From a virus, in IMG/VR virus record IMGVR_UViG_3300023174_000038, positions 284,702 through 348,701 of that record: a DNA stretch of 64,000 bases, one strand, 5' to 3'. Made by a program: the position numbers and the translations under genes. Numbering within the stretch: the first letter of the stretch is position 1; every line of letters starts with the position of its first letter. Positions 1 to 64,000 of the stretch are shown here, piece by piece. The notes under the pieces are model-generated. The model ran no database searches. It was given only the letters and a program-made list of their open reading frames with translations, and had not been told where the DNA came from.

Positions 1-271
1 TGGTTATTGCCGTATTACCGGTAGAATACCCGTATCCAAAAATAGCTTTATCTGTACCGTAACCTGCGGCTGCAAGTTGATATCTAGCAGTGCCCACACC
101 AGTTGTATCTGTAGCAACTACACCCGCACTTGTTACTAGGTTGGTTATTGCTGTTACACCTACCCCACCAATGTATCCATATCCAAATATAGCTTTATTA
201 CCGCCTGGAGGTGGTGTAATAGCCCATCCTCCGCCATTTAATGTTATTCCACCTGTAATTGTTATTGACAT
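1..271 (-). CDS. fibre-like repeat protein, N-terminal part (cut by window edge)
   Basis: The gene starts at 271 and runs off the left edge, leaving 90 residues. Its opening, MSITITGGITLNGGG, closely matches the openings of the proteins starting at 46890 and 36420, which are six-repeat fibre-like proteins, so this is probably a third member. The visible part is Gly/Tyr-rich and carries the block KAIFGYGY twice (residues 26 and 75), a 49-residue repeat spacing typical of beta-propeller or beta-helix surface proteins. Only 10 bases separate it from the stop of the upstream gene. Role as a tail or host-contact fibre is inferred; total length and repeat number are unknown. Confidence 0.65.
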   Translation of the reverse strand, partial: MSITITGGITLNGGGWAITPPPGGNKAIFGYGYIGGVGVTAITNLVTSAGVVATDTTGVGTARYQLAAAGYGTDKAIFGYGYSTGNTAIT

Positions 272-281
272 TTTTTAACCT

Positions 282-1235
282 TTATTGAAAAATTTCTGGA
301 TGTGCTTTGCCAAATATCTTAATATACTTGCCAGCCATTACATCCGCTTCAGCTTCTATTGGACTACCAGGATAACTATCACCCGGCTTAATCATATTTA
401 ATTCACCCTGACGTACATGTGTTAATTCATGGAACACAGTACGTAATATATCTACTAAATTTCTATTAGCACAATAAACCCATACTTCACCCGTCTCTGG
501 ATTATGTCTTCCAGTATGATGACCTTCTTGTGCTTCATCACTATCATAACTAAACTCTATCTTTGGAGTATTTTGTAAATTCAACTTCTTACTTGTCCAA
601 GCAAGAAACTTCTGTACAATAGGATTACTATTCAAATCTTCTTGTTCAGCTTCTGTAATGTAGGGCTTTAATAACTCTGGATCATATCCTTTATGTCTAG
701 CAGAATCTCGTAATCGTCTTAACCCTTTAGCTTCAATTTGTCTTATTCTATCTCTAGACAAGTCAAACCTATCACCAATCTGTTGTAATGTCATGTCATA
801 CCAAAATCTTAAAATTAATACTTTTCGTTGGTCATCGGTTAATCTGTCTAAGCCGTTTTGGATAATTTGTTTAATACTATCATCTGTTGCAGGCTCCTCA
901 CCAGCTGGATCTTTATATGGTACTCGTTCTGCCCTATTATAAATATCGTTTGGATCATTTAATGTTGGCATTTTATTATGAGCTCCACGATATGTAGCAC
1001 CATCTGGGTTGTAATGTCGTCCTCCAACCTCATCTAGTTTATCTTTAATCCAATTGTCTGGAGTTTTATGATATTTTCTAACAAATAAATCATGCAATGC
1101 ATCACCAGTAATACGGTGTTTCTTTGCTATGTTTTTCATTAGCTTATCAATGGTATTATAGTCGTGTTTCTCTAAGCTAGGAAGTTTCTTAGCTAGTTCA
1201 ACTGCGGCTGATTCGTATAGTTCTATTGCTCTCAT
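282..1235 (-). CDS. sigma70 region 4-like domain fused to a HExxH metallopeptidase
   Basis: 317 residues from the ATG at 1235, chosen because a late promoter box (1241-1248) lies just upstream; an in-frame ATG at 1265 would add ten residues. Residues 128-178 match sigma70 region 4: a helix-turn-helix with DRIRQIEAKGLRRLR, nearly the primary-sigma region 4.2 motif. Residues 269-273 are HELTH followed by EAEAD at 294-298, the layout of a zinc metallopeptidase (two His plus a distal Glu). The N-terminus MRAIELYES and the linker YITEAE (E195/A196) both look like T4 prohead-protease sites, the second falling exactly between the two domains. No sigma region 2 is visible, so it is unlikely to be a complete sigma factor. 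Function unknown; possibilities are a transcription regulator with a releasable protease, or packaged virion cargo. Confidence 0.75.
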   Translation of the reverse strand: MRAIELYESAAVELAKKLPSLEKHDYNTIDKLMKNIAKKHRITGDALHDLFVRKYHKTPDNWIKDKLDEVGGRHYNPDGATYRGAHNKMPTLNDPNDIYNRAERVPYKDPAGEEPATDDSIKQIIQNGLDRLTDDQRKVLILRFWYDMTLQQIGDRFDLSRDRIRQIEAKGLRRLRDSARHKGYDPELLKPYITEAEQEDLNSNPIVQKFLAWTSKKLNLQNTPKIEFSYDSDEAQEGHHTGRHNPETGEVWVYCANRNLVDILRTVFHELTHVRQGELNMIKPGDSYPGSPIEAEADVMAGKYIKIFGKAHPEIFQ

Positions 1236-1240
1236 ATTAG

Positions 1241-1248
1241 TATTTATG
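1241..1248 (-). promoter_or_regulatory. late promoter box CATAAATA
   Basis: CATAAATA on the minus strand, with only five bases between the box and the ATG at 1235. It resembles the T4 late promoter TATAAATA; transcription starting about six bases downstream would give an almost leaderless mRNA. Confidence 0.55.
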
Positions 1249-1266
1249 CTCACTTTTGATTTCACA

Positions 1267-1331
1267 GTAGCGAATTGTTACATCAGGCCAGCAGCCGGCC
1301 CACACTTGAAAACGCAAAGGTCCTAAGGTAG
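1267..1331. repeat. GC-rich intergenic island with rRNA-like words
   Basis: This 65-base island between two AT-rich genes begins GTAGCGAATTG and ends GGTCCTAAGGTAG, so both ends carry GTAG. The right end equals the core of the 23S rRNA/I-CeuI target. The centre (1286-1300) is the near-palindrome GGCCAGCAGCCGGCC, whose GCCAGCAGCCG equals part of the 16S 530 loop. It looks inserted: composition is unlike its flanks. It could be a small mobile repeat or an endonuclease target; chance cannot be excluded from one copy. Confidence 0.35.
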
Positions 1332-1338
1332 TGTGTTC

Positions 1339-2151
1339 TTAATCATTCGTCTTACATTTAGCACGTTTAGCATTGGTTAATGCTCCGTAATCTACTGGCC
1401 ATTCTTTACCAGGCTGTAACTCTTTAGCGTTTGCAGGGAAATGGTACTTTACACCTGCATATTCTTGTATCTGTGCTAATGGAGCACGAAACTGTGTCAA
1501 ATCATTACCCAAATTAACATATGGTTTCTTATGTGGGAACTGCCATCCAGCAACTTCATGTGTAACATTGTTAATAACAATCTTGTAGTAACCATGAGGA
1601 ACAACTACACCATTACCAATCTTTTCATTACCTGTACCATAATATGCACCTACATAAATTGTGAATGGTTGTTTTAGTTGTACTGCCCATCCACGTATAC
1701 TTGTTTCTAATAGTTTCCATATGCCACGATTCAATGAACCATGTTGAGGATACATATTAGTCATTAAAAAACTTTCATATTCTACTTGTTGTGTCCAAGA
1801 TAGATCACCATCTGGTGCAGCATGACCTTTGTCATAACCCGTAGCTACATAATCATCAGGCTTTGCACCATCTTTAATACTAGCATCAGCAACAAAAGCG
1901 TTTGTTCTTGGGAAACAACCTAAAGCATTTTCTGGCTTAAGAGTGTATGCTACATATACTGGTATCTTTGCTGGCGAATCATATGCTACAAGATATGCTT
2001 CACGACATATTGGTTGTGATGGTCTTGCTGTTTGTGCAAATCCGTACGGACTATGTATTTGACATTGTTGTACTGGTAAGGGAGCACGTTGATCCCATGC
2101 AAATATATTTGTTGATATTAGTACTGTTGCTATTGCTATTATTTTTTTCAT
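1339..2151 (-). CDS. secreted DNA/RNA non-specific endonuclease (NUC1/NucA family)
   Basis: 270 residues. An N-terminal Sec signal peptide is plain (MKKII, hydrophobic core, likely cut after NIFA, residue 18). The beta-beta-alpha-metal nuclease core has DKGH at 107-110 (family motif DRGH; H110 is the expected general base), N132 in MTNMYPQ, and N141, W145 and E149 in the following helix, as in Serratia-type nucleases. These enzymes cut DNA and RNA with a divalent metal, usually outside the cytoplasm. The start has the Shine-Dalgarno AGAGGA. It sits between a 208-residue protein and the sigma-like fusion. A phage could use it to degrade periplasmic or external DNA or to exclude competing DNA; that role is inferred. 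Confidence 0.85.
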   Translation of the reverse strand: MKKIIAIATVLISTNIFAWDQRAPLPVQQCQIHSPYGFAQTARPSQPICREAYLVAYDSPAKIPVYVAYTLKPENALGCFPRTNAFVADASIKDGAKPDDYVATGYDKGHAAPDGDLSWTQQVEYESFLMTNMYPQHGSLNRGIWKLLETSIRGWAVQLKQPFTIYVGAYYGTGNEKIGNGVVVPHGYYKIVINNVTHEVAGWQFPHKKPYVNLGNDLTQFRAPLAQIQEYAGVKYHFPANAKELQPGKEWPVDYGALTNAKRAKCKTND

Positions 2152-2161
2152 TCAATCCTCT

Positions 2162-2788
2162 TTATCCTACTACTGTACGATTCTTTACTTTACTAATTTC
2201 TACACTGAGTGGTGTATTAGTTGTTTTTGCTCTAAATATCTTATCAGTCTCACGTACACCTGGCTTAAGTTCAGATGCTACAATTAAGAATCTTGCTCTA
2301 TTCTTTCTCATGCCAATAAACTCACCTACTAATACTTGGTAATTAGGATAGTTAGGTGTTAAATCTATTTTAGGATTTTCTTGTTCATTGATGCTTTCTG
2401 ACACACCTTGTGCAATTGCTTCACGTGCCTGACGTTCATTTTCTTGTTTGAATCGTTGCATGGCTTGACTATCATTTATTTGTCCACGATCCAGTGCTTG
2501 CCAAATTGGCAAATCAAATGTGAGATATTTTTTTTGTACTGCTTGAGCATAACTAACTTCATTGCCACGACCTTGCCAATCAGGTTTATGCCCCCAAACA
2601 ACAGATACAGATTGACCATTTGGGAAGTTGATACGCATACGCTCTCCATAAAATACATATGTACTACCTTGCCATGTAAAAGCAAGATCGCCATTAACTG
2701 TTTTACCCATAGACCAGCCATGCTTTTTTAACAGTGAATCAACTGCGGCTTGATTATCATTCTCAATAATAAACTCTGTTGCTCTCAT
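2162..2788 (-). CDS. conserved phage protein with capsid-targeting-like N-terminus
   Basis: 208 residues; start overlaps the stop of the Dps gene (TAATG), so translation is probably coupled. I do not recognise the fold. It opens MRATEFIIEN, very like MRAIELYES of the sigma-like fusion, and contains SINEQEN near residue 133, another IxE site. The first 80 residues form a small alpha/beta unit rich in aromatic residues; the last 60 (PNYPNYQVLVGEFIG onward) look like a compact beta domain. Middle segment 95-125 is helical and Gln/Glu-rich. The shared N-terminus suggests delivery into the prohead together with its neighbours, which is inference. Confidence 0.6.
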   Translation of the reverse strand: MRATEFIIENDNQAAVDSLLKKHGWSMGKTVNGDLAFTWQGSTYVFYGERMRINFPNGQSVSVVWGHKPDWQGRGNEVSYAQAVQKKYLTFDLPIWQALDRGQINDSQAMQRFKQENERQAREAIAQGVSESINEQENPKIDLTPNYPNYQVLVGEFIGMRKNRARFLIVASELKPGVRETDKIFRAKTTNTPLSVEISKVKNRTVVG

Positions 2789-3228
2789 TACTCACGTTCT
2801 CTTTTTAATGTTGAACGGATAAACCATGCTTTCTTACCGTATAGGTCTTGCAGTTCAGCCATGTAGTTAGCAATACCCTGTTGACGTTCATTTGTTGCTT
2901 CATCAAACATAGCAACAACAAGTTGACCTAATGTTTCACAATCTTGTAGTAACTCAATAAACATGAGTTCAGCTCTTGGAACTTTAGTTTGGTCTTGAAT
3001 GATACTTAATTCAGCATAACGTGTTAGACTGCCAGGAGTATAGTGACCTAATATTCTGATATATTCAGCTACAGGATCAATAGTAGCATTTACATCTTCA
3101 TACAATGTATTAAAGAATTCGTGATATTGTGGGAAGTTACTTCCCTCCACATTCCAATGAAAGTTTTGTGATTTGATAGCAAAGCTTTGTGTACTAGCTA
3201 ATAGTACTTTTAAATTATCTGATAACAT
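2788..3228 (-). CDS. dps: Dps-family ferritin (DNA-protecting miniferritin)
   Basis: 146 residues, four-helix bundle of the Dps family. The signature FHWNVEG (H24) is followed by H36, D51 and E55. The spacings of 12, 27 and 31 residues from the first His match the ferroxidase ligands of Dps proteins, so the iron-oxidising site is intact. Dps dodecamers oxidise Fe(II) with peroxide, store iron and often bind DNA. There is no long basic N-terminal tail (it starts MLSDNLK), so DNA binding through the usual tail is not evident. It lies in an operon with proteins bearing prohead-targeting-like N-termini but lacks such a peptide itself. Likely role: protecting phage or host DNA from oxidative damage during infection. 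Confidence 0.92.
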   Translation of the reverse strand: MLSDNLKVLLASTQSFAIKSQNFHWNVEGSNFPQYHEFFNTLYEDVNATIDPVAEYIRILGHYTPGSLTRYAELSIIQDQTKVPRAELMFIELLQDCETLGQLVVAMFDEATNERQQGIANYMAELQDLYGKKAWFIRSTLKRERE

Positions 3229-3237
3229 GATTACTCG

Positions 3238-6200
3238 TTAGTCTTTCTTTTTTGTATTAACATTGATGGCTTTACCACTACGGTCAGGATTAGGATCTTC
3301 TCTACGTTTACGTTGAGCGGCACTTGCACGACCCTTCTTACCTAGACTATGTGCTTTACTTTGTGGCAAGCATTTTGGTTTACCTTCTCCTGGTTCTCTA
3401 GCACATGGACCTTTAATCTTTCCTTTAGTATCCATGCGAACCCACTTTTCTTTATTAAACCAATCATGCAAACTTTCATCTGCCCTTTCAATACCTTCTA
3501 GTATAGAACTTTCATTCTTCTTCCCACCGTTACCCCAGTTACTTGCGCCTTTGTTGCGACACTTAACTAATGCACCACTGGCATAAGCACTTGGCCATAC
3601 TTTATAACGACTCTTTACTTTGTAGTAGCAAGCATCTTTCTTTTCGTTCATTAATTCTTCACTAACCATTTCGCCACCACAGTGTGGGCAACTTTCACTG
3701 TGTTGGTCTTCATTTGTTTTATTTTTAGCACAACTACCCGGAAAGCCTGCTTTAGTACCAGCAACTCTATGATAGCCGGACCAGCATTTCAATTCATCTA
3801 GTTGATCTTTTGAATGGTCACCGTGTGTTTCACACATACCGCAGTCTTCACAGACCATTTCCATTTCAATGCTTTCATTGTGCTTCTTCTTACCTGCACA
3901 ATGAGCCTTTTGACTAAAGCCTTTAGGATGACTACAGTTAATACTGCTCTTATATTTTTGACTCCAGCCTTCATCCATCTCTTGTTCATTAACGTAAATT
4001 GCGGCAGTTGTTTTATTTAAACTTTGTGGATCTTTTACGCCGGCTGCTACTTTAATTGCTTTAACTTTTTGTCTATAGTCATCAGCATATTCGGCTAATC
4101 TGTAGCCTAACATTTTACCAATTTCTTCAGGTGTAGCTGGTTTATCTTGCGGAGTATTTGCACCAAAAGTTGTGTCTAGTATCTTAGGCCATGCCATCCA
4201 GACCATATTTGATAACTCTTTATATGCTTTGCTTCTTAATTCTTTAATTTGAGCTTCAGCCTCATCTTCAGAAATACTAGGTGCGGGTGCAGGAATAGTT
4301 CCTTTGAATGCTTGAGCATTACCGGCACCGCCTAATCCTGCGGCAGCTAATGCGCCGGCGCCTGCTGCCTTACCCATGTTACCTAAAAACCCTCTACGGT
4401 TCATATCAGCTTCTTTCAAACCTGATTTTTTACGTATATACAATCTATCCTGTAATATTGAAATAGCATTGTCTAACTTTTTATTCAATGATTGATAGTT
4501 ATCTTTTGCACCATACTTAACGTGCATACTAGTATCAGTATCATTCTGCATTGCAGGAGTTAACAAACCTTTACGTTCTAATCTATCAACTAACTTATCT
4601 AATAGTTCTTGCTTTTGTATAGCATTATCTAATTGTGCTAATCTAGCTTTTAATACAGAATGTTTTTCACCAGGTTGTGCAACTGGTGTTGGTTGAAATT
4701 CTCTACGTAAACCTTGTTGTGCTTTTTGTACTGTGTTCTTTTCAAAATCTTGTCTCCAAGCTTCTATTTCAGCTTCACGCTGTTTCTCTATAGCTAATTT
4801 AGCTTGAATCAACGCATCCAATGATGTAGATTTTAATTGATCACCTAAGTTTTCATCAATTGATGCATAACGCTTATCATCTAAATCATCGTGGTAACTT
4901 CTTTGTGGTGGTTTTTTTAGCTCTATTGGTTTCTTAGATGAACCTCTATAACCACGTTCCCATGCCGCTGCACCTGCTGCCGCACTTTTACCATTTTTAA
5001 CAAAGTGATTAATGACTTCTTGTTTACTGTTAAATCTAGGTGATTCTATACCTTCATTTGTTGCCATTTCGCCATCATTACTATGACCATAATATTTGGC
5101 TACTTTTTGTAAATCAGCAGAATTTCTATCGTTAAGATAATCAGTTACTAAATCATGTATCTGATATCTTTGTTCTTGCGGGGCTGGTAATTCTATTTCA
5201 CCTTCACTTGCATCAGCAATATGTGCGGCGCCGGGACTGTCTAAGAACCATATCTCATCATCCTCATCCCATTCTAATCCCCATTTGTCTATTGTTGCAG
5301 TTAATACATAGTTGTTAGTAGTACCTACTACAAATTTGTTACCGCCTATATAACGTGAGCTATTTGGTTGACCGTAATCTTTTGGTCCTTTAGGGCCGCC
5401 AGTTTGTACAAATTCATTTATACCTTGACTGATACCAGATTTCTTTGTATCATTAGCAAATTGTTTTTTAGTTGCACGAACAATACCACTGAAACGTTTA
5501 TCACCACGCTTGTAATCGCCCTCTTTATCAGCTTTTCCTGCATCGGCAGCGGCCGCTGTTTTATATTGTGCTAGTTTCTCATTAGAGATTTCATCTAGTT
5601 GTGATTCAGGCATTAATCCGTGCTTTGTAATACGAGCATCTAATTCATCACGCTCTTTGGAATATTTTTGTATAAGTTCTTTATTACCTACTTGAATTGC
5701 TTGTCTAAGTTTTTCCTGAATGGCATCTGCTAAATCATAGTATTGATCCATTTTCATTCTAGTGGTATTATCTTCTTTTATTGTTTTACCTTGACCTAAT
5801 TGTTGTAAATCACTTGTTAATACATCTTGTGTAACACTACCCATACCTTTTGAAATCGTAATGCGAGAATGTTTACGATCCTTACTCATAGCAACTACTT
5901 TTGATGGTTGTCCAAAATACTTAACAGTATCACCTATCTGTATGTTCTTCATAGATACATTACCAACATTAACCGGTTTATCACCTGCAAAGTTACCTTG
6001 ATCTCCCCATGGGTCATCTAAACTTTCATTTGTACCAGTAGCTAATCTATCATGGTCACTATCACGTTGGGCTTTTTCTGCCGCTGCCTTCATAGCACGA
6101 CCTTTAGCAAAATCTTTTTCTTGTCTTATTAAACCATATGGATCATACTCATCATCATCTGTTTGTGTATGTCTACCACGTTTAGGATATGATGGTGCAT

Positions 6201-6282
6201 CTGCCCCGTATTCTCTTGCTGGATCATTATGTCCGTAAAAAGGATTGGATTCGTTTATTATACCTTTTAGAATATTGCTCAT
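3238..6282 (-). CDS. large multi-module virion-type protein with internal Tat-like signal and zinc motifs
   Basis: 1014 residues. The start MSNILKGIINES carries an IxE/S site at residue 11. Residues 1-600 are mostly charged, low-complexity or helical. At 622-626 LKEAD is followed by MNRRGFLG (627-634), a hydrophobic Ala/Gly stretch and AQA at 656-658: the shape of a twin-arginine signal peptide placed in the middle of the protein. Residues 660-790 look globular. C-terminal to that are Cys-rich units: CEDCGMC (811-817), CPHCGGE (865-871), and several C...GxxxxxC blocks ending in Lys-rich tails. The last 80 residues resemble a small Cys-containing phage domain of unknown function. It starts one base after the upstream stop. 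Probably a head-packaged or structural polyprotein-like factor; function unknown. Confidence 0.6.
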   Translation of the reverse strand: MSNILKGIINESNPFYGHNDPAREYGADAPSYPKRGRHTQTDDDEYDPYGLIRQEKDFAKGRAMKAAAEKAQRDSDHDRLATGTNESLDDPWGDQGNFAGDKPVNVGNVSMKNIQIGDTVKYFGQPSKVVAMSKDRKHSRITISKGMGSVTQDVLTSDLQQLGQGKTIKEDNTTRMKMDQYYDLADAIQEKLRQAIQVGNKELIQKYSKERDELDARITKHGLMPESQLDEISNEKLAQYKTAAAADAGKADKEGDYKRGDKRFSGIVRATKKQFANDTKKSGISQGINEFVQTGGPKGPKDYGQPNSSRYIGGNKFVVGTTNNYVLTATIDKWGLEWDEDDEIWFLDSPGAAHIADASEGEIELPAPQEQRYQIHDLVTDYLNDRNSADLQKVAKYYGHSNDGEMATNEGIESPRFNSKQEVINHFVKNGKSAAAGAAAWERGYRGSSKKPIELKKPPQRSYHDDLDDKRYASIDENLGDQLKSTSLDALIQAKLAIEKQREAEIEAWRQDFEKNTVQKAQQGLRREFQPTPVAQPGEKHSVLKARLAQLDNAIQKQELLDKLVDRLERKGLLTPAMQNDTDTSMHVKYGAKDNYQSLNKKLDNAISILQDRLYIRKKSGLKEADMNRRGFLGNMGKAAGAGALAAAGLGGAGNAQAFKGTIPAPAPSISEDEAEAQIKELRSKAYKELSNMVWMAWPKILDTTFGANTPQDKPATPEEIGKMLGYRLAEYADDYRQKVKAIKVAAGVKDPQSLNKTTAAIYVNEQEMDEGWSQKYKSSINCSHPKGFSQKAHCAGKKKHNESIEMEMVCEDCGMCETHGDHSKDQLDELKCWSGYHRVAGTKAGFPGSCAKNKTNEDQHSESCPHCGGEMVSEELMNEKKDACYYKVKSRYKVWPSAYASGALVKCRNKGASNWGNGGKKNESSILEGIERADESLHDWFNKEKWVRMDTKGKIKGPCAREPGEGKPKCLPQSKAHSLGKKGRASAAQRKRREDPNPDRSGKAINVNTKKKD

Positions 6283-6283
6283 A

Positions 6284-7165
6284 TCACGCTTTCTTATTCT
6301 TGTTATCTAACATGCCACGCTTATTAGCTGTTGCCCAAGCAATGTTCTCCGCTTCTTTTTTACTGTGACCTAATTTCTTTTCACTTTGTGCTACATGCTT
6401 AACCATACGGTCTACTTTAGCACCTTCATCTATTGGTGCATGAACTGGACATTGGTCTTGACCATGTGTTCTACACACACATTTCAAATTAGGTTTGCCT
6501 TCTGCTACGCCCTGTTGACCATACGTATCAAGAATTTGTCTAACATAAAAATTATAAAAACCACGACGGCTATTGTATTCTCTATCTCCAAGTACAGTCT
6601 TTAGTGCTTTTACAGCATCAGTTACTTCTGGGCCACGCATTATTTTTAATGAGTCAGTAACTAGTGTATCACCTCTTTGTGAGCCTTCTGATACACCTTG
6701 AACTTGTTTACCTTCTAAGTATTCACGTATAGTGTTTAGATAATCATTGGCTTTAATAATCTTTTCTTGTACCCAACCATCAAGACCTTCTTCTTCACTA
6801 AGGTCTTTAATCATTGAATAAACTTGTTGAGCATTCTTTGCGGCACTGAATAGATCACTACGTGCCATCTCAACTTCGTGGTCTATACGACTTTGACCAT
6901 GTGGCACAAATCCATTTTTACGACTACGTCCTTGTCCCGGAACGACAATAACATCATCTTCTTGTAGTTCTGCTTCACTTATTTCAGCACTTTCATTAAT
7001 GCTGTTAGCATATGGAGCACTAGTCTTTTTACCCTTGAATAGTGTGCCTACTTTCTTGCCACCATATATGCTAGGATTTCCCCTAGATTGTGTGCCACCT
7101 AATGGTGAATTTACAGTAGCTATTGCACCTGCTGTTGTAGTTTCAGTGATTTGTTTGATTTTCAT
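6284..7165 (-). CDS. conserved phage protein with prohead-protease-like sites
   Basis: 293 residues, first gene after a late box at 7188. The N-terminus MKIKQITETTTAG and the stretch SINESAEISEAELQED (about 55-70) contain closely spaced IxE/LxE sites. Residues 70-160 hold a helical domain (VEMARSDLFSAAKNA, then EEEGLDGWVQEKI); residues 225-245 a CxCRTHGxxxCPVH zinc-like motif; the C-terminus is Lys-rich with IAWATANKRG. I do not recognise an enzyme. The composition and company (the 1014-residue neighbour has related Cys and Lys-rich modules) suggest a virion-internal protein. Confidence is high that it is a gene, low on function. Confidence 0.6.
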   Translation of the reverse strand: MKIKQITETTTAGAIATVNSPLGGTQSRGNPSIYGGKKVGTLFKGKKTSAPYANSINESAEISEAELQEDDVIVVPGQGRSRKNGFVPHGQSRIDHEVEMARSDLFSAAKNAQQVYSMIKDLSEEEGLDGWVQEKIIKANDYLNTIREYLEGKQVQGVSEGSQRGDTLVTDSLKIMRGPEVTDAVKALKTVLGDREYNSRRGFYNFYVRQILDTYGQQGVAEGKPNLKCVCRTHGQDQCPVHAPIDEGAKVDRMVKHVAQSEKKLGHSKKEAENIAWATANKRGMLDNKNKKA

Positions 7166-7187
7166 AAGGATTTCCGTACTAATAGTG

Positions 7188-7195
7188 TATTTATC
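7188..7195 (-). promoter_or_regulatory. late promoter box GATAAATA
   Basis: GATAAATAC on the minus strand, about 22 bases upstream of the ATG at 7165; drives the 293- and 1014-residue genes, Dps and followers. Confidence 0.6.
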
Positions 7196-7219
7196 AAAAT
7201 ACCATAATATGGAAACTTA

Positions 7220-8134
7220 TTAGATTTTGCCTGAGGGCTTTGCTGTTGGTGGGATACCTGCTCTACTAGTATTCCAATAGAATGCTTTTGCGTTCTTTTT
7301 GATACTGTCAGGCTTAACATCTACTGTTAATGCTGTACTAAAACGAGGGTCATTCTTCTGTTTTTTGCTTGGGATATAGCCCGAAGCTTCACCTACATAC
7401 ATTTCATCTACATTAGCGTACATATTGTCTAAACTTAAATGTTTGCTATGTAATTTGTCTCTCAAGTCATATAGTTTTGTAATATAGCCCCTGCTACGTA
7501 ATGCTTTATATGCTAAATTTTCAGGGCTAAACTCACCACCTTTATCTAATCCAGCTTGACGATATTGTTTAATCTTTTTTAATACTTTATTGACTTTACT
7601 TATTTTATCAGATTGTAATACTGTATCAATAATGTCTAATAGTTTTATATATTTTGCTTTAGTAGCTGTTTGGTCAAAGTTAGCTCTACGTTTTGCAGGC
7701 ATACGCAACCATTTATTATCTTTAACACTATACTCACCTAAGCTAGTGACAGGTTCTGCCGCATCTTGTATGTATAATTCTACCGGAATTCCATTGATAG
7801 TAATATCATGTGAATCATTGTATAAATCTTTTTTAGCCTTAAAGAATTCATGGTAAATGTCATCGTCAGGTAAATCCTTCATATTGACTAAGATATGTAA
7901 ATCTAAATCACTATGGTCTGTATAACTATAGGCTGCATTACTTCCGGATATAGTAATATCACGTACATCCAAATCATGTATACCCATCTCTTGTAAGAAA
8001 TCTTGTGCTATGTGTTTTAGTTGTAGTTCAACTTCAGGTTGAAGATGTTGTCCACGGAATAACTTTGGATTGAGGTTATCGTGAAATGTCACAGCATCTG
8101 ACATTTTGAATGAATGTAATTCTTTTAAGTCCAT
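7220..8134 (-). CDS. nucleotidyltransferase-fold protein
   Basis: 304 residues. The motif GSNAAYSYTDHSDLDLHI (64-81) is the classic pol-beta-type nucleotidyltransferase signature: Gly-Ser, then two metal-binding acids D76 and D78. A third acid is likely in the strand IPVELYI (near 119). Helical C-terminal region 150-240 is consistent with a substrate-binding cap. The tail from about 248 (GEASGYIPSKKQKNDPRF) seems to be a separate conserved phage module preceded by a VGE/A site. These enzymes transfer a nucleotide to RNA, protein or small molecules; substrate unknown here. A late box lies only four bases before the ATG. Confidence 0.75.
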   Translation of the reverse strand: MDLKELHSFKMSDAVTFHDNLNPKLFRGQHLQPEVELQLKHIAQDFLQEMGIHDLDVRDITISGSNAAYSYTDHSDLDLHILVNMKDLPDDDIYHEFFKAKKDLYNDSHDITINGIPVELYIQDAAEPVTSLGEYSVKDNKWLRMPAKRRANFDQTATKAKYIKLLDIIDTVLQSDKISKVNKVLKKIKQYRQAGLDKGGEFSPENLAYKALRSRGYITKLYDLRDKLHSKHLSLDNMYANVDEMYVGEASGYIPSKKQKNDPRFSTALTVDVKPDSIKKNAKAFYWNTSRAGIPPTAKPSGKI

Positions 8135-8138
8135 AGAG

Positions 8139-8146
8139 TATTTATC
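8139..8146 (-). promoter_or_regulatory. late promoter box GATAAATA
   Basis: GATAAATA followed by CTCT and the ATG at 8134, leaving no room for a Shine-Dalgarno downstream of the predicted start site. Confidence 0.55.
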
Positions 8147-8156
8147 TAAAAACTAT

Positions 8157-8176
8157 AAAGCCCCTTTCGGGGCTTT
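8157..8176 (-). terminator. rho-independent terminator after the glycosyltransferase gene
   Basis: Perfect 8-bp stem AAAGCCCC/GGGGCTTT with a four-base loop, one base after the stop codon (8178-8180) and followed on the minus strand by a short T run. It separates the glycosyltransferase unit from the next late-promoter unit. Confidence 0.8.
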
Positions 8177-8177
8177 A

Positions 8178-9149
8178 TTATGCGGCAGTAATTTTCTTTA
8201 TTTCGTTACCATCTTTATCGATGAACTTCATTCCGAACTTTTCTTGCTGTTCTTGTAGGAACATAGGACCAACTGTTTTCATTAGATGTTCCTGATTTTC
8301 CATACAGAATACATAAGATCCTGAGTGACGTAATAGAATACGTTTGTCAACCCAAATCTTACCACCTAAATCACGCCAGTTCTCACAGAATGTCCAATCT
8401 TCACTATAATAACGATTCTGACGGACCGCTGTATCAAAGTAGGTTTTTAAGTGTTGGTCAAACTTAGGATCTAATCCAATGTCGTTTTTATATTGCTTAA
8501 CAGCAGGATGCGATTTGAGTTTTTCAAACACATGTTTCTTCATCAATAAGAAACCTGTACCTGCTTTAGATACTTCTTGGAATCCATCTGGTCCTTCTTC
8601 TGCACCTTCAAATCCATTAACAACCCATTTAATTGGCATTGTTTTCATTGGATATAATCCTGCACAAACATCTACGTTACGGTTCAATAGAACTAATAGA
8701 TGCCATGGTTCCCAACCAATGTCAGCATCAACAAAGAATAAATGTGTTGCGTCTGGCATATCTAGGAACTTAGCAGTCAATGTATTTCGTGCTCGGCTAA
8801 TAAGTGATTCATTAACCATTGTTTCTAATGTCCAATCAATACCAAGTTGACGAGCTGTATTAGCCCACTTGATAAATGACATGAATGTTGATTCTGTTAA
8901 CATACCACCATAGCAGGGCATAGCGATATGTACTTTAGTAGTTTTTAAAAAGTCTACATTAACTTGAACTTGTCCGGGACTCGGTGCTTGTTCTTTTGCA
9001 GCCTGTTCAGCGATTTCCTGTATTTTTTCTACGGGAACTGTTTTTTCTGACATGTCTACTTTAGGTGCTTTAGTAGCTTTAGTAGTTGTTTTTGTTGCGG
9101 CTTTTGCAGGTTTGTCTGCTGCCTTGTCGATTGTTTTCTTTGTTGCCAT
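8178..9149 (-). CDS. GT-A fold glycosyltransferase
   Basis: 323 residues. Residues 1-60 are a Lys/Ala/Thr-rich, histone-H1-like disordered tail. From 72 (KVHIAMPCYGG) begins a Rossmann-like GT-A domain, with FVDADIGW at 139-146 supplying the metal-binding DxD. The later segment AGLYPMKTMP and the C-terminal EDWTFCENWRDLGGKIW fit family-2-like glycosyltransferases. Role inferred: glycosylating phage DNA, a virion protein or host surface sugar; the acceptor cannot be told. The unusual basic N-terminal tail might bring it to nucleic acid. RBS AGAGGA precedes the ATG, and a strong terminator follows. Confidence 0.8.
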   Translation of the reverse strand: MATKKTIDKAADKPAKAATKTTTKATKAPKVDMSEKTVPVEKIQEIAEQAAKEQAPSPGQVQVNVDFLKTTKVHIAMPCYGGMLTESTFMSFIKWANTARQLGIDWTLETMVNESLISRARNTLTAKFLDMPDATHLFFVDADIGWEPWHLLVLLNRNVDVCAGLYPMKTMPIKWVVNGFEGAEEGPDGFQEVSKAGTGFLLMKKHVFEKLKSHPAVKQYKNDIGLDPKFDQHLKTYFDTAVRQNRYYSEDWTFCENWRDLGGKIWVDKRILLRHSGSYVFCMENQEHLMKTVGPMFLQEQQEKFGMKFIDKDGNEIKKITAA

Positions 9150-9200
9150 TTGATCCTCTTGTTAAGATACTATTATTTACATCAAAACAAGGGGGTCAAA

Positions 9201-10307
9201 TTATTTTTCCTCTAGATAATCCACACTTTCGGTAACCTTAACTGGATCTTCTTCTGCGTTTCTAAACTCAAAACGACTTTGTTGTAGATTGTACTTTTTA
9301 ATAGCTAATTCTAAATATCTATCAATTAAATTGTACGGTACTTTACGATTAACTAACAGAGGTGTTCTTCTTGGACCATCTAAGTAATATACATCTACAT
9401 ATTGTGGATGAAATACTTTAGCTGTTTTTTCTGCTTCTGCCAAACCTTGCTTTACTGTTTTATAAGCACTCTGTAGCACAAACATATATTCTTTATCTGT
9501 TATATCCGGTAGTATACCTTCAACTGCTGTATTGAAAAAGTCATCACCTGCTATCATATTCATAGCATGTATCATACCCAATTCATCAACATTTTTTTGT
9601 TTTGCTACTTGTATAGCAATTTCCAATAGTTTTCTTATTCTACGATTTCTATCATTCTCGCCACCACCATCACCCCTGTCGCTACTCGGCGGGACAAATT
9701 CATTTAATGATCCTTCTGACAATTCATTACCCATACCCATATCTAACATCTTAACAACATTAGCGGCTAGTTTAGGATTCTTTTGTGTTGCAGGATATAA
9801 ACTCATAACCATTGCTGTCTTACGCTTATCATTCAATGTAGGCCATGCATTACGTATCTCTGTGGCACTAGTGATACCAGGACCAAATTCTACTGTGGGT
9901 AAATAAGCCATGTAAGCATGTTTGCCAAATGGTTGTACATTTTCGCCTGTGTATGGTTGAAAGTATGCCGGACTACCGTCTTTCTTTGTACCACCTGGTT
10001 TAGGACTTTCATTACGATCCTTTTCACTACGAACAAAGATTACCACGTCTTGTTCTGGATTAAACTTATCAGTGATTTCTCTAGGTTGAAATGGACTTTT
10101 AACTTGTATAAAATGTCCAGGACTAACTCCTGCTACCTTAGCTAGTTTTTCTTTAATAGCAAAGGGGAAAGGTCTGGTCTTTGTATCATTGGTAGCGGCT
10201 ACATATACATCAGCACCGGGAAATGCTTTAAGTGCGGCTTGGTACAACGATGCATGACCAGCATGAAAAGGATGAAAGCCTCCTGGCATTATAACAACTG
10301 TACTCAT
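9201..10307 (-). CDS. NMNAT-like cytidylyltransferase-fold enzyme with C-terminal extension
   Basis: 368 residues from the ATG at 10307 (stop-start TGATATG with the upstream gene); an earlier in-frame ATG at 10328 would overlap that gene. GGFHPFHAGH (9-18) is the HxGH motif of nucleotidyltransferases such as NMNAT and phosphopantetheine adenylyltransferase; ITSATEIR (145-152) is the matching ISxTxxR motif. The enzyme half (1-165) probably adenylates nicotinamide mononucleotide or a related phosphate, supporting NAD supply. Residues 196-220 (LSEGSLNEF, then PPSSDRGDGGG) form a linker with LxE sites, followed by a helical domain of unknown role. The fusion suggests a second, virion-linked function; inference. 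Confidence 0.8.
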   Translation of the reverse strand: MSTVVIMPGGFHPFHAGHASLYQAALKAFPGADVYVAATNDTKTRPFPFAIKEKLAKVAGVSPGHFIQVKSPFQPREITDKFNPEQDVVIFVRSEKDRNESPKPGGTKKDGSPAYFQPYTGENVQPFGKHAYMAYLPTVEFGPGITSATEIRNAWPTLNDKRKTAMVMSLYPATQKNPKLAANVVKMLDMGMGNELSEGSLNEFVPPSSDRGDGGGENDRNRRIRKLLEIAIQVAKQKNVDELGMIHAMNMIAGDDFFNTAVEGILPDITDKEYMFVLQSAYKTVKQGLAEAEKTAKVFHPQYVDVYYLDGPRRTPLLVNRKVPYNLIDRYLELAIKKYNLQQSRFEFRNAEEDPVKVTESVDYLEEK

Positions 10308-10308
10308 A

Positions 10309-10695
10309 TCAGTATGATAATTTAACAAAATTAACTACACCACCATTAAAGTCTACAACCTTTGCTCTCATATATACAAAATTACCATCTATATTTGTAT
10401 AGACAGAAGCATTACTAGCAATTTGTGGTGCAGAGTTAGCTGCCGCATTTGCATTAGCTTCTAATTCATATACTTTGAACCAATCAGTGCTACTTGGTGT
10501 TGTGGCTAAACTAGCTTCAATTGTGATATTACCTGTACAGTTTGTTACATTGATATTAACAGTTTGCAGTGAACGTGGTGTTATGATATATGATGCACCG
10601 GGTTGGCTATCACCAGTTACAGTATAGGGTGAATTATTGCCTGGATTAATATAGGTAGTTTGCGGCAATAGAATAAGAGTAGTTGTTTGGCTCAT
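10309..10695 (-). CDS. small beta-rich virion protein
   Basis: 128 residues, Thr/Asn/Val-rich, no Cys-rich motif or membrane segment; pattern of short beta strands (YTVTGDSQPGASYIITP; FVYMRAKVVDF). It looks like a capsid decoration or tail-tip protein. Start overlaps the stop of the 54-residue gene upstream (TAATG). Structural role is inferred from composition and from the late promoter ahead of this gene pair. Confidence 0.55.
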   Translation of the reverse strand: MSQTTTLILLPQTTYINPGNNSPYTVTGDSQPGASYIITPRSLQTVNINVTNCTGNITIEASLATTPSSTDWFKVYELEANANAAANSAPQIASNASVYTNIDGNFVYMRAKVVDFNGGVVNFVKLSY

Positions 10696-10859
10696 TATGC
10701 TTTTACAACCTCAACAACTACACTATCACCAATTAATTCTTGGGCAACTTGCTCTAAAGCCGCTTGGATATCAGGACTAGTGATACTAGTGCCGGAATCA
10801 TTATCTTTTACTATCTTACTAAAAGTGATTACGATTGATTCTGTTACAATCTTTGCCAT
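10695..10859 (-). CDS. 54-residue conserved small protein
   Basis: A short gene that begins MAKIVTESIVITFSKIV and ends VVVEVVKA. It has a good Shine-Dalgarno (AGGA, six bases before the ATG), a late box 25 bases upstream and a TAATG overlap with the next gene. It would fold as beta strand-helix-beta strand (helix DIQAALEQVAQEL). Function unknown; the company suggests a virion component. Confidence 0.7.
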   Translation of the reverse strand: MAKIVTESIVITFSKIVKDNDSGTSITSPDIQAALEQVAQELIGDSVVVEVVKA

Positions 10860-10883
10860 GGTAAATCCTCTATTTTATTAGAG

Positions 10884-10891
10884 TATTTATC
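10884..10891 (-). promoter_or_regulatory. late promoter box GATAAATA
   Basis: GATAAATAC on the minus strand, 25 bases upstream of the ATG at 10859, just after the 241-residue gene's stop (10895). Confidence 0.6.
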
Positions 10892-10894
10892 ATT

Positions 10895-11620
10895 TTAAAT
10901 AGCTTCTGGGCGTTTTTCTAATTTGTAACGTTTTCCAAGAAATTCCCCGTGCATTAGTGCTAGATAGCTTAATAGGGTTTCGTCATCATAATCAATAAAG
11001 TGATTACTATTGGTATAACGATAGCGCCAACTCCATGAAGGAGCAGTATTATTGTATCCTTGTAACCAGTATTTTAATGACGGGCTAGGATGTAAGTCTT
11101 TGGAACGTTTCAATAAATCATCTAATTGCGTAACAAATGATTCTTGGATCATTTTAGATTTCAAATAAACCCTATACTTATGTTTAGGGTCATTAACAAA
11201 TGCTTTTATTCCTACAAAATTATTTGTTTGAGCTTCTGTATAATCATAAAAGATACCATTTTTAATACTTTCACTAGTCTTTAATAAGGCTAAATCATTG
11301 CTAAAGATTGCTATTCTATTACTCTCAATACGAACTAATCCGGTATTGTTTTCTTTAATCATATTACGAAAATCTATAAACTTCCCAAGAGCCTCTAGAT
11401 TTTCTGTAACTACCGGTCTATCTGCATCTTTTATCTTTTTCCAACCAGTTAAGATATTATATCGTTTCATCAACCCATCAAAGTTTTTTTCATACATAGC
11501 ATATCTAACACCCTCTATAGAGAATCTTACACGATACTTGTATTTGCCATAGTAATCACTATCCCGATAATCGTAAAAATCAATACCCGGAGTATCAGTT
11601 GCTAATTTCAATAATCCCAT
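10895..11620 (-). CDS. hypothetical phage protein downstream of clpA
   Basis: 241 residues; its ATG overlaps the 3' end of clpA by 26 bases, so the two are likely co-translated. No family recognised. It is rich in Tyr, Lys and Asp with alternating strands and helices (YYGKYKYRVRFSIEGVRYAMY; later SPSLKYWLQGYNN), no signal peptide or membrane segment. Position suggests an adaptor or partner of the Clp/DnaJ cassette, which is conjecture. Confidence 0.55.
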   Translation of the reverse strand: MGLLKLATDTPGIDFYDYRDSDYYGKYKYRVRFSIEGVRYAMYEKNFDGLMKRYNILTGWKKIKDADRPVVTENLEALGKFIDFRNMIKENNTGLVRIESNRIAIFSNDLALLKTSESIKNGIFYDYTEAQTNNFVGIKAFVNDPKHKYRVYLKSKMIQESFVTQLDDLLKRSKDLHPSPSLKYWLQGYNNTAPSWSWRYRYTNSNHFIDYDDETLLSYLALMHGEFLGKRYKLEKRPEAI

Positions 11621-13871
11621 CGGATCCTACTTTCGCTATTGATTTCTGTACTACATTGAACTCAATTTTATCATCTACTAATACACAAGTTACTGTAGCA
11701 TTTTTAATACGTTCAAACAATACTTTCTTACTGAGAGGTACACGAATCAATTCATCAATCTTCCGAGCTAATGGACGAGCACCCATCTTCTTATCATAAC
11801 CCTGTTCAGCCAAATAATCAATTACTGGCTCAGTTAAATTCAAACTGACATTATACTTGTCAAGTAATGATTTCTTTAGTTCTTCTGTAAACTTAATTAC
11901 AATCTTCTTAATAGCCAATGTATCTAGTTTACCAAACTTACAAATCAAATCAACACGATTTCTAAATTCTGGTTTGAAGAACTCTTTAATTGCTTTATCA
12001 TCCTCACCTGTCTTTTCTTGGCTACCGAATCCGATATTGTTTTTCTCACTATCACTACTACCCAAGTTACTAGTCATAATGATGATAGTATTTTTACAGT
12101 TAACTTCTTTACCATTACTACCAGTGATACGACCTTCATCTAACATCTGTAAGAAGATATTAAAGATATCCGGATGAGCTTTCTCTACTTCATCAAAGAG
12201 TAAGATACTATGTGGGTTCTTGCTCAAATCATTGATTAATCGTCCACCACCTACTTGACTATCACCAAAGCCAACATAGCCAGGAGGAGGACCAATCAAA
12301 CTTGATACAGAATGTTTCTCACTATATTCTGACATATCATACTTAAGTAATGTCATGTCAAGGTTTTTACTTAGTAGTTTAGCTAATTCTGTTTTACCTG
12401 TACCAGTTGGGCCTAAGAAGATAAAGCTTGCTGTAGGTTTGTTCTCATTACCAATACCAGCAAATGACACATATACACGTTCTAATACTTGTTCAACTGT
12501 TTCATCTTGTCCATACAGTTTACCTTTAATGTTAACTTCAAGGCTACTAATACGGTCGTAGTTATCATCGTTTAGTTTATCAGCAGGTACACCAGTGAAT
12601 CGTTCAACTTGTTCGTGTATTAGTTCTTTGGTAATTAATGCACCTTTGTTCATTGCAACACGTTGTTTAGCACAAGCCGCATCTAGCAAATCAATAGATT
12701 TGTCAGGGTTTTTACGGTCATGAATGTAACGTGCTGAACTATCAACTGCGGCAGTTATTGCTTCCTCAGTGATTTCTACTTCATGGAAATCATTCAACCG
12801 TGAGCTTAAACCTTTGAGGATACGAATTGTACTATCATGTGATGGTTCATCAATAGATACACGATAGAATCTACGCATCAATGCACGATCCTTCTCAAAA
12901 CTTTCGTAGTATTCTTCCCAAGTTGTACTAGCAATAACTTTAAGTGTACCTTTAGTGATAGCTGGTTTAATCATATTAGCAAAGTCAATACTTCCACTAG
13001 TAGATGAACCACTACCTTTCATGGTATGTGCTTCATCAATGAATAGTACTGATTTCTTTTTTGTGTTTAATGCATCCAGTACCTGTTTAACTTTTTCTTC
13101 AAAGTCACCACGATATTTACTTCCGGCAAGCAATGCACCTACTTCAAGTGAGTATAGTTCATGTCCGTGTAAGAATTCCGGTACTGTTTTATCAACTAGC
13201 ATTTGTGCTAGACCTTCAGCGATAGCAGTTTTACCTACACCCGGATCACCTACCATCAATACATTTGATTTGAAACGTTTAGCAAGAACATTAATCATAT
13301 CATCAAGTTCTGTACTACGACCAATCAACGGTTCAAGTTTACCTTGTCGTGCAAGATCGGTTAAGTTAGTAGTATATTCTTCAAGGATTTCATCAGCTTG
13401 ACTTTCTGATAGTTTAGCAGTGAACTCTTGACCCTTATATGTTTTTTGCCAATGTGCCACGAAATCATTTTTATTGATACCGTATTTTAATAAGAAATAA
13501 TGTGCATGACTATTGCCCTCACTAGCGATAGAGAGATATAAGTCAATAGTAGTTACTTGTCTACGACCAGTAAACAATACTTGTGTTACAGAACGATTCA
13601 TTACACGTTCCAAGCTATTTGTTTTGCGTGGTTGAACTTCTGTATCTGGATCTACTTTAGCTACAATAGCGTGTAAGCTATCAATATATGAAGTAACCTC
13701 TTGAATCATATTTGGGGTATCGCACCCAAAACTATCCAAACATTTTTTAAATGGTGTATGTGTTATAAGAGATAACAGTAAATGTTCAATTGTACAATAT
13801 TGATGTTTACGTTGTTTAGACAACTCAATAGCCTGTTCAATGATGGCTTCAATTTCGGGTGAATTATTCAC
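11595..13871 (-). CDS. clpA: ClpA-type AAA+ unfoldase
   Basis: 758 residues, the same length as E. coli ClpA. N-domain 1-145 (IEHLLLSLI double Clp_N repeat), first AAA+ module with Walker A GDPGVGKT (208-215) and Walker B VLFIDEAH, second with GPTGTGKT (487-494), then a D2-small C-terminal domain. There is no ClpB middle coiled coil. The loop NNIGFG (611-616) corresponds to the IGL/IGF loop by which ClpA/ClpX grip ClpP, so it could feed host ClpP. Start is GTG at 13871 with AAGGA seven bases upstream. Co-transcribed with dnaJ. A phage-borne ClpA could redirect host proteolysis during takeover. Confidence 0.93.
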   Translation of the reverse strand: MNNSPEIEAIIEQAIELSKQRKHQYCTIEHLLLSLITHTPFKKCLDSFGCDTPNMIQEVTSYIDSLHAIVAKVDPDTEVQPRKTNSLERVMNRSVTQVLFTGRRQVTTIDLYLSIASEGNSHAHYFLLKYGINKNDFVAHWQKTYKGQEFTAKLSESQADEILEEYTTNLTDLARQGKLEPLIGRSTELDDMINVLAKRFKSNVLMVGDPGVGKTAIAEGLAQMLVDKTVPEFLHGHELYSLEVGALLAGSKYRGDFEEKVKQVLDALNTKKKSVLFIDEAHTMKGSGSSTSGSIDFANMIKPAITKGTLKVIASTTWEEYYESFEKDRALMRRFYRVSIDEPSHDSTIRILKGLSSRLNDFHEVEITEEAITAAVDSSARYIHDRKNPDKSIDLLDAACAKQRVAMNKGALITKELIHEQVERFTGVPADKLNDDNYDRISSLEVNIKGKLYGQDETVEQVLERVYVSFAGIGNENKPTASFIFLGPTGTGKTELAKLLSKNLDMTLLKYDMSEYSEKHSVSSLIGPPPGYVGFGDSQVGGGRLINDLSKNPHSILLFDEVEKAHPDIFNIFLQMLDEGRITGSNGKEVNCKNTIIIMTSNLGSSDSEKNNIGFGSQEKTGEDDKAIKEFFKPEFRNRVDLICKFGKLDTLAIKKIVIKFTEELKKSLLDKYNVSLNLTEPVIDYLAEQGYDKKMGARPLARKIDELIRVPLSKKVLFERIKNATVTCVLVDDKIEFNVVQKSIAKVGSDGIIEISN

Positions 13872-13895
13872 ATCCAGTTCCTTTTAAAATAATAT

Positions 13896-14693
13896 TTACT
13901 GTGTTTTAGATTGCAAAATGCTATCAGTTATACGACTGTCTATATTATCAGGTATAAAGGGTTTTAGCAAGATGATTTGGTCGCCATATGCATTAGTACC
14001 TTGTATAGGCATTCCATGTCCGGCTAATTTTAAATGCATAAATGGTTGTGTTTTTGATGGGACAGTTACCTCTAGTGATTTCCCATTAATGGTAGTAAAT
14101 TGAAATGTAGATCCTACAATCAAATCCAATACAGATATAGAATGATTAGTATGTAAGTCATTCATTCTTCTTTCATATTTTAAATGATTATGTACCCTAT
14201 ATTCTACTATTAAGTCATGTGAATCAACTACCTTTTCATAACGTACTTGTCCACCATCAGGTATACCTTTTGGAATATTTACCCTTACCATATGTAATCC
14301 AGATGGTGTTTGTAGTTTTAATAGTTCTTCACCGCCATTATAAACTTGTTCTAAACTAATCCAATAGGTAGTCCTATATGTGTTTTGTTGTTGCGGGTGT
14401 TGTTGTCTAAACATTTGTCCAAACAGATCATCCATATTGAAACCATTCATATTGAAATGAAATCCACCACCCGGGAATCCTTGAAACGGATTACCTTGTG
14501 GCATTGGGTTATCATATTGTTGACGTTGTTGTGGGTCTGAAAGAATGCGATATGCTTCTTCAATCTTTTGAAATGTAGAAGTATCGCCGCCCTTATCAGG
14601 ATGATGTTTACCTGCTAATTTTCTATATGCTTTTTTTATGTCGTCGGCATTAGCATTTTTACCAACGCCTAATGTTGAGTAATGGTCTGTCAT
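13896..14693 (-). CDS. dnaJ: DnaJ/CbpA-type J-domain co-chaperone
   Basis: 265 residues. J-domain 1-65 with HPD at 31-33, then a Gly/Phe/Met-rich linker (about 68-100), then DnaJ C-terminal substrate-binding beta domains (YWISLEQVYNGGEELLKLQ onward). No Cys zinc-finger, so it is the CbpA-like type. It would stimulate host DnaK and hand substrates over, and with ClpA forms a protein-remodelling pair. A sigma70-type promoter with a palindrome in its spacer (14701-14729) precedes it. Confidence 0.92.
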   Translation of the reverse strand: MTDHYSTLGVGKNANADDIKKAYRKLAGKHHPDKGGDTSTFQKIEEAYRILSDPQQRQQYDNPMPQGNPFQGFPGGGFHFNMNGFNMDDLFGQMFRQQHPQQQNTYRTTYWISLEQVYNGGEELLKLQTPSGLHMVRVNIPKGIPDGGQVRYEKVVDSHDLIVEYRVHNHLKYERRMNDLHTNHSISVLDLIVGSTFQFTTINGKSLEVTVPSKTQPFMHLKLAGHGMPIQGTNAYGDQIILLKPFIPDNIDSRITDSILQSKTQ

Positions 14694-14700
14694 AATATCA

Positions 14701-14729
14701 AGTATAACACAGTTAGTGTGTTAAGTCAA
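14701..14729 (-). promoter_or_regulatory. sigma70-type promoter with inverted repeat, dnaJ-clpA
   Basis: On the minus strand TTGACT (14724-14729) and TATACT (14701-14706) are separated by exactly 17 bases. An inverted repeat AACACA-N5-TGTGTT (14706-14722) fills the spacer and touches the -10 box, as a repressor operator would. A late-type AATAAATA (14730-14737) lies just upstream. Confidence 0.7.
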
Positions 14730-14735
14730 TATTTA

Positions 14736-15431
14736 TTATGATTTGCCTTCAATTTTTTCTTTTGTTCGGCAGTTTTCAAAGTGCCATCTACCCATAGTAT
14801 TTTTTCCACCAACTTTGTGGCAGTGAGGGCATTCAACTTGTTCTTTTGGTACTCCTTTAAATCGTAATGATGTTTGTTGTCGCAACTCATCCGTATGTTT
14901 TTTACCATAAAAAGGGTTAGTATTGCCTGGTCTACTTAGTTGTTTTCTGACCTCCGGCCTTTTAGCTGGATTGGACTCACCGTATTGCCAGTAGTTTTTT
15001 CTGCCTTTTAATTTAGTAGATACTTTTAACGCAATCTCCGGATCTCTCATAGGATTATTATTTCCTAATTTTTTAGGAGTATTTTTAGAAATTAACATAC
15101 GAACCTCAGGTCGTTTTGCAGGGTTATCCAATCCATATAATGGAGCAATAGAAATATTATCTGTTCTATTAATCCATTTTTCAGAATGTACTACTTTAAT
15201 TCTCTGTAGTACTCGCTGTTCCCATCGTCTAGCAGAAATAGAATTATTAAATATTTTTCGTACTTCAATAATTGAAGGCTCTCCGTACAATTGTACAATG
15301 GTGCTAACATGCCTGCTTGAAGTTTTGTAACTAACCCACAAATCACCCGGGTGACATTTTTTAGCATAGCGGACTCCGTAATACCATCTATTAATTTTTG
15401 GCCAACCTAATAGATATGTATAAGGTATCAT
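14736..15431 (-). CDS. GIY-YIG-type homing endonuclease with zinc finger and host-gene tail
   Basis: 231 residues from ATG 15431, which overlaps the holin stop (ATGA). Residues 3-20 (PYTYLLGW...YYGVRYAK) fit the GIY-YIG core, with E near 80 (RRWEQRVL) and N in INRTDN. NUMOD3-like repeats follow (GNNNP, GNTNPFYGKKH; NPAKRPEV blocks), then a CxxC...RWHFENC zinc finger. The last ten residues, RTKEKIEGKS, copy the end of the upstream holin (RTKEKLEGKQ). Such enzymes cut a specific DNA site to copy their own gene into it. Confidence 0.8.
   Translation of the reverse strand: MIPYTYLLGWPKINRWYYGVRYAKKCHPGDLWVSYKTSSRHVSTIVQLYGEPSIIEVRKIFNNSISARRWEQRVLQRIKVVHSEKWINRTDNISIAPLYGLDNPAKRPEVRMLISKNTPKKLGNNNPMRDPEIALKVSTKLKGRKNYWQYGESNPAKRPEVRKQLSRPGNTNPFYGKKHTDELRQQTSLRFKGVPKEQVECPHCHKVGGKNTMGRWHFENCRTKEKIEGKS
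14741..14767 (-). repeat. direct repeat copy 1 flanking the homing endonuclease
   Basis: 27 bases matching 15433-15459 at 23 positions, same orientation and reading frame. It forms the 3' end of the endonuclease gene. Confidence 0.7.
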
Positions 15432-16054
15432 TGTTTTCCTTCTAATTTTTCTTTTGTTCTTCCATAAGCTGCAACTCCTAATACAGCACCCATAGCAATA
15501 TGATAAAGTCCGGCACCTTGTAATGTTAACGGTTGCCATTGATTAGTGACTTGACCCTTACTCATTGCTTGTAATAAACTCCATAATACGGGGAATATAA
15601 CAAAATCACATGTACATGTTATCATATAAACGAATGCCATTAATGGTCGCCATTTTTTATTAATAAAATCTGTGTTATCATTAGCTACTAATACATCTGC
15701 CCCGCTTGCGGCATTTGTTGGGGCTGCTCCTGTGAGGACGGGTTGATTACTGTTTGATTGGTTAATGTTTTGTGTGCTACCAAATCCAGACGTTGGCGCT
15801 CCAAATCCTGAACCACCACCAAAGCCCGTTGATGTTGACGTACCAAAACCACCGGGTGAGCCGAAGCCTCCTGCTGACGGTGAGCCAAATGTTGAAGACC
15901 CGCCAAATGATATGTTGACTGCATTACTATCTCCAAATGAACTGCCTTGCGGAAATTGCTGTATTGTAGGATCAGCCGCTAACATTTCGTGATGGTCATC
16001 ATCTAATGTCATTGGTTGCTCAAATCCTGTTTTCTTAGGTAATATCGTTGCCAT
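15428..16054 (-). CDS. holin-like membrane protein with FG-rich N-terminal half
   Basis: 208 residues. The C-terminal part begins INKKWRPLMAFVYM (131-144) and has hydrophobic helices at about 139-163 and 180-197, ending in a charged tail. This is the layout of the gene-transfer-agent-type 3TM holin family (W-R-P-L start, basic end). Residues 36-95 are low-complexity Gly/Ser/Phe with repeated GFG. Holins open the inner membrane at lysis; the endolysin candidate is at 26503. The 3' end is the apparent insertion target of the adjoining homing endonuclease. Lysis role is likely but not proven; it could be a membrane anchor. Confidence 0.65.
   Translation of the reverse strand: MATILPKKTGFEQPMTLDDDHHEMLAADPTIQQFPQGSSFGDSNAVNISFGGSSTFGSPSAGGFGSPGGFGTSTSTGFGGGSGFGAPTSGFGSTQNINQSNSNQPVLTGAAPTNAASGADVLVANDNTDFINKKWRPLMAFVYMITCTCDFVIFPVLWSLLQAMSKGQVTNQWQPLTLQGAGLYHIAMGAVLGVAAYGRTKEKLEGKQ
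15433..15459 (-). repeat. direct repeat copy 2 (3' end of the holin gene)
   Basis: Partner of 14741-14767; codes the C-terminal residues RTKEKLEGK of the holin. The repeats flank the endonuclease gene like a duplicated target. Confidence 0.7.
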
Positions 16055-16611
16055 TATAAACCTGCCATTGCTTTAAATGCTTTAATATCAGCATCTTGTT
16101 TGTCAGCATGAATTACTTTGACTTCTAGTCCAGCACGTTCACGCATTTCATTAATTTCTTCTTCTTCAACTTCTTCTACCTCACGATAATCATGTGGGCT
16201 AATAGTTATTACTTGTTTCAATATATCTTCTTCAGGAGCATGTTCTTCTTCATCAACAACTATTGTCCAATCTTTAACTGGTATTGCTGTTAATGTTTCT
16301 AAATCATCTAGTAATTCTATGATACGTTTAGGTACGCTACTCCTACGATTCATTTCAACGAACACTAAGTATTGTCCGGGCTTTACTTCACCTTCACTTA
16401 CTTGAGCATCTAATACAAAGTCATAACCACGTTCAAACCAATCAACTAAATCATTACCGGCTGCTTCACTTTTAATAGTAAAAGCTAGTGTTACAATTTC
16501 ACTATCACTTCCCATATGTGCGGCATATTCATCTACAGTAACTGTAGGGATCATTTGACCTTCTAGGTCATGATAGTCTAAACCTTCATTTAATATAGTT
16601 TTATTAGTCAT
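16054..16611 (-). CDS. conserved T4-like phage protein, acidic
   Basis: 185 residues; TAATG overlap with the holin gene. It opens TNKTILNEGLDYHD, with an ILNE/G site at residues 6-10. Region 25-120 looks like a ferredoxin-like alpha/beta unit (EIVTLAFTIKSEAAGNDLVDWF; PGQYLVFVEMNRRSS); a strongly acidic Glu run (EVEEVEEEEINE) follows. No enzyme motif. Paired with the next gene upstream, one base apart; both probably act in one complex in virion assembly, inferred from late promoters. Confidence 0.55.
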   Translation of the reverse strand: MTNKTILNEGLDYHDLEGQMIPTVTVDEYAAHMGSDSEIVTLAFTIKSEAAGNDLVDWFERGYDFVLDAQVSEGEVKPGQYLVFVEMNRRSSVPKRIIELLDDLETLTAIPVKDWTIVVDEEEHAPEEDILKQVITISPHDYREVEEVEEEEINEMRERAGLEVKVIHADKQDADIKAFKAMAGL

Positions 16612-16612
16612 A

Positions 16613-17221
16613 TTACATTGCCGGTAATGGAGGAGGCATTCCCATGCCAGGTGCTGCTGTACCAGTTTGATCCATCATATCGTCTTGTTGATCGTCCTCT
16701 TCACCGGTATCTTCTTTATCTAAATCGTCATCATAAGCATCATCTAACTCATTCAAGTCAATATTCTGACCTGCTAAATCAACTGATCCTTCACGTATAT
16801 CATCCATCAATTCTTTAGGCATTTCAATGTAAACTAGCCATACTTCACGCATAGCAGTCTTTGGATATCTTGTACCGGGAATATAATCATCTGGATTTTC
16901 AACCGCTACAGGTACTTTAATCTTAGTTTTTTTGAACTTGATTTTGCAACCAACGCCGGCCAAACGTTTAGCACCACGTGGATCAGGCATTAATTTATAT
17001 GGGTACATGAATATACATGCTACTGTATAGCGTCTAACGTCAGGACCTTGAACTAATTCGCCCAATTCCCAATTTTTAAATGCATATAAGTCGGCTTCAT
17101 CTAGGACTCGCTCGTAGTCTAGTAGAACAGCCATTGATCCGTCGCTGGTAAATATACCTTTTACGGTGTCAATTATGCTTACATAATCAACGTTGTCAAA
17201 AAATTCGTCTGCGGTTTTCAT
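16613..17221 (-). CDS. conserved T4-like phage protein with acidic Pro-rich tail
   Basis: 202 residues from ATG 17221, chosen because a late box sits five bases upstream; a longer in-frame start at 17293 would read through two promoter boxes. Region 1-165 is globular (SIIDTVKGIFTSDGSMAVLL; RYTVACIFMYPYKLMPDPRG). The tail 165-202 is Asp/Glu-rich and ends in GMGMPPPLPAM. No motif of known function. Operon with the 185-residue protein and the holin. Confidence 0.55.
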   Translation of the reverse strand: MKTADEFFDNVDYVSIIDTVKGIFTSDGSMAVLLDYERVLDEADLYAFKNWELGELVQGPDVRRYTVACIFMYPYKLMPDPRGAKRLAGVGCKIKFKKTKIKVPVAVENPDDYIPGTRYPKTAMREVWLVYIEMPKELMDDIREGSVDLAGQNIDLNELDDAYDDDLDKEDTGEEDDQQDDMMDQTGTAAPGMGMPPPLPAM

Positions 17222-17226
17222 ATATA

Positions 17227-17234
17227 TATTTATC
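17227..17234 (-). promoter_or_regulatory. late promoter box GATAAATA (proximal)
   Basis: GATAAATA, five bases before ATG 17221; the nearer of two tandem late boxes for this operon. Confidence 0.5.
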
Positions 17235-17283
17235 TTTTGTAGTTTGAATACATCAAATAACGATATTTGATACCGTAGCCTAA

Positions 17284-17291
17284 TATTTATC
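17284..17291 (-). promoter_or_regulatory. late promoter box GATAAATA (distal)
   Basis: GATAAATATT, 62 bases upstream of ATG 17221, in the divergent gap before phoH. Confidence 0.55.
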
Positions 17292-17391
17292 ATTAATAGC
17301 TACACAATAAGTATGCTACTATGTCTCTATGTATTGACCTTAAATAAACTTGAGTGTTATGAGAACTCACGCTCTACAAAGGAGAATTAAC

Positions 17392-18174
17392 TTGAGCAAA
17401 AGAAAAACTAGCGCATTACGTACACAAGACACACGGTTTTCACACAATAAAAAACAAGATAATCAAACTTTTTATACACATGAATCAAAAACGATAGATT
17501 TCTCACAAGCACAGAGGGAAATGCGGGTCAATAAAAAGCCCGTTCAACTTATCCCCAAGTCAGTTAACCAAGAAAATTACATCCTCGCACTACTGGACGA
17601 AGAGACAGATATTGTCGTAGTCACAGGTCCTGCGGGTACTGGTAAAACTTACTTAGCTATGCTTGCTGCCATAAAAGCTATGCGTAATGGTGAATGTGAT
17701 AGAATTATATTATCTAGGCCAGCAGTAGGTGTTGATGATGAAAAACACGGTTTCTTACCGGGAGATATCAATCAAAAGATGGAACCATGGACTAGGCCGT
17801 TATTAGACGTTCTGCGTGAATACTACACCACAAAGGAAATAGCCCACATGCTAGAAGAACAGATAGTGGAAATTGCACCTCTAGCATTCTGTCGAGGAAG
17901 AAATTTCAAACATAGTTGGGTAGTATTAGACGAGGCACAAAACGCAACCCCGGGTCAACTCAAAATGATTATGACCAGAATCGGCGTCGGTAGTAAGATT
18001 GTAATTACTGGCGATATTGAACAAGCCGATCGTAAAACAGCCGACAACGGGCTATTAGATTTACAAAATAGGTTGAGGAAGGGGGTGATTCCGGGATTGC
18101 AATTATGTAAGTTTGAACTGAAAGATGTTCAACGACATAAAATAATTGAACATGTGCTTAACTTATATAGTTAA
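17392..18174 (+). CDS. phoH: PhoH-like P-loop ATPase
   Basis: 260 residues from TTG 17392, chosen because AAGGAG stands seven bases upstream and the protein then starts (M)SKRKTSALR; an ATG at 17359 in the same frame lacks such a site. Walker A GPAGTGKT is at 79-86 and Walker B VVLDEAQN at 177-184, followed by GDIEQADR. PhoH family ATPases are common in marine and freshwater phages; the role is unsettled (RNA metabolism or phosphate-stress response have been proposed). A possible leader hairpin TGAGT...ACTCA precedes the Shine-Dalgarno. Divergent from the minus-strand late operon. Confidence 0.9.
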   Translation: MSKRKTSALRTQDTRFSHNKKQDNQTFYTHESKTIDFSQAQREMRVNKKPVQLIPKSVNQENYILALLDEETDIVVVTGPAGTGKTYLAMLAAIKAMRNGECDRIILSRPAVGVDDEKHGFLPGDINQKMEPWTRPLLDVLREYYTTKEIAHMLEEQIVEIAPLAFCRGRNFKHSWVVLDEAQNATPGQLKMIMTRIGVGSKIVITGDIEQADRKTADNGLLDLQNRLRKGVIPGLQLCKFELKDVQRHKIIEHVLNLYS

Positions 18175-18176
18175 CA

Positions 18177-18205
18177 AAATGGGGCTTAGGCCCCATTTGT
18201 TTTTT
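18177..18205. terminator. bidirectional rho-independent terminator
   Basis: 9-bp stem AAATGGGGC/GCCCCATTT with a TTAG loop, followed by GTTTTTT on the plus strand. It closes phoH and, read the other way, the 90-residue gene whose stop codon lies in the loop. Confidence 0.85.
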
Positions 18206-18458
18206 CAGTAATAGTTGCTTCTTTTTCAAGTTGTGCAATAAGATTAGGATAAATTCGTACATAATAATCATGCATCCTATCCCACTCACGTTCTAATGAC
18301 TTACCTTCAATTACACATTTATCTACTTTTTTCTTAGCATAATCTAATATAACATTGCAGGTCTGTAAGTCGCTTGGCTTAACTTTTTTAGCAACAGTAA
18401 CTTGTTCATCAATTTGCCCGCCGGGCTTCCTCAGGAATTGGATTAGTAAATAACGCAT
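18186..18458 (-). CDS. conserved small T4-like phage protein
   Basis: 90 residues beginning MRYLLIQFLRKPGGQIDEQV, basic, with predicted strand-strand-helix-helix order and no catalytic motif. It resembles small conserved proteins of T4-like cyanophages of unknown role. Convergent with phoH and sharing its terminator; its upstream region overlaps the leader of the plus-strand homing endonuclease. Confidence 0.65.
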   Translation of the reverse strand: MRYLLIQFLRKPGGQIDEQVTVAKKVKPSDLQTCNVILDYAKKKVDKCVIEGKSLEREWDRMHDYYVRIYPNLIAQLEKEATITEKTNGA

Positions 18459-18471
18459 TTTAATCTTTCTG

Positions 18472-18549
18472 TATAAATAGTAGTGTAGCCCACGAGAATC
18501 TGACCTCTCCGACTACTCTAATGCTCATATCTTGAAAGGAAGCACCAGC
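18472..18549 (+). promoter_or_regulatory. endonuclease leader 1: late promoter plus conserved hairpin
   Basis: TATAAATA (18472-18479), then TAGTGTAG and a hairpin: outer stem GTAG 18485-18488/CTAC 18513-18516, inner stem GAGA 18494-18497/TCTC 18506-18509. Then ACTCTAATGC, a GAAAGGAAG ribosome site and CAGCATG. The same layout occurs before the endonucleases starting at 37586 and 47604. Confidence 0.75.
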
Positions 18550-19383
18550 ATGACTATTTATTATTTAATGATTAAGACGCATAATATTACGGGTCTTAAA
18601 TATTTGTGTCAAACTAAACAAAAGAATCCTATTAATTACACAGGTTCCGGAGTTGATTGGAAAATACACTTAAAAGAGCACGGCATAGATATTAGGACTA
18701 GTATCATTAAAGCATCAACTGATAAACATATCATCAATGAGTTAGGAAGACATCTCAGTAATCTATGGAAAATAACTACTGCCATGAATGATTACGGGGA
18801 CAGAATATGGGCTAATAAAATACCTGAAACGGGCGGTGGTGCAGGAGTTACTAGTGATATAGCAAAACAAAGATACGTAGATCATCCTGAGTTGATTGAA
18901 CAATTCAAGAAAACAATGACATTGCCGCAAAGTGTTCAGAGAAGAAAAAAATCTAGGGCTGTTACAGTTTCACAACCTGAATTTAGAGAAAAATTCAAAT
19001 CAACAATGAAACTTGCCATGAATAGACCAGAAGTCAGATTGAATAATAGCATCAATCAGACGAAAGCTCAAAATAGACCCGACGTAAAACTGAATAAAAG
19101 TATTAAACAAAAGGAAGCTCAAAATAGACCCGAAGTTAAGATGCTCAAGAGTAAAAATGGCAAAATAGCACAGAATAGACCAGAGGTTAAAGATTCCAAA
19201 TCAGGTAAAAATAATTATAGATACGATCCAACAATTCGCACATTTATTCATTCTGACGGAACGATAGAAAAAATGCCAGCTAACGATTTCAGTCTAAAGT
19301 ACAACTTAGATCGCGGGTGGCTATCCAATGTAATTCTTGGAAATAGAAAAACAATAAAAGGTTGGTCTGTTAAAGTGCAGTAA
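18550..19383 (+). CDS. homing endonuclease (GIY-YIG-like) with tandem repeats and DNA-binding tail
   Basis: 277 residues from ATG 18550, after GAAAGGAAG. The N-terminus MTIYYLMIKTHNITGLKYL and the region up to IPETGGGAG match the endonuclease at 46942, a relative of GIY-YIG enzymes. Residues 150-215 hold four tandem units of about 17 residues, each with NRPEV or NRPDV. The last 50 residues (FSLKYNLDRGWLSNVILGN) look like a NUMOD1-type helix-turn-helix. The gene lies opposite to its neighbours and overlaps the 3' end of the clamp loader gene by 14 bases, typical of a mobile insertion. Confidence 0.78.
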   Translation: MTIYYLMIKTHNITGLKYLCQTKQKNPINYTGSGVDWKIHLKEHGIDIRTSIIKASTDKHIINELGRHLSNLWKITTAMNDYGDRIWANKIPETGGGAGVTSDIAKQRYVDHPELIEQFKKTMTLPQSVQRRKKSRAVTVSQPEFREKFKSTMKLAMNRPEVRLNNSINQTKAQNRPDVKLNKSIKQKEAQNRPEVKMLKSKNGKIAQNRPEVKDSKSGKNNYRYDPTIRTFIHSDGTIEKMPANDFSLKYNLDRGWLSNVILGNRKTIKGWSVKVQ

Positions 19384-20296
19384 GTTCACAAAGAGTTGCC
19401 GCCAAACTTATTTCAGGGATACCTACCATACTTAAATTAGCTAAACCATTTCTAATAACAATAATACTAGCATCACGCTTTTCATTAGACTTACCCCATA
19501 AATCTAAATTCTGATACATCCATGCATATGTATCTTCAATACGTGTAGGATACAATGCAATATATTGTAATAACTGTTGTCTGCCTTCAAGGATTTTACC
19601 CGCTTTAAACAAAGTAGTTGCTTCTACTAATAACTCATCTTCACCGCTACTTTGAGTTTGTGCTGATAACAATGTTCCTGTACTACTGTTAACTTGTAAT
19701 TGATTTAAACATTTACGCAAGTCTGGATACGTAGCACGTACATAATTATCCAAATCATCTAAATCAAATACAATGTTTTCACTCACTAACACAGTTGCCG
19801 CTCTCGCAGTGAACTCTGTTTTATCTGTTTTTGTAATGTGAAACTCATGGCATCGTGACTTTAATGCAGGGATAATCCTATGTTGATAGTTACATGTTAG
19901 AATAAATCGTGCGGTCATATGATATGCTTCCATATCGTTACGCAATGCCGCTTGCCCAGCTGGTGTCAAATAATCTGCTTCATCTAGTAATACTACTTTG
20001 AAGTTACCGAAAGGCATTGTTTGTACAAAGTTAACAATCTTGTTACGTACAACATCTACACTATTCTCACGTGATGCATTGATTTCTAATACATCATATT
20101 CACTTACATCAAGTTCATGGATCAATACTTTAGCAAGAGTTGTTTTACCTGTACCCGGATCACCTGATAGTAATAGATGAGGGATAGAGCCATCTTTAAC
20201 CCAACCATGTACTTGATTCTTTTGTCGTTCATCTACAAACACGTAGTCTGCTACTGTTGATGGCCTGTATGATTCTACCCAAAGTTTCTTATTCAT
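19370..20296 (-). CDS. 44: sliding clamp loader ATPase subunit (T4 gp44-like)
   Basis: 308 residues. Opening WVESYRPSTVADYV is the usual clamp-loader start; Walker A GDPGTGKT (45-52), Walker B LLDEADYL with DEAD at 105-108, and SRC (147-149), whose Arg is the trans-acting finger in AAA+ clamp loaders. The remainder is the collar domain. It opens the sliding clamp onto DNA for replication and, in T4, the clamp also activates late transcription, which fits the late boxes here. ATGA overlap with the upstream gene. Confidence 0.92.
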   Translation of the reverse strand: MNKKLWVESYRPSTVADYVFVDERQKNQVHGWVKDGSIPHLLLSGDPGTGKTTLAKVLIHELDVSEYDVLEINASRENSVDVVRNKIVNFVQTMPFGNFKVVLLDEADYLTPAGQAALRNDMEAYHMTARFILTCNYQHRIIPALKSRCHEFHITKTDKTEFTARAATVLVSENIVFDLDDLDNYVRATYPDLRKCLNQLQVNSSTGTLLSAQTQSSGEDELLVEATTLFKAGKILEGRQQLLQYIALYPTRIEDTYAWMYQNLDLWGKSNEKRDASIIVIRNGLANLSMVGIPEISLAATLCELTAL

Positions 20297-20586
20297 TTTC
20301 TTAACATTTCTAGTGTAATTATGTGAGCTATGCCCTGACCCATATCTTGGTCAGATGGGATGATATGTAAATTGTGATTGTGTCTATCTGTCTTGTCGTC
20401 ATATGCTGAGTATTCTAGGACATATCCACCACTAGCCATATGAATAGTAAAACTCATACCTCTACTATCAAGGCTTGATCCTCTAACAAGAACGCCTCTT
20501 CTGGTATGTTGTTTTGATTCTACTAGACAATCATTATCTTGTGGATACAGAAAATCACGTAGTTTTTGTCTAAACCAATTTATCAT
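20293..20586 (-). CDS. small conserved phage protein
   Basis: 97 residues; overlaps both neighbours (TAATG and ATGA), so it is translated as part of the replication operon. It starts with an amphipathic helix (INWFRQKLRDFLYP) followed by strands (SFTIHMASGGYVLEYSAYDD). No family recognised; not an obvious gp62 equivalent, though the place next to gp44 allows an accessory replication role. Confidence 0.55.
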   Translation of the reverse strand: MINWFRQKLRDFLYPQDNDCLVESKQHTRRGVLVRGSSLDSRGMSFTIHMASGGYVLEYSAYDDKTDRHNHNLHIIPSDQDMGQGIAHIITLEMLRK

Positions 20587-20963
20587 TAAAATACCTTATC
20601 ACCCATTGTTTCATCCTCCATCGGTTCATCCGATACTAATAGTATATCACCGGGATCAACTTTACGCAATGTTTGTTTACCCAAAGGTGTCTCAACTGTA
20701 ATACCCCTTGTCCAACGCCCGTGACTGATAAGAATCCATTTACCAATTTCTAATTGCGGATCATCCTGTTCTGGACCCAAACCATAAATCTTTGCCCAAC
20801 GTGGACGAATGCCTGAACTTTTTTTATCATCATCTGGTATAATGATACCACCTTTACTGATACGTTCATCAAAATGCATCTCGGATACAATGATATGATC
20901 CTTAAAGAATCTCATTGTATCTACTTTAGTAGGGCTAAATGCTGGTTTACTATATTGGTTCAT
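20586..20963 (-). CDS. GroES-like co-chaperonin (functional analogue of T4 gp31)
   Basis: 125 residues. Pattern of a GroES fold: an N-terminal strand (FKDHIIVSEM), a mobile-loop-like Gly stretch with hydrophobic III (ISKGGIIIPDD), WAKIYGLGP, GKWILISHGRW, and a C-terminal VDPGDILLVSDE. GroES-like caps work with GroEL; T4 needs gp31 to fold its capsid protein, a likely job here too. Joined by ATGA and TAATG overlaps to its neighbours. Confidence 0.82.
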   Translation of the reverse strand: MNQYSKPAFSPTKVDTMRFFKDHIIVSEMHFDERISKGGIIIPDDDKKSSGIRPRWAKIYGLGPEQDDPQLEIGKWILISHGRWTRGITVETPLGKQTLRKVDPGDILLVSDEPMEDETMGDKVF

Positions 20964-21319
20964 TTCTTTTTAAGTTCCTGTAATTTAATTTGTTCAACTT
21001 CTAATTCATCTTCTAACGATTCTTCTAGTTCACGCTCAATTTCATTAAGTTCTGATAAATCAATCGCTGGTTTGGGAGGAGCAGGTGGTGCAGATGTTTT
21101 TGGTTTGTTACGTATTAGTTGTGCTGAACGATTACCTACAGTTTTATTGTATGAATCGTTTACTTTAGTTGTTGCAGTTTTTATAATACGACCTTGTGCA
21201 TCAATTGTGTCTCCACGTGCATTAACTTTCATATTACCCACTGCTCTAGTTTTTTCATTTTTAGCAGTTAGTGCTGCCATGTCAACGATTTTGCCCATTG
21301 CTGTTTTGTAATTAGCCAT
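20960..21319 (-). CDS. conserved phage protein with coiled-coil tail
   Basis: 119 residues. N-terminal half has MGKIVDMAALTAKNEKTRAV and NARGDTIDAQGRI; a Pro-rich hinge (SAPPAPPKPAID) leads to a Glu/Leu heptad region (about 88-119) likely to form a coiled coil. Shine-Dalgarno AAGGAG lies upstream. No known function; seen in T4-like phage replication regions as far as I recall, which is weak evidence. Confidence 0.55.
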   Translation of the reverse strand: MANYKTAMGKIVDMAALTAKNEKTRAVGNMKVNARGDTIDAQGRIIKTATTKVNDSYNKTVGNRSAQLIRNKPKTSAPPAPPKPAIDLSELNEIERELEESLEDELEVEQIKLQELKKK

Positions 21320-21329
21320 TATGTTCTCC

Positions 21330-21836
21330 TTATTTTAAAAACTCATCTATAGACAAGTCATAGTACAAGCTATTTATACGGTGTATTCCTATTATAAACA
21401 ATACAAAACTAGCTACACTACTACCACGACCTACACCCCAAACAACATTATTCTTACGCATTGTGTCAACTAAGTATTTCAAATACTGCAATAGTACAAA
21501 CATATTACGTTCTTGAAATTTAATTAGTTCATCACCGGCACGTTGCAACTCTGCTTCATTTTTGCATTGATCTAATACCCATTTAGCAATATCAAACTCA
21601 TAATACTCTTTGGGCATATGCCATTTTGTTTGATTTAATCTATCAAACTCTTCCAAAGAAATAGTTGAAGTGGTGTATTGTTTTAGATTTGGGATATTCT
21701 CTAATGAGAGAAACCCATTAAATTCTATGGGACTATCTACTAATGCGTTAGAGATTGTACGTGTTGGGTCTTGTAAGAACAATTCACATAAATCGTTCTG
21801 ATTGTAAATTAATTGACCATACTTATCTGTTTTCAT
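21330..21836 (-). CDS. DNA polymerase III alpha (DnaE)-like fragment protein
   Basis: 168 residues. The end, VVWGVGRGSSVASFVLFIIG then HRINSLYYDLSIDEFLK, corresponds to the DnaE palm entry (GxGRGSAAGSLVAYALGI..., then DPLKYDLLFERFLN). The protein stops just before the place where DnaE has its catalytic PDxDxD acids, so it cannot be a polymerase as it stands. It may be a remnant, or a stand-alone domain reused as a regulator or decoy. A sigma70-type promoter ends six bases before the ATG. Confidence 0.7.
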   Translation of the reverse strand: MKTDKYGQLIYNQNDLCELFLQDPTRTISNALVDSPIEFNGFLSLENIPNLKQYTTSTISLEEFDRLNQTKWHMPKEYYEFDIAKWVLDQCKNEAELQRAGDELIKFQERNMFVLLQYLKYLVDTMRKNNVVWGVGRGSSVASFVLFIIGIHRINSLYYDLSIDEFLK

Positions 21837-21842
21837 TTATGT

Positions 21843-21871
21843 ATTATAGCACAACTGTTACTAAAATACAA
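21843..21871 (-). promoter_or_regulatory. sigma70-type promoter, DnaE-like gene
   Basis: TTGTAT (21866-21871), 17 bases, TATAAT (21843-21848), then six bases to the ATG at 21836. Predicted transcript would be leaderless. Confidence 0.7.
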
Positions 21872-21884
21872 TATGTTTGGATAA

Positions 21885-22487
21885 TTACTTTTCCTGTTCA
21901 GTTGTAAAAACAATTTCACAATTAGCTGTGTGTTCTTTTTCTTTCCAAACTAAATTATATTCTGCCCAATCTGTTGTGGGTGTTTTAAACAGTTTGACAA
22001 TCTTGTCTTTTCTTATTGATTTTTTGATAGGGTCGGATATAGAAGTTCCACTATCTGTCCACCATCCGGGAGACTCTAACGGACCACGTGGACTTTCAAT
22101 ATCACATATGAATTTAACCTCATCACTTATACGTGAACCCAATGTCATATCAGTAATAATCAATCTACCCTCAGTAATGCTATTGAGTTTAGTTAATAAT
22201 AACAATGTTATAATTTGGTCATAAGGTTCTTCAGGAACAGTACATACCTTAAATCCACATGTGTTATATTTTTCAATAACTTTATGTTCAGTATCCTGAA
22301 CAAAAATACCATTTTCTAAACAATCACTTAGGAAGTATTTTATTCGTTCCATTGCTACATTTTGTTCTCGGATGGATTGAGTTTCTACTTCCATATACAA
22401 TGTTATTGTATATAGATTCATTAAAAATTCTTCCTTAAAATAAACGCCCGCTTGAAATGAAAATTCTCGTTCTATACGTGTGGTCAA
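21885..22487 (-). CDS. conserved phage hypothetical protein
   Basis: 200 residues; mixed alpha/beta with NLYTITLYMEVETQSIREQN, a DQIITLLLLTKLNSI helix and SPRGPLESPGWWTD loop. The first 22 residues may be optional: an in-frame ATG lies at codon 23 (MNLYTITL). No catalytic motif recognised. It follows the 77-residue gene by two bases and is probably expressed with it. Confidence 0.6.
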   Translation of the reverse strand: MTTRIEREFSFQAGVYFKEEFLMNLYTITLYMEVETQSIREQNVAMERIKYFLSDCLENGIFVQDTEHKVIEKYNTCGFKVCTVPEEPYDQIITLLLLTKLNSITEGRLIITDMTLGSRISDEVKFICDIESPRGPLESPGWWTDSGTSISDPIKKSIRKDKIVKLFKTPTTDWAEYNLVWKEKEHTANCEIVFTTEQEK

Positions 22488-22489
22488 TT

Positions 22490-22723
22490 TTAGCTTTCTT
22501 TTTGAATATTAATTTGTGTCCGATCACCTTGCTTTTTAAGCAGTTCGTCCATTTTGCGGCCGTATTCAGCTTTATAGCTAGCTATAACCATATTTAGTTG
22601 ATGAATCATAGCACTATTTTGCATACGATATGCAAAGTTAAGTTTTTTGGTCAAGTCTGATATAGAACCTTGAAGTTCTTCTAAGGTTTTATCAGATAGT
22701 GATGAAATGAACGGGTGTTCCAT
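22490..22723 (-). CDS. small helical phage protein
   Basis: 77 residues, almost entirely helical (LEELQGSISDLTKKLNFAYR; MVIASYKAEYGRKMDELLKK), suggesting a coiled-coil hairpin. Late-type box AATAAATA five bases before the ATG overlaps the stop of the structural gene upstream. Function unknown. Confidence 0.6.
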   Translation of the reverse strand: MEHPFISSLSDKTLEELQGSISDLTKKLNFAYRMQNSAMIHQLNMVIASYKAEYGRKMDELLKKQGDRTQINIQKES

Positions 22724-22728
22724 TCAAA

Positions 22729-22736
22729 TATTTATT
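22729..22736 (-). promoter_or_regulatory. late promoter box AATAAATA overlapping a stop codon
   Basis: Minus-strand AATAAATA, shared with the stop codon of the gene ending at 22735 and five bases before ATG 22723. Confidence 0.4.
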
Positions 22737-24000
22737 ACCAAGAAGTAAGTGCAATTCTTTTCCAAATGTCCGAACCCACATATGCAGTCGCTACACATGT
22801 ACCGGATGCAGTTGTTAATGTTAATGCTGTACCCGCAACTCCATTTGTCCTAGATTGACTGATAGTGATATTACCACCTGTTCCGATTGCTTTAATGTAA
22901 TATACTGTATTTGCTGTTATTCCACCAAACGTAGTACCAGTAAACACAACGGGAGCATTATTAGCCAATGAAGTTGTATTATTTAAAGTAATATTACCTG
23001 TACTATTAGTAGCTGTTGCTGATTTATCATATGCTGTAGAGTTATAATCATCAGTACACACGTATAGATATGACACTGGGTTAGCATACATTGGAATTGT
23101 TGGGCTAGCATTTCCTGCTAAATTAACATTTGCTCCACCTAATGTTGATGATACTGTAAAATATGTATTAGCTGAAACATTACGTACATAATAAGTTGTA
23201 CCAACAGTAATATTAGCTTCCATAGTAACACCGGTGAATACAATTGGCATATCTGTATACAATTGTACTGTATTGGCAGTATTAAAATAATCTGCGGCAT
23301 TAGAACTAGTTATTGTTAGTTGATTTACCCCATTACTAGTTGCGATATCACCTACCATATCACCTTGATTACCGGTAGGTATAACGTCACGAGTTTTTAT
23401 TTGGGACGCTATTCTATTATTATTAAATGGCTCTACTGTAATTGTATTACCGCAATCAAGCGTACTAAATCTATAGTCTAATTGAGTCACCCCATATGGT
23501 ACAGTAACTGTATTTGTGTTAGCTATATTAGCATAATTTTCTAAAGTAGTTACACCGTCAGTAACTTGACTAGGGAAAGATAATACTGCTAAATTGTTTG
23601 AGACAGCGAGTTGAAGTTGTACATTGCTTTGTGTACTAGTAGGTGCCCATCCTGTAAACTGAATAGTTGTGTTACCTGCGATAGTACCATATTGAACATC
23701 ACCCAATGATACATTTACTGATACAACACCTGATAAAGCATTACCCAAATTATAAGTACTAGCACGAAAACTACGTGTTAATGCATTACTAATAAGAGTA
23801 TTAGCCATATCGTTATTAACAGTAGAATTAGCTAGTGCAGACTTGACTACAACTTTATTTTGTAGGTCTGTTATTTCTGTGCCAGCTGTATTCAAGTTAG
23901 TTCTAATAGATGCAAAGTTATCTCTGAATCCTTGACTATTGTTGTTTATCCCCGGTACAGGGTAATTTACATTGATGCCGTTTGTGTTAATTGTACTCAT
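22735..24000 (-). CDS. tail fibre or baseplate-appended protein
   Basis: 421 residues. The N-terminus (NYPVPGINNNSQGFRDNF, then ASIRTNLNTAGTEITDLQNK) is a helical attachment module of a kind seen at the start of phage fibre proteins. The rest is Asn/Thr/Val-rich beta structure, with two copies of a unit shaped FTGxxF/M...TYYVRxV...FTVS (about 260-310 and 350-395) that recurs in other tail proteins of this window. Probably a trimeric fibre; receptor unknown. Confidence 0.7.
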   Translation of the reverse strand: MSTINTNGINVNYPVPGINNNSQGFRDNFASIRTNLNTAGTEITDLQNKVVVKSALANSTVNNDMANTLISNALTRSFRASTYNLGNALSGVVSVNVSLGDVQYGTIAGNTTIQFTGWAPTSTQSNVQLQLAVSNNLAVLSFPSQVTDGVTTLENYANIANTNTVTVPYGVTQLDYRFSTLDCGNTITVEPFNNNRIASQIKTRDVIPTGNQGDMVGDIATSNGVNQLTITSSNAADYFNTANTVQLYTDMPIVFTGVTMEANITVGTTYYVRNVSANTYFTVSSTLGGANVNLAGNASPTIPMYANPVSYLYVCTDDYNSTAYDKSATATNSTGNITLNNTTSLANNAPVVFTGTTFGGITANTVYYIKAIGTGGNITISQSRTNGVAGTALTLTTASGTCVATAYVGSDIWKRIALTSW

Positions 24001-24023
24001 ATTTTTGTTGTTCCGTTATATAT

Positions 24024-26501
24024 TTAGTATTGTGTTTTGTTTGGTAAAATTGTTTGTCTAGGGAACAATACATAGAAATCCTTGCTATCTAATGGATCGG
24101 GTACAGGTGTTGCACTCGGTAAGCCTGTCCAAGCAGGTGGATTTAATTTCTTATCATAATTATAAGTTTCGCTCTTATCTACACTAAATCTATCAATTCT
24201 AAAGTTAATTTCATTCAATGTATATGGCCAATTAGTATTAATATTATTTTTAATAATATCGGCAAATCCCGGTTTAGTGTAACATATTACCCAAGCTTGA
24301 GTATAACCTAATGTACCACCGTTAGCTTGTTGACTTGTCATCCATAATGGTAATAATCTACTATCAAATTCTTGACCTACAACTTGACCCACACGATTAC
24401 GCATATTAAATAGACTATTTGGATATAGTGTTCTTGCATATCCGGGTGTTAAACTAGTATAGTAATCCTGTCCCAATACATTTTCATAACTTGTAAATGT
24501 ATCAGTAACACTTGTATACCATGGACCTAATTGTAAATCAATTGGGCGGGGCCAGTATATTTGTTGTTGTATACTTACTCCAGCTGGATTAACTAAGTTA
24601 TCAATAACTTCGCTATATACTACTTCATATATTATTTCACCTGCATTATTTTTTGCCACAGCAGTTTTTATTTCACCTAATGTTATATTTCTCCAATAGT
24701 GATTTTGTGTTACCGCTAGCAAATATTCATCAATCTCACTAGCATATATACCATATGCATGGTCATATATTATACTAGTTGCTTTACCAAAATATATATC
24801 ATTAGGTCTATAAACCATTGATTCCGGAATTAATGTTTCACTTGATAATAAAGTGTTTAATATAGTTCTATCATTTATACTAGGTGTTGCCTTAATATAT
24901 AATGTATCAGTTGGCTGGGTATATTCTTGTAATACTGTTACTGTAAAAGTTTTAGTAGATTGAACTACAGGATATATTAGTGAATAAGCTTGAATGGTAA
25001 ATGTGAAAACAGTTTGAGCATTTTGTTCTAATAATGTGTCTGTAGGTTGATCCGCTACTCTACCGGTTATTTCTCCGTTATCTAGTAATATTAGATTAGG
25101 TGGAAGTGCTCCACTAGTTATTCTATATGATAAACTAGTATCAGCTTCTGCAAGGACATTTAAAGTACTTACTGTACTATTAAATATTGTTCCTAAATTA
25201 CTTGGTGTTATCCATATTATAGTATCAGTTACCTGATTACTTAAGTTATATCTAAAATTAAAATTAGTTGTACCTATACTAGGATTATTTGTTTTATATA
25301 CATTTACCGCAAAATTAAAAGTGCTTAAACCAGTTGAATTTAATGTGGGTGTTCCTGTAATCCATCCTGTGTCAGGGTCACCGTCTAAATTAGAAGGTAA
25401 ATCAACATATTCATATGTTAATGGATTACCATCAAAATCATAACCTATTATTTTAAATGTGAAATATTCACCACTACGTATTGTGCCAATAAAAGCATTA
25501 ACAGTAGGGTTTACCGGTGGTAAAATATAATACCCATAATATGGATCACTATCTGTAATTATAAATGTTTTTGGTCTAGTATTAAGTATAGTAGGGATGC
25601 GTGAATTAGGCGTATATCCCGGTCCACCTTGACTTACTGGAGTATTTTGATTTACTACGGTAATAGTATATGTAGCGGTATCACCTCCTAAATTACTTGA
25701 TAATCTAAGAACAAATGAATAAGTACGTATTGTAGGTTGACCAACTGATATAGCCGGCAATGTAACAGTCATTGATCCGGTAGCAGATGTTAGTGGGAAT
25801 ACTTCACCATTTTGAGTAGCGGCTATTGTAAATGTTGTAGTGCTATCAATAGTTTTAATGTAGTAAGTCTCACCTTCACTTATACCACCAAATGCAGTAG
25901 AGGTAAAAATTACAGGTCTTCCTATAGTGAATTGAATAGTAGTAGTACATGTTATTAAGTTAGTAGTACTATCTGTAATAGTTGCATTAGTTTGTACTTG
26001 ATTTAAAGTAATATTAACAGTGGGCGGGTTAGCATAACCTCTAATTAAACCCTCAGCATTTATTTCTAAACCCGGTGGTAAAAGACCTTCTTGCAATTCT
26101 ATTACCACAGCATTAGTATTATCTGGGTTTGAATATGTTATAGGTAACTCAATCCAAACACTATCTAATGTGTTTAAAATACTGCCGGCAGGTGTGGTGA
26201 ATGCTGGAATGGCTACACCAGAAATAGTCATTGAAAATGTTCTATCACGCAAATTAGAATTATTATCAGTAGCTCTAATTGTAAAAGTACTAGTTGTATC
26301 GGCAGTAACTAATGTAGGAGTCCCGCTTATTAATCCACTAGTACTAATAGATATTCCAGGTGGTAGTGTACCACTTAGTAGAGTATATGTTATTGTTGTA
26401 GCGGGAAATACAGCCGAAGCTGATAATTGATTTACCATTACAATAGTAGCAGGATATCTACCTATAGAACCAGCGGGTGTGTTCCAAATTGGTTGTGCCA
26501 T
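24024..26501 (-). CDS. tail protein with He_PIG (Ig-like) domains
   Basis: 825 residues. At least four He_PIG-type Ig domains are marked by the turn LPPGxxxxxxGLIxGxP: near 45 (TLPPGISISTSGLISGTP), 155, 370 and 480. One copy of the FGGIxxGxTYYIKTI beta unit lies near 220. The last 280 residues are aromatic-rich and different (GYARTLYPNSLFNMRNRVG), perhaps the baseplate contact or receptor part. Similar proteins are tail appendages in T4-like phages of cyanobacteria and other aquatic bacteria. Follows the GH19 endolysin gene by two bases. Confidence 0.7.
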   Translation of the reverse strand: MAQPIWNTPAGSIGRYPATIVMVNQLSASAVFPATTITYTLLSGTLPPGISISTSGLISGTPTLVTADTTSTFTIRATDNNSNLRDRTFSMTISGVAIPAFTTPAGSILNTLDSVWIELPITYSNPDNTNAVVIELQEGLLPPGLEINAEGLIRGYANPPTVNITLNQVQTNATITDSTTNLITCTTTIQFTIGRPVIFTSTAFGGISEGETYYIKTIDSTTTFTIAATQNGEVFPLTSATGSMTVTLPAISVGQPTIRTYSFVLRLSSNLGGDTATYTITVVNQNTPVSQGGPGYTPNSRIPTILNTRPKTFIITDSDPYYGYYILPPVNPTVNAFIGTIRSGEYFTFKIIGYDFDGNPLTYEYVDLPSNLDGDPDTGWITGTPTLNSTGLSTFNFAVNVYKTNNPSIGTTNFNFRYNLSNQVTDTIIWITPSNLGTIFNSTVSTLNVLAEADTSLSYRITSGALPPNLILLDNGEITGRVADQPTDTLLEQNAQTVFTFTIQAYSLIYPVVQSTKTFTVTVLQEYTQPTDTLYIKATPSINDRTILNTLLSSETLIPESMVYRPNDIYFGKATSIIYDHAYGIYASEIDEYLLAVTQNHYWRNITLGEIKTAVAKNNAGEIIYEVVYSEVIDNLVNPAGVSIQQQIYWPRPIDLQLGPWYTSVTDTFTSYENVLGQDYYTSLTPGYARTLYPNSLFNMRNRVGQVVGQEFDSRLLPLWMTSQQANGGTLGYTQAWVICYTKPGFADIIKNNINTNWPYTLNEINFRIDRFSVDKSETYNYDKKLNPPAWTGLPSATPVPDPLDSKDFYVLFPRQTILPNKTQY

Positions 26502-26502
26502 G

Positions 26503-27123
26503 TTATGCGCCTAAATAGTCTAATGCTATATGATAGTGATGTTGTCTATCTTCTAAACCAATAGTACCACCATTAATACGTTTTGTTAATGTAATAAAAT
26601 CATCTTTATCACAGAACTGATTTAGTTTGTTATTATCCCAGAACCAACCAGCACTAGCAACAGCACCATTAGGTGTCTCTAAGTATCTAACTGTATCTTC
26701 AATACTCATGTCTAGTGCTTCAGCAAAACGTGTATAGTTATCACGACCAGTTAACTGAATCAATCCGCGACCTCTGAATCTAAATCCATCACCACTGTTC
26801 TCATCACCGTTTTTCATCCGATTAGCATAAACACGATTAGCAATCATTTCTGGCTTACGTTCATATTGTTTAGCAATATCTTCAGTTGGGAAATATTTTT
26901 TAAATGTACCCATTAATCCTTTTGCTGAATAGTTCAAATTTTCAATTACAGCATTAAAGCCACCACTTTCATGTGCTACTTGTGCTAAAAAGCCCGCAAC
27001 ACGTTTTGGATTGTCAAACATTTCGTAGTATTCTGCTACAGTGTTTAGTGGCTCAACAAAACCCTCTAATGTAGAGCGTTTTGTTTTTGGACACATTGCT
27101 GTTAATAATTCTATTGTTACCAT
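26503..27123 (-). CDS. GH19 chitinase-like endolysin
   Basis: 206 residues. The glycoside hydrolase 19 core is clear: QVAHESGGF with the catalytic Glu at 52, then DGFRFRGRGLIQLTGRDNY (112-130), GWFWDNNKLNQ and INGG. In phages this fold cuts peptidoglycan glycan strands at lysis. There is no signal peptide, so it needs a holin (candidate at 15428) or may act as a tail-borne lysozyme, given its position among tail genes. Confidence 0.9.
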   Translation of the reverse strand: MVTIELLTAMCPKTKRSTLEGFVEPLNTVAEYYEMFDNPKRVAGFLAQVAHESGGFNAVIENLNYSAKGLMGTFKKYFPTEDIAKQYERKPEMIANRVYANRMKNGDENSGDGFRFRGRGLIQLTGRDNYTRFAEALDMSIEDTVRYLETPNGAVASAGWFWDNNKLNQFCDKDDFITLTKRINGGTIGLEDRQHHYHIALDYLGA

Positions 27124-27132
27124 TTGTTTTCC

Positions 27133-30100
27133 TTATGCGTATGTTCCACCAACAGTGTACCATTGGGTTGCGGTTGGTGCAATAAATTGTATAGTTGCTC
27201 CGGTTGTTTGAGTAAACCCTACATTAATTGCAAGCGTATTAATAGCTGTACTAGCTGCCGGATAAACTAATAAGCTATTAGCACTTGTATTAGTAATAGT
27301 TATAACCATGCCAGCAACTGCAGTTGGTAATTGTACACCTGATGCACTAGCTACGGTTGATACAATATTAATTTCTTTAGATAATATAGTTGCTGTACCT
27401 TGAGTAGAACCAGCTGAAGATATACCTGTACCTACTGAACGAATATGATAACCCGTTGCAATTATATTAGCGCCCTGAATATTTCCGCTAGATATCATTG
27501 ATGTTAGGGTGCCAACACTTGTAATATTAGGCTGTGCTGCCGTTGTTACAGTACCGGCCGTTGTAGCAGATGTAGCACTAGGTACTGTTCCTGTTACATT
27601 AGCACCAGTAATTGAAGTTAGTCCACTACCATTACCAGTAAACACACCAATCGTAGAAGTAATGTTTACAGCGGATATATTACCATTTACACCTAGTGCA
27701 GTTAGTGTTCCTACTGACGTAATATTAGGTTGTGCTCCGGTAGTTACTGTACCTGCAGTTGTTGCACTAGTAGCAACAGTCGCAGAGTTGGCTGTGCCAT
27801 ATAAAGTACCAATAAAATAATTAGCTGTTACTGCATTGCCCAAAGTAGCATTACCACTAGTGATATTACCAGATGCTGTAAATGTATTTGCAGATATTAC
27901 ATTAGCATTAGTAATATTACCACCGGATCCACTACTATTAACATTGGTTGCAGTAATATTTCCGGATGCAGTAATAAAGTTAGCACTAATTAAATTAGCA
28001 CCAGATATATTACCTGTAGTAATATTACCTGAGACGGTTAAACTAGTTAATGAGCCAACACTTGTAATATTAGGTTGTGCTGCCGTTGTTACTGTAGCAG
28101 CCGTAACTGCAGTTGTTGCTGTAGTAGCAGTGCCTGCTGTAGTGGAGTATGTAGCATTAGCTACAGTACCTGTTACATTAGCACCTGGTATAGAAGTTAA
28201 TCCAGTTGCCGCACCATAATGAGTACCTGTTACATTACCAGTTGTTGTAATATTACCAGATGCAGTTAATGATGTTAATGTACCGGTACTAGTTATGTTT
28301 GGTTGAGAAGAATTAGTTACAGTGCCAGCAGTTGTAGCAGCACCACTTAGTGCTCCTACAAATGTAGTTGCCGCTAACGATCCATTAGCAATATTAGCAA
28401 CATATACTCCATTGGCAACTTTTGCTAAATTACCACTGGTAGCATTAACAAATGTTGGATAATAAGTACCGGTAGTAACTAAAGTAATGTTGGCAAATTC
28501 ACTTACATTAGCACGGGCAACATACAAGTTAGGAACTAAGGTAGTTGAAGTAACTGTAATTGGAGCAGTACCTGTAGCAATGTTAGAAGTTAAAGTAGAA
28601 CCTTGAACAGCACCAGATGCATATAAAGCACCCACGTTAGCATTTGCTGTTACTGCTAACGAACCTAAAGTACCAACTGCTGTAATTTGAGTTTGTGAAG
28701 CATTTACACTAAATGTTGTACTTGTTAATGTTAAACCAGTACCTGCTGAATATGTTTGTGAACTGCTAAATTGACTAAATGTAATAGCAGTTGTACCAAA
28801 TATAATAGTGCCTGCTGTAGTAACTACCCATGAAGTACCCCTATTAACACTTCCATTATTAACAAAGAAATAATCGTTTTCACTTAAGTCAGTAGCTCCG
28901 GCAGGACCATACGTATCTGCATCTGTGGCACGTACAATAGTTGTAGCATTTGCCCAAGTATAAACACCATTCCAAGCTTGAGTTATTTCGTCTTTAACTA
29001 AGATACGTGTACCAACTGTTTGAACGTTTGCTGTATCAATTAAATTAAATGAACCAGTTGTAACTAAGTTAGCACCTACACCACTTGCACCATTATTATA
29101 AGTAATTGTACCGCCGGTCGTACTAGCTAATGTTGTTGTAGTGGCTGCTGAAACAGCAGGGTGATATGCTATTCCTGTAGAAACTAATGTGTCAACATAA
29201 TTCTTTGTTGCGGCATCTTGTGCATTAACTGGATCAGATACAGAAACAACATATTTGCTGTTCATATTTAAATTACCATTAATGGAACTTACACCAGTAC
29301 CATTAACGGTTAATGTTCCACCTGTTGATAAATTACCTGAATTAATTGTACCAGTAACTGTTAGTGAAGTTAATGTTCCAACACTTGTAATATTTGGTTG
29401 AGCATTAGTTGTTACTGTGGCTGCCGTAGTAGTTGAACCTGAGGTTACTGCATATGTTGCATTAGCTACAGTACCTGTTACATTAGCACCTGGTATAGAA
29501 GTTAATCCAGTTGCCGCACCATAATGAGTACCTATTATATTAGCACCAGTAACATTACCTGTAACAGTTAATGATGCTAGAGTACCTATACTTGTTATAT
29601 TGGGTTGAGCGGCAGTAGTTAATGTTCCTGTTAAAAAGTTAGCACTAACTGTATTGCCACCATTTACATTGGCTGCACTTATTGAGCCTGATACAATCAA
29701 TGATGTTAATGTACCTACAGCATTAATACCCGTTTGTGGCCCTGCAGTTAATGTGGCCGCTATATTGGGAACAGTTAGTGTACTAAGTGCTGAGTTATAA
29801 GTAAAATTAGAGTTACTACCATATGAACCAGCATTGTTAAATATGACTTGAGTATTAACACCCGGTACCGGAACTAATGCGGCATTAGTCCAAAGTAAAT
29901 TACCTGAGCCATCAGTTTGTAGGAAGTAGCCATTTGTTCCGCCAGTAATACGAACATTACTATTGGATCCTAAATTAACATTGGATGCATTAGCAAAATT
30001 AACAGTACCGTTACTTGTTAGTCCAGTTAATGTACCTAAACTTGTTATATTAGCCTGAGCGGCTGTAGTTACGTTACCACTAAAGTTACCACTATGATTA

Positions 30101-32418
30101 CCACTAATAATTCCAGTAGCATTTAATGTACCTGTAATATTTGCACCAGTTCCTGTTACAACTAAAATATTTGCATTGCCTGCAACAGATGTTAATACAT
30201 TACCATTAGCAGTAACAATTACGTTACTGTTACCATTAACAATTGCACTACCGGCTGCAATATTAATATTACTTAAACCCCCTCCATCACCAATAAAGTA
30301 ATTACCCTTAATAGTGCCTGAGTTAGCATATACATTACCTGCTGTTACGTTAGCAGTTACTGCCAATGAACTTAATGTACCAACTGAAGTTATGTTTGGT
30401 TGTGTATTAGTTGTTACAGTGCCGGCTGTTGTAGCAGTACCGGCTGTAGCTACACTTAAATTAGCTACTTGAGTTGTGCTTGTTACTGTGAACGGGGCAG
30501 TACCTGTTGCAATGTTAGATGTAAATGAGTTTGCAGTCACAGTTCCATTTACTGCTAAACTAGTTAATGTACCAGTACTAGTTATGTTTGGTTGAGCATT
30601 AGTTGTAACAGTTCCGGCAGTTGTGGCAGAATTTGCAGTGCCTGCAGTTGCAACATTTAAGTTTGCAACTTGAGTAGTAGAGTTTACAACAAAAGGTGCT
30701 GTACCTGTAGCCAATGTTGTTATATATTGACCTGTAATATTAGATGTAGTACCTGTATGATTTGTAGCACTAATATTACCTGTATTAACATTACCTGTTA
30801 CAGTTAATGATGTTAATGTACCAACACTTGTAATATTTGGTTGAGCATTTGTTGTTACTGTGGCTGCAGTATTTGCACTACCAGAAGATACTGCATATGT
30901 TGCATTAGCTACTGTGCCGGATACATTAGCCCCGGCTACACTGTTAGCTGTTGTAGCAAATGCCACTGCACCCGATACATTAGAACCAGATACACTATTA
31001 GCTGTTGTTGCATATGTTACTGCACCTAATACATTAGCACCTTGAATATTACTTAGATTATTACCAGATCCTATAAAGAAATTAGCAATTGCTGCATTAC
31101 CTAAATTAGCATTAGCTGATGTTAAATTACCTGTAATTGAAACAAGATTTGTTAACTTATTAAAAGTAAATCCTGCTGTAGCGTTTGCATTACCAGCATC
31201 ATTAAACAACACTTGTGTGTTAGACCCATTAACTGTAATATTACCAGAAATATTACCTTGAAAATTACCTACAAAGGTAGTTGCTATAAATGCACCGTTA
31301 GCTAAATTAGCACTAAATAAGGTATTTGACGCAATAGTATAATTACCATTTGCAGTTGAAGATATAAAGGCAGGGTAATATGTTCCAGTTGTTTGTACAT
31401 TGTTTAATACTGCACTTGAATTGGTTGCACTAGGAACAGTGCCGGATACATTAGAACCGGCTACTGCATTTGCTGTTGTTGCATATGTTGCTAAACCTGC
31501 GGTTGCTACATTTAAATTAGCAACTTGCGTAGTAGAAGTAACAGTTAATGGAGCAGTACCTGTTGCAACAGTTGATATAAATCTGTTGCCAGTAACATTT
31601 TGAGTGGCAGTTAAATATCCGGCAATATTAACACCGGTACCGGTTGCAACAATAATATTTGCATTACCAGTAACACTGGTTGTTACATTACCATTAAGAC
31701 CTACTACAATATTACTATTTCCATTAATAAGATTACTACCCGAGGCAAAACCTAAATTGGTCAATAAACTACCATCACCAATAAAGTAATTAGCAGTAGC
31801 CGAATTGCCTAAATTACTATTACCAGCACCAGTTACTGATAAATTACTTAGTGTACCAATAGTAGTAATATTTGGTTGTGAAGATGCGGCTGTTGTTAAT
31901 GTACCAATTAGTGATGTAGCTACTACTATTCCTGAATTAGCATATATATTCCCTGCGGTTATATTAGCAGTTACTGCTAAACTACCTAATGTACCAACAG
32001 TTGTAATGTTTGATTGTGCTGATGCGGCAGCAGTTAATGTGCCCGTAAGATTGGCTAATCCACCTCCCACTGCCGCAAAATTATTTGAAAATACATTAGC
32101 TGGATTAATATCTACCACTAATGTTTGAGCAGAACCGGTAATAGTTGCTGACGTTCCACCATTACCACCTTGTCCAATACTTAATGAGCTTGTAGAAACC
32201 TGAACACATGCAATATTTGCAGTAACAATAACATTTCCAGTAGGGCTATTAACCTGTATACCAGCCCCAGGAGATCTATTAATTGATATTACTTGTCCAG
32301 CAACAGTAGTACTGAATAACTCATCAAAATTATTCTGTACTTTTTGAAATGCTGTTCTTATTGCATCTGCATCCGGATCATCCGGAAATGTACCAAAGTC
32401 TATGTTTTGTTGCGCCAT
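27133..32418 (-). CDS. giant repeat tail fibre protein
   Basis: 1761 residues. N-terminal module 1-60 (FPDDPDADAIRTAFQKVQNN) is a helical fibre-attachment segment. The body has about fourteen copies of a unit like AAQPNITSVGTLTSLTVTGN, alternating with GANVxGTVxxATY blocks and NANLGNAxxANYFIG-type blocks, all predicted beta-helix. Near 1090 a different module starts (NMNSKYVVSVSDPVNAQDAA, a fibre repeat seen before knob domains) with RILVKDEITQAWNGVY. The tail has VYPAASTAINTL. Low-complexity coding causes long open frames on the other strand, which I do not take as genes. Receptor binding is the likely job. Confidence 0.8.
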   Translation of the reverse strand: MAQQNIDFGTFPDDPDADAIRTAFQKVQNNFDELFSTTVAGQVISINRSPGAGIQVNSPTGNVIVTANIACVQVSTSSLSIGQGGNGGTSATITGSAQTLVVDINPANVFSNNFAAVGGGLANLTGTLTAAASAQSNITTVGTLGSLAVTANITAGNIYANSGIVVATSLIGTLTTAASSQPNITTIGTLSNLSVTGAGNSNLGNSATANYFIGDGSLLTNLGFASGSNLINGNSNIVVGLNGNVTTSVTGNANIIVATGTGVNIAGYLTATQNVTGNRFISTVATGTAPLTVTSTTQVANLNVATAGLATYATTANAVAGSNVSGTVPSATNSSAVLNNVQTTGTYYPAFISSTANGNYTIASNTLFSANLANGAFIATTFVGNFQGNISGNITVNGSNTQVLFNDAGNANATAGFTFNKLTNLVSITGNLTSANANLGNAAIANFFIGSGNNLSNIQGANVLGAVTYATTANSVSGSNVSGAVAFATTANSVAGANVSGTVANATYAVSSGSANTAATVTTNAQPNITSVGTLTSLTVTGNVNTGNISATNHTGTTSNITGQYITTLATGTAPFVVNSTTQVANLNVATAGTANSATTAGTVTTNAQPNITSTGTLTSLAVNGTVTANSFTSNIATGTAPFTVTSTTQVANLSVATAGTATTAGTVTTNTQPNITSVGTLSSLAVTANVTAGNVYANSGTIKGNYFIGDGGGLSNINIAAGSAIVNGNSNVIVTANGNVLTSVAGNANILVVTGTGANITGTLNATGIISGNHSGNFSGNVTTAAQANITSLGTLTGLTSNGTVNFANASNVNLGSNSNVRITGGTNGYFLQTDGSGNLLWTNAALVPVPGVNTQVIFNNAGSYGSNSNFTYNSALSTLTVPNIAATLTAGPQTGINAVGTLTSLIVSGSISAANVNGGNTVSANFLTGTLTTAAQPNITSIGTLASLTVTGNVTGANIIGTHYGAATGLTSIPGANVTGTVANATYAVTSGSTTTAATVTTNAQPNITSVGTLTSLTVTGTINSGNLSTGGTLTVNGTGVSSINGNLNMNSKYVVSVSDPVNAQDAATKNYVDTLVSTGIAYHPAVSAATTTTLASTTGGTITYNNGASGVGANLVTTGSFNLIDTANVQTVGTRILVKDEITQAWNGVYTWANATTIVRATDADTYGPAGATDLSENDYFFVNNGSVNRGTSWVVTTAGTIIFGTTAITFSQFSSSQTYSAGTGLTLTSTTFSVNASQTQITAVGTLGSLAVTANANVGALYASGAVQGSTLTSNIATGTAPITVTSTTLVPNLYVARANVSEFANITLVTTGTYYPTFVNATSGNLAKVANGVYVANIANGSLAATTFVGALSGAATTAGTVTNSSQPNITSTGTLTSLTASGNITTTGNVTGTHYGAATGLTSIPGANVTGTVANATYSTTAGTATTATTAVTAATVTTAAQPNITSVGSLTSLTVSGNITTGNISGANLISANFITASGNITATNVNSSGSGGNITNANVISANTFTASGNITSGNATLGNAVTANYFIGTLYGTANSATVATSATTAGTVTTGAQPNITSVGTLTALGVNGNISAVNITSTIGVFTGNGSGLTSITGANVTGTVPSATSATTAGTVTTAAQPNITSVGTLTSMISSGNIQGANIIATGYHIRSVGTGISSAGSTQGTATILSKEINIVSTVASASGVQLPTAVAGMVITITNTSANSLLVYPAASTAINTLAINVGFTQTTGATIQFIAPTATQWYTVGGTYA

Positions 32419-32438
32419 ATCTATATCACCTTATTTAG

Positions 32439-32446
32439 TATTTATC
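32439..32446 (-). promoter_or_regulatory. late promoter box GATAAATA
   Basis: GATAAATAC, 20 bases upstream of ATG 32418 of the giant fibre gene. Confidence 0.6.
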
Positions 32447-32470
32447 GTTTTCCTATAAACACTATAGCCG

Positions 32471-32496
32471 AAAAAATACCCGACTAAAGCCGGGTA
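32471..32496 (-). terminator. rho-independent terminator after the 746-residue gene
   Basis: Stem TACCCG/CGGGTA with an 8-base loop followed by TTTTTT on the minus strand, 18 bases past the stop at 32514. A late box for the next unit follows at once. Confidence 0.85.
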
Positions 32497-32513
32497 CTTT
32501 TGACTAGTATTAA

Positions 32514-34754
32514 TTACTTAATACCACTTAATTTACGCCAATCTGTTAACAAATCAGTAGATTCTCTCATTGGATTGCCTAAACGATTTACTTGTGTAGA
32601 GACAACTGGAATTGTTGTTTGACCAGTAGATTTTTGCTTGTTTAAACCACCAGAAATAACTTTAGTCATAAAGTCAATATCAGACTCAAATGTATCATCT
32701 GCACCATTGGCTAACGATTCTTCTAATTCTTCATCGCTTTCATTTTGTGCGGCATCTACTGTAGCTAGTGCTTGGTCTTCTGAAGCTTCTGCATTTTCAT
32801 CGGCAGTAGTTTCAGCTTGTCCATCATCTTGCGCCGCATCTTCTGCTACTTCATACTCACGTTGATCCATTGTCTCATTCTCATCAACAGCTTCTTCGCT
32901 ATCACAATCACAAGGTGATGCGCCACATGTTCCGCATGCTTCTTCATGACCGTGATCTTCATGTCCACCTTCTTCTTCATAATCGCCGGATGCTTGTGCA
33001 GGGCCTTGACCAGTCATTTTACGGATTAATGATAACATGTCATCATGGTCATCAACTACTTCAATCTCAGCTTGAGGACCTTCACCACCATCAACTGTCA
33101 TCGGAGCTGTTGCTTGAGCATGTCCAGCATCATCACCACCAAACAAGCCTAAACCTGATTGTTTAATGATACTTAATAATTGGTCAGCTTCACCGTCTTG
33201 TGCAGAAACACTTACTGAATCAGGAGTACCTTGTTGACCTTTACTGATAGAAACTGTCATTCCCTCAGTAACATCTTTACCTTCTAAGATAGCATTCAAC
33301 TCTTTATCCCATGCTTCAAAAGCAAATGGGCTTTCTACTACTTCTTTATCTTTAAAAGTTTGACCAAATGCTTTGAATGTATCGCCCGGAGTCTTAATTG
33401 CTTGTTGCTTCATGTAACTAGTTTTATCCATCTCGTACATGTCATCTTCCATAGTAGGCGTATGAGCACCGTAACTAGCCATATCAGCTACTTCATTATT
33501 TGCTTCACCAACATAACCTTGAATTGGCATTTGACCATAGCACTCATCCAGACCTTCTTTGAAGCCTTCATGGTAATGTCTTGCTTCTTCCATATCATCA
33601 TAACGGCAGTTATAACTTTCTTTAGCCAAAGCATGTGCCTTACCTATATGGCGAGCTGCTTTTAGTTTATGTTCCATACCTTCTTTTACTTTCTTTTTGT
33701 CTGTTGCGGCTTTTTTCATTGGTTCTTTCTTGTTGCCGTCTTTGTCTAGGTCTAAAAAGTCTGGCTTAGCCGCTTCTTTAACTGTTTTTTTCTTCTCATC
33801 ATACTCAATGTCTTTGGTAACTTTTTTGCCAGCTTTTTCAGCTTTATTGTCATCTTTACCTTTATGTTTCATATCGTATTCTAAGTCTTTAGTAACTTTC
33901 TTACCTGCTTTTTCAGCTTTGTCATCAGCTTTAGCACGTGCTTCACTGATTGGACTCATCAAACTATCGTTTGGTGGTTGATCGGCTTCACGAATTTTCT
34001 TCAATTGTGCACCGGCAATACGTTTTGCTGCCTCTACACCATACTTAGGTGTTAACTTCTTAACTAATGCATCAAAGCCAGTAGTAGCATTGTTGTGTTT
34101 ACCGATATCTTCTTCGTGCATCTGATCAGGCATTAGTGTCATTTCACCTTTGCCAATAGATTGTTTAATCTGTTGTGCTAGTTGTGGATTGTCAACTGTA
34201 CCTAATGTTTTATTGCCTTGAGCAATAACTTGTGTTTGTTTTTGTGGCTGACCGGCAACTTGTTGCTGTCCTGGAGGTGTCATTTGACCAGGTTGTTTAG
34301 GCATTTGACTTGCTGGTTTGATTTGAATCTGTTCAGCTTCGTTTAATGCTTTGTCTAATGAATCAAAATATTCTTTTAGACCTTTCTTCTTTGTTTTAGG
34401 TTCTTCACCAGGATCAGTACCATCATCTACTTTATTAGAAGCATGGCTTTGTGATTTACCTTTAACTACTGTAGTTTTCTTTTTATCATGTTTAGGTAAC
34501 TTAACATCTTTGCCAGACTTAACACCAAACGCACTGAAGTCATACTTTTTAGTTTCACCAGAATCATCAGCATCTTTCTTAGGACGACCTTTACCTTTTT
34601 TGACAGCAGTGGCTTTAACTTTATTGCCTTCGTCATCTTCATCATCTTTACGACCGTAACCACCTGGCTCAGCAGTATGCTTTAATCCAGTTTTAGTTTT
34701 TTCTTTTGCTTCGTTCAACTGGTCTAGTTGTGATAATAAACTTTTAAAATCCAT
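32514..34754 (-). CDS. putative prohead core or internal virion protein, acidic/Lys-rich
   Basis: 746 residues. Starts MDFKSLLSQLDQLNEAK, with an LNE/A site at residue 15; more such sites recur (LNEAE near 138, IREADQ, ISEARA, ILEGKD). Residues 25-130 and 270-370 are very Lys/Asp-rich, and the second part contains a tandem pair DKAEKAGKKVTKD. DLDKDGNKKE (near 345) resembles an EF-hand or dockerin calcium loop. Further on are an acidic stretch, GGHEDHGHEE and CGTCGASPCDCD, a likely metal cluster. Highly charged, self-cleavable composition is what T4 scaffold and internal proteins look like; that assignment is inference. Translated 12 bases after the 209-residue gene. Confidence 0.55.
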   Translation of the reverse strand: MDFKSLLSQLDQLNEAKEKTKTGLKHTAEPGGYGRKDDEDDEGNKVKATAVKKGKGRPKKDADDSGETKKYDFSAFGVKSGKDVKLPKHDKKKTTVVKGKSQSHASNKVDDGTDPGEEPKTKKKGLKEYFDSLDKALNEAEQIQIKPASQMPKQPGQMTPPGQQQVAGQPQKQTQVIAQGNKTLGTVDNPQLAQQIKQSIGKGEMTLMPDQMHEEDIGKHNNATTGFDALVKKLTPKYGVEAAKRIAGAQLKKIREADQPPNDSLMSPISEARAKADDKAEKAGKKVTKDLEYDMKHKGKDDNKAEKAGKKVTKDIEYDEKKKTVKEAAKPDFLDLDKDGNKKEPMKKAATDKKKVKEGMEHKLKAARHIGKAHALAKESYNCRYDDMEEARHYHEGFKEGLDECYGQMPIQGYVGEANNEVADMASYGAHTPTMEDDMYEMDKTSYMKQQAIKTPGDTFKAFGQTFKDKEVVESPFAFEAWDKELNAILEGKDVTEGMTVSISKGQQGTPDSVSVSAQDGEADQLLSIIKQSGLGLFGGDDAGHAQATAPMTVDGGEGPQAEIEVVDDHDDMLSLIRKMTGQGPAQASGDYEEEGGHEDHGHEEACGTCGASPCDCDSEEAVDENETMDQREYEVAEDAAQDDGQAETTADENAEASEDQALATVDAAQNESDEELEESLANGADDTFESDIDFMTKVISGGLNKQKSTGQTTIPVVSTQVNRLGNPMRESTDLLTDWRKLSGIK
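33811..33926 (-). repeat. tandem duplication within the 746-residue gene
   Basis: Two copies of about 41-44 bases (33811-33854 and 33886-33926), coding DxKAEKAGKKVTKD twice, separated by a Lys/His linker. Divergence is mainly at third positions. Confidence 0.7.
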
Positions 34755-34766
34755 TTTATATTCCTT

Positions 34767-35396
34767 TTATTTTGATACGCTAGCGCCAGTTGCTGGCTTT
34801 GGTGGGCGTTTAATTGTACTCATTGGACTCTTATCGCCCATTTTTTCGTCATCCAAATATGGCTTGAACGGATCAAACGCATTAGGAGTCTTTTGTCCTG
34901 CATAAGGGATATCAATAGTTGAACCCTTCATTTGGTCTTTGATGCTTGATAGATAACTATCACCATATGCTTTATTTGCTTCTTTAGCACCAGGTTGCTC
35001 ACCCATTTCTTCATGTGTAAGTAGTGGGCTATCTTTCATTTCATTAGCGTAGCCTTCAGCTTCACTATTAATGCTATCATCATATTGACTGCTGATAACA
35101 CGAACCATGTTAACATTGTAACCTAGTAACTGTGCAATTTGCTGAATCATTGGTTCAGTAGCTGGGTATCTAAAGTCTGCTTTAATAATAGTTACAGATT
35201 GATTATTCAAATTAGGAAATCCGTATGGATCTTTCTGTATAGGTGTTTTAGTTGGCTCGCTGATTCTGATCGGGTCAAACTTGTTTAGATTGTATTTAAA
35301 CATATCTATAAAGTTTTTATCCACATCACCAGCAATCTTTATAGTATAGTTGTAACTTTTAAGACTTTCGGTTATGTATTGTTTTAGACTACGCAT
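34767..35396 (-). CDS. conserved virion-type protein with prohead-protease-like N-terminus
   Basis: 209 residues. MRSLKQYITESLKS has an ITE/S site at residue 10, the clearest of the capsid-targeting-like starts here. Residues 15-110 form an alpha/beta domain (YTIKIAGDVDKNFIDMF; NNQSVTIIKADFRYPATEP). The C-terminal 90 residues are extended and Pro/Lys-rich. Two late boxes lie upstream. Probably incorporated in the head with the 746-residue protein downstream. No known enzymatic motif. Confidence 0.6.
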   Translation of the reverse strand: MRSLKQYITESLKSYNYTIKIAGDVDKNFIDMFKYNLNKFDPIRISEPTKTPIQKDPYGFPNLNNQSVTIIKADFRYPATEPMIQQIAQLLGYNVNMVRVISSQYDDSINSEAEGYANEMKDSPLLTHEEMGEQPGAKEANKAYGDSYLSSIKDQMKGSTIDIPYAGQKTPNAFDPFKPYLDDEKMGDKSPMSTIKRPPKPATGASVSK

Positions 35397-35417
35397 AGGT
35401 ATCCTTTTTCTTATATA

Positions 35418-35433
35418 TATTTATCTATTTATG
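35418..35433 (-). promoter_or_regulatory. two abutting late promoter boxes
   Basis: Minus strand CATAAATA (35426-35433) directly followed by GATAAATA (35418-35425), about 21 bases upstream of ATG 35396; AAGGA precedes the start. Confidence 0.6.
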
Positions 35434-35466
35434 ATTTTTATTTGCATTTCGTAAAATGCTTGAGAG

Positions 35467-36420
35467 TTATTGACTGCCTGAAGTTGCCGCTAAATATCTT
35501 CCGGCAGCTGCTAATGGACCCCTAGCTGTAGCGGTAGCAGTATCAGTTGCATATGTAATACGGTTTACTGTAGATAATGCACCACCTAAATATCCTCCTC
35601 CGTTCCATCCATAATTAGCATCGGTCATTGCCGCTCCGGATTGTATTACTGTAATTGGTAATGGACCGCGTACACTAGCAGTAACAAGATCATTTGCATA
35701 TGTAATGCGTTGTATTGTACTAGATGGATTATTTGTAGCATCATATCCGCCTATTATCCAACCGTTAGTTGTATTACCGGTTCCCGATGTAAAGTATGTT
35801 CCGGTGTTTAATGGACCACGTGCTGATGCAGTATTTGTATCAGTTGCGTATGTAATTCGATCTATTACAGTGGTCATTGGAAAACCTTGATAACCTCCTC
35901 CAAACCATCCATAAGTAGTACCATCTGATGATGCGGCTAACCCCCTTCTTGTTAAACTTAATGGTCCACGTACACTTGCAGTTGCTGTATCTGTTGCAAA
36001 TGTAATTCTATCTACAGTTGATACCGCTGGGTAGGCCTGACCACCAGCAAACCAACCGGCTGTTGTAGTACCAGTCGCCCCATATTGACTTCTAGCTAAA
36101 CTTAGCGGCCCGCGAATGCTTGCAGTAGCCGTGTCAGTTGCATATGTGATACGTTGTACCGTTGTTGAACTGGTTGTAGAGCCAAACCATCCGTCAGTAA
36201 AATTACCAGTGCCGGCTGCTGACAATGTGTTTTGACTTAGTACTCCTCGTAAACTTGCAGTAGCAGTATCAGTTGCAAAAGTTATACGTTGAATAGAACT
36301 CATAGCACTAGAACCAAAACCGCCTGCTGCCCAGCCTGCAGTGTTTGTTGACGGCGGTGCCAATGTAGCTGTAAACCCACCACCGGTAAATGTAAATGCT
36401 CCACTAAATGTTACTGACAT
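35467..36420 (-). CDS. six-repeat fibre-like protein (beta-propeller type)
   Basis: 317 residues. After the leader MSVTFSGAFTFTGGGF come six repeats of about 48 residues with the core RITYATDTATASxRGPLS and a Gly/Trp-rich loop (GWFGGG). Six units suit a six-bladed propeller. It is a paralogue of the protein at 45943 and shares the leader type of the partial gene at 1-271. Likely a tail surface or receptor-contact protein. Its late box overlaps the stop of the putative small terminase gene. Confidence 0.72.
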   Translation of the reverse strand: MSVTFSGAFTFTGGGFTATLAPPSTNTAGWAAGGFGSSAMSSIQRITFATDTATASLRGVLSQNTLSAAGTGNFTDGWFGSTTSSTTVQRITYATDTATASIRGPLSLARSQYGATGTTTAGWFAGGQAYPAVSTVDRITFATDTATASVRGPLSLTRRGLAASSDGTTYGWFGGGYQGFPMTTVIDRITYATDTNTASARGPLNTGTYFTSGTGNTTNGWIIGGYDATNNPSSTIQRITYANDLVTASVRGPLPITVIQSGAAMTDANYGWNGGGYLGGALSTVNRITYATDTATATARGPLAAAGRYLAATSGSQ

Positions 36421-36438
36421 ATTTTTATTCCCATATCA

Positions 36439-36924
36439 TTATTTATCTGACGGTTCTTTACTGGCCAACATCTTAAGCAACTCGTTGCGGTCTAAAGCTT
36501 TACCCTCACCAACTGGCGTGTTCTCTATCTCTTCGGCTTTTCCAGCCAACTTCTGGTCTAACTGTGCTTTCTTAAGCTGTAAATCAATCATCTTTAACTT
36601 CTTATTCAATTTAGCAGTCTTTGCTGTAATAGCATGACCTAACATGTTACTAGCAACACTAAAAATCTCACTACTAAATCTACTATCAACTTGCATACCC
36701 AAATCACTTAAATCTTTAAAACTATCTACAGCCATCTGCGCTAATTCATCTAACTCATTATCACTAGCATCTAATCCACGTACTTGTGGCAATGCATTAT
36801 CAATCTTCTCTAACGCACTTAATGCATCAGTGGTTATATCACGTGCATTTTCTGGTATAGGAATATGCAAGCTGTCAATCTCATCTTGCGGTAGCTCAAA
36901 TAATTCGTTTAATTTTTTCGTCAT
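36439..36924 (-). CDS. putative terminase small subunit (gp16-like)
   Basis: 161 residues, nearly all helical: an N-terminal Leu/Glu segment, a central coiled-coil pair ([39 protein letters not shown]) and a short charged tail. Size and coiled-coil layout match T4-type small terminases (gp16, 164 residues), and it sits near gp4 and tail genes. No large terminase is in the window, so the call rests on shape only; a scaffold helper is the main alternative. Its ATG overlaps the end of the endonuclease gene (ATGA). Confidence 0.4.
36440..36447 (-). promoter_or_regulatory. late promoter box GATAAATA inside a gene end
   Basis: GATAAATAA in which GAT AAA TAA are the last two codons and stop of the gene at 36439; about 19 bases before ATG 36420. 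Confidence 0.55.
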
Positions 36925-37586
36925 ATGTTATTTATTCGGTCTCTGTTATCCAAAATGTATTTTACCCTATCCCATGAGATTTGAAGTTTAATAGATATCT
37001 GTCTAATATTTGTACCACTATCAGCTAATTCAAACACTTGAGGGAATAAGTGTTTGTTCTTGTCAATATATGTTGTAACCATCTGTTCTCTTTTTTCATC
37101 AGACCAGGTAGATCCTTTTCTATTTTCTGCAGCCTTCAAGCAATTATTAAGTCTATTTTCTAGTGCCTTTTCAGACCAAACTTTGTATTCTGTTTGGTAT
37201 ATTTTAATTTTTTCTTTAGTGGACTCTTTACGTTTTATACCAGTACGTTGCTCGGTAAATAATTTTTTAGTATGTTCATAATGTTTAAATCCAGATACTC
37301 CTTCTCCACCATCGGTTCTATTTTGTAGTATACCGGTATTATTATTCTTTCTACCATACCATTTAATCATCCTTCGTTCTATTGCAAATGCACCTATTTC
37401 TGTTAAACCGGATTCTAATATAATAATCCTAGACGTGTCTTTTGGAGTTTTAAATCGTTCAGTATTTGCGTGACCCCACGCTCTATATCCGTGTCCTTTA
37501 CCGATGTAATACGGTGTGTTATCTTTCCGTAGATAGGCATATACATAAAACCCCGCAGGATATAATTTTTTATAATAAATAGTCAT
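36921..37586 (-). CDS. GIY-YIG homing endonuclease
   Basis: 221 residues. [19 protein letters not shown] (13-31) is a textbook GIY-YIG core, with the following Arg (GYRAWGHA), Glu (ERRMIKWYG) and Asn (LQNRTDGG). The middle is a Lys-rich linker ([11 protein letters not shown]), and the end ([19 protein letters not shown]) a helix-turn-helix. It is inserted between gp4 and the putative small terminase gene. Its last codons contain AATAAATA, apparently the promoter of the next gene, and its leader contains a late box shared with the stop of gp4. Confidence 0.88.
36929..36936 (-). promoter_or_regulatory. late promoter box AATAAATA within the endonuclease 3' end
   Basis: AATAAATA plus ACAT, then ATG 36924. 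The endonuclease's last codons (RINNI) overlie it. Confidence 0.45.
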
Positions 37587-37654
37587 GCTGACATTCCCTT
37601 ACAATGTTAGAGTAGTTGGGGTTCCGACGCCCGCGAACTACACTTTTATTTATC
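37587..37654 (-). promoter_or_regulatory. endonuclease leader 2: late promoter plus conserved hairpin
   Basis: GATAAATA (37647-37654) overlaps the gp4 stop codon; then AAGTGTAG and a hairpin with outer stem GTAGTT/AACTAC (37636-37641 with 37612-37617) and inner stem GGG/CCC (37630-37632 with 37618-37620). Then CTCTAA, AAGGGAA and CAGCATG. Compare 18472 and 47605. Confidence 0.75.
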
Positions 37655-38096
37655 TTTTGTTCTTTGGATTACCATTGTGGAAGATATCATCTTCCGTCAA
37701 CACTCTAAAGGTATATCCATGATGCTTACAATAGGCCATTGCAGCTTGCCATTTAGCATGGTTGATTGCTACTACCATTCTATCTTTAGCATTAGCAACT
37801 TTACTTTCTATAAGACTTTGTTTCTTGGGTTTAATCTCAACTATCTCAGCAATATTTTTACCATACTTGTTTTGATAAACTACAAAGAAGTCTGGGATAT
37901 ATGTTTTTGGTTGTCCAGTAAACGGATTACGATAAGGTACACTTATTGCTTCACTAGCCCAATACAATACGTTTTTGTTAGTATCACAAAAATTCATAAA
38001 TGTTAGTTCCCATCCACTACGATATCTAGGGGTATGTTTACCTACATATTTTTGACTATTCTTTGGGGTAAATAAACCTTGAGCAAACTTTGCCAT
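37650..38096 (-). CDS. 4: head completion protein, T4 gp4-like nuclease fold
   Basis: 148 residues. The sequence FTPKNSQKYVGKHTPRYRSG, then WELTFMNFCDTN, SEAISVPY, YIPDFFVVY and EIVEIKPKK follows T4 gp4 head completion protein closely. The D in PDF and the E-x-K in EIKP are those of a PD-(D/E)XK nuclease-like fold. In T4, gp4 and gp50/gp65 seal filled heads before tail joining. Stop codon AGATAA is part of a late box for the following endonuclease. Confidence 0.85.
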   Translation of the reverse strand: MAKFAQGLFTPKNSQKYVGKHTPRYRSGWELTFMNFCDTNKNVLYWASEAISVPYRNPFTGQPKTYIPDFFVVYQNKYGKNIAEIVEIKPKKQSLIESKVANAKDRMVVAINHAKWQAAMAYCKHHGYTFRVLTEDDIFHNGNPKNKR

Positions 38097-38098
38097 GA

Positions 38099-38461
38099 TT
38101 ATTGCACGATATTACGTGCTACGGGTTGATTAGATTGTGGTACTGTGCTTACACCATACAAACTTGTTTTAGATTTAAAACTGTTTAGATAGTATGATAT
38201 AACTTGATTCATTTGTAGTTTAGTACCAGTACCTTGAATTTGTGCTAATAAATCTAGTACAGGGATACCTGTTTCTTGTGATATTCTGAATAGAAATGCG
38301 GTAAAATTTCCTGCGATAACTTTAGTATCGCATACAGATTTAAAATAGCCATTGACAATATCAAATTCATTACCGTTTACTGTCATATTAAATGAGTAGA
38401 AATCGTCAAATATTTTAACTGTTAAGTCAGTTGCTGTTCGGTCGTCTATAATTCTTGCCAT
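38099..38461 (-). CDS. conserved T4-like structural protein
   Basis: 120 residues opening RIIDDRTATDLTVKIFDDFY. Helical in the middle (IAGNFTAFLFRISQETGIPV) with a C-terminal Ser/Asn-rich tail. Related short proteins sit next to tail genes in T4-like cyanophages. Its position between the tube-initiator-like gene and gp4 suggests a role in tail or baseplate assembly. No enzyme motif. Confidence 0.6.
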   Translation of the reverse strand: MARIIDDRTATDLTVKIFDDFYSFNMTVNGNEFDIVNGYFKSVCDTKVIAGNFTAFLFRISQETGIPVLDLLAQIQGTGTKLQMNQVISYYLNSFKSKTSLYGVSTVPQSNQPVARNIVQ

Positions 38462-38464
38462 AAG

Positions 38465-39655
38465 TTATGCTCCTGTACTATTTATATCAGGGGGAACTAC
38501 AGCTCTACCATTAGCTTGTTGATACTGATTTGGTGTAGAACCAAATATAGGTAAATTAAATAATACATTTCTACCAGTATTGTTTAATGGATTCATAATA
38601 GCATTAGTAATACCAGCAGTTACTTCACTTCTAATAGCTTGTTTTAGATTTATATTTTTAAGAGTATTATATGTAGCACCGGCTTTTTGTATAGCACCTA
38701 GTATATTTGTATTTTCACCAGATAAGTCATCAATTACACCATTGACACCGTCTACTAAACCGCCTTGACCCAATATACTAGCTTGACTACCCGGTCTAGT
38801 AATAGGACTGGCAACTCTATCATAGTGTTCGCTTAATCCAAATCCGGCAACAATATTACTAGGTTCCTTACCACTAATAGCACCCTGAAAATACTTAACA
38901 GTTTCATAGTCCAATGTCATTGTATTTTCCATAGTACCATTACCTTCTGCATAATTGTATGTATCATGTGCAAATCTATTAATTATAGGATTAATTAATG
39001 TATAAGCCGCATAGTTATGTTGATTAAAACCAAATATTGTGATATTTTTAAAAAATGGAATTTTTGTTTGACCATTACTAGCTTGAATGCTATTTGCAGG
39101 AGTATCAGGTGTTTCTCCTATATAGCCCCAATTTGTATCACCAGTAATAGATTGTGAATAAATGTTTCTTAAATTGTAATTTGCATTATTAGGACTATTA
39201 GTACTACCATTACCTGTTTGTTGTGCTTGACGACCAGAAACAGAAGCTACAGGAATACTAGCATCTTTATAATAATATGTATAGTAGTTATACCACATAT
39301 TACGTATTAGATTTCCATTATCGTCATGGAAGTTAATATCTATTGGATCGTATTTAATTTTTGTTTGCACGATACGTTTACGATTATATTGATTCATCGT
39401 ATGTGTATCAAAACTATAGCTTGGTAACTTAACAGATTTAACAGCTAGACCAAAATTTGCACCTTGTGGTAATCCTACTGCATATGCACTTTGATTGATT
39501 TCAAAATACACATGGAATAGGAACTTAAATTTAGGTGCATATTGATATGCATTAGGTCTGAATGTCTTACTAGCATGAGTATAATCACGAAGGTAGTCGT
39601 TGCCAAAGAATCCATTGGCAGCGTCTGTTACTAAGTTTTGAAAGAAACCAGCCAT
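38465..39655 (-). CDS. tail tube initiator-like protein (gp54/gp48-type)
   Basis: 396 residues. The stretch YQYAPKFKFLFHVYFEINQ and KSVKLPSYSFDTHTMNQYNR, then YDPIDINFHDD, show a gp19-like tube fold: YxFxVxF, then the hairpin loop and the strand preceding D-DxxG. It is longer than the tube protein and follows it directly, as tube-initiator or baseplate cap proteins do. The last 130 residues are Gly/Asn-rich, probably the baseplate contact. Confidence 0.7.
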   Translation of the reverse strand: MAGFFQNLVTDAANGFFGNDYLRDYTHASKTFRPNAYQYAPKFKFLFHVYFEINQSAYAVGLPQGANFGLAVKSVKLPSYSFDTHTMNQYNRKRIVQTKIKYDPIDINFHDDNGNLIRNMWYNYYTYYYKDASIPVASVSGRQAQQTGNGSTNSPNNANYNLRNIYSQSITGDTNWGYIGETPDTPANSIQASNGQTKIPFFKNITIFGFNQHNYAAYTLINPIINRFAHDTYNYAEGNGTMENTMTLDYETVKYFQGAISGKEPSNIVAGFGLSEHYDRVASPITRPGSQASILGQGGLVDGVNGVIDDLSGENTNILGAIQKAGATYNTLKNINLKQAIRSEVTAGITNAIMNPLNNTGRNVLFNLPIFGSTPNQYQQANGRAVVPPDINSTGA

Positions 39656-39673
39656 TTAATATATTAAAATATA

Positions 39674-40312
39674 TTAAGCTTGACCGGCACCAATACCCGT
39701 TGTTGATGTACCACCTAAAGCACGACCAACACTTGTGCCAACACCAGAACTCAACGGTGATTGAACCGCATTGTCAAAGCGAATTGATAATTGTATTGTT
39801 ACAACTTCATTAGAGCTATAAGCCAAATTATTGTAATTTGCTGCCTGCAAGAAACAACCATATACTTCCCAAGTTTCTAGTACGACCGGAGTAGCAGTAC
39901 CGTTACCACCGTCTAAGATTTCAATATTTGTTTGAAATTTATAGTCTTGACCAGTTGCGGCTGAAGCTTGTTCAACAAAGTCCATTTGCTTCTGTAATTG
40001 TTGACCAACTAATGCTGAAACACTACCTGAAGCATCATCTCTAACATTAACAGTTAGTGGTTGCCATTCGTGTCTGCCTGCCAAATACATAGTAGAGTTA
40101 TAAACTGGGATATTAATTTCACCAAAACTAACTGATGGGCGTGTTACATCAATAACTTGCTTTGTTAATTCATTAGTAGCGTTATTAGTACCAAAGTTTA
40201 GAAAATTAACTCTAAAACGATATTGTAGTTTGGGCATTAGCAAGCCCTGATTTCCGCCTGCGTTGTCTGACGCTACGGTCATGTTAAACAATGATTGTGA
40301 GGCTATTGCCAT
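39674..40312 (-). CDS. 19: tail tube protein (gp19-like)
   Basis: 212 residues. LQYRFRVNFLNFG, then TRPSVSFGEINIPVYNSTMY, GRHEWQPLTVNVRDD and LETWEVYGCFLQ fit the T4 gp19 tube monomer, whose hexamers stack to form the inner tail tube. Placed directly after the sheath gene, as in T4 (18-19). Expressed from its own late promoter (40332) after a terminator, consistent with a high-copy virion protein. Confidence 0.9.
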   Translation of the reverse strand: MAIASQSLFNMTVASDNAGGNQGLLMPKLQYRFRVNFLNFGTNNATNELTKQVIDVTRPSVSFGEINIPVYNSTMYLAGRHEWQPLTVNVRDDASGSVSALVGQQLQKQMDFVEQASAATGQDYKFQTNIEILDGGNGTATPVVLETWEVYGCFLQAANYNNLAYSSNEVVTIQLSIRFDNAVQSPLSSGVGTSVGRALGGTSTTGIGAGQA

Positions 40313-40331
40313 GTTTTTCTCCTGTTATTAA

Positions 40332-40339
40332 TATTTATC
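40332..40339 (-). promoter_or_regulatory. late promoter box GATAAATA
   Basis: GATAAATATT, 19 bases upstream of ATG 40312, with AGGAG between. Confidence 0.65.
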
Positions 40340-40349
40340 TATTTAAATA

Positions 40350-40369
40350 GATACCCCTCTCGGGGTATC
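40350..40369 (-). terminator. hairpin terminator after the sheath gene
   Basis: Perfect 8-bp stem GATACCCC/GGGGTATC with a 4-base loop, 8 bases after the sheath stop. The T tract on the minus strand is weak, so it may act partly as an mRNA 3' stabiliser or processing site. Confidence 0.7.
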
Positions 40370-40377
40370 ATATTTTA

Positions 40378-43300
40378 TTATTGTCCACCAAGCTCGCCTG
40401 TGTTCAATATACGAACTGGGATATAGATGAATTCAGCTGCCTTAACAGGCTCTACTGCAACGTCAATCCACAATTCATTTCTATCAATTCTTGCTGGCGT
40501 GTTGTTACTTTCGTCACACACTACAAGATAATCATATAGACCGCGTTTAGCAACTAAATCAACCATCAATGTTTGTACAACACCTGCAATTTGATTACGT
40601 GTTAGTGCATCGTTAGGTTCAAATACAAACGGTCTTGCCGCTAATGTTAATTGTCTACGTATATACGCAACTAAACGAGCAACGTTAGTTCTGTCTAATG
40701 CACTTGAACTATTAAAACTAGTTTTGTTACCATAATTCAATAAACCAACACCAGTAAAGAATACTAATGGATTAATGAAATTTATATACAATACATCACG
40801 TATACCTAAACGTGTTTTGATAGATTGCCACTCACCTGTTGTAGCGTCAACATAACCAATGCTTAATGCATTGTCAATTGTACCACGACGAGTACCTGCT
40901 GCCGCTAACCAAGGATAACTAATAGTATCATTACGCAAGAATGTACGCAACATCATATATGATGGGGGTACTGCAACTTGATTACCTTGTAAGTCAGTTG
41001 CTAATCCACTTGGATAGAATAGACCCATGTATGTATCACGGTTAACTAAACCTTCTTCACCTGTACTTGATGCACCTGCTTCGTTATTAGCCCATGCTTG
41101 AATTGCAGTAGCACTATCCGGTAAACGCATTGGTGTATCACCTAAGATATAACCAGTTTGACCGCGGTCATTATTCAATGTAATCATACCGGGCTGTAGT
41201 TCTGGATAGTTAGGTGTTGCAATCAAGTTGAAGAAATTATCTTCATCACGTATTGCTGTGTTAGTAGCAATTGCCGCATTCAATGATTGAACAACCATTG
41301 CACGTTGTGCCTTACGACCCATATATGGTGCACCGTTTGTTTGATTACCACTAACTGTTACCCAAGTACTAGTATATGTAGGTAATGTGTCATCTGGGAA
41401 ACTTGTACTGTTGAAGTAATCAACCATATACTGTTTTACATTATAACCATTACGGCGTGTGTTGAACAACAACATACCAGATGGATATAGTGTTGGATCC
41501 GGAGCATCTAAATCAAGATTGTTACTAGTTAACAAACTAACGATTGTTGGGATAGGATCATCAACTGGACTAATAGTATTTTGATTACTTGACCAACGTG
41601 CATCAGCAAATACTACACCAGTGCTACTTGTTTGGTCTGTGTTATCAATCAATACCCATTGATCGGTACCACTAACACTTTGCCAACGATTAATTACTGG
41701 ATAATTTTCTAAATCACTAGTATCGATCCATAAATCACCGTATACTAATGCGGTAGTACCGTCACTTTGTGTTGTTGGTGCAGTTGCACTAATTAATGGT
41801 CCATTAGGATCAGTTTCATTAGTTCCACTTGGAAGAGGGAAACCACTACTGTCATAATCTCTATTGCCATAACCATACCAAGCACCAGAGAAGTTAATCA
41901 TAATATCAACCTGGTCAACTACTGAGTAGTACCAATTTGTATCATTAGCAGGAGCAACTGCAGGTTGTCCTTCATTAGAAATATATGTAAATTCAACCCA
42001 GTTACTTAACTGTGTTCTATACTTAGCAGTGGGTAAACCTAAACTATATGTAATTGCAGTAGCTACACCACCTGATACGGCTGTCACTTCAACAATCAAA
42101 TCATTAGTTATTGATGTTCCACCTAAATCAGCACCGTCAATTGTAATTAAATCACCAACTGTATAACCACTACCGCCAGCATTTACACCTGCACCATTTA
42201 TAATGTAAGCACCACTGGATACAATAATGTTAAAAGTAGCATTAGCACCTGGGCTAGATGTACCAGATACACCTGTAAATACGCTTGTTACAAAAGGACC
42301 AAATTTTACACCAGATGTTGTACCAATTACAAATCCAGCTGTTTCAATTAATCCATTAGATACACCTGTTGATAGATATGAGGAATTTACAGTATCATCT
42401 AATATAATTGTACCACCCTCAGTGTGTGATAATTGTATAGCACCGTCACTTGTTACACTTGCCGTTGTGTAGGGGATATTGGCCGCTGCCCAAGCAGTTA
42501 CAAAATTTGTAGCGGTAGTGTTATCTGCTAATGTAAAGGGATATGCAGAACTCAATGTGCTACTTCCAGGAACACTTACATATACATTCATATAGTATCT
42601 ACCAGAATTAAATTCAGGATCAGTAACATCACCTGTTACAATAGTTGCACCTGTAGCAATTCTTTCCCAAATATAAATTGGGACAGCAGATCCCGTACCA
42701 TTAAAGCCATACTGTGCATATACAGTATTTGCCGGAATAGCTTGTCCGCCAGTTGCATCTATACCTGCTGATGCAGCCCAATCACTTTCATATAATGAAA
42801 CATTTTTATTTAACCAAGTTTGAGTTACTCCATTAAACTCTGCCATTATAGGATCTAATCCAGTGCCAGCAGAACCTACTTTAATCCAAACACTGCCTGT
42901 TGGACGAGGAGCTGATTGACTTGAAGTCCATAATGGCATTTGAGCACTTGTTCCATATTGTGATAAAGGTTGATAATATGTAGATTGTACACTTACATTT
43001 ATACCCATAGTTGCTAATGGAGTACCAGTTCCTTCTGCTAAAACCAATCTTCCGTTTGAACTACCGGCTGACAATACTTGGCTAGAAAAAATACATAACT
43101 TACCACTACGTACTGATGCTGATAGATATGGCCAATCTAAAGCATTAATAACTCCGGCCACACCTGCTACCGTATTATTCGGTGATGCTGGAACTGAAAT
43201 TGTTGCTGTAACACCTGCCAACCCAGATAGATTTATAGTAAATGTATTTCCTGCAACTAATGTAGGATTAGAAACTGATCCCTGTACTGTAGGAATATCT

Positions 43301-43965
43301 CTTTGCCAAGCAGGTGTACCTACTGCGACCCATGTATTAGATGTGGTTTTATAATAATATGTTTTATATGTTGATGCAGGTGTTTCATTAATCTGTATTG
43401 CATTTATAGCATAATCACCAATGTTACCTATACTACTTAATGGAACCCCTGCTGATAAATCACTAGCCATTGTTATAACAATAGGATTTTGTAAAGTGAA
43501 TTGGCCAGTTGTTTGATTAAACTCATATATACCCCATGTGCTTGTTGTAGTATCTAACCACCATGTACCAGCATCTGGATTACCAGTTGGACGACCAGTT
43601 TGACCAACTAAACTAGCTAGGTCAATGTCTGCACGTAAAACATAACAACGGTTTGTTACACCTAATGTACTATAGGCTGCTAACAATCCATATTCATTTA
43701 ACTCATAACCTTGAATTGGTGTACCATTTGCTGTTGTATAAAAGAATGGACTACCATACAAGTTTACCAAATCTCGTTGACTTGTTACTTGGAATAACTT
43801 ATTTGCGTTAGCGGCCGTTGTTGCGGCTGCTACACCTGTTCCAGATGCATCAGCTTTGTTTTGCGCTGTTGCTAATAGAATAAGTGGGACTGAATTCGTT
43901 GGGGCTGGAAGATATTGACTCTGGTCAATGATCGTTACTTCTACGCCTGGAGATGTTAATGCCAT
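40378..43965 (-). CDS. 18: tail sheath protein (gp18-like), enlarged
   Basis: 1195 residues against 659 in T4. The N-terminus (TSPGVEVTIIDQSQYLPAPT, QVTSQRDLVNLYGSP) and the C-terminal third (EDNFFNLIATPNYPELQ; ALTRNQIAGVVQTLMVDLVA; LWIDVAVEPVKAAEFIYIPV) are typical sheath. The extra 500 or so residues in the middle are Thr/Ser/Gly-rich beta domains with repeated units of the form GxxWLDxxxxxWxxYE/W (near 135, 360 and 740), which should decorate the outside of the tail. The sheath contracts to drive the tube into the cell. Late box 55 bases upstream. Confidence 0.92.
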   Translation of the reverse strand: MALTSPGVEVTIIDQSQYLPAPTNSVPLILLATAQNKADASGTGVAAATTAANANKLFQVTSQRDLVNLYGSPFFYTTANGTPIQGYELNEYGLLAAYSTLGVTNRCYVLRADIDLASLVGQTGRPTGNPDAGTWWLDTTTSTWGIYEFNQTTGQFTLQNPIVITMASDLSAGVPLSSIGNIGDYAINAIQINETPASTYKTYYYKTTSNTWVAVGTPAWQRDIPTVQGSVSNPTLVAGNTFTINLSGLAGVTATISVPASPNNTVAGVAGVINALDWPYLSASVRSGKLCIFSSQVLSAGSSNGRLVLAEGTGTPLATMGINVSVQSTYYQPLSQYGTSAQMPLWTSSQSAPRPTGSVWIKVGSAGTGLDPIMAEFNGVTQTWLNKNVSLYESDWAASAGIDATGGQAIPANTVYAQYGFNGTGSAVPIYIWERIATGATIVTGDVTDPEFNSGRYYMNVYVSVPGSSTLSSAYPFTLADNTTATNFVTAWAAANIPYTTASVTSDGAIQLSHTEGGTIILDDTVNSSYLSTGVSNGLIETAGFVIGTTSGVKFGPFVTSVFTGVSGTSSPGANATFNIIVSSGAYIINGAGVNAGGSGYTVGDLITIDGADLGGTSITNDLIVEVTAVSGGVATAITYSLGLPTAKYRTQLSNWVEFTYISNEGQPAVAPANDTNWYYSVVDQVDIMINFSGAWYGYGNRDYDSSGFPLPSGTNETDPNGPLISATAPTTQSDGTTALVYGDLWIDTSDLENYPVINRWQSVSGTDQWVLIDNTDQTSSTGVVFADARWSSNQNTISPVDDPIPTIVSLLTSNNLDLDAPDPTLYPSGMLLFNTRRNGYNVKQYMVDYFNSTSFPDDTLPTYTSTWVTVSGNQTNGAPYMGRKAQRAMVVQSLNAAIATNTAIRDEDNFFNLIATPNYPELQPGMITLNNDRGQTGYILGDTPMRLPDSATAIQAWANNEAGASSTGEEGLVNRDTYMGLFYPSGLATDLQGNQVAVPPSYMMLRTFLRNDTISYPWLAAAGTRRGTIDNALSIGYVDATTGEWQSIKTRLGIRDVLYINFINPLVFFTGVGLLNYGNKTSFNSSSALDRTNVARLVAYIRRQLTLAARPFVFEPNDALTRNQIAGVVQTLMVDLVAKRGLYDYLVVCDESNNTPARIDRNELWIDVAVEPVKAAEFIYIPVRILNTGELGGQ

Positions 43966-44018
43966 TTTATGTTTCCTTTATGTAAAATTTTAAGGTTTAC
44001 TACCTGTTTGCATACTAA

Positions 44019-44026
44019 TATTTATC
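44019..44026 (-). promoter_or_regulatory. late promoter box GATAAATA
   Basis: GATAAATATT, 53 bases upstream of the sheath ATG at 43965. Confidence 0.6.
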
Positions 44027-44085
44027 AAATACCTTTAAAAAGACATACTTACCGTGCCTTTAAAGGTTCCTAGAGTAAATACACA

Positions 44086-44430
44086 ATGAGACCTATATGC
44101 AATACTTGTGGAAAGAATCACTGTGCCGTTAACTATAAACGGCTAGGAGTAACACACTATAGAAGCATGTGCGATGAGTGTGGACGAAAGAAAAATAAAC
44201 TTAAACCCAGAACTCCTAAATGGAAAAGTAAAGGTTATAAGAAAAAAACCGCATGTGATTTATGCGGCTTTAAGGGTTTATTTACTAGTCAAATCACCGT
44301 CTTTCATATTGACGGTAATTTAGAAAACACTGATTTGGTTAACTTGCGTAGTATATGTCTTAACTGTGTAGAAGTAGTTAAAAAGAAAGAAGTTAATTGG
44401 AAACGAGGGGACTTACAGGTTGACCACTGA
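44086..44430 (+). CDS. small zinc-ribbon/HNH-like protein
   Basis: 114 residues. Three Cys pairs: CNTCGK (5-10), CDECGR (29-34) and CDLCGFKG (57-64), then FHIDGN...NLRSICLNC at 73-94. The HxDG...N...L..C pattern resembles HNH nucleases and related zinc-ribbon proteins of T4-like phages, though the first HNH His is not clear. Alone on the plus strand between the sheath and dNMP kinase genes, overlapping the latter's 3' end by 18 bases, which suits a free-standing mobile gene or a small regulator. Confidence 0.65.
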   Translation: MRPICNTCGKNHCAVNYKRLGVTHYRSMCDECGRKKNKLKPRTPKWKSKGYKKKTACDLCGFKGLFTSQITVFHIDGNLENTDLVNLRSICLNCVEVVKKKEVNWKRGDLQVDH

Positions 44431-45045
44431 GTTAACTTGTTTATGTAACTCATCAATTGATCCATTGTTATCAATATAATAGTCATACAACAATCCTACA
44501 CTACTATACTCACTAGCGTGTACGGCATAGTTACCTAACTCTACCATAGCTTTTAATCTTTGTTCACTACCTTCAGGCTCATTATTATAGTCTACTGCGG
44601 CACTATACCATATAGGACGTTCACCCCTGCTTACACGCATTGTGATACCACCTACACTTTTGATAGAATTAACTTCATTAGCAAAACGGCAATCGGTAAT
44701 AACAATGTTTTCATCTGTTTGGCGTAGCTTATTTTCTACACTAGCTACCCAAATATCTTTATGAAACCCATTACGACATACTTCTGTACCCCAGTATTGT
44801 AATACCCATCTTGGAGTAATATCCATTCCTAATCGTTCACTCCACCATTCATCACGTTGTTCACGCCAAGCTCTACTGGTTTTAGTAGAACCTTCTAAGT
44901 ATTCTCTATTCCAACCAAATACTGCGGCTACTGCGTCTTTTAAACTTGCCGCAAAACTAACACGTTTGAACCCGTGAAATGTAGTAAGATAGTTTGCAAT
45001 AGTGTCCTTGCCCGAACCGATTTGGCCAGTGATTCCTATTATCAT
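44413..45045 (-). CDS. deoxynucleoside monophosphate kinase (T4 gp1-like)
   Basis: 210 residues from ATG 45045, chosen for CAGGAG seven bases upstream (an ATG at 45066 lies before it). P-loop GQIGSGKDT (8-16), then GFKRVSFAASLKDAV and an RFxNEV motif in ITDCRFANEVNSI, all of the gp1-type dNMP kinase. The enzyme phosphorylates dNMPs, usually recycled from degraded host DNA, for phage replication. A sigma70-type promoter lies upstream. Confidence 0.82.
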   Translation of the reverse strand: MIIGITGQIGSGKDTIANYLTTFHGFKRVSFAASLKDAVAAVFGWNREYLEGSTKTSRAWREQRDEWWSERLGMDITPRWVLQYWGTEVCRNGFHKDIWVASVENKLRQTDENIVITDCRFANEVNSIKSVGGITMRVSRGERPIWYSAAVDYNNEPEGSEQRLKAMVELGNYAVHASEYSSVGLLYDYYIDNNGSIDELHKQVNSVVNL

Positions 45046-45068
45046 ATGGTAACTCCTGTAATACATTT

Positions 45069-45097
45069 ATTATACTACAGGAGAGTTGTAAAGTAAA
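45069..45097 (-). promoter_or_regulatory. sigma70-type promoter, dNMP kinase
   Basis: TTTACT (45092-45097), 17 bases, TATAAT (45069-45074), 24 bases before ATG 45045. Confidence 0.55.
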
Positions 45098-45106
45098 GTG
45101 TTTAGG

Positions 45107-45904
45107 TTAACCTTGCACCCATGTCAAGGGTTGTGATCCATCTACATACCGTTTTAGTTCTTCAATGAGTTCTTGCTGTAGTTGTTTAGATTCTGCTTTC
45201 ATTGCCGCACCATTTAAACTTGTGCCGCCACCCGGACCTGCAATACTAGCAAACTTCTCACGTGCTTCACCAATAATACCTTTTAATACAGCAAATACCC
45301 AATCACCAATCCAAACACCAGTGCTTGGATCTTGTAATAATACTTCTTGTGTTCTTTGTACATCTGCCCAAATTAATATACGTTCACCGGATCCTTTTGG
45401 ATCACGAACAATACGTAATACTTTGGTTACTGGATCAAATGTATAAACAACATATCCACCAAACATACGTGCGGCTAATTCAACATAACCAGCATAAAAG
45501 TCATATGTTGCCATACCACCAGCATAGTTATAGTTTAGCAAATATGTGTTTAGAATAGCTGAACTGAATGGGTCAAAACTACTACTTGAAGGGCCTGTTT
45601 CTAGTCCAACTGTTCTACGATATAAACATCTGACGTTAATGAATTCTTGTGGTAGTGTATATGTATCAACATTCTTTTCTATTGTGAAAAGAGTATAAGA
45701 TTCTGCCGTAGCATTTTGCGCTCGTTGACGATAGACTTTGATAGCATAGTTGTATGCTGCCTCATAGTGTTGAGGATCTAATTCCAAATCAATGATACCA
45801 TCTCCTAGACGATATCTAACGTTTTGGAATAATGCTTGTTTTAGTTCATCTAGTGTTAGACCAGATGGAGTAGATAGTATATTTGCAGTAGCTGATATTG
45901 TCAT
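45107..45904 (-). CDS. neck protein (gp13-like)
   Basis: 265 residues. Segments LTLDELKQALFQNVRYRLGD, LDPQHYEAAYNYAIKVYRQR, and the C-terminal IGEAREKFASIAGPGGGTSL then DGSQPLTWVQG match the family annotated as neck protein gp13 in T4-like aquatic phages. Neck proteins seal the portal and connect head and tail. It stands apart from the gp14-like gene (49600), which is on the other strand. Upstream ATTAAATA may be a weak late box. Confidence 0.7.
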   Translation of the reverse strand: MTISATANILSTPSGLTLDELKQALFQNVRYRLGDGIIDLELDPQHYEAAYNYAIKVYRQRAQNATAESYTLFTIEKNVDTYTLPQEFINVRCLYRRTVGLETGPSSSSFDPFSSAILNTYLLNYNYAGGMATYDFYAGYVELAARMFGGYVVYTFDPVTKVLRIVRDPKGSGERILIWADVQRTQEVLLQDPSTGVWIGDWVFAVLKGIIGEAREKFASIAGPGGGTSLNGAAMKAESKQLQQELIEELKRYVDGSQPLTWVQG

Positions 45905-45942
45905 AGTTGTTTACCTGTATGTTGTATTTAATGTAAAAATTC

Positions 45943-46890
45943 TTATGGTGTGCCACCGGTTGCTCCCAGCTGTGTAGCTTGAACAGTCATAGGTCCACGT
46001 GTTGTTGCAGTAGCAGTATCAGTTGCATAAATTATCCGCTGTGTTGTGGCTTGATTAGATCCGTATACCCATCCATAACTAGTATCACCGGTACCACATA
46101 TATACGGTGCAGGATTGGCCAACGGGCCTCTAATGCTAGCGGTTGCTGTATCCGTTGCATATGTTATTCTTTCAACCATGCTAGAATTGTAATTTCCTCC
46201 AAAAAACCAGCCATACGTAGAATTATCAGTAGTTGCGGCAAGGGCATATCTTACACCACTAAGTGGACCACGTGTACTTGCGGTAGCAGTATCTGTTGCA
46301 TAGGTGATACGAGAGACTTTAGATTGGGATACACCACCGGCAAACCAGCCGGATGTACTAAGCCCGGTTGCGGCATTCCACTGCACAGCAAAACTTAATG
46401 GGCCACGTGTGGTTGCATTAGCAGTATCTGTTGCGTATGTAGTTCTGTCTACGGTTGATATGGTTCCGGGACCAATTGGGTAATTATATCCGCCACCCCA
46501 CCAGCCATATGTAGCACCATCTGTGGAGGCGGCCAACTGTCTTACTCCACCGGATAATGATCCTCTAAGGCTGGCTGTTGCAGTATCAGTTGAAAAAGTA
46601 ACTCTTTGAACCGCAGAGATAATAGAAGATTGAAAGCTTGATTGCTGTCCTCCTCCCCACCATCCATATGTTAAAGTGCCTGCGGCTGTTAGCTGTCTTG
46701 CTATAAGGGATAATGGGCCCCGTATTGAGCTAGAGGCAGTATCTGTTGCAAAAGTTATACGCTGTACGGTGGATATAGAACCATATCCGCCACCCCACCA
46801 ACCTGCAGTAGCGGTGGACGGAGGTGCCGGAGGTGCTACTATACCCACTCCACCACTAAATGAAATTCCACCTGTTATCGTTATTGACAT
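45943..46890 (-). CDS. six-repeat fibre-like protein (beta-propeller type)
   Basis: 315 residues. Leader MSITITGGISFSGGVGIV, then six units of about 48 residues with the core RITYATDTATASxRGPLS and a Trp/Gly loop (GWWGGGY). Paralogue of the gene at 35467. All units share their core exactly in several places, so recombination between copies is possible. Likely a surface-exposed tail or head appendage. Late promoter at 46918. Confidence 0.72.
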   Translation of the reverse strand: MSITITGGISFSGGVGIVAPPAPPSTATAGWWGGGYGSISTVQRITFATDTASSSIRGPLSLIARQLTAAGTLTYGWWGGGQQSSFQSSIISAVQRVTFSTDTATASLRGSLSGGVRQLAASTDGATYGWWGGGYNYPIGPGTISTVDRTTYATDTANATTRGPLSFAVQWNAATGLSTSGWFAGGVSQSKVSRITYATDTATASTRGPLSGVRYALAATTDNSTYGWFFGGNYNSSMVERITYATDTATASIRGPLANPAPYICGTGDTSYGWVYGSNQATTQRIIYATDTATATTRGPMTVQATQLGATGGTP

Positions 46891-46917
46891 AATTGTTACC
46901 CTTAAATACGTATATTG

Positions 46918-46925
46918 TATTTATC
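46918..46925 (-). promoter_or_regulatory. late promoter box GATAAATA
   Basis: GATAAATAC, 27 bases upstream of ATG 46890, between the endonuclease stop and the fibre gene. Confidence 0.6.
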
Positions 46926-46941
46926 GGGCAACAATTATTAC

Positions 46942-47604
46942 TTACAAATCGCCTTCTTTACGATTCTCACTATAATATGCATCAAAACTACCAATATCTT
47001 TCATTTTACAATTATTTCCGTGCCATCTTACGTAATTACCTTTAGAAATAATTTTATCGCAATATTCACACGTAATCTGATACTCAGGTTTACACATTGG
47101 ATTGTTACTACCGGTCTTTAATGCATTTAATTTTGAAAGTTTTGGATTTTTCTTTCCGCGCATTGCACTTACTTTTCCAAACATTGGATTTTTATTACCA
47201 ACATTAGCAGAATTTCTAGCACTAAGTTGCGGATTCTTTTTTCCATACATGGGATGTTTATCACCAGCCCTGAGTGAGTTTCTTTCTCCTACTGTAGTAT
47301 TTTTTCTTCCGTAACAAGGATGATTCTCACCTCTATCCGAACCACCTGTTTCAGGTATCTTGTTTGCCCACTCATTACTTTTAACAATATTCCACAGTGT
47401 ACTGTAGTATCTCCCCCAAATACTCAATTCTTCTTTAGAGTGACATTCCCTAATAATTTCAGTATCAATGAATTTACCAAACTCTTTTAAATGAGATTTC
47501 CATTCTAATCCTGAACCCAAATATTTGTAGGGATCTTTAGTTGTTTTGCCGAGATATTTAATCCCAGTAACTTGGTGGGTCTTTTTGTATAGATAAATAA
47601 TCAT
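46942..47604 (-). CDS. homing endonuclease with NUMOD3 repeats, zinc finger and host-gene tail
   Basis: 220 residues. MIIYLYKKTHQVTGIKYLGK and WANKIPETGG match the plus-strand endonuclease at 18550. From 109 come NUMOD3-type repeats (GxKxPMYGKKN five or so times), then CxxC...VRWHGNNC, the same zinc finger as in the gene at 14736. The last 16 residues, GSFDAYYSENRKEGDL, agree at 12 of 16 positions with the last 16 of the upstream MazG-like protein. Late promoter and structured leader lie upstream. Confidence 0.8.
   Translation of the reverse strand: MIIYLYKKTHQVTGIKYLGKTTKDPYKYLGSGLEWKSHLKEFGKFIDTEIIRECHSKEELSIWGRYYSTLWNIVKSNEWANKIPETGGSDRGENHPCYGRKNTTVGERNSLRAGDKHPMYGKKNPQLSARNSANVGNKNPMFGKVSAMRGKKNPKLSKLNALKTGSNNPMCKPEYQITCEYCDKIISKGNYVRWHGNNCKMKDIGSFDAYYSENRKEGDL
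46945..46992 (-). repeat. target-gene tail copy at the endonuclease end
   Basis: Sixteen codons matching the last sixteen codons of the MazG-like gene (47677-47724), roughly 60% at DNA level and 12/16 at protein level, in the same frame. Confidence 0.7.
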
Positions 47605-47673
47605 GCTGATTGCTCCTTCAAAGCATTAGAGTAACTGGGAAGTCTAATTCCGCGAGTTACACTATTATTTATC
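47605..47673 (-). promoter_or_regulatory. endonuclease leader 3: late promoter plus conserved hairpin
   Basis: GATAAATA (47666-47673) directly after the MazG-like stop; then TAGTGTAA and a hairpin with outer stem GTAACT/AGTTAC (47655-47660 with 47631-47636) and inner stem GGAA/TTCC (47648-47651 with 47638-47641). Then CTCTAATGC, GAAGGAG and CAGCATG. Confidence 0.75.
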
Positions 47674-48105
47674 TTAAATATCACCATCCTTACGATGTTC
47701 TGAGTGGTAAGCATCAAATGACCCGCCGGGATATCTAGACTCAAGTTTTTTAATATTTTCTTGAATCACATGATTTGGATCTACATTGAGGGCCCTGCAG
47801 GCTGTAATCCAGTACCACATAATGTCACCTAATTCCCTAACCATATGGTAGGCATTCTCATCAGTTAATGGTTTACCCTGAAAAAACATCTTTTTGGGCA
47901 CTTCAATAAACTCACCTGCTTCAGCCGCTAATCCAAGACAAGCGGTTAATAACAATGGTACATTGATATCAGGACCATGTACCCCATCACCAATGTAATT
48001 AGCATCTAGCTCATCACACCGGTCCATAAACGTAGTCAAGTCATTGCTTGCTTTGCTTGTTACTGCTTCTACAAAATCTTTGTATTTGTTCAAATCAATA
48101 TTCAT
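47674..48105 (-). CDS. MazG-like nucleotide pyrophosphohydrolase
   Basis: 143 residues. All-alpha NTP-PPase pattern: AAEAGEFIEVPKK with EAGE at 62-65 and E68, then VRELGDIMWYW with EL-GD at 91-94 for metal binding. It ends LESRYPGGSFDAYHSEHRK, a conserved MazG-family tail. MazG enzymes hydrolyse nucleotides such as (d)NTPs or alarmones; phage copies are thought to tune nucleotide pools or stringent signals. ATGA overlap with the 60-residue gene. Its 3' end is the apparent target of the neighbouring endonuclease. Confidence 0.85.
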   Translation of the reverse strand: MNIDLNKYKDFVEAVTSKASNDLTTFMDRCDELDANYIGDGVHGPDINVPLLLTACLGLAAEAGEFIEVPKKMFFQGKPLTDENAYHMVRELGDIMWYWITACRALNVDPNHVIQENIKKLESRYPGGSFDAYHSEHRKDGDI

Positions 48106-48284
48106 ACTAAATCCTTAAACATTTGTTTCCTACCTTCTTCTCCTACTAGCGCATCAAATAGTTCTCGGACACGCTGTAGCATAACACAATTAAACATAAG
48201 TAACTCACGCCTATCATCACACATATAAATTTGCTGGTCTATAGGCTTAATTAATTCTTCCATTCGTTCTTGTATATCACTCAT
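48102..48284 (-). CDS. 60-residue small helical protein
   Basis: Opens MSDIQERMEELIKPIDQQIY and is helical throughout. Overlaps the 396-residue gene (TAATG) and the MazG-like gene (ATGA), so it is a real coupled gene. Function unknown; a partner of the MazG-like protein is possible. Confidence 0.65.
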   Translation of the reverse strand: MSDIQERMEELIKPIDQQIYMCDDRRELLMFNCVMLQRVRELFDALVGEEGRKQMFKDLV

Positions 48285-49474
48285 TAAAATGCTTTCAAAA
48301 TAATCATTGCGTCATTAAACCTACCATTAGGTGTTGTACTAACTGCTTTAATATCTTTAAAATACTTACGTGCGGCTGGCTTGCTACCCATAACTTCTTT
48401 AATCTGTTCACTAGGTTTACGTAATGTCTTTACTTCACTTTGTGCAGTATCAAATCCTAACAACGTGCTACCTTTAACTGTAAAGGTTTTGCTATAATCA
48501 TCGGCAATGTAATGATGTAACTTGCGCTTTGCAGTGTCATATACCCATGCTTCACTTGCACCATGAAGCTTAATTGGGCTAATACTTACTAAATCAAGTT
48601 TACTTGCAGTATCTTTAAATGTTTTAAGATACTTAAGTTTTGCTACTTGTTTCTCCACTGGTACTGCCTTACGTGCCCTAGGAGCTTTTGCGGCTTTCTT
48701 AACACTAATGTAACTGTTCAAGTCACTAATAACTAACTCAATAAACTTTACAACGTTTTTCAGTTGTGTTTTAGTCAAGTGTGAATATCCCTGTACTAGT
48801 TGTGCATCAGTACCTTTTAATACTTCTTCAATTTCATTTAGTTTCTTTTTCCATACATCGGTTAACAAACTGATATGTTGTGGCATTACATTCTTTTTAG
48901 CGACTTCATCCATTGGTCGTAATGTATGTTTTGTACTAGCACCTGATGTAATATATTCATCAAACAATCCTTCAAGTTCACCGCCGGCTTCACGTGCTTT
49001 ATCTTTAAGAATGTCCTGAATATTGGGACGTGCAGTAACTGGTGCACCGGTCACTGTTGCTTCAATAACTTCAGGCTTGTTTACTGTTTCCAATAAACGT
49101 TTGATTTCATTTTGCAATGTATCTGATTCGGTTTCAGATAGTTCTAGTCCACGCAATTCCATACGTGCTAACCAGGCTAGAGTATTGATACATTCTTTCT
49201 CATCAATCTTACGCATGATTTTAGCCTCTTGTGGGCGTTCACGTAGGTCTAAGTATTGTGCTAAGAATTCTTTAGCATCTTTTTTACCATAGAATCTTCC
49301 ATACCAGGTGAAACTACGCATAAGTGCTACTCGGCGTCTATCTGGATCGGGTTGTACGGCAAACATAGGTTCAGGGCCTAAGTATTCAGTGTCCGGGTCT
49401 CTGGGGTTAAGTGTCTTAACCTGTGAATAATCACTAGCTTTAATGATTTTCTTTGCGGGTTTACGTGTTGCCAT
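48284..49474 (-). CDS. conserved T4-like phage protein, basic
   Basis: 396 residues. N-terminal Lys-rich MATRKPAKKIIK; region 40-110 (RRRVALMRSFTWYGRFYGKK) and a helical middle (LSETESDTLQNEIKRLLE). A Lys/Ala linker (SVKKAAKAPRARKAV, near 270) separates a C-terminal beta domain with YDTAKRKLHHYIADD. No catalytic motif recognised. It is expressed from the best sigma70 promoter in the window, suggesting early or host-polymerase expression and not a late virion role. Confidence 0.6.
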   Translation of the reverse strand: MATRKPAKKIIKASDYSQVKTLNPRDPDTEYLGPEPMFAVQPDPDRRRVALMRSFTWYGRFYGKKDAKEFLAQYLDLRERPQEAKIMRKIDEKECINTLAWLARMELRGLELSETESDTLQNEIKRLLETVNKPEVIEATVTGAPVTARPNIQDILKDKAREAGGELEGLFDEYITSGASTKHTLRPMDEVAKKNVMPQHISLLTDVWKKKLNEIEEVLKGTDAQLVQGYSHLTKTQLKNVVKFIELVISDLNSYISVKKAAKAPRARKAVPVEKQVAKLKYLKTFKDTASKLDLVSISPIKLHGASEAWVYDTAKRKLHHYIADDYSKTFTVKGSTLLGFDTAQSEVKTLRKPSEQIKEVMGSKPAARKYFKDIKAVSTTPNGRFNDAMIILKAF

Positions 49475-49506
49475 TAAGTTCTCCTAAATTTATAGCGCAT
49501 TTATGT

Positions 49507-49535
49507 ATTATAGCAGATGTTCCATTTGTTGTCAA
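49507..49535 (-). promoter_or_regulatory. consensus sigma70 promoter
   Basis: TTGACA (49530-49535), exactly 17 bases, TATAAT (49507-49512), 32 bases before ATG 49474 with AGGAGA upstream of the start. Both hexamers are perfect consensus. Confidence 0.88.
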
Positions 49536-49585
49536 CCTTAAAATTAACCCATTTTCTAATTCTATTTACTGAACCGACTATAAAC

Positions 49586-49593
49586 GATAAATA
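49586..49593 (+). promoter_or_regulatory. late promoter box GATAAATA (plus strand)
   Basis: GATAAATA, six bases before ATG 49600. It shows that the box follows gene orientation and is not a strand-composition effect. Confidence 0.6.
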
Positions 49594-49599
49594 ATAGAT

Positions 49600-51318
49600 A
49601 TGCCTAGACTCTCACTATATCACCCCACGAAATCAAATGATTATCGTTTCTTTGATAGGACAATATCAGAGATGTTTACTGTTGGTGCCACTGATTTATA
49701 TATCCATAAATATTTGGGTCCTACAGATCAGGGTGCAAGTATTGATTATACACAACCACAATATGATATATTAGATCCTACTAATATACAGGATTTATTA
49801 TTTTTAGAGAATAGAGATAGGACATATGATCCTAATATTTATAGATTACGTGGACATTATAATGTACAGAATTTAGATTTTGATTTAAGTCAATTTGGTT
49901 TATTCTTAAATAACGACATTATCTTTATTACTATTCATTATAATGATATGATTGATTTAATTGGTCGTAAGTTAATGGTAGGTGATGTATTAGAATTACC
50001 TCATCTATTAGATTATAATCCATTAAAAGAAACCATACCAGTAGCTTTAAAAAGATTCTATCAGATTACTGATGGTAATTTTGCTAGTGAAGGATTTAGT
50101 CCCACATGGTATCCGCATTTATGGCGTATTAAGTGTGAACCATTAGTTGATAGTGAAGAATTTAGTCAGATATTAGCCGAGCCAATTGATCAGGATAATT
50201 ATCTTGGATTATGGGATGCTACTAGAACATATCCAGCTGGTTATACTATTACATTTGGTGATAAGAATTATATATCTACACAAGAAGTACCAATTGGTAT
50301 TAGTCCTCCAAATACAGTATTTTGGGAACTTGATCCTAATCAAAATCTTAAAGATATTCTTGCTACATATAATAAAAATCTACAAATCAATAATGCTATT
50401 ATTGAAGAGGCTGATAGATTAGTACCTAAATCAGGGTATGATAGAAGTAATTTATATATTGTACCTACATATGGTGAGTTTGAAACTAATACAGAATTAT
50501 CAGGTAAATATAATCAACCTGCTCCACCAATAAATGTTCTTGCTAATAATGGTGGTGCACCTGTTGTTGCAACCGGAGTAGTATCAATAGTACGTAGTGC
50601 AAATTACAAAAACGCAAGTCCTATACTACGTATACCTAAAGCAACAATACAAAGTATTTGGGATATGTCAGCAGACATGACATTTGATCCATTACAAGTT
50701 GCAAGACAAATCAATTTAGAAACTGCTACAATTGCACCAACAGTCATTGGTAATGGTTCAGGAGCAGTTGAAGGGGAAGTAGTATTAACTGCATTACCAA
50801 CAGGACCGATTACAGGACCATATGGTACATCAGATAACACATATGCATTTGCCGATCAGAATCCAGTAGCACCAAACTTTACTGGAACACAACCATATGG
50901 TCCAAATACAATGGACTATCGTGCGGATTGCGATCCAAGATTCCAATTCATTGCACGTAGTAGCCCAAGAAGTTTTGGATATACAACTGGTTACTTAGAT
51001 GGTACAGGCGAAGCACCAAACGGATTCCCAACAGGAGCAGGTATTGCTTTCCCACAAAATCCACAAGTAGGTGCATATTTCTTACGTACAGATTATCTAC
51101 CTCAAATTCTCTATCGTTGGGATGGAAGAATATGGGTTCGTATATCTAAAAACGTCAGAACACAAACAGGATTCACTGAGGGAGATTTGTCACAACAATC
51201 TAGCTTCATAAATAACAGTAATGTTACAGTAACAACAAATGGTACAGAGATACCACAAAAACAAGCGTTGTCAACTATTTTGACAATAGCACCAGATTCA
51301 ATTCCACCGGTAATATAA
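49600..51318 (+). CDS. neck protein (gp14-like)
   Basis: 572 residues. The first 200 (MFTVGATDLYIHKYLGP; IQDLLFLENRDRTYDPNIY; LSQFGLFLNNDIIFITIHYND; FSPTWYPHLWRIKCEPLVDS) match the gp14 neck family of T4-like phages, which joins the head to the tail. The C-terminal 350 residues are an added Asn/Thr/Pro-rich region that T4 gp14 (256 residues) lacks, maybe a collar appendage. First gene of the plus-strand unit with gp15; almost no leader between late box and start. Confidence 0.75.
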   Translation: MPRLSLYHPTKSNDYRFFDRTISEMFTVGATDLYIHKYLGPTDQGASIDYTQPQYDILDPTNIQDLLFLENRDRTYDPNIYRLRGHYNVQNLDFDLSQFGLFLNNDIIFITIHYNDMIDLIGRKLMVGDVLELPHLLDYNPLKETIPVALKRFYQITDGNFASEGFSPTWYPHLWRIKCEPLVDSEEFSQILAEPIDQDNYLGLWDATRTYPAGYTITFGDKNYISTQEVPIGISPPNTVFWELDPNQNLKDILATYNKNLQINNAIIEEADRLVPKSGYDRSNLYIVPTYGEFETNTELSGKYNQPAPPINVLANNGGAPVVATGVVSIVRSANYKNASPILRIPKATIQSIWDMSADMTFDPLQVARQINLETATIAPTVIGNGSGAVEGEVVLTALPTGPITGPYGTSDNTYAFADQNPVAPNFTGTQPYGPNTMDYRADCDPRFQFIARSSPRSFGYTTGYLDGTGEAPNGFPTGAGIAFPQNPQVGAYFLRTDYLPQILYRWDGRIWVRISKNVRTQTGFTEGDLSQQSSFINNSNVTVTTNGTEIPQKQALSTILTIAPDSIPPVI

Positions 51319-51321
51319 TAT

Positions 51322-52698
51322 ATGGCAGCTTTCTTTTATGATAATCAGGTCCGCAGATTTCTAATTCAATTTGGTAAAATTTTTAGTAATTGGTATGTTA
51401 CTAAAGGTAAAGATCCTGCAGGTAATGAAATACTCGTCCGTGTACCAATTATGTACGGTGATAGTAGTCGTCAAGCGGCTACTATCATTGCTAATAATAG
51501 TGCTAGTAATTTACCTAGCGCACCACTAATCACTTATTACATTACTGGTTTAGAATATGACCAACGCAGAACACAAGATCCTACATTTATTGATAAGATT
51601 CAAGTTCGTCAACGTAGCTATAACGCAGAAACACAAAGTTATGAAACTGTACAAGGACAAGCATTTACTGTAGAAAGATTAATGCCAGTACCCTATACAT
51701 TACGTATAAGTGTAGATTTGTGGACAACTAACTATAATCAAAAACTACAATTGATTGAACAACTTGGTACATTGTTTAACCCATCAATGGAAATACAAAG
51801 TACTGATAACTTTATTGATTGGACTTCACTAAGTGTTGTTTACCAAGATGGACTAACATTCAGTAGTCGTAGCATACCACAAGGTACAGGCAATCCTATT
51901 GATGTAATGAGTTGGAAATTTTATATGCCTATATGGATTAGCAATGCCGCTAAACTTAAAAAGATGGGTGTTATTGAAAAGATTATTGCAAGTATCTTCT
52001 CTGGTAAAGCACTAGATGATATACAGAATGACGATTTATTATTGGGTACAAGACAAAAGATTACACCATACGGATATAAATTGTTATTGATAGGTAATAG
52101 TTTACAATTATTACCAGCTAATCAGGATTTCTATCCAAGTAATGAAGATTTAGATTTACCACCTAGTCCTAATACAAGTTTATATTGGAGTAGTCTATTA
52201 AATGTATATGGTACATTAAGACCGGGCATTAGTCAGATATGGTTACAGAATCCATATATGGATACAGAGATTGTTGGTACAATTGTACCCGACCCAGTTG
52301 ATGATAGATTATTGATATATGATATTGACCCAGATACCCTGCCTCAAAATACATTGGATCCCGTAGACAGCGTGATTAACCCATTAGTCACAGGACCAAA
52401 TGCAGGGTTACCTCCCGCAGAAAATGGAATGAGATATCTTATTGTAGATAACATTGGTCATGAAGGTGATACAACCATTGCATGGGGTAATGTAATAGCA
52501 TATGCTAATGACATTATTGAATATGATGGTAGTATGGGAGAATGGTTTGTATCATTTGATAGTGCCCAGGCTACTACGGTAGAATATGTTACCAATTTAA
52601 CAACCAGTATTCAATATCGTTATGTCAATACTGAAGGTGCATGGATGAAATCGTGGGAAGGCTGGTACGATCAGGGTGATTATAGTATTGTAATCTAA
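51322..52698 (+). CDS. 15: proximal tail sheath stabiliser (gp15-like)
   Basis: 458 residues. YDNQVRRFLIQFGKIFSNWY, VPIMYGDSSRQAATIIANNS, QGQAFTVERLMPVPYTLRIS, EIQSTDNFIDWTSLSVVY and MPIWISNAAKLKKMGVIEKI are gp15 signatures. In T4, gp15 caps the sheath and tube and joins the tail to the neck. Residues 290-458 are an extension beyond T4 gp15 (272 residues). Starts three bases after gp14. Confidence 0.88.
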   Translation: MAAFFYDNQVRRFLIQFGKIFSNWYVTKGKDPAGNEILVRVPIMYGDSSRQAATIIANNSASNLPSAPLITYYITGLEYDQRRTQDPTFIDKIQVRQRSYNAETQSYETVQGQAFTVERLMPVPYTLRISVDLWTTNYNQKLQLIEQLGTLFNPSMEIQSTDNFIDWTSLSVVYQDGLTFSSRSIPQGTGNPIDVMSWKFYMPIWISNAAKLKKMGVIEKIIASIFSGKALDDIQNDDLLLGTRQKITPYGYKLLLIGNSLQLLPANQDFYPSNEDLDLPPSPNTSLYWSSLLNVYGTLRPGISQIWLQNPYMDTEIVGTIVPDPVDDRLLIYDIDPDTLPQNTLDPVDSVINPLVTGPNAGLPPAENGMRYLIVDNIGHEGDTTIAWGNVIAYANDIIEYDGSMGEWFVSFDSAQATTVEYVTNLTTSIQYRYVNTEGAWMKSWEGWYDQGDYSIVI

Positions 52699-52716
52699 TT
52701 TACTTTATGCTATAAT
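52688..52716 (+). promoter_or_regulatory. sigma70-type promoter, NUDIX gene
   Basis: TTGTAA (52688-52693) inside the end of gp15, 17 bases, TATAAT (52711-52716), ten bases before ATG 52727. Confidence 0.65.
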
Positions 52717-52726
52717 GTCTTAGCAT

Positions 52727-53143
52727 ATGAACAATATCTCGGCAGGCGTTTTCTTTTACGCTAAAAACACACAACGATTCTTATATCTACTTAGAACGGA
52801 CAACAAAAATCCGGGTAATTGGGGTATACCAGGTGGTAAGATTGAGAATGGTGAAACATTACTTGTGGGTATTGAAAGAGAATGTACGGAAGAAATTGGA
52901 TACTTCCCTAAAAATCCAAAACTAGTACCAATACAAAAGTTTGTTAATAATACATTTACATATCATACATTCTTTTGTGCAATAGATGAAGAATTTATCC
53001 CAGTATTAAATTATGAACATTGCGGATATGCATGGGTAGGTGATACTCAATATCCTAAACCATTACATCCCGGATTGTTTAGTACAGTAAATTTTGATGT
53101 TGTGCAGAAGAAATTAAAAGCACTTACGAAAAAACGGTCCTAA
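52727..53143 (+). CDS. NUDIX hydrolase
   Basis: 138 residues. The NUDIX box is complete: G37, E43, R51-E52, E55-E56 and G58 in the pattern Gx5Ex7REUxEExGU. Leading residues FLYLLRTDNKNPGNWGIPGG form the usual beta strand and loop. NUDIX enzymes cleave nucleoside diphosphates linked to another moiety, such as oxidised dNTPs, NAD or RNA caps; substrate unknown. It has its own promoter and ends in a strong terminator, so it is a separate transcription unit. Confidence 0.9.
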   Translation: MNNISAGVFFYAKNTQRFLYLLRTDNKNPGNWGIPGGKIENGETLLVGIERECTEEIGYFPKNPKLVPIQKFVNNTFTYHTFFCAIDEEFIPVLNYEHCGYAWVGDTQYPKPLHPGLFSTVNFDVVQKKLKALTKKRS

Positions 53144-53155
53144 GACCGTTTTTTT
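53131..53155. terminator. bidirectional rho-independent terminator
   Basis: 7-bp stem AACGGTC/GACCGTT with loop CTAA (in which the NUDIX stop sits), followed by a T run on both strands. It separates convergent genes. Confidence 0.88.
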
Positions 53156-53468
53156 ATTTTAGTAGTTTTGCTATTGTATCAAAACCAAGTGACCCTATCA
53201 CTATGCCTGCCCCCATCATCATCCATCTCCACTTTTCTAGTGCAGAGACTTTTGATCCCAGTTCCTTATGAGCAATAACATCTTCGTTACGCATATTATT
53301 TAGAAGTGTTCTAGTTTCTTCTGCGTTACGGTCAAGACATTCATGCATCTCTTTAAGACTACTTTTGATTTCGCTGACATCTTGTTCAATGTTTTTAAAT
53401 TGAACTTGAAGTACAGCGATATCAGTTTTAGTAGTCTGTGCCGGCATCTTAATAGTTTTCGTAATCAT
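53154..53468 (-). CDS. small coiled-coil protein with C-terminal membrane helix (XhlA-like)
   Basis: 104 residues; TAATG overlap with the gene before. Residues 10-80 form a coiled coil (VLQVQFKNIEQDVSEIKSSL), followed by KWRWMMMGAGIVIGSLGF (80-97), a single membrane helix. This is the build of haemolysin XhlA/holin-like phage proteins, which attach to the membrane at lysis. Could also be a spanin-like partner. Confidence 0.65.
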   Translation of the reverse strand: MITKTIKMPAQTTKTDIAVLQVQFKNIEQDVSEIKSSLKEMHECLDRNAEETRTLLNNMRNEDVIAHKELGSKVSALEKWRWMMMGAGIVIGSLGFDTIAKLLK

Positions 53469-54862
53469 TAAGCATTAGCAATCGTTACGATTGGGTTAGG
53501 CTGACCGTTAGCAGCATTAGCGGCGTAAGCAGTATTGAATGTAGCAATAACGTCAGGGTTAACGCTATAAACAACAGCAGTACCTGTACCAGATCCTGAA
53601 GCAGTAGCAGTAAATGTTACACCTGTCATATTAGATGATGCACCAACTGCTGTCCAGTTAGTTGTACCAGTAGAATAAATTGTATATACTGTACCTGCTG
53701 ATATTGATCCGGCTGCAACTTGCGCTGGGAATATTTCACTGTTATAATCATTAATACTTGAAACATATGCTGTAGCTGATGCATCATCAGTAGAAAGAAT
53801 GTTCATTGTATTTGGTGTCAATGCTGTATTTGCTACGTTAGCAGTATAGCATTGTGCTGTTAAACCAGTTGTACCACCTGTAACTAGATATTTTGTTTTG
53901 CCTTTTTGACGAACAATATAACCAGCTTCATCATTAGCATAAACATATGCGGCATTACTTGCTACAACATTTGCATTAGCTGTTAATACAACACGATTCA
54001 TAAGAGCATTGGCTGTTACAGACGCATTGGCTGTGACAGCTTGTACAGCACCACCTTGACTAGTAGAAACCGTGAACGCGGCTGCGTTAGCAATAGTTTT
54101 AACAAAATATGTTGTACCTGTAGTTAAACCACCAAAATTAGCACTAAACTGAATTGGCATATCTTCTATAAGAGTTTGTGCATTACCTGAAGTTCCAATA
54201 ATGCTACCTGATACTGTAGTATTTGCTACTGCAACACTAACATTACCTTTTGTTGCACTTGCAAAACCTAGATTAACATAATCAGTACTACCATTAATAT
54301 TAGCAACAGCAACTTGAAGTGCTGCGCCAGTAGTCAAATTAGCTAAATCAGTACCTACACCTACTACTACATTACTAGTGTTAACCGCTACTGGTGTGTA
54401 TAATGTACCTGTTCCATTAATACCAATTGCAACTTGTGCTAATACTTGTTTACCAACAATAGCTGTATTACCACCAACTACACCGTATGTAGCTGAGTTA
54501 GTTGCCGGAAAACCTGCACCGGATACTGGGTTATTGAAATAAGCATCAACAACACCAAATGACACTCTAACTGATTGAGTAGTAGTATCAGTCATTGTTG
54601 CCAAAACTTGCGGTTGAACACTTAAGTCTGTTGCAGATACACTAAATGTAGTATTTGATAATATTACATTTACGAAATATGTAACACCTGCTGTTAGACC
54701 ACCAACTGTAGTAGCTACTTGGAATGGCATTCCTTTAGCTACACCAACTGTTGGACTAGTTGTTAGATTTCCACCTGATACTGTAACGATACTGCCTGTT
54801 TGTGCTGTATCAGTAATTGTTAAGACTGCTTGAGCCTTTGCGATTTTTAGAGGACGTCCCAT
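53468..54862 (-). CDS. beta-repeat structural protein
   Basis: 464 residues, starting MGRPLKIAKAQAVLTITDTA. Two copies of the unit F...VGGLTxGVTYFVxxI...FSVS (about 45-80 and 240-285), plus YTIYSTGTTNWTAVGASSN near 400 and a short Asn/Ala tail. The same unit occurs in tail genes at 22735 and 24024. It has the longest structured leader in the window, which suggests a highly expressed virion protein, maybe a decoration or fibre shaft. Confidence 0.65.
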   Translation of the reverse strand: MGRPLKIAKAQAVLTITDTAQTGSIVTVSGGNLTTSPTVGVAKGMPFQVATTVGGLTAGVTYFVNVILSNTTFSVSATDLSVQPQVLATMTDTTTQSVRVSFGVVDAYFNNPVSGAGFPATNSATYGVVGGNTAIVGKQVLAQVAIGINGTGTLYTPVAVNTSNVVVGVGTDLANLTTGAALQVAVANINGSTDYVNLGFASATKGNVSVAVANTTVSGSIIGTSGNAQTLIEDMPIQFSANFGGLTTGTTYFVKTIANAAAFTVSTSQGGAVQAVTANASVTANALMNRVVLTANANVVASNAAYVYANDEAGYIVRQKGKTKYLVTGGTTGLTAQCYTANVANTALTPNTMNILSTDDASATAYVSSINDYNSEIFPAQVAAGSISAGTVYTIYSTGTTNWTAVGASSNMTGVTFTATASGSGTGTAVVYSVNPDVIATFNTAYAANAANGQPNPIVTIANA

Positions 54863-54946
54863 TTGATTTTCCTTTATAAAATTAGCGGGTTCTAGCCGCT
54901 ACGCAGTGGGTTACTGCATAAACTCTCCGAATGAGAATGTATTATA
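54863..54946 (-). promoter_or_regulatory. structured 5' leader with two hairpins
   Basis: Between the late box and ATG 54862 lie stem-loops GCAGT/ACTGC (54903-54907 with 54913-54917) and AGCGG/CCGCT (54884-54888 with 54896-54900), then AAGGA. Probably stabilises or regulates the mRNA, as leaders of abundant T4 proteins do. Confidence 0.55.
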
Positions 54947-54954
54947 TATTTATC
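54947..54954 (-). promoter_or_regulatory. late promoter box GATAAATA
   Basis: GATAAATATA, 84 bases upstream of ATG 54862. Confidence 0.6.
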
Positions 54955-54968
54955 TAAAAAGGTAAAAT

Positions 54969-55523
54969 TTAAGACAGAGGTCCGCCCAATGCCGGTGTAG
55001 CATTTACACCAGATGTACCTGTATTAGGATGAGGGGCTCCTAATTCGGTAATACTTATCTGATCGGTGCCGGCGCCGTTTTTAAGAAATGATACGATATT
55101 ACCTTGGCCTACAATAATACTATTTAAAATAGTATTTTTAGGAATAATAGTGCTGTTAGCATCTGCTATTGTGTATGGAACACCATATGGATTATATCTT
55201 GCTGTTGCATTACTAATTGCTACGGCTGAATTAGTAGTCAGTGTCAGGCTTATATTATTGGCGATTGCTTTTACAACACCTGCAGTATTTCCTGCAGTAT
55301 TACCAATCCAGGCACCAACATTTAATTGAGTAGTAAATGATGTTCCTGATCCAGTTACTGTATTACTATTTGTTGCACAAGTTAATGTACCTGTCAATGC
55401 AACATTGGGGAAACTAGTTGTGTATTGAATTGCAGTATCAGTTGTAGCAATTTGTACTTTATCAGTAGCAATGTTTCCTGATGTTATTACTGCTGAACTC
55501 GGTGTATATACATATGATGCCAT
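54969..55523 (-). CDS. beta-rich structural protein
   Basis: 184 residues, no charged-rich segment; Thr/Asn/Ala/Val-rich with strand pairs (LTGTLTCATNSNTVTGSGTS; NAVAISNATARYNPYGV). SIIVGQGNIVSFLKNG suggests a beta-sandwich. Lies 18 bases after the fibre gene and is likely co-expressed. Virion surface or fibre-associated role inferred. Confidence 0.6.
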   Translation of the reverse strand: MASYVYTPSSAVITSGNIATDKVQIATTDTAIQYTTSFPNVALTGTLTCATNSNTVTGSGTSFTTQLNVGAWIGNTAGNTAGVVKAIANNISLTLTTNSAVAISNATARYNPYGVPYTIADANSTIIPKNTILNSIIVGQGNIVSFLKNGAGTDQISITELGAPHPNTGTSGVNATPALGGPLS

Positions 55524-55541
55524 TTTATTTTTCCTATTATT

Positions 55542-57479
55542 TTAAAGTCTGCCGACTGCTACTTCAATGATACCTTCTATACCATCAAAGTTTTCTAATG
55601 ATTTACCAATTACTGTACCCAATATTGGAAAGAGTGCTTGCCGTGCAAAGCCATAACCTGCACTAACAAGCATATCACCCTTTTTAATATTTCCACGTAC
55701 TTTACATGGAACACGACCTTGTAATGCTAACGCAACTGTATGTTCACCTGCACATGCGCTATTCATTACATATGCTGGATTAGTTGAGACTATGCCTGCA
55801 ACCTTTGTTGTAGCATCATCTGCTATAGTAACTTCTTTTTCACCGCCGAATGCCAATACAGTACCCGGTTCATAATGTTGGTCAGCTTCGTAATATTCTG
55901 CTAAGTCAGCATAGGTTGCTAGTAATCTAGAACCAGTAGTTAATGACCAATTACCAGTAATATTACCTACTGTAACGTTAGATCCTGTTGTAAGATTTGC
56001 ACCATAGAATGTTGCCGCACCAGTTCCTACTTGACCAGTATATGTTGGTAAATATGCCGCAACATTTGAATTACTATATGCACCTGCAAAACTTATTGAT
56101 ACACCATTAGCATAGTAATAATTATCTGTTTTAATACCACCAGTAGCTACGTTAGCAGATACCGTTAAACTAGTTAATGTACCTGTACTAGTAATATTGG
56201 GTTGTGCCGCGGTATATACTGTTCCAGCTACTAATGCATTAGCTACTTGACCTGATATGTTAGCGGCTGGTATAGATGTTAATCCAGTTGCCGCACCATA
56301 ATGTGTGCCAGTTACATTAGCACCACTTATATTGCCTGTAACTGCTAATGATGTTAGTGTACCTACACTCGTGATATTTGGTTGTGCCGCGGTATACACA
56401 GTACCTGCTACTAATGCATTAGCTACTTGTCCGGATACATTAGCTCCGGCTACTGAGTTAGCAGTACCTGCTGTTACCGCATATGTTGCGTTAGCAACTG
56501 TACCTGTAACGTTAGCACCTGGTATTGATGTTAATCCAGTGCCTGTTCCAAAATGATTACCAATTAAGTTTGCACCACTTATATTACCAGTAACTGCAAG
56601 TGAAGTTAATGTTCCCACTGAAGTAACGTTAGGTTGTGCCGCAGTTGTTAATGTACCAGTAACTAATGTACCTATTACATTTCCAGCTGTTACATTACCG
56701 GGAATAGCTACTGCGCCTGTAATTTTATTGAATGTAAATCCCGCATTGCCTTGAATTACATTATTATCGTTAAATTGAATTGTAGTATTACTACCACCGG
56801 CTGCACTAGTTCCAGCACCACCTACACTAGCAATTACTCTACCACCGCTTGTATATGTTGTGTATCCACTAGTATCTACTGGAGTAGTTAATCCGGAATC
56901 TGAATATAATGAAAAGGTATTAGAAGTTAGTACATTTACATAATAACTATTACCATTAAGCTGTGTCATACCAAGAACATTAGTAATGGTTATTGCGGCG
57001 CCCTCAGTAAAGAAATTATCTTGTGTAGTAGTTACTACGCCCGGATTAGCTTTTGTTACAGCACTAATATATGCAGTAATTGTTGATTTAGGTGTCCAAC
57101 TTAAATTACCTACACCATCTGTTTCTAAAACGTAACCAATAGCACCGCCGGTAATAGTAATATTACCAACACTTCCTAAATTTATTTCCCCACCAGCTGA
57201 TCCACCTTTGTTAACCCAATTAGTTCCGTCATAACTCAATACTTGACCAGAGCCGGCTGCTACAATATTTAAATTGCCTTCACTGCCATTAATTTGACTA
57301 AAAGTTATGTTTGAATATGCAGTTAATACTTCAACATTTTCGTTTGGATTGGGTGTTGTAGTACCTATAAAAAGACGTTTAGCGTCATTAGCCCAACCTA
57401 ATTGGGCTTCATCTAATTGTGGCAGGTCTACAAGGTTACCTGTACGTTGTTGGATTTTAGATATCTGTATAATGGCCAT
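55542..57479 (-). CDS. tail fibre protein with conserved C-terminal domain
   Basis: 645 residues. The N-terminal 60 residues (IQISKIQQRTGNLVDLPQLD) are an attachment module. Region 70-230 has a beta domain with LNGNSYYVNVLTSNTFSLYS. Repeats AAQPNITSVGTLTSLAVTGN (about three) are shared with the 1761-residue fibre. The C-terminal 120 residues (ATYADLAEYYEADQHYEPGT; GGEKEVTI; KVRGNIKKGDMLVSAGYG; IIEVAVGRL) form a widespread phage fibre end domain. Late box upstream at 57508. Confidence 0.78.
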   Translation of the reverse strand: MAIIQISKIQQRTGNLVDLPQLDEAQLGWANDAKRLFIGTTTPNPNENVEVLTAYSNITFSQINGSEGNLNIVAAGSGQVLSYDGTNWVNKGGSAGGEINLGSVGNITITGGAIGYVLETDGVGNLSWTPKSTITAYISAVTKANPGVVTTTQDNFFTEGAAITITNVLGMTQLNGNSYYVNVLTSNTFSLYSDSGLTTPVDTSGYTTYTSGGRVIASVGGAGTSAAGGSNTTIQFNDNNVIQGNAGFTFNKITGAVAIPGNVTAGNVIGTLVTGTLTTAAQPNVTSVGTLTSLAVTGNISGANLIGNHFGTGTGLTSIPGANVTGTVANATYAVTAGTANSVAGANVSGQVANALVAGTVYTAAQPNITSVGTLTSLAVTGNISGANVTGTHYGAATGLTSIPAANISGQVANALVAGTVYTAAQPNITSTGTLTSLTVSANVATGGIKTDNYYYANGVSISFAGAYSNSNVAAYLPTYTGQVGTGAATFYGANLTTGSNVTVGNITGNWSLTTGSRLLATYADLAEYYEADQHYEPGTVLAFGGEKEVTIADDATTKVAGIVSTNPAYVMNSACAGEHTVALALQGRVPCKVRGNIKKGDMLVSAGYGFARQALFPILGTVIGKSLENFDGIEGIIEVAVGRL

Positions 57480-57507
57480 AAGTATAATTCTTTAGAAGAT
57501 TTATACT

Positions 57508-57515
57508 TATTTATC
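57508..57515 (-). promoter_or_regulatory. late promoter box GATAAATA
   Basis: GATAAATAA, 28 bases upstream of ATG 57479, after the stop of the exonuclease gene (57524). Confidence 0.6.
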
Positions 57516-57523
57516 ATTATTTC

Positions 57524-58210
57524 TTACAAGAACTGTTCATAATACTTCTCAACACGACTAAACCAAATATCACTATACTTGTCAAACTCAGTACCCTCTA
57601 GGATAAATTCCTGATATTCATTTGCGGCAGAACACATAAAAATAACACCTTTACGTATCTTTGTACCATGAACTTCATTATGTGCATTAGCATAAGCGGC
57701 TAATTGAACAAAATAATCTTCAATCCACTCACGTTTTTTAGGTTTATTTGTTTGTTTGTGATCCATGATAGCTTCATTACCGTCATGTATGCCTGCTAGG
57801 TCTGTTGTCCCTGCGTAAATTTTCGGATAATAGAGAGGAACTTCTGTGCCCCAATATTCATTGCATTTAACAAGACCTTGATTAATGATTGATTTGGCCA
57901 TTTGATGGCTTTGGATGCTATACGGATTGCTTCCGGGCTCATTGAGTACTCCTGTCTTAATGTAATCTTCTAGCCACTTGTGCATTCGTGTTCCACGACC
58001 TGCGGCTTCTGTTGTGATTTCTTGTGCTTTCTGAACACCAACTCGCTTTCGCCAGTTTTGCAATGCTTGTTTAGATTCTTCACTTTTAGTAGCATCTAGT
58101 ATTGTAGTTACACTAGGAAGTTTCTCGCCATCAGGTGTTGCATATTTACGTGACCCGTTTATTGTTTCTCTAAGTAAAGGAACATAATTATATTTGTTTG
58201 GAATGTACAT
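57524..58210 (-). CDS. PD-(D/E)XK exonuclease (MGME1-like)
   Basis: 228 residues from ATG 58210; an ATG at 58249 in the same frame would add 13 residues. The start (MYIPNKYNYVPLLRETING, then SVTTILDA) suits a Cas4/RecB-like nuclease. Core motifs: E123, D137 in GTTDLAG, and MDHKQT giving D150-x-K152, then a Q in VQLAAYANA. Similar to the mitochondrial MGME1-type exonucleases seen in T4-like cyanophages; it probably trims DNA ends in replication or recombination. Close to the Fe-S carrier, and Cas4-like relatives often bind Fe-S, but no Cys set is visible here. Confidence 0.78.
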   Translation of the reverse strand: MYIPNKYNYVPLLRETINGSRKYATPDGEKLPSVTTILDATKSEESKQALQNWRKRVGVQKAQEITTEAAGRGTRMHKWLEDYIKTGVLNEPGSNPYSIQSHQMAKSIINQGLVKCNEYWGTEVPLYYPKIYAGTTDLAGIHDGNEAIMDHKQTNKPKKREWIEDYFVQLAAYANAHNEVHGTKIRKGVIFMCSAANEYQEFILEGTEFDKYSDIWFSRVEKYYEQFL

Positions 58211-58254
58211 TAGACTATTATAATTTATTTTATAATTTAATGCTAGCATTTAGG

Positions 58255-58581
58255 TTAAACTCTAAAACTCTCTCCGCAACCGCATCGGTCACGCTCATTT
58301 GGGTTACTAAATTCAAACCCTTCATTTAACCCATTACGAACATAATCTACTATCATGTTCTTTAAGTATACATCATGTTTTTTATCTACTAGTACAATAA
58401 AATTTGGTTGTGCATAATTAATAGCAGATTCATCATAACTGTATTCATCAACATACTCTAATACATATGCCAAACCACTACATCCAGTGGTCTTGACGCC
58501 TATTCGTATTCCTAGACCCTTACCACGTTTTTTAATTATTTGTTGTATTTTATTGGAAGCTTTTTCGGTGATTGTAATCAT
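58255..58581 (-). CDS. A-type iron-sulfur carrier (IscA/SufA/ErpA family)
   Basis: 108 residues with all three family cysteines: C34 in TTGCSGLAY and C100, C102 in RCGCGESF near the end. The fold (ITITEKASNKIQQIIKKRG first helix) and length are normal for the family. A-type carriers bind and pass [Fe-S] clusters. A phage copy may supply clusters to phage or host Fe-S enzymes under iron stress. One base separates it from the upstream gene. Confidence 0.93.
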   Translation of the reverse strand: MITITEKASNKIQQIIKKRGKGLGIRIGVKTTGCSGLAYVLEYVDEYSYDESAINYAQPNFIVLVDKKHDVYLKNMIVDYVRNGLNEGFEFSNPNERDRCGCGESFRV

Positions 58582-58582
58582 C

Positions 58583-58906
58583 TTACTTCATTGCTTTGTG
58601 TGCCATTTGTTTGACAACTTTTTTACTATCTTCTTCTTCTGGTTCAACTGGAGTTTCTTGACCTTTAAATATAACCTTATCACCTTGAATATTTGATATT
58701 TTATTCTTCAATGGTGGCTTTTTAATCATATCATACAAATCTTGTTTTGCTAGTATGATATCATTATCTTTATAATATTGTAATAATTCATCAACTGACC
58801 AATCCGAATGTTGGTCACCACTATCAATTTCACTAGTGAGCTGACTTGTGACAGCTACTAATCTAACTAATAGTGGATTCGGATTTGATAGTTCAAATAA
58901 ACGCAT
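58583..58906 (-). CDS. conserved T4-like phage protein
   Basis: 107 residues. MRLFELSNPN start, then LVRLVAVTSQLTSEIDSG and a winged-helix-like stretch (LLQYYKDNDIILAKQDLYDM) followed by KKPPLKNKISN. The C-terminus is charged and Lys-rich. TAATG overlap with the 241-residue gene. The N-terminus resembles those of other putative capsid-targeted proteins, but the (I/L)xE/small site is weak here. Function unknown. Confidence 0.55.
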   Translation of the reverse strand: MRLFELSNPNPLLVRLVAVTSQLTSEIDSGDQHSDWSVDELLQYYKDNDIILAKQDLYDMIKKPPLKNKISNIQGDKVIFKGQETPVEPEEEDSKKVVKQMAHKAMK

Positions 58907-59631
58907 TATCTCTTTAAACGGCCAGCACCACCAACGGGTACTTCTTCGTCTGGTTCTTCAACGGAAATATCATCGTCAACACTGAAATCATCTTCACCGT
59001 CACCAGCTAAATCGCCAGACATATCTAAATCAGCAGATACATCTTCATCACCAAATGCATCATCTGCAGGGTTACCACCCATCATGTCACCACCTTGGCC
59101 AGTGATACCATTTAAAGCAGATTGCATTGTGCCTTTGCTTTGTGTTAATGCGGCTTGTACAGAAGTTAATGCTTCAGTAACTTGTTGGTTGAAAGTTTCA
59201 CTTTCATTTACACCAATCTCGCTTTGAACACCTGATGTTAATGCCGGTAATTCTTTTACTAACATATCAGATACTTCTTCAACCATCTTTTGTATTTGGT
59301 CGACCATGTCTTGGGCGGCAAGAACAACTTGTGACTTCTCAACTTCTTCGTTCTCTACCATAATACGAGTTCTAGGTAGTGATTGCAAATAGCTAAAATG
59401 GTCAGCTAATGCTTGTTCCATAAACACTAGTTTCATGTATGATGGACTAGTTTGGCTTTGGTAAAATTCAGTAGATGATTTAGTTTCATTAATCAATCCG
59501 CGAACTTTACTAAGCATAGACTTAGTTTCCGTAACGGTCATTCTCTTTGTATTGAACGGAAGAGAATAGTGTTCATTCAACGCCTGTTTAGCAGTTGATA
59601 TTTTTTTGTTGTCAAATTCAGTTAGTTTCAT
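58906..59631 (-). CDS. putative head/core protein with acidic tail
   Basis: 241 residues. MKLTEFDNKKISTAKQALNE (LNE at 20) and RGLINETKSS (INE/T) show protease-site-like spots. Middle region (FYQSQTSPSYMKLVFMEQAL; VVLAAQDMVDQIQKMVEEVS) is helical and looks like a conserved T4-like aquatic phage protein. The last 60 residues are an Asp/Glu-rich acidic tail ending GRLKR. This acidic plus helical form suits a scaffold or internal head protein; tentative. Late box 27 bases upstream. Confidence 0.55.
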   Translation of the reverse strand: MKLTEFDNKKISTAKQALNEHYSLPFNTKRMTVTETKSMLSKVRGLINETKSSTEFYQSQTSPSYMKLVFMEQALADHFSYLQSLPRTRIMVENEEVEKSQVVLAAQDMVDQIQKMVEEVSDMLVKELPALTSGVQSEIGVNESETFNQQVTEALTSVQAALTQSKGTMQSALNGITGQGGDMMGGNPADDAFGDEDVSADLDMSGDLAGDGEDDFSVDDDISVEEPDEEVPVGGAGRLKR

Positions 59632-59657
59632 AGTTATATTCCAAGACTAATATAAAG

Positions 59658-59665
59658 TATTTATC
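59658..59665 (-). promoter_or_regulatory. late promoter box GATAAATA
   Basis: GATAAATAC, 26 bases upstream of ATG 59631. Confidence 0.6.
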
Positions 59666-59680
59666 TTTTTTGTTTTATTG

Positions 59681-60160
59681 TTAGGGTTTTGTGTTAAATC
59701 TTTTAGTTTGCCATTTTTTGGAATCATTAATATATGTGTACAATTCATCCGTAAATTGTCTCTTTTTTAGCTTATCTTCACTTAATTTGGACAAAAATAT
59801 TAACCGATCATCAGTATTTTTGGCATTTTTAAACATCTTTGTATGCAATGATATATCTACTTCTAATCCAGCTAATAGATTGTCTAATTTAAGTATTCGG
59901 TTAGACTGATATAATAGATTTCTTTTATCAAATGTACACCAAGCTACGGCATGTTTAAGTACATTAAAGTTATGTGTAGTGAATGTAGTGTGCATTTTCA
60001 CTATATATTCATTGGTGCTAGACTTATTAATATGATACATATTGAATAATTCATAGCTATTGTCAGGGTTCTGAAAAATGATAACATCTTCTAATTGCCC
60101 TACAAAGTCAGTTTTCATTAGCTTTTCTAATTGCTTTTCTGGATTAGTACGTTTAACCAT
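59681..60160 (-). CDS. conserved phage hypothetical protein
   Basis: 159 residues, basic and helical at both ends (MVKRTNPEKQLEKLMK start; KWQTKRFNTKP end) with a beta centre (DVIIFQNPDNSYELFNMYHI). Overlaps the previous gene by 8 bases. No motif of known function. May form a complex with its partner. Confidence 0.6.
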   Translation of the reverse strand: MVKRTNPEKQLEKLMKTDFVGQLEDVIIFQNPDNSYELFNMYHINKSSTNEYIVKMHTTFTTHNFNVLKHAVAWCTFDKRNLLYQSNRILKLDNLLAGLEVDISLHTKMFKNAKNTDDRLIFLSKLSEDKLKKRQFTDELYTYINDSKKWQTKRFNTKP

Positions 60161-60611
60161 ATTTCACTACCTTAAAATATATGTTTTTAAGTTCATCAGA
60201 TGTATCTAAAAATGAGGGTAATTTGTCCCAAATCGTATCTGTTTTAATCATTGGTACTGTATCACAATCACTATATAATGATCCTAATTCATTAGTGCCA
60301 TCATAAAATACACTAGCATGTTGTATTTCAAAATCAAATGACCAGCAATTATATAACTCATTTTCTTGTTGTTGATATAGAAAGCCAAAGTCTGTAAATT
60401 CATCAAATCGTATTTGTATTTTTTTAGGAGTTCTAGTAATTTCAGGTTGACTACGTAATGATATAGCTTGTAATACTGTATCAAAATTACATTGTGTATT
60501 TCTTTTATGTAGCCAAGGTATCAATTCTTCATCCTCAACTGGACGACTTCTATTGACTACTCCTGTAGGGGTAATATCAAATAGTGTATAGCAAGTAATA
60601 GTGTAACTCAT
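60153..60611 (-). CDS. conserved T4-like phage hypothetical protein
   Basis: 152 residues. The N-terminus (YTITCYTLFDITPTGVVNRS) and FGFLYQQQENELYNCWSFDF resemble small proteins of T4-like aquatic phages with no assigned role. No signal or membrane segment. A degenerate late box TTAAATA stands five bases before its ATG. Confidence 0.6.
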   Translation of the reverse strand: MSYTITCYTLFDITPTGVVNRSRPVEDEELIPWLHKRNTQCNFDTVLQAISLRSQPEITRTPKKIQIRFDEFTDFGFLYQQQENELYNCWSFDFEIQHASVFYDGTNELGSLYSDCDTVPMIKTDTIWDKLPSFLDTSDELKNIYFKVVKYG

Positions 60612-60630
60612 ACTACTATTTAATAGAGGT

Positions 60631-60655
60631 AAAAAAACCCGAGAAATTCTCGGGT
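60631..60655 (-). terminator. rho-independent terminator after the 127-residue gene
   Basis: ACCCGAGAA/TTCTCGGGT stem followed by seven T on the minus strand, 20 bases after the stop at 60675. Confidence 0.88.
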
Positions 60656-60674
60656 CCTTTTAATTAAGTTAAAA

Positions 60675-61058
60675 TTAACCTGTGAATGTAGCTGTAGCTG
60701 TTGTAGTTACAGAATTAGACAAGCTAGCTGCCGTTAGAACTGCTTCTACAGCGGCATCTAAGGTTGTAGTTGTCCATGCGCCAACTGGATATACAGCCAT
60801 TGCTAGTGTATCATTAGTTGTATCTGTATACTCATACAAGTAAACTGTAGCTAATTGTTGTGTAGCTTGGATGATCAAATTAACTTGTGTACCTGTCAAA
60901 GCGCCAGTAGCTGTAATCGTGAAGAAGTCTAGCTTAGGACCTTGTGGTTGTACCGTAGCTCCTGAGGTAACAGCGTTTGCACCACTGTTTGTGTAAGCTG
61001 GGCTATCATAGTTAATTACCGGTAGTAAGTCACCGTTTGTTTTTGTAAATTGTGCCAT
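60675..61058 (-). CDS. small structural protein
   Basis: 127 residues, Thr/Ala-rich with NYDSPAYTNSGANAVTSG and a C-terminal TATATFTG. A beta-strand protein with one helix (TTTLDAAVEAVLTAASLSN). It forms its own late unit with promoter and strong terminator, fitting an abundant capsid or tail decoration protein. Not recognised as a named family. Confidence 0.6.
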   Translation of the reverse strand: MAQFTKTNGDLLPVINYDSPAYTNSGANAVTSGATVQPQGPKLDFFTITATGALTGTQVNLIIQATQQLATVYLYEYTDTTNDTLAMAVYPVGAWTTTTLDAAVEAVLTAASLSNSVTTTATATFTG

Positions 61059-61099
61059 TTTAAAATTCCTTTAAGTTTGTGAGCATATAGCTCTACTCT

Positions 61100-61107
61100 T
61101 ATTTATG
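61100..61107 (-). promoter_or_regulatory. late promoter box CATAAATA
   Basis: CATAAATAA, 41 bases upstream of ATG 61058. Confidence 0.55.
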
Positions 61108-61135
61108 CCTGGCACAAAAAAATCCAGGATTTGGC

Positions 61136-62284
61136 TTATCTTCTGGCGAGATTTTGACGACTAAATCCCATTCTATCTACAAATTTTAAGCCATTTGATA
61201 CAAAACCTTCATGCGTTTCGGTTCCGTCTTCTAAATATCCTTTAACAGGACTAACTTCAGCGGCTTTATTCAATTGATTAACCACTGACATTTTTAGTTT
61301 ATACATCTCAATCCATATAGTAAAAGCACCAACTAATCCAGCTTCATTGGCTTGTAAATGCTCAACTATCTTCGCTTTCATTTTATCAGTCATTGGTCTA
61401 TTCTGTACAAAATCCATAAACCCAGCAAGTAGATTGTTCAAATCACCTGCAACAATCTTCTTGTTAATATATACGGTAAACAATTGATTAAATGTATTAC
61501 GTGCTTGTGGTGCACTATTCATTAATTGGTCTACTGCAGGACCATATTTCTTAACTGCATTCTGTGCATTCTTTACTAATGCAGTATCTATTTTAAGCTT
61601 AGGTGCTGTTGGCATAGCACTAGGAACAATTGCAACATCACTATTATTCTTTAGTTGTCCTATATTACCATTCAATGTAACTGCTTCATCAGTGGTCATT
61701 GCATTAGGATCAATATACTGATGTACTGCAATACCAGCACGTTTACCACCCATTAATTTACCAATTGGACTATTAACTTCTACTTTGTAAGTAATACCAT
61801 TGGGATTAGCTTTGAAAACATAGTTACCGTTTTGGTCGTTTAATGGTTGATGAAATAACAAATCACCCCAATAATAACCCTTAGCACCTTTGCTAGCTTT
61901 TTCTAACCCAGGCCATATCTCATTGATAATAGGCCATAAACTATCACGCTCTACCCCACGTGCTTGGTCATATTGAACAAATTGTTCTGGACTGAATACT
62001 TGACGTCCTGTCCCGTCTTTCTTATTGAACATATGTTTGTCCATAATACTAAACTTACCTGAACTATTACGTCCAAATATCAATGCAGGATATCCATCCC
62101 ATTTGATTGTAACTGTTGCTGGATTCTTTACTGTAGCAATAGTAGCTTGTATGGCACGACTAGCACCTTCACTTCCACCTAAAAATATTAAATCTTCTGG
62201 ATGGTCTAAATGACCTTTATCTTCATTTATAGATAGTTTGTCAATTTTAGATTTAAGTAATGCTAATGCTTCCGATAAATTCAT
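61136..62284 (-). CDS. KxDG-motif ligase-like nucleotidyltransferase with capsid-targeting-like start
   Basis: 382 residues. IKWDGYPALIF (60-70) is motif I (KxDG, K61) of ATP-dependent ligases and capping enzymes; YYWGDLLF (136-143) resembles motif III; THEGFVSNG near 360 resembles EGxV of motif IV, but it is far away, with a 200-residue helical insertion between. Phage proteins of this build have no assigned reaction as far as I know. The start has SINEDKG (I19-N-E21), a prohead-protease-like site. Acts perhaps as an RNA or DNA ligase packed in the head. ATGA overlap upstream. Confidence 0.6.
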   Translation of the reverse strand: MNLSEALALLKSKIDKLSINEDKGHLDHPEDLIFLGGSEGASRAIQATIATVKNPATVTIKWDGYPALIFGRNSSGKFSIMDKHMFNKKDGTGRQVFSPEQFVQYDQARGVERDSLWPIINEIWPGLEKASKGAKGYYWGDLLFHQPLNDQNGNYVFKANPNGITYKVEVNSPIGKLMGGKRAGIAVHQYIDPNAMTTDEAVTLNGNIGQLKNNSDVAIVPSAMPTAPKLKIDTALVKNAQNAVKKYGPAVDQLMNSAPQARNTFNQLFTVYINKKIVAGDLNNLLAGFMDFVQNRPMTDKMKAKIVEHLQANEAGLVGAFTIWIEMYKLKMSVVNQLNKAAEVSPVKGYLEDGTETHEGFVSNGLKFVDRMGFSRQNLARR

Positions 62285-62535
62285 AACTGCTCTTTGTCGC
62301 TATTTTTCTTTATTGATTTAGAAAACTTTCCTTGGTCACGGGATTTAATTGCACCCAGCAATTTTCTCTCTAATATTTCTGCTTGCTCTTTAGGATAATT
62401 CCTATTAATCATCTCTAATAGATTAATAGCACTAGTAATGATGTTGTGGGCTCTACTCTCAATAACATGACTTGTATCACGGTTATTGCCAATAGCTTCC
62501 AATTCCTGAAGCAGGCTGCGAGTTTGTTTTTGCAT
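62281..62535 (-). CDS. small helical phage protein
   Basis: 84 residues, MQKQTRSLLQELEAIGNNRD start, two long helices (SAINLLEMINRNYPKEQAEI) and a Lys/Ser-rich end. Shine-Dalgarno AGGAAA and a late box stand upstream. Probably a partner of the ligase-like protein, with which it overlaps by four bases. Confidence 0.65.
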   Translation of the reverse strand: MQKQTRSLLQELEAIGNNRDTSHVIESRAHNIITSAINLLEMINRNYPKEQAEILERKLLGAIKSRDQGKFSKSIKKNSDKEQL

Positions 62536-62551
62536 AATAGTTTCCTAATAG

Positions 62552-62559
62552 TATTTATC
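62552..62559 (-). promoter_or_regulatory. late promoter box GATAAATA
   Basis: GATAAATAC, 16 bases upstream of ATG 62535, immediately after the helicase stop (62565). Confidence 0.6.
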
Positions 62560-62564
62560 TACTT

Positions 62565-64000
62565 TTAGGATTTGTTCTTTAAACCATTCAATATTGACTT
62601 TAATTTTGACCCCTGTACATCAACTACAATACGCTTGTTTTCAGGCTCTAATATTTCTCCTGTAGTTTGATCTATGATAGGTTCTGTTGATATTAATGTA
62701 CTTTGCGGCTTTAATTTATTCATAATATCTGTAGCACTAGGTTGTGGTCTATAATTATCTTCCCCGTCACCCCCATTGTCACTAATACGCATAGTTTCAA
62801 CATTGTATTCTAAGTCAATCTTCATACCCACCCCGGTTGAACTACGACTTTTCATACATTGTATCTGATACTTACCACGCTCACGCATACTACGACTTGT
62901 AAAAATACCAAACACATTGTCTGCTGTGTTAATCTTACTGATACCACCTGCAATATGACTATGATCAAATTCTTGTTCGTCAACAGCACTACGATTTAAC
63001 TGTGACGCCGTTACCATCAGTATGCTCATTTCTTTTGCAAGATTACGCAATTCTTCAGCAACATACTTGTCTTTAATAAACTGATCGTTAGGATTAACTT
63101 TAACAGATACTGGCATTACTAAATCCAAATAATCAATCATTACAAAGTCAATGTTAATACCTGTTTGAATCTGTACCTCTTTTAAATAAGCACGAATATC
63201 ATTTACATTACTTTGTGCAGGTAATGCTTTAACACGATATTGTCCTGCTTTCTTACCAACCATTTTAACTTTAAGTTCGGTTGATCCAATATCTTTACGA
63301 ATATCTCTTGTGCCCATATTAGTTAACATAGCATCAGTACGCAAACTAGTTAGTTCTTCACTCAATTCTAATGTTACATATACTCCGCTCATTCCTGTCT
63401 GTAACCAATTCAATGCTATATTCATCATAACAAGACTTTTGCCTGAACCACTACCACCTGCAAAGATATTCAATTCACCACGACTCATACCACCATACAG
63501 TATCTTATCCATCTGTGGCCAGCCTGTACTAACTTGTCCACCACTGTTAAAGTATTTGTTAATACGACCGGCCGGATCAGCAAAATAATCTGTGCCCATA
63601 TCTTTTTGTAAACTGATTTGTACTGCTTCTTTAATTAGTTTCTCAACGGGACCAAAATCACCCTTCTCAAGTAAGTCAGCACTCTTTAATATCGCTCTTT
63701 CTAATTCTTGTCGTTTAGTAAAACTTTCAAATTCTTCAAAGAACCAATCATAATGTCCCTGACTCAATTCAGGTATGACTTCAAGATCCATGCCAGTTAA
63801 TGCTTTAATTTGTGTGCTATCAGGCAATACATTATATTTTGTTGTATGTTCTTTAAATAGTTCTGCTACTGGGCGCAATGATTTATCAAAGTTTTCAGAG
63901 TTCATAATATTCATAACTCTGGTATACAGTTCGGCATTTGTAATCATCATTTGCAAAAACAACTTCTGCAATTCTACACTATATTCTTTATTATCCGATT
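62565..64000 (-). CDS. 41: replicative DNA helicase (T4 gp41/DnaB-like), 5' end cut
   Basis: The frame is open to the window edge, so the true start lies outside; 468 residues run from the TTG at 63971. The RecA-type core has Walker A GGSGSGKS (172-179), VYVTLELSEEL, FVMIDYLDLV (Walker B) and the TASQLNR sensor. The N-terminal helical region corresponds to the gp41 N-terminal domain. It unwinds DNA as a hexamer ahead of the replisome and pairs with a primase. It fits with gp44 elsewhere in the window. C-terminus is acidic, then Lys-rich (KSILNGLKNKS). Confidence 0.9.
   Translation of the reverse strand, partial: SDNKEYSVELQKLFLQMMITNAELYTRVMNIMNSENFDKSLRPVAELFKEHTTKYNVLPDSTQIKALTGMDLEVIPELSQGHYDWFFEEFESFTKRQELERAILKSADLLEKGDFGPVEKLIKEAVQISLQKDMGTDYFADPAGRINKYFNSGGQVSTGWPQMDKILYGGMSRGELNIFAGGSGSGKSLVMMNIALNWLQTGMSGVYVTLELSEELTSLRTDAMLTNMGTRDIRKDIGSTELKVKMVGKKAGQYRVKALPAQSNVNDIRAYLKEVQIQTGINIDFVMIDYLDLVMPVSVKVNPNDQFIKDKYVAEELRNLAKEMSILMVTASQLNRSAVDEQEFDHSHIAGGISKINTADNVFGIFTSRSMRERGKYQIQCMKSRSSTGVGMKIDLEYNVETMRISDNGGDGEDNYRPQPSATDIMNKLKPQSTLISTEPIIDQTTGEILEPENKRIVVDVQGSKLKSILNGLKNKS

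Follow-up and report, generated by a model that had tools for sequence, protein, structure and literature searches.

We describe a family of structured, covarying RNA elements that lies directly before homing endonuclease genes of viruses and is absent from Rfam. The selected structure probably lies on the strand opposite the endonuclease gene, and a hairpin in the leader itself is probably the wrong picture. Our preferred reading, to which we assign a probability of about 0.55, is that an opposing late promoter gives rise to an antisense RNA, which covers the ribosome-binding site of the endonuclease gene and represses the endonuclease.

The DNA analysed here (the window) is the final 64 kb of a 348.7-kb virus record. 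The pattern AGTGTA-N-TACTCTAA occurs three times in it, where 0.02 occurrences would be expected by chance. All three are at the positions where an earlier note, made from the sequence alone, had reported leaders, and they have the outer and inner stem arms that it gave (inner GAGA/TCTC, GGG/CCC and GGAA/TTCC) as well as a Shine-Dalgarno sequence and CAGCATGA at each leader. A covariance model of 128 copies matched exactly these three leaders in the window, with 95.7, 87.8 and 69.6 bits. The conserved unit extends beyond the coordinates of the earlier note in both directions, to an ATAAATA box upstream and a TATTTAT motif in codons 2-5 downstream, and it includes a second hairpin (P3), absent from that note, which holds the Shine-Dalgarno sequence and also covaries. 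The features of the three copies are as follows.

18473..18479, plus strand: copy 1, sense late box ATAAATA, putative endonuclease promoter, 5 nt before GTAG
18485..18516, minus strand: copy 1, hairpin 2 (P2') of the predicted antisense RNA, from covariation and fold
18518..18548, minus strand: copy 1, hairpin 1 (P3') of the predicted antisense RNA, over the Shine-Dalgarno; predicted +1 at 18549
18535..18540, plus strand: copy 1, Shine-Dalgarno AAAGGA
18550..19383, plus strand: copy 1, endonuclease ORF, 277 aa, GIY-YIG family A5, from alignment with the family of copy 3
18555..18561, minus strand: copy 1, inverted late box ATAAATA in codons 2-5, putative antisense promoter, from codon constraint and spacing
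36921..37586, minus strand: copy 2, endonuclease ORF, 221 aa, GIY-YIG 'YYIGKG' type, phrog_314 homing endonuclease (E 7e-4)
37575..37581, plus strand: copy 2, inverted late box, putative antisense promoter, from codon constraint and spacing
37588..37610, plus strand: copy 2, hairpin 1 (P3') of the predicted antisense RNA; predicted +1 at 37587
37595..37600, minus strand: copy 2, Shine-Dalgarno AAGGGA
37612..37641, plus strand: copy 2, hairpin 2 (P2') of the predicted antisense RNA, the opposite strand of the earlier note's stem, from covariation and fold
37647..37653, minus strand: copy 2, sense late box, which shares bases with the TAA stop codon of the upstream gene 37650-38096
46942..47604, minus strand: copy 3, endonuclease ORF, 220 aa, GIY-YIG fold and NUMOD3, from Pfam NUMOD3 and an AlphaFold model
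47593..47599, plus strand: copy 3, inverted late box, putative antisense promoter, from codon constraint and spacing
47606..47629, plus strand: copy 3, hairpin 1 (P3') of the predicted antisense RNA; predicted +1 at 47605
47613..47618, minus strand: copy 3, Shine-Dalgarno AAGGAG
47631..47660, plus strand: copy 3, hairpin 2 (P2') of the predicted antisense RNA, from covariation and fold
47666..47672, minus strand: copy 3, sense late box

All three window genes have the GIY-YIG fold, copy 3 by its model and copies 1 and 2 by family alignment or PHROG. The AlphaFold model of copy 3 matched the I-TevI catalytic domain 1mk0 (probability 1.00, TM 0.67 by target, Foldseek E 5e-3), and its top three PDB matches were all to the I-TevI catalytic domain (probability 0.99-1.00). 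Pfam and PHROG searches with the copy 1 ORF alone gave no match. The product of the gene upstream of copy 2 (37650-38096, minus strand) contains a TnsA-like endonuclease domain and matches a phage head-closure PHROG. The covariance model located a fourth leader in the same record (C1:173468-173553, minus strand, locus L288; four in total), which precedes a GIY-YIG/NUMOD gene adjoined by a glutaredoxin-like gene. Blastn found no close DNA relatives of the window among 50,697 phage records, and the tail gene of the window shares 33-37% identity with jumbo phages such as Atu_ph07 and PA5oct. The window also carries an Rfam freshwater-2 RNA (54860-54938, minus strand, 67 bits) between a late box at 54947-54953 and the start of a 464-aa ORF (53468-54862), which makes it another structured leader of this phage that immediately follows a late box.

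Across viral records, intact leader copies precede homing endonuclease genes of the GIY-YIG, HNH and PD-(D/E)XK kinds. Motif-based sorting of 137 downstream ORFs yielded 90 GIY-YIG-like and 27 HNH ORFs, ten others and ten that were short or cut; four of the ten others have DUF7487, MTES_1575 or DUF559 domains, which are of the PD-(D/E)XK kind. By PHROG matches, most members are homing or HNH endonucleases. The downstream proteins have only an M-x-I-Y start in common, with a mean column identity of 10%. The placement before homing endonuclease genes thus held up, while the expectation of the earlier note that the element would stand next to GIY-YIG genes only was refuted: since HNH and PD-(D/E)XK genes also carry it, the leader is a feature of homing endonucleases and not of GIY-YIG enzymes. 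GIY-YIG endonuclease genes in Synechococcus phages S-SRM01 (L361) and B23 (L363) are labelled 'translation initiation factor 2', which is probably a misannotation.

The three-anchor pattern was found in at least 118 stretches of viral contigs, and two relaxed patterns in at least 119 and at least 118. A reversed control pattern gave seven stretches in the same viral collection, and covariance model R2 found nothing above 21 bits in 42 control loci; a chance origin of the pattern was rejected on these two grounds. At least 217 elements were parsed from the pattern scans, and at least 161 were left after near-duplicates were removed. R2 detected 113 copies in 25 other viral records, with 1 to 13 copies each. 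In 257 Gb of cellular genomes there were 35 pattern matches, at loci that scored no more than 21 bits with the covariance model. To avoid selection by the leader, endonuclease relatives were also fetched by protein; in most of those with the start present, the covariance model placed a leader directly before the start codon. One of these relatives (L282) has a divergent leader recognised by eye, and two others have no leader.

Among nine named phages searched with the covariance model, Variovorax phage V45v66 has a clear copy (E 1e-9, PV558790.1:85993-86074). Pseudoalteromonas phage vB_Psh_XG4 has a probable copy, which was recognised by eye and later scored by model R3, a score that is less independent because the model included this copy. 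The covariance models found no copy in phage T4, and R2 found none in Atu_ph07. Rfam release 15 gave no match above the gathering cut-off at the leaders, the best weak hit being an unrelated snoRNA at 16.7 bits. The literature searched did not describe the family, which is a weak negative as subscription journals lay mostly outside its scope.

The earlier note had argued that base pairs change together under selection for structure and had proposed a covariance search for further copies with compensatory changes. Many more such copies were found, and the covariation is far beyond chance. The 128-copy alignment (A3) contains 391 double-change cells against 94 after shuffling. The covariation score of A3 was 0.338 against 0.111 for shuffled alignments and no more than 0.108 for slid versions. 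In a more diverse set (A6), compensatory changes occur at all 16 tested pairs, and the score was 0.664 (0.220 shuffled, at most 0.164 slid). Every variable stem pair covaries; the GTAG/CTAC core is itself altered in divergent copies, which have GAGA, GTGA, GACA, GCTA and GCCA types. Covariation in P3 is as strong as in the stem already reported. A third candidate helix, P1, would pair the sense ATAAATA with TATTTAT, which are both conserved and complementary. P1 was rejected as a covarying helix, as its flanking pairs covary at chance level and it is present in only 25% of minimum-energy folds. Folding of the three leaders as single sequences on the sense strand, without the late box, was unremarkable (z 0.04 to -1.5); the case for a leader structure is a comparative one.

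The covariation also indicates which strand folds. If the mRNA fold were selected, the intermediates between G-C and A-U pairs should be G.U; those observed are A.C. Non-Watson-Crick cells on the mRNA comprise 153 A.C and 17 G.U. Counted as distinct arm haplotypes, the numbers are 53 and 1 (p 6e-15), and in the core pairs they are 12 and 0 (p 5e-4). Since many copies are related, counts of cells, here and for covariation, exceed the number of independent events; counting haplotypes lessens this effect without removing it. The excess of A.C is largest at three positions (the middle of P2 and positions 1-2 of P3), and the core pairs agree with it. An A.C mismatch in the mRNA corresponds to a G.U wobble in its complement, so that the selected fold would lie on the opposite strand.

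Consensus folding points the same way. For the same 43 copies, RNAalifold gave -11.9 kcal/mol and 12 pairs on the sense strand and -20.3 kcal/mol and 19 pairs on the opposite strand. The extra pairs form a lower stem, CUGR/UUAG, in which one G.U is kept in 41 of the 43 copies, and this stem explains the conservation of CAGC and CTAA. Individual copies likewise fold better on the opposite strand (z -1.83 against -1.11 on the sense strand, p 5e-16), where each window copy forms exactly two tandem hairpins. This fold begins at a conserved GCUG, five bases after the inverted late box, and the two hairpins and a bulged GYG motif are kept despite great sequence divergence. The earlier note was therefore right about a selected structure but probably placed it on the wrong strand, given the A.C tolerance, the folding, the consensus energy and the extra helices. 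Most Watson-Crick pairs are common to the two strands, which means that the mRNA is also able to fold, and each of the two folds may be relevant.

The TATTTAT motif after the start codon reads ATAAATA on the opposite strand, and this inverted box is conserved at the nucleotide level. In 79 copies from a scan that did not require TATTTAT, the Ile codon in the box is ATT in all 79 (44% elsewhere in the same ORFs) and the Tyr codon is TAT in 73 (67% elsewhere in the same ORFs). The box is also kept in other reading frames (L008, L024, L041, L112, L274, L350, L352, L356 and L359). Protein constraint was rejected as the cause of TATTTAT on the basis of this codon bias and the frame-shifted copies. 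Of 161 non-redundant copies among the matches listed, 143 have the inverted box 5 nt from CAGC, and related endonucleases that lack the leader also lack the box. The late promoter of the T4-like cyanophage S-PM2 is NATAAATA and that of T4 is TATAAATA (PMC2984593). We take both ATAAATA boxes to be putative active promoters on the basis of the 7-base box, which is not enriched in the window as a whole (34 seen, 44 expected).

Comparison with empty sites revealed that the cassettes insert precisely (L047/L067, L060/L059, L059/L060, L052/window and others). In L059 two genes lie almost end to end at an empty site that has no promoter, and L060 has the box, leader and ORF inserted at this junction; in L047, compared with L067, the insertion lies immediately before a native late box. 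From these empty sites it follows that the late box, the leader and the gene are inserted together, which bears out the suggestion that the leader belongs to the mobile element. No common 3' sequence was found at the cassette ends. Window positions 52580-52790, 60560-60700 and 61060-61200 are empty here and hold leader and endonuclease cassettes in the relatives L052, L047 and L096. Leaders are 81.4% identical within the same nuclease family and 80.6% between families, and an HNH and a GIY-YIG cassette at the same site (L079 and L113) have leaders that are 97.7% identical. Modules have thus been exchanged. At L053, L073, L093, L102 and L358, leaders are retained before truncated or lost endonuclease ORFs; such remnants suggest that the gene decays before the leader.

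In the mechanism that we propose, free-standing homing endonucleases of T4-like aquatic phages move as a late box, a structured segment of about 65 bp and a gene. On the strand opposite the gene, the segment would encode a small RNA that forms two tandem hairpins. This antisense RNA would be transcribed late from the inverted ATAAATA box within codons 2-5, start at GCUG just before the start codon, and extend backwards to cover the Shine-Dalgarno and the mRNA 5' end. The distance at which T4 late boxes start transcription predicts the G of GCUG as its first base. Transcription of the mRNA would begin from the opposing sense late box, close to the far end of the segment; with convergent promoters at its two ends, the 5' ends of the mRNA and the antisense RNA would be fully complementary. 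The loop of hairpin 1 would present CCUU, the complement of the Shine-Dalgarno, and pairing would block ribosome binding and hold endonuclease production down in cis and, to a lesser degree, from one copy to another. The predicted duplex of the antisense RNA with its own mRNA has -103 to -133 kcal/mol, compared with -39 to -63 kcal/mol with other copies. No conserved antisense terminator was found; many copies have a U-rich tract downstream of hairpin 2, but this tract is not conserved.

The earlier note had suggested that a hairpin may limit translation, as in T4. A limit on translation remains likely, but given the strand evidence an antisense RNA is the more probable means. Under T4-type control, the leading alternative, RNA reading through from upstream would fold into P1, P2 and P3 and hide the start region, while internal late transcripts, which lack the 5' arm of P1, would be translated, with P3 partly hiding the Shine-Dalgarno. 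Such control is known for T4 gene e, I-TevI, segB and Aeh1 mobE (PMC3014915, PMC2988022). These are precedents in which the late box likewise lies in the 5' arm; moreover, the start region takes 7.5 kcal/mol to open in the long RNA and 5.3 in the late RNA, and the P3 pairs covary. However, the structure does not appear to be selected on the mRNA strand, which tolerates A.C and not G.U and has the weaker consensus fold. The flanks of the key helix P1 do not covary and few best folds contain it, and conserved CAGC and CTAA are left unexplained. We consider this explanation unlikely, although an mRNA hairpin of this type could possibly coexist with the antisense RNA.

The RNA of the opposite strand may instead act elsewhere, as a late small RNA carried as cassette cargo that uses its anti-Shine-Dalgarno loop to act in trans on mRNAs of the phage or the host, or that binds a protein. 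The strand evidence, the conserved bulged GYG and two hairpins, and the presence of up to 13 copies per record all fit such a role. Nevertheless, it lies precisely across the start of the endonuclease gene and is linked to endonucleases exclusively, which points to the adjacent gene as the target, and its loops vary, so that we regard action elsewhere as decidedly improbable. A hairpin in single-stranded DNA, or a homology block for cassette exchange or insertion, with a logic comparable to folded integron attC sites, would suit a leader identity independent of nuclease family and the near-identical leaders of L079 and L113, but is very improbable, as RNA accounts better for the strand-biased G.T/G.U tolerance and for a promoter-like box at fixed spacing, the element is not linked to any recombinase, and the insertion ends have no common 3' sequence.

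A further step from repression by an antisense RNA is more doubtful, and we offer it tentatively. The antisense RNA may be an exchangeable control module behind which unrelated endonucleases are swapped, and it may exert copy-number or immunity control on every copy in the cell, limiting self-cutting by resident and incoming endonucleases. In that case it would be to homing endonucleases what multicopy inhibition is to IS10, or would correspond to a type I antitoxin. If one RNA module does serve GIY-YIG, HNH and PD-(D/E)XK enzymes, the control element and not the enzyme would be the conserved part of the mobile unit, and antisense RNA would join the known restraints on these selfish genes. The covariance model together with the late box is a marker with which free-standing homing endonucleases can be found and annotated in metagenomes.

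Several known systems resemble parts of this arrangement. The hairpins that sequester the ribosome-binding sites of T4 I-TevI, I-TevII, I-TevIII and segB and of Aeh1 mobE are likewise found at homing endonuclease genes in T4-like phages, where a late box adjoins an RNA structure at the start codon (PMC2988022, PMC3014915). They were described gene by gene and on the mRNA, whereas here a single covarying family spans nuclease families and probably folds on the opposite strand. Similarly, seg43 of Aeromonas phage 25 is a single case on the sense strand with no covariation reported (PMC2988022). Among reported antisense RNAs at phage endonuclease genes, CfrI of cyanophage S-PM2 comes closest, as it also overlaps a homing endonuclease gene in a T4-like phage; unlike the family described here, it is about 225 nt long, links the endonuclease gene to psbA and is reported at one locus, and it is not a cassette-borne family over a ribosome-binding site (PMC2984593). 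By analogy, IS10 RNA-OUT would be the closest working model. It is 69 nt long and complementary to the translation initiation region of the transposase (PMC5006887). Both cases concern a nuclease gene of a mobile element with opposing promoters, putative ones here, at its 5' end and several copies per genome, and the strand signature suggests that here, too, a structured RNA lies opposite the start of the enzyme gene, with a similar length and a predicted position over the translation initiation region. In contrast to the sigma-70 promoters of IS10/Tn10, the elements described here have phage late boxes, two hairpins and three unrelated endonuclease superfamilies.

Follow-up and report, generated by a model that had tools for sequence, protein, structure and literature searches.

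The zinc-finger homing endonuclease gene (HEG) at 46942..47604(-) of the window, the 64,000-nt stretch analyzed here from a 348.7-kb virus record (giant phage), has very probably entered a recipient's MazG-like gene by homing at the gene's 3' end, with co-conversion on the upstream side and a right junction inside the recipient gene. The donor block, comprising the last about 190 nt of MazG, a leader and the HEG through its zinc finger, has taken the place of the recipient's MazG end. The last 16 codons of the recipient gene, their stop codon and the 3' flank now stand past the zinc finger, and because they are in frame the HEG is translated on into the displaced end, which makes up its tail.

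The endonuclease combines a NUMOD3 motif (Pfam 6.5e-06, above cut-off) with a zinc-finger DNA-binding region of the C..C / H....C pattern, CEYCDKIISKGNYVRWHGNNC, which is followed by KMKDIGSFDAYYSENRKEGDL. Its N-terminal domain was predicted confidently (pLDDT about 90), and its three best fold matches were all to the I-TevI catalytic domain (prob 0.96-1.00, at E 0.012 or weaker and from a model with pTM 0.40), which points to a GIY-YIG nuclease domain by predicted fold. Pfam found GIY-YIG at a sub-threshold level only, in the relative at locus L001 (E 0.01), and a PDB sequence search with the HEG profile gave no match. The MazG-like gene at 47674..48105(-) (Pfam MazG 1.7e-08) encodes a C-terminus reading GGSFDAYHSEHRKDGDI. 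As the original prediction had claimed, the HEG end GSFDAYYSENRKEGDL and the MazG-like end GSFDAYHSEHRKDGDI agree in 12/16 of their last residues. This similarity is far above chance, with a BLOSUM62 score of 71 where 200,000 shuffles of the tail reached 47 at best.

The origin of the tail becomes evident from the 80 MazG loci collected for comparison, nearly all of which are empty sites without the HEG. The tail (46942..46992(-), GSFDAYYSENRKEGDL plus stop) matches the MazG end of the empty sites L020 and L022 at 46/51 nt, as against 33/51 nt for the window's own MazG end 0.7 kb off. Behind it, 46887..46941(-), a late-promoter-like sequence with the start of the next gene, aligns with the post-MazG DNA of L020, L022, L024, L025 and L051. 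The MazG C-terminus is GSFDAYYSENRK-x-GDL in the first four of these and GSFNAYYSENRKPGDL in L051; the empty-site DNA continues TAAGTAATAATTGTTACC(T/C)GATAAATAC...GGGTAACAATTATGTCAATAAC, and the same stretch trails the zinc-finger region of the window HEG. Judged by these alignments, what the HEG now carries as tail and stop codon, together with the DNA that follows, was originally the end of the recipient's own MazG gene; it has been displaced beyond the mobile open reading frame (ORF) and matches uninvaded relatives.

What now closes the MazG gene has a different affinity. Its last 51 nt are 41-44/51 identical to those of the donor-type phages L001, L002 and L043 and 32-33/51 to those of empty sites; none of the donor-type ends is identical to it, the exact donor not being among them. 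The replacement end spans 47674..47868(-), an approximate upstream limit placed from the 51-nt identities and the switch point. The first ~230 nt of MazG are of recipient type and the last about 185-200 nt of donor type: at the 42 sites by which 11 recipient-type MazG genes differ from 4 donor-type ones, the window gene reads RRRRRRRDRRR and then D almost throughout, changing type between nt 228 and 248, and sliding identity along the gene agrees. As the two groups were picked after the tails had been seen, the switch is evidence of a chimera and not an independent test of the donor phage. On this comparison the MazG gene is a chimera whose present 3' end is a divergent, foreign copy, and the flank of an optional HEG has been co-converted. 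Microhomology at the MazG junction of the window is loose only (AGATAT, GGTAGT).

Close relatives of the endonuclease do not carry the same tail. The HEG of L001, 88% identical and likewise behind MazG, is tail-less, ending NNCKSK before its stop, and the DNA downstream of it is that of the HEG-less L043. The HEG of L002, 86% identical, ends NNCK followed by EGDL, a MazG end joined at a different point, where HEG sequence ...AATTGTAAA resembles MazG ...AATCGTAAA. The tail is therefore not a property of the enzyme. A separate observation concerns a conserved non-coding stretch of roughly 450 nt (AGGCACAGGTAAATACCACC...), at 3010-3480 in L001 and past the MazG stop in L043, which had no Rfam match at the gathering threshold.

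The same invasion pattern had been claimed for a second site of the window, and the comparison with empty sites confirms it. There, a holin-like gene at 15428..16054(-) (Pfam GTA_holin_3TM 2.2e-05, with uninvaded relatives) has the replacement end RTKEKLEGKQ, and it adjoins a HEG with NUMOD3 and a zinc finger at 14736..15431(-). The start of this HEG, originally put at 15539, is corrected to 15431, where its ATG overlaps the holin stop in the layout also seen in L102. The HEG ends WHFENC followed by RTKEKIEGKS, and the latter with its stop (14736..14768(-)) is the displaced 3' end of the recipient holin gene; its BLOSUM62 score of 43 against the replacement end was equalled by 1/200,000 shuffles. 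From the junction onward the uninvaded holin-like loci L107-L109 and the window both read CGAACAAAAGAAAAAATTGAAGGCAAATCATAATAAATATTGACTTAACACACTAACTGTG, and the match of the displaced end and flank to L107 (101/110 nt) extends into the next, DnaJ-like, gene. At one junction position the tails of the holin-site HEGs read RTKEKIEGKS in the window, KIKEKVAGVV in L102 and KRKEKLESKQ in L182; by their sequences, three HEGs bear three recipient-type tails. The two HEGs of the window had also been described as sharing the same zinc finger. Both indeed have the C..C / H....C pattern before the tail, and NUMOD3 is common to both, but they are not close relatives, and comparison of their DNA gave no meaningful match.

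Two further targets extend the series. The HEG tail of L448, KEYIIARQKLGLQP, matches uninvaded PhoH genes at 44/45 nt and the replaced end at 26/45, so that at MazG, holin and PhoH alike the tail proves to be the displaced 3' end of the target, as predicted. In L535 (2100-2300), a PhoH gene with the HEG-associated replacement end is directly followed by the displaced native end, with the HEG absent; this scar would reflect either loss of the HEG or repair that ended before reaching it. At an AhpD-like gene, L615 and L612 share AhpD and HEG (1160/1199 nt) and diverge outside. L615 has no displaced AhpD copy and unrelated DNA beyond its HEG, the displaced end being present in L612 alone, and from this arrangement the two are read as a donor/product pair. 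At the junction, product and donor have AATAACTT in common; the donor-type sequence reads AAATCAAAAGAATAACTTTTGG and the product AAATCTAAAGAATAACTTCTGTG, and AhpD relatives have CACTTCTGTG. As far as the AhpD stop, L613 and L612 are 99.8% identical; beyond it L613 has a different right side and lacks the HEG. In L669 a second AhpD end lies downstream, but no zinc-finger HEG separates the two, and this locus was left out of the count.

How general the arrangement is was asked of zinc-finger HEG loci gathered via pattern scans and the searches already described. A strict test, for a tail in frame and end-aligned with the upstream gene, was applied to the 106 zinc-finger HEGs whose upstream gene could be read; MazG and holin alone were convincing, PhoH (L448) was added later, and as a general rule the in-frame tail fails across these loci. 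A flank test compared the left with the right flank of each HEG in all frames for 198 HEGs and 400 same-contig control genes. The target end was found duplicated across 9-10/198 HEGs, at scores exceeding those of the controls, against 1/400 controls (Fisher p 1e-4 to 3e-4), the single control hit being a real case, a tandem paralogue; low-complexity hits had been removed by eye from both sets, and L448 and the M42 group were taken on position, with scores near or below the control maximum. The top flank repeats of L333, L371, L306 and L369 were dropped as tail-fibre low complexity, and a short repeat in L442 was likewise dropped. The match of a phage JSE HEG beside nrdB runs beyond the HEG stop and was put down to chance. 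With ~95% of the 198 HEGs showing no detectable target-end duplication, the expectation that most zinc-finger HEGs would match the C-terminus of the adjacent gene is not upheld.

The survey targets, named by Pfam for PhoH and otherwise from reading the sequence, are PhoH (L448, in-frame tail), AhpD-like (L443/L612 and L417, and a 5' end in L287), aminolevulinate-synthase-like (L300), YspA-like (L271), endolysin-like (L211), M42-peptidase-like (L345, L356, L263), DNA polymerase (L337, opposite strand), RNA-ligase-like (L477, opposite strand) and QueE-like (L497, 5' end). L287 and L497 are mirror images of the usual layout, in that a truncated target 5' end precedes the HEG and the complete gene follows. 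In L337 (3757-4864, HEG-strand coordinates), the polymerase-like gene by the HEG has an intein-like C-terminal motif, VYDISVKNQDPYFFGNDILL. The displaced copy starts 0-15 nt past the last zinc-finger Cys in L448, at both window sites and in L002, L271, L300, L443 and L211, and farther from it in L417 and L345. In-frame tails were found at MazG, holin and PhoH only, a minority of cases; at the other targets the displaced end is out of frame or beyond the HEG stop. Some dozen insertions do, however, obey a broader rule: the end of the target is replaced and its native counterpart displaced, in any frame, on either strand and sometimes at the 5' end.

These observations fit the following course of events. 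The HEG would cleave the recipient MazG close to its 3' end, and repair from a donor homologous upstream only would co-convert the end of the gene. The downstream flanks of donor and recipient would lack homology, and the junction would be closed within the recipient gene with short or no homology. The donor end would keep the host gene working and, with DNA only about 65% identical, probably escapes the cut site. The original prediction that the target stays intact stands, a donor copy having taken the place of its own end, and so does the statement that the tail follows the target and not the enzyme family, given the tail-less L001, the other junction of L002 and the three holin-type tails. 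The tail itself would be the scar of a one-sided event, not a functional domain, in frame only when the junction happens to fall so. The aligned genomes themselves show that the target end was replaced by a divergent copy, that the native end was displaced, that the co-conversion tract is one-sided and that the junctions vary. The junctions, at 0-15 nt past the last Cys, are more regular than random end joining, which suggests inherited junctions or selection.

That regularity bears on a variant of the homing explanation which differs in how the right junction forms and to which we give somewhat less than an even chance. Here a stable cassette would have homology on both sides, the displaced tail being its right arm, with the recipient's own tail swapped in at each round. 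The clustering of junctions at the end of the zinc finger and the three holin-site HEGs, with the same junction place and three recipient-type tails and flanks, both speak for such an arm. Against it stand the tail-less HEGs at the MazG (L001) and AhpD (L615) sites and the MazG-site junction of L002, which differs from that of the window; the right arm, therefore, is not always present.

One-sided homing also has to be set against adaptive recruitment, the general strategy originally proposed, in which the displaced end would serve as a functional HEG C-terminus for stability, targeting or regulation. In-frame fusion at three unrelated targets is what recruitment would predict, but elsewhere the displaced end is out of frame or past the HEG stop, a tail-less HEG exists (L001), and the structure of the 46942 tail is predicted with very low confidence (pLDDT about 43). 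In-frame tails being a minority, recruitment is not the rule, and we regard it as improbable. Had the MazG end been duplicated locally in tandem once the HEG was in place, and had the copies then diverged, the HEG would likewise be flanked by two copies; but this is very hard to credit, given that the two copies have their nearest relatives in different lineages of uninvaded or donor-type phages and that the body of MazG is itself a chimera. HEGs are frequently intron-borne and most comparison contigs are metagenomic, but an intron or intein arrangement or an assembly chimera is just as implausible, since the MazG ORF is whole and uninterrupted, Rfam detects no group I intron in the window, and several contigs and samples, independent of one another, show the same layout (holin: window, L102 and L182; AhpD: L443/L612 and L614).

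The donor block also brings a leader, at 47602..47679(-), with a late-promoter-like GATAAATA, a covarying hairpin and an AAGGAG ribosome-binding site (alignment; model R1, 88 bits). These elements, the promoter in the general form (T/G)ATAAATA, occupy the 69 nt upstream of the HEG. In 19 homologues the stem has two-sided changes in 37 cells, compared with 9.0 +/- 2.6 in shuffles, and the covariation collapses on a one-base slide. Model R1 finds further copies at 37584-37660(-) and 18466-18552(+) in the window and at 173481-173557(-) in the genome; the first two belong to GIY-YIG-like endonuclease genes at 36921-37586(-), which adjoins a TnsA-like endonuclease gene (37650-38096(-)), and 18532-19383(+). 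The model scored 28 hits in 79 HEG loci; in 95 loci not selected for HEGs it gave 4 distinct hits. All inspected hits precede an apparent GIY-YIG- or HNH-like endonuclease start, and among them the leader occurs only directly before homing endonuclease genes of these two types. Rfam has no matching family at the leader copy of the 46942 HEG, and a group I intron or known RNA was rejected as its identity. Elsewhere in the window, 54860-54938(-) is an Rfam freshwater-2 RNA (67 bits) ahead of ORF 53468-54862, where the leader model gives a weak hit (17 bits). Among known HEGs, seg43 of Aeromonas phage 25 is preceded by a non-sequestering hairpin (PMC2988022); one leader family across nuclease types looks new.

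It is conceivable, if rather unlikely, that zinc-finger HEGs whose coding effectively ends at the last Cys travel phage-wide in a cassette together with a diverged copy of the target's end. If so, the invaded gene would be both repaired and uncuttable, the stop codon could be obtained from the victim, and in-frame tails would be records of the recipients' former alleles. The genomic signature, a duplicated target end across an endonuclease, reveals, ahead of any experiment, which gene an uncharacterised endonuclease targets and within what limits its cut site lies, flags past transfers between phage lineages, and accounts for unusual C-termini and for truncated ends of genes met with in phage annotation.

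Among phage systems, the free-standing seg and mob HEGs of T4 (PMC2988022) are similar in being optional GIY-YIG or HNH genes by conserved genes with flank co-conversion. The host gene is split by mobE in nrdA and by mobA in gene 60, and the passages of the review consulted describe no duplicated, displaced host-gene end. The review also documents one-sided illegitimate repair closed by microhomology in T4 intron homing, which likewise has homology on one side and a microhomology junction on the other; those were laboratory constructs, whereas here the footprint is natural. The open-access full text searched, including passages of PMC2988022, PMC10448857 and PMC12724721, gave no phage description of the layout; with subscription papers outside the scope of the search, the displaced-end layout is likely, not certain, to be new for phages. 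The closest known kind are the mobile ORFs of fungal mitochondria, which bring foreign C-termini to atp6 of Allomyces macrogynus (Paquin et al. 1994, as cited in PMC3630166) and to atp6, atp9, cox2 and nad3 of Glomus sp. (PMC3630166). In Glomus atp9, a GIY-YIG ORF (334-1119) abuts the native end (1120-1171) directly (PMC3630166). As in these fungi, the HEG adjoins the 3' end of a gene, a divergent donor copy replaces that end, and the native end lies on the far side of the HEG, matching uninvaded relatives. In contrast to them, the hosts here are dsDNA phages, with many target genes on either strand and 5' ends as well, and at three targets the displaced end forms the C-terminus of the enzyme itself. 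A thirty-year-old curiosity of fungal mitochondria is thereby extended to phages, where natural examples exist of the donor-type, empty and product states and of the HEG-less scar.
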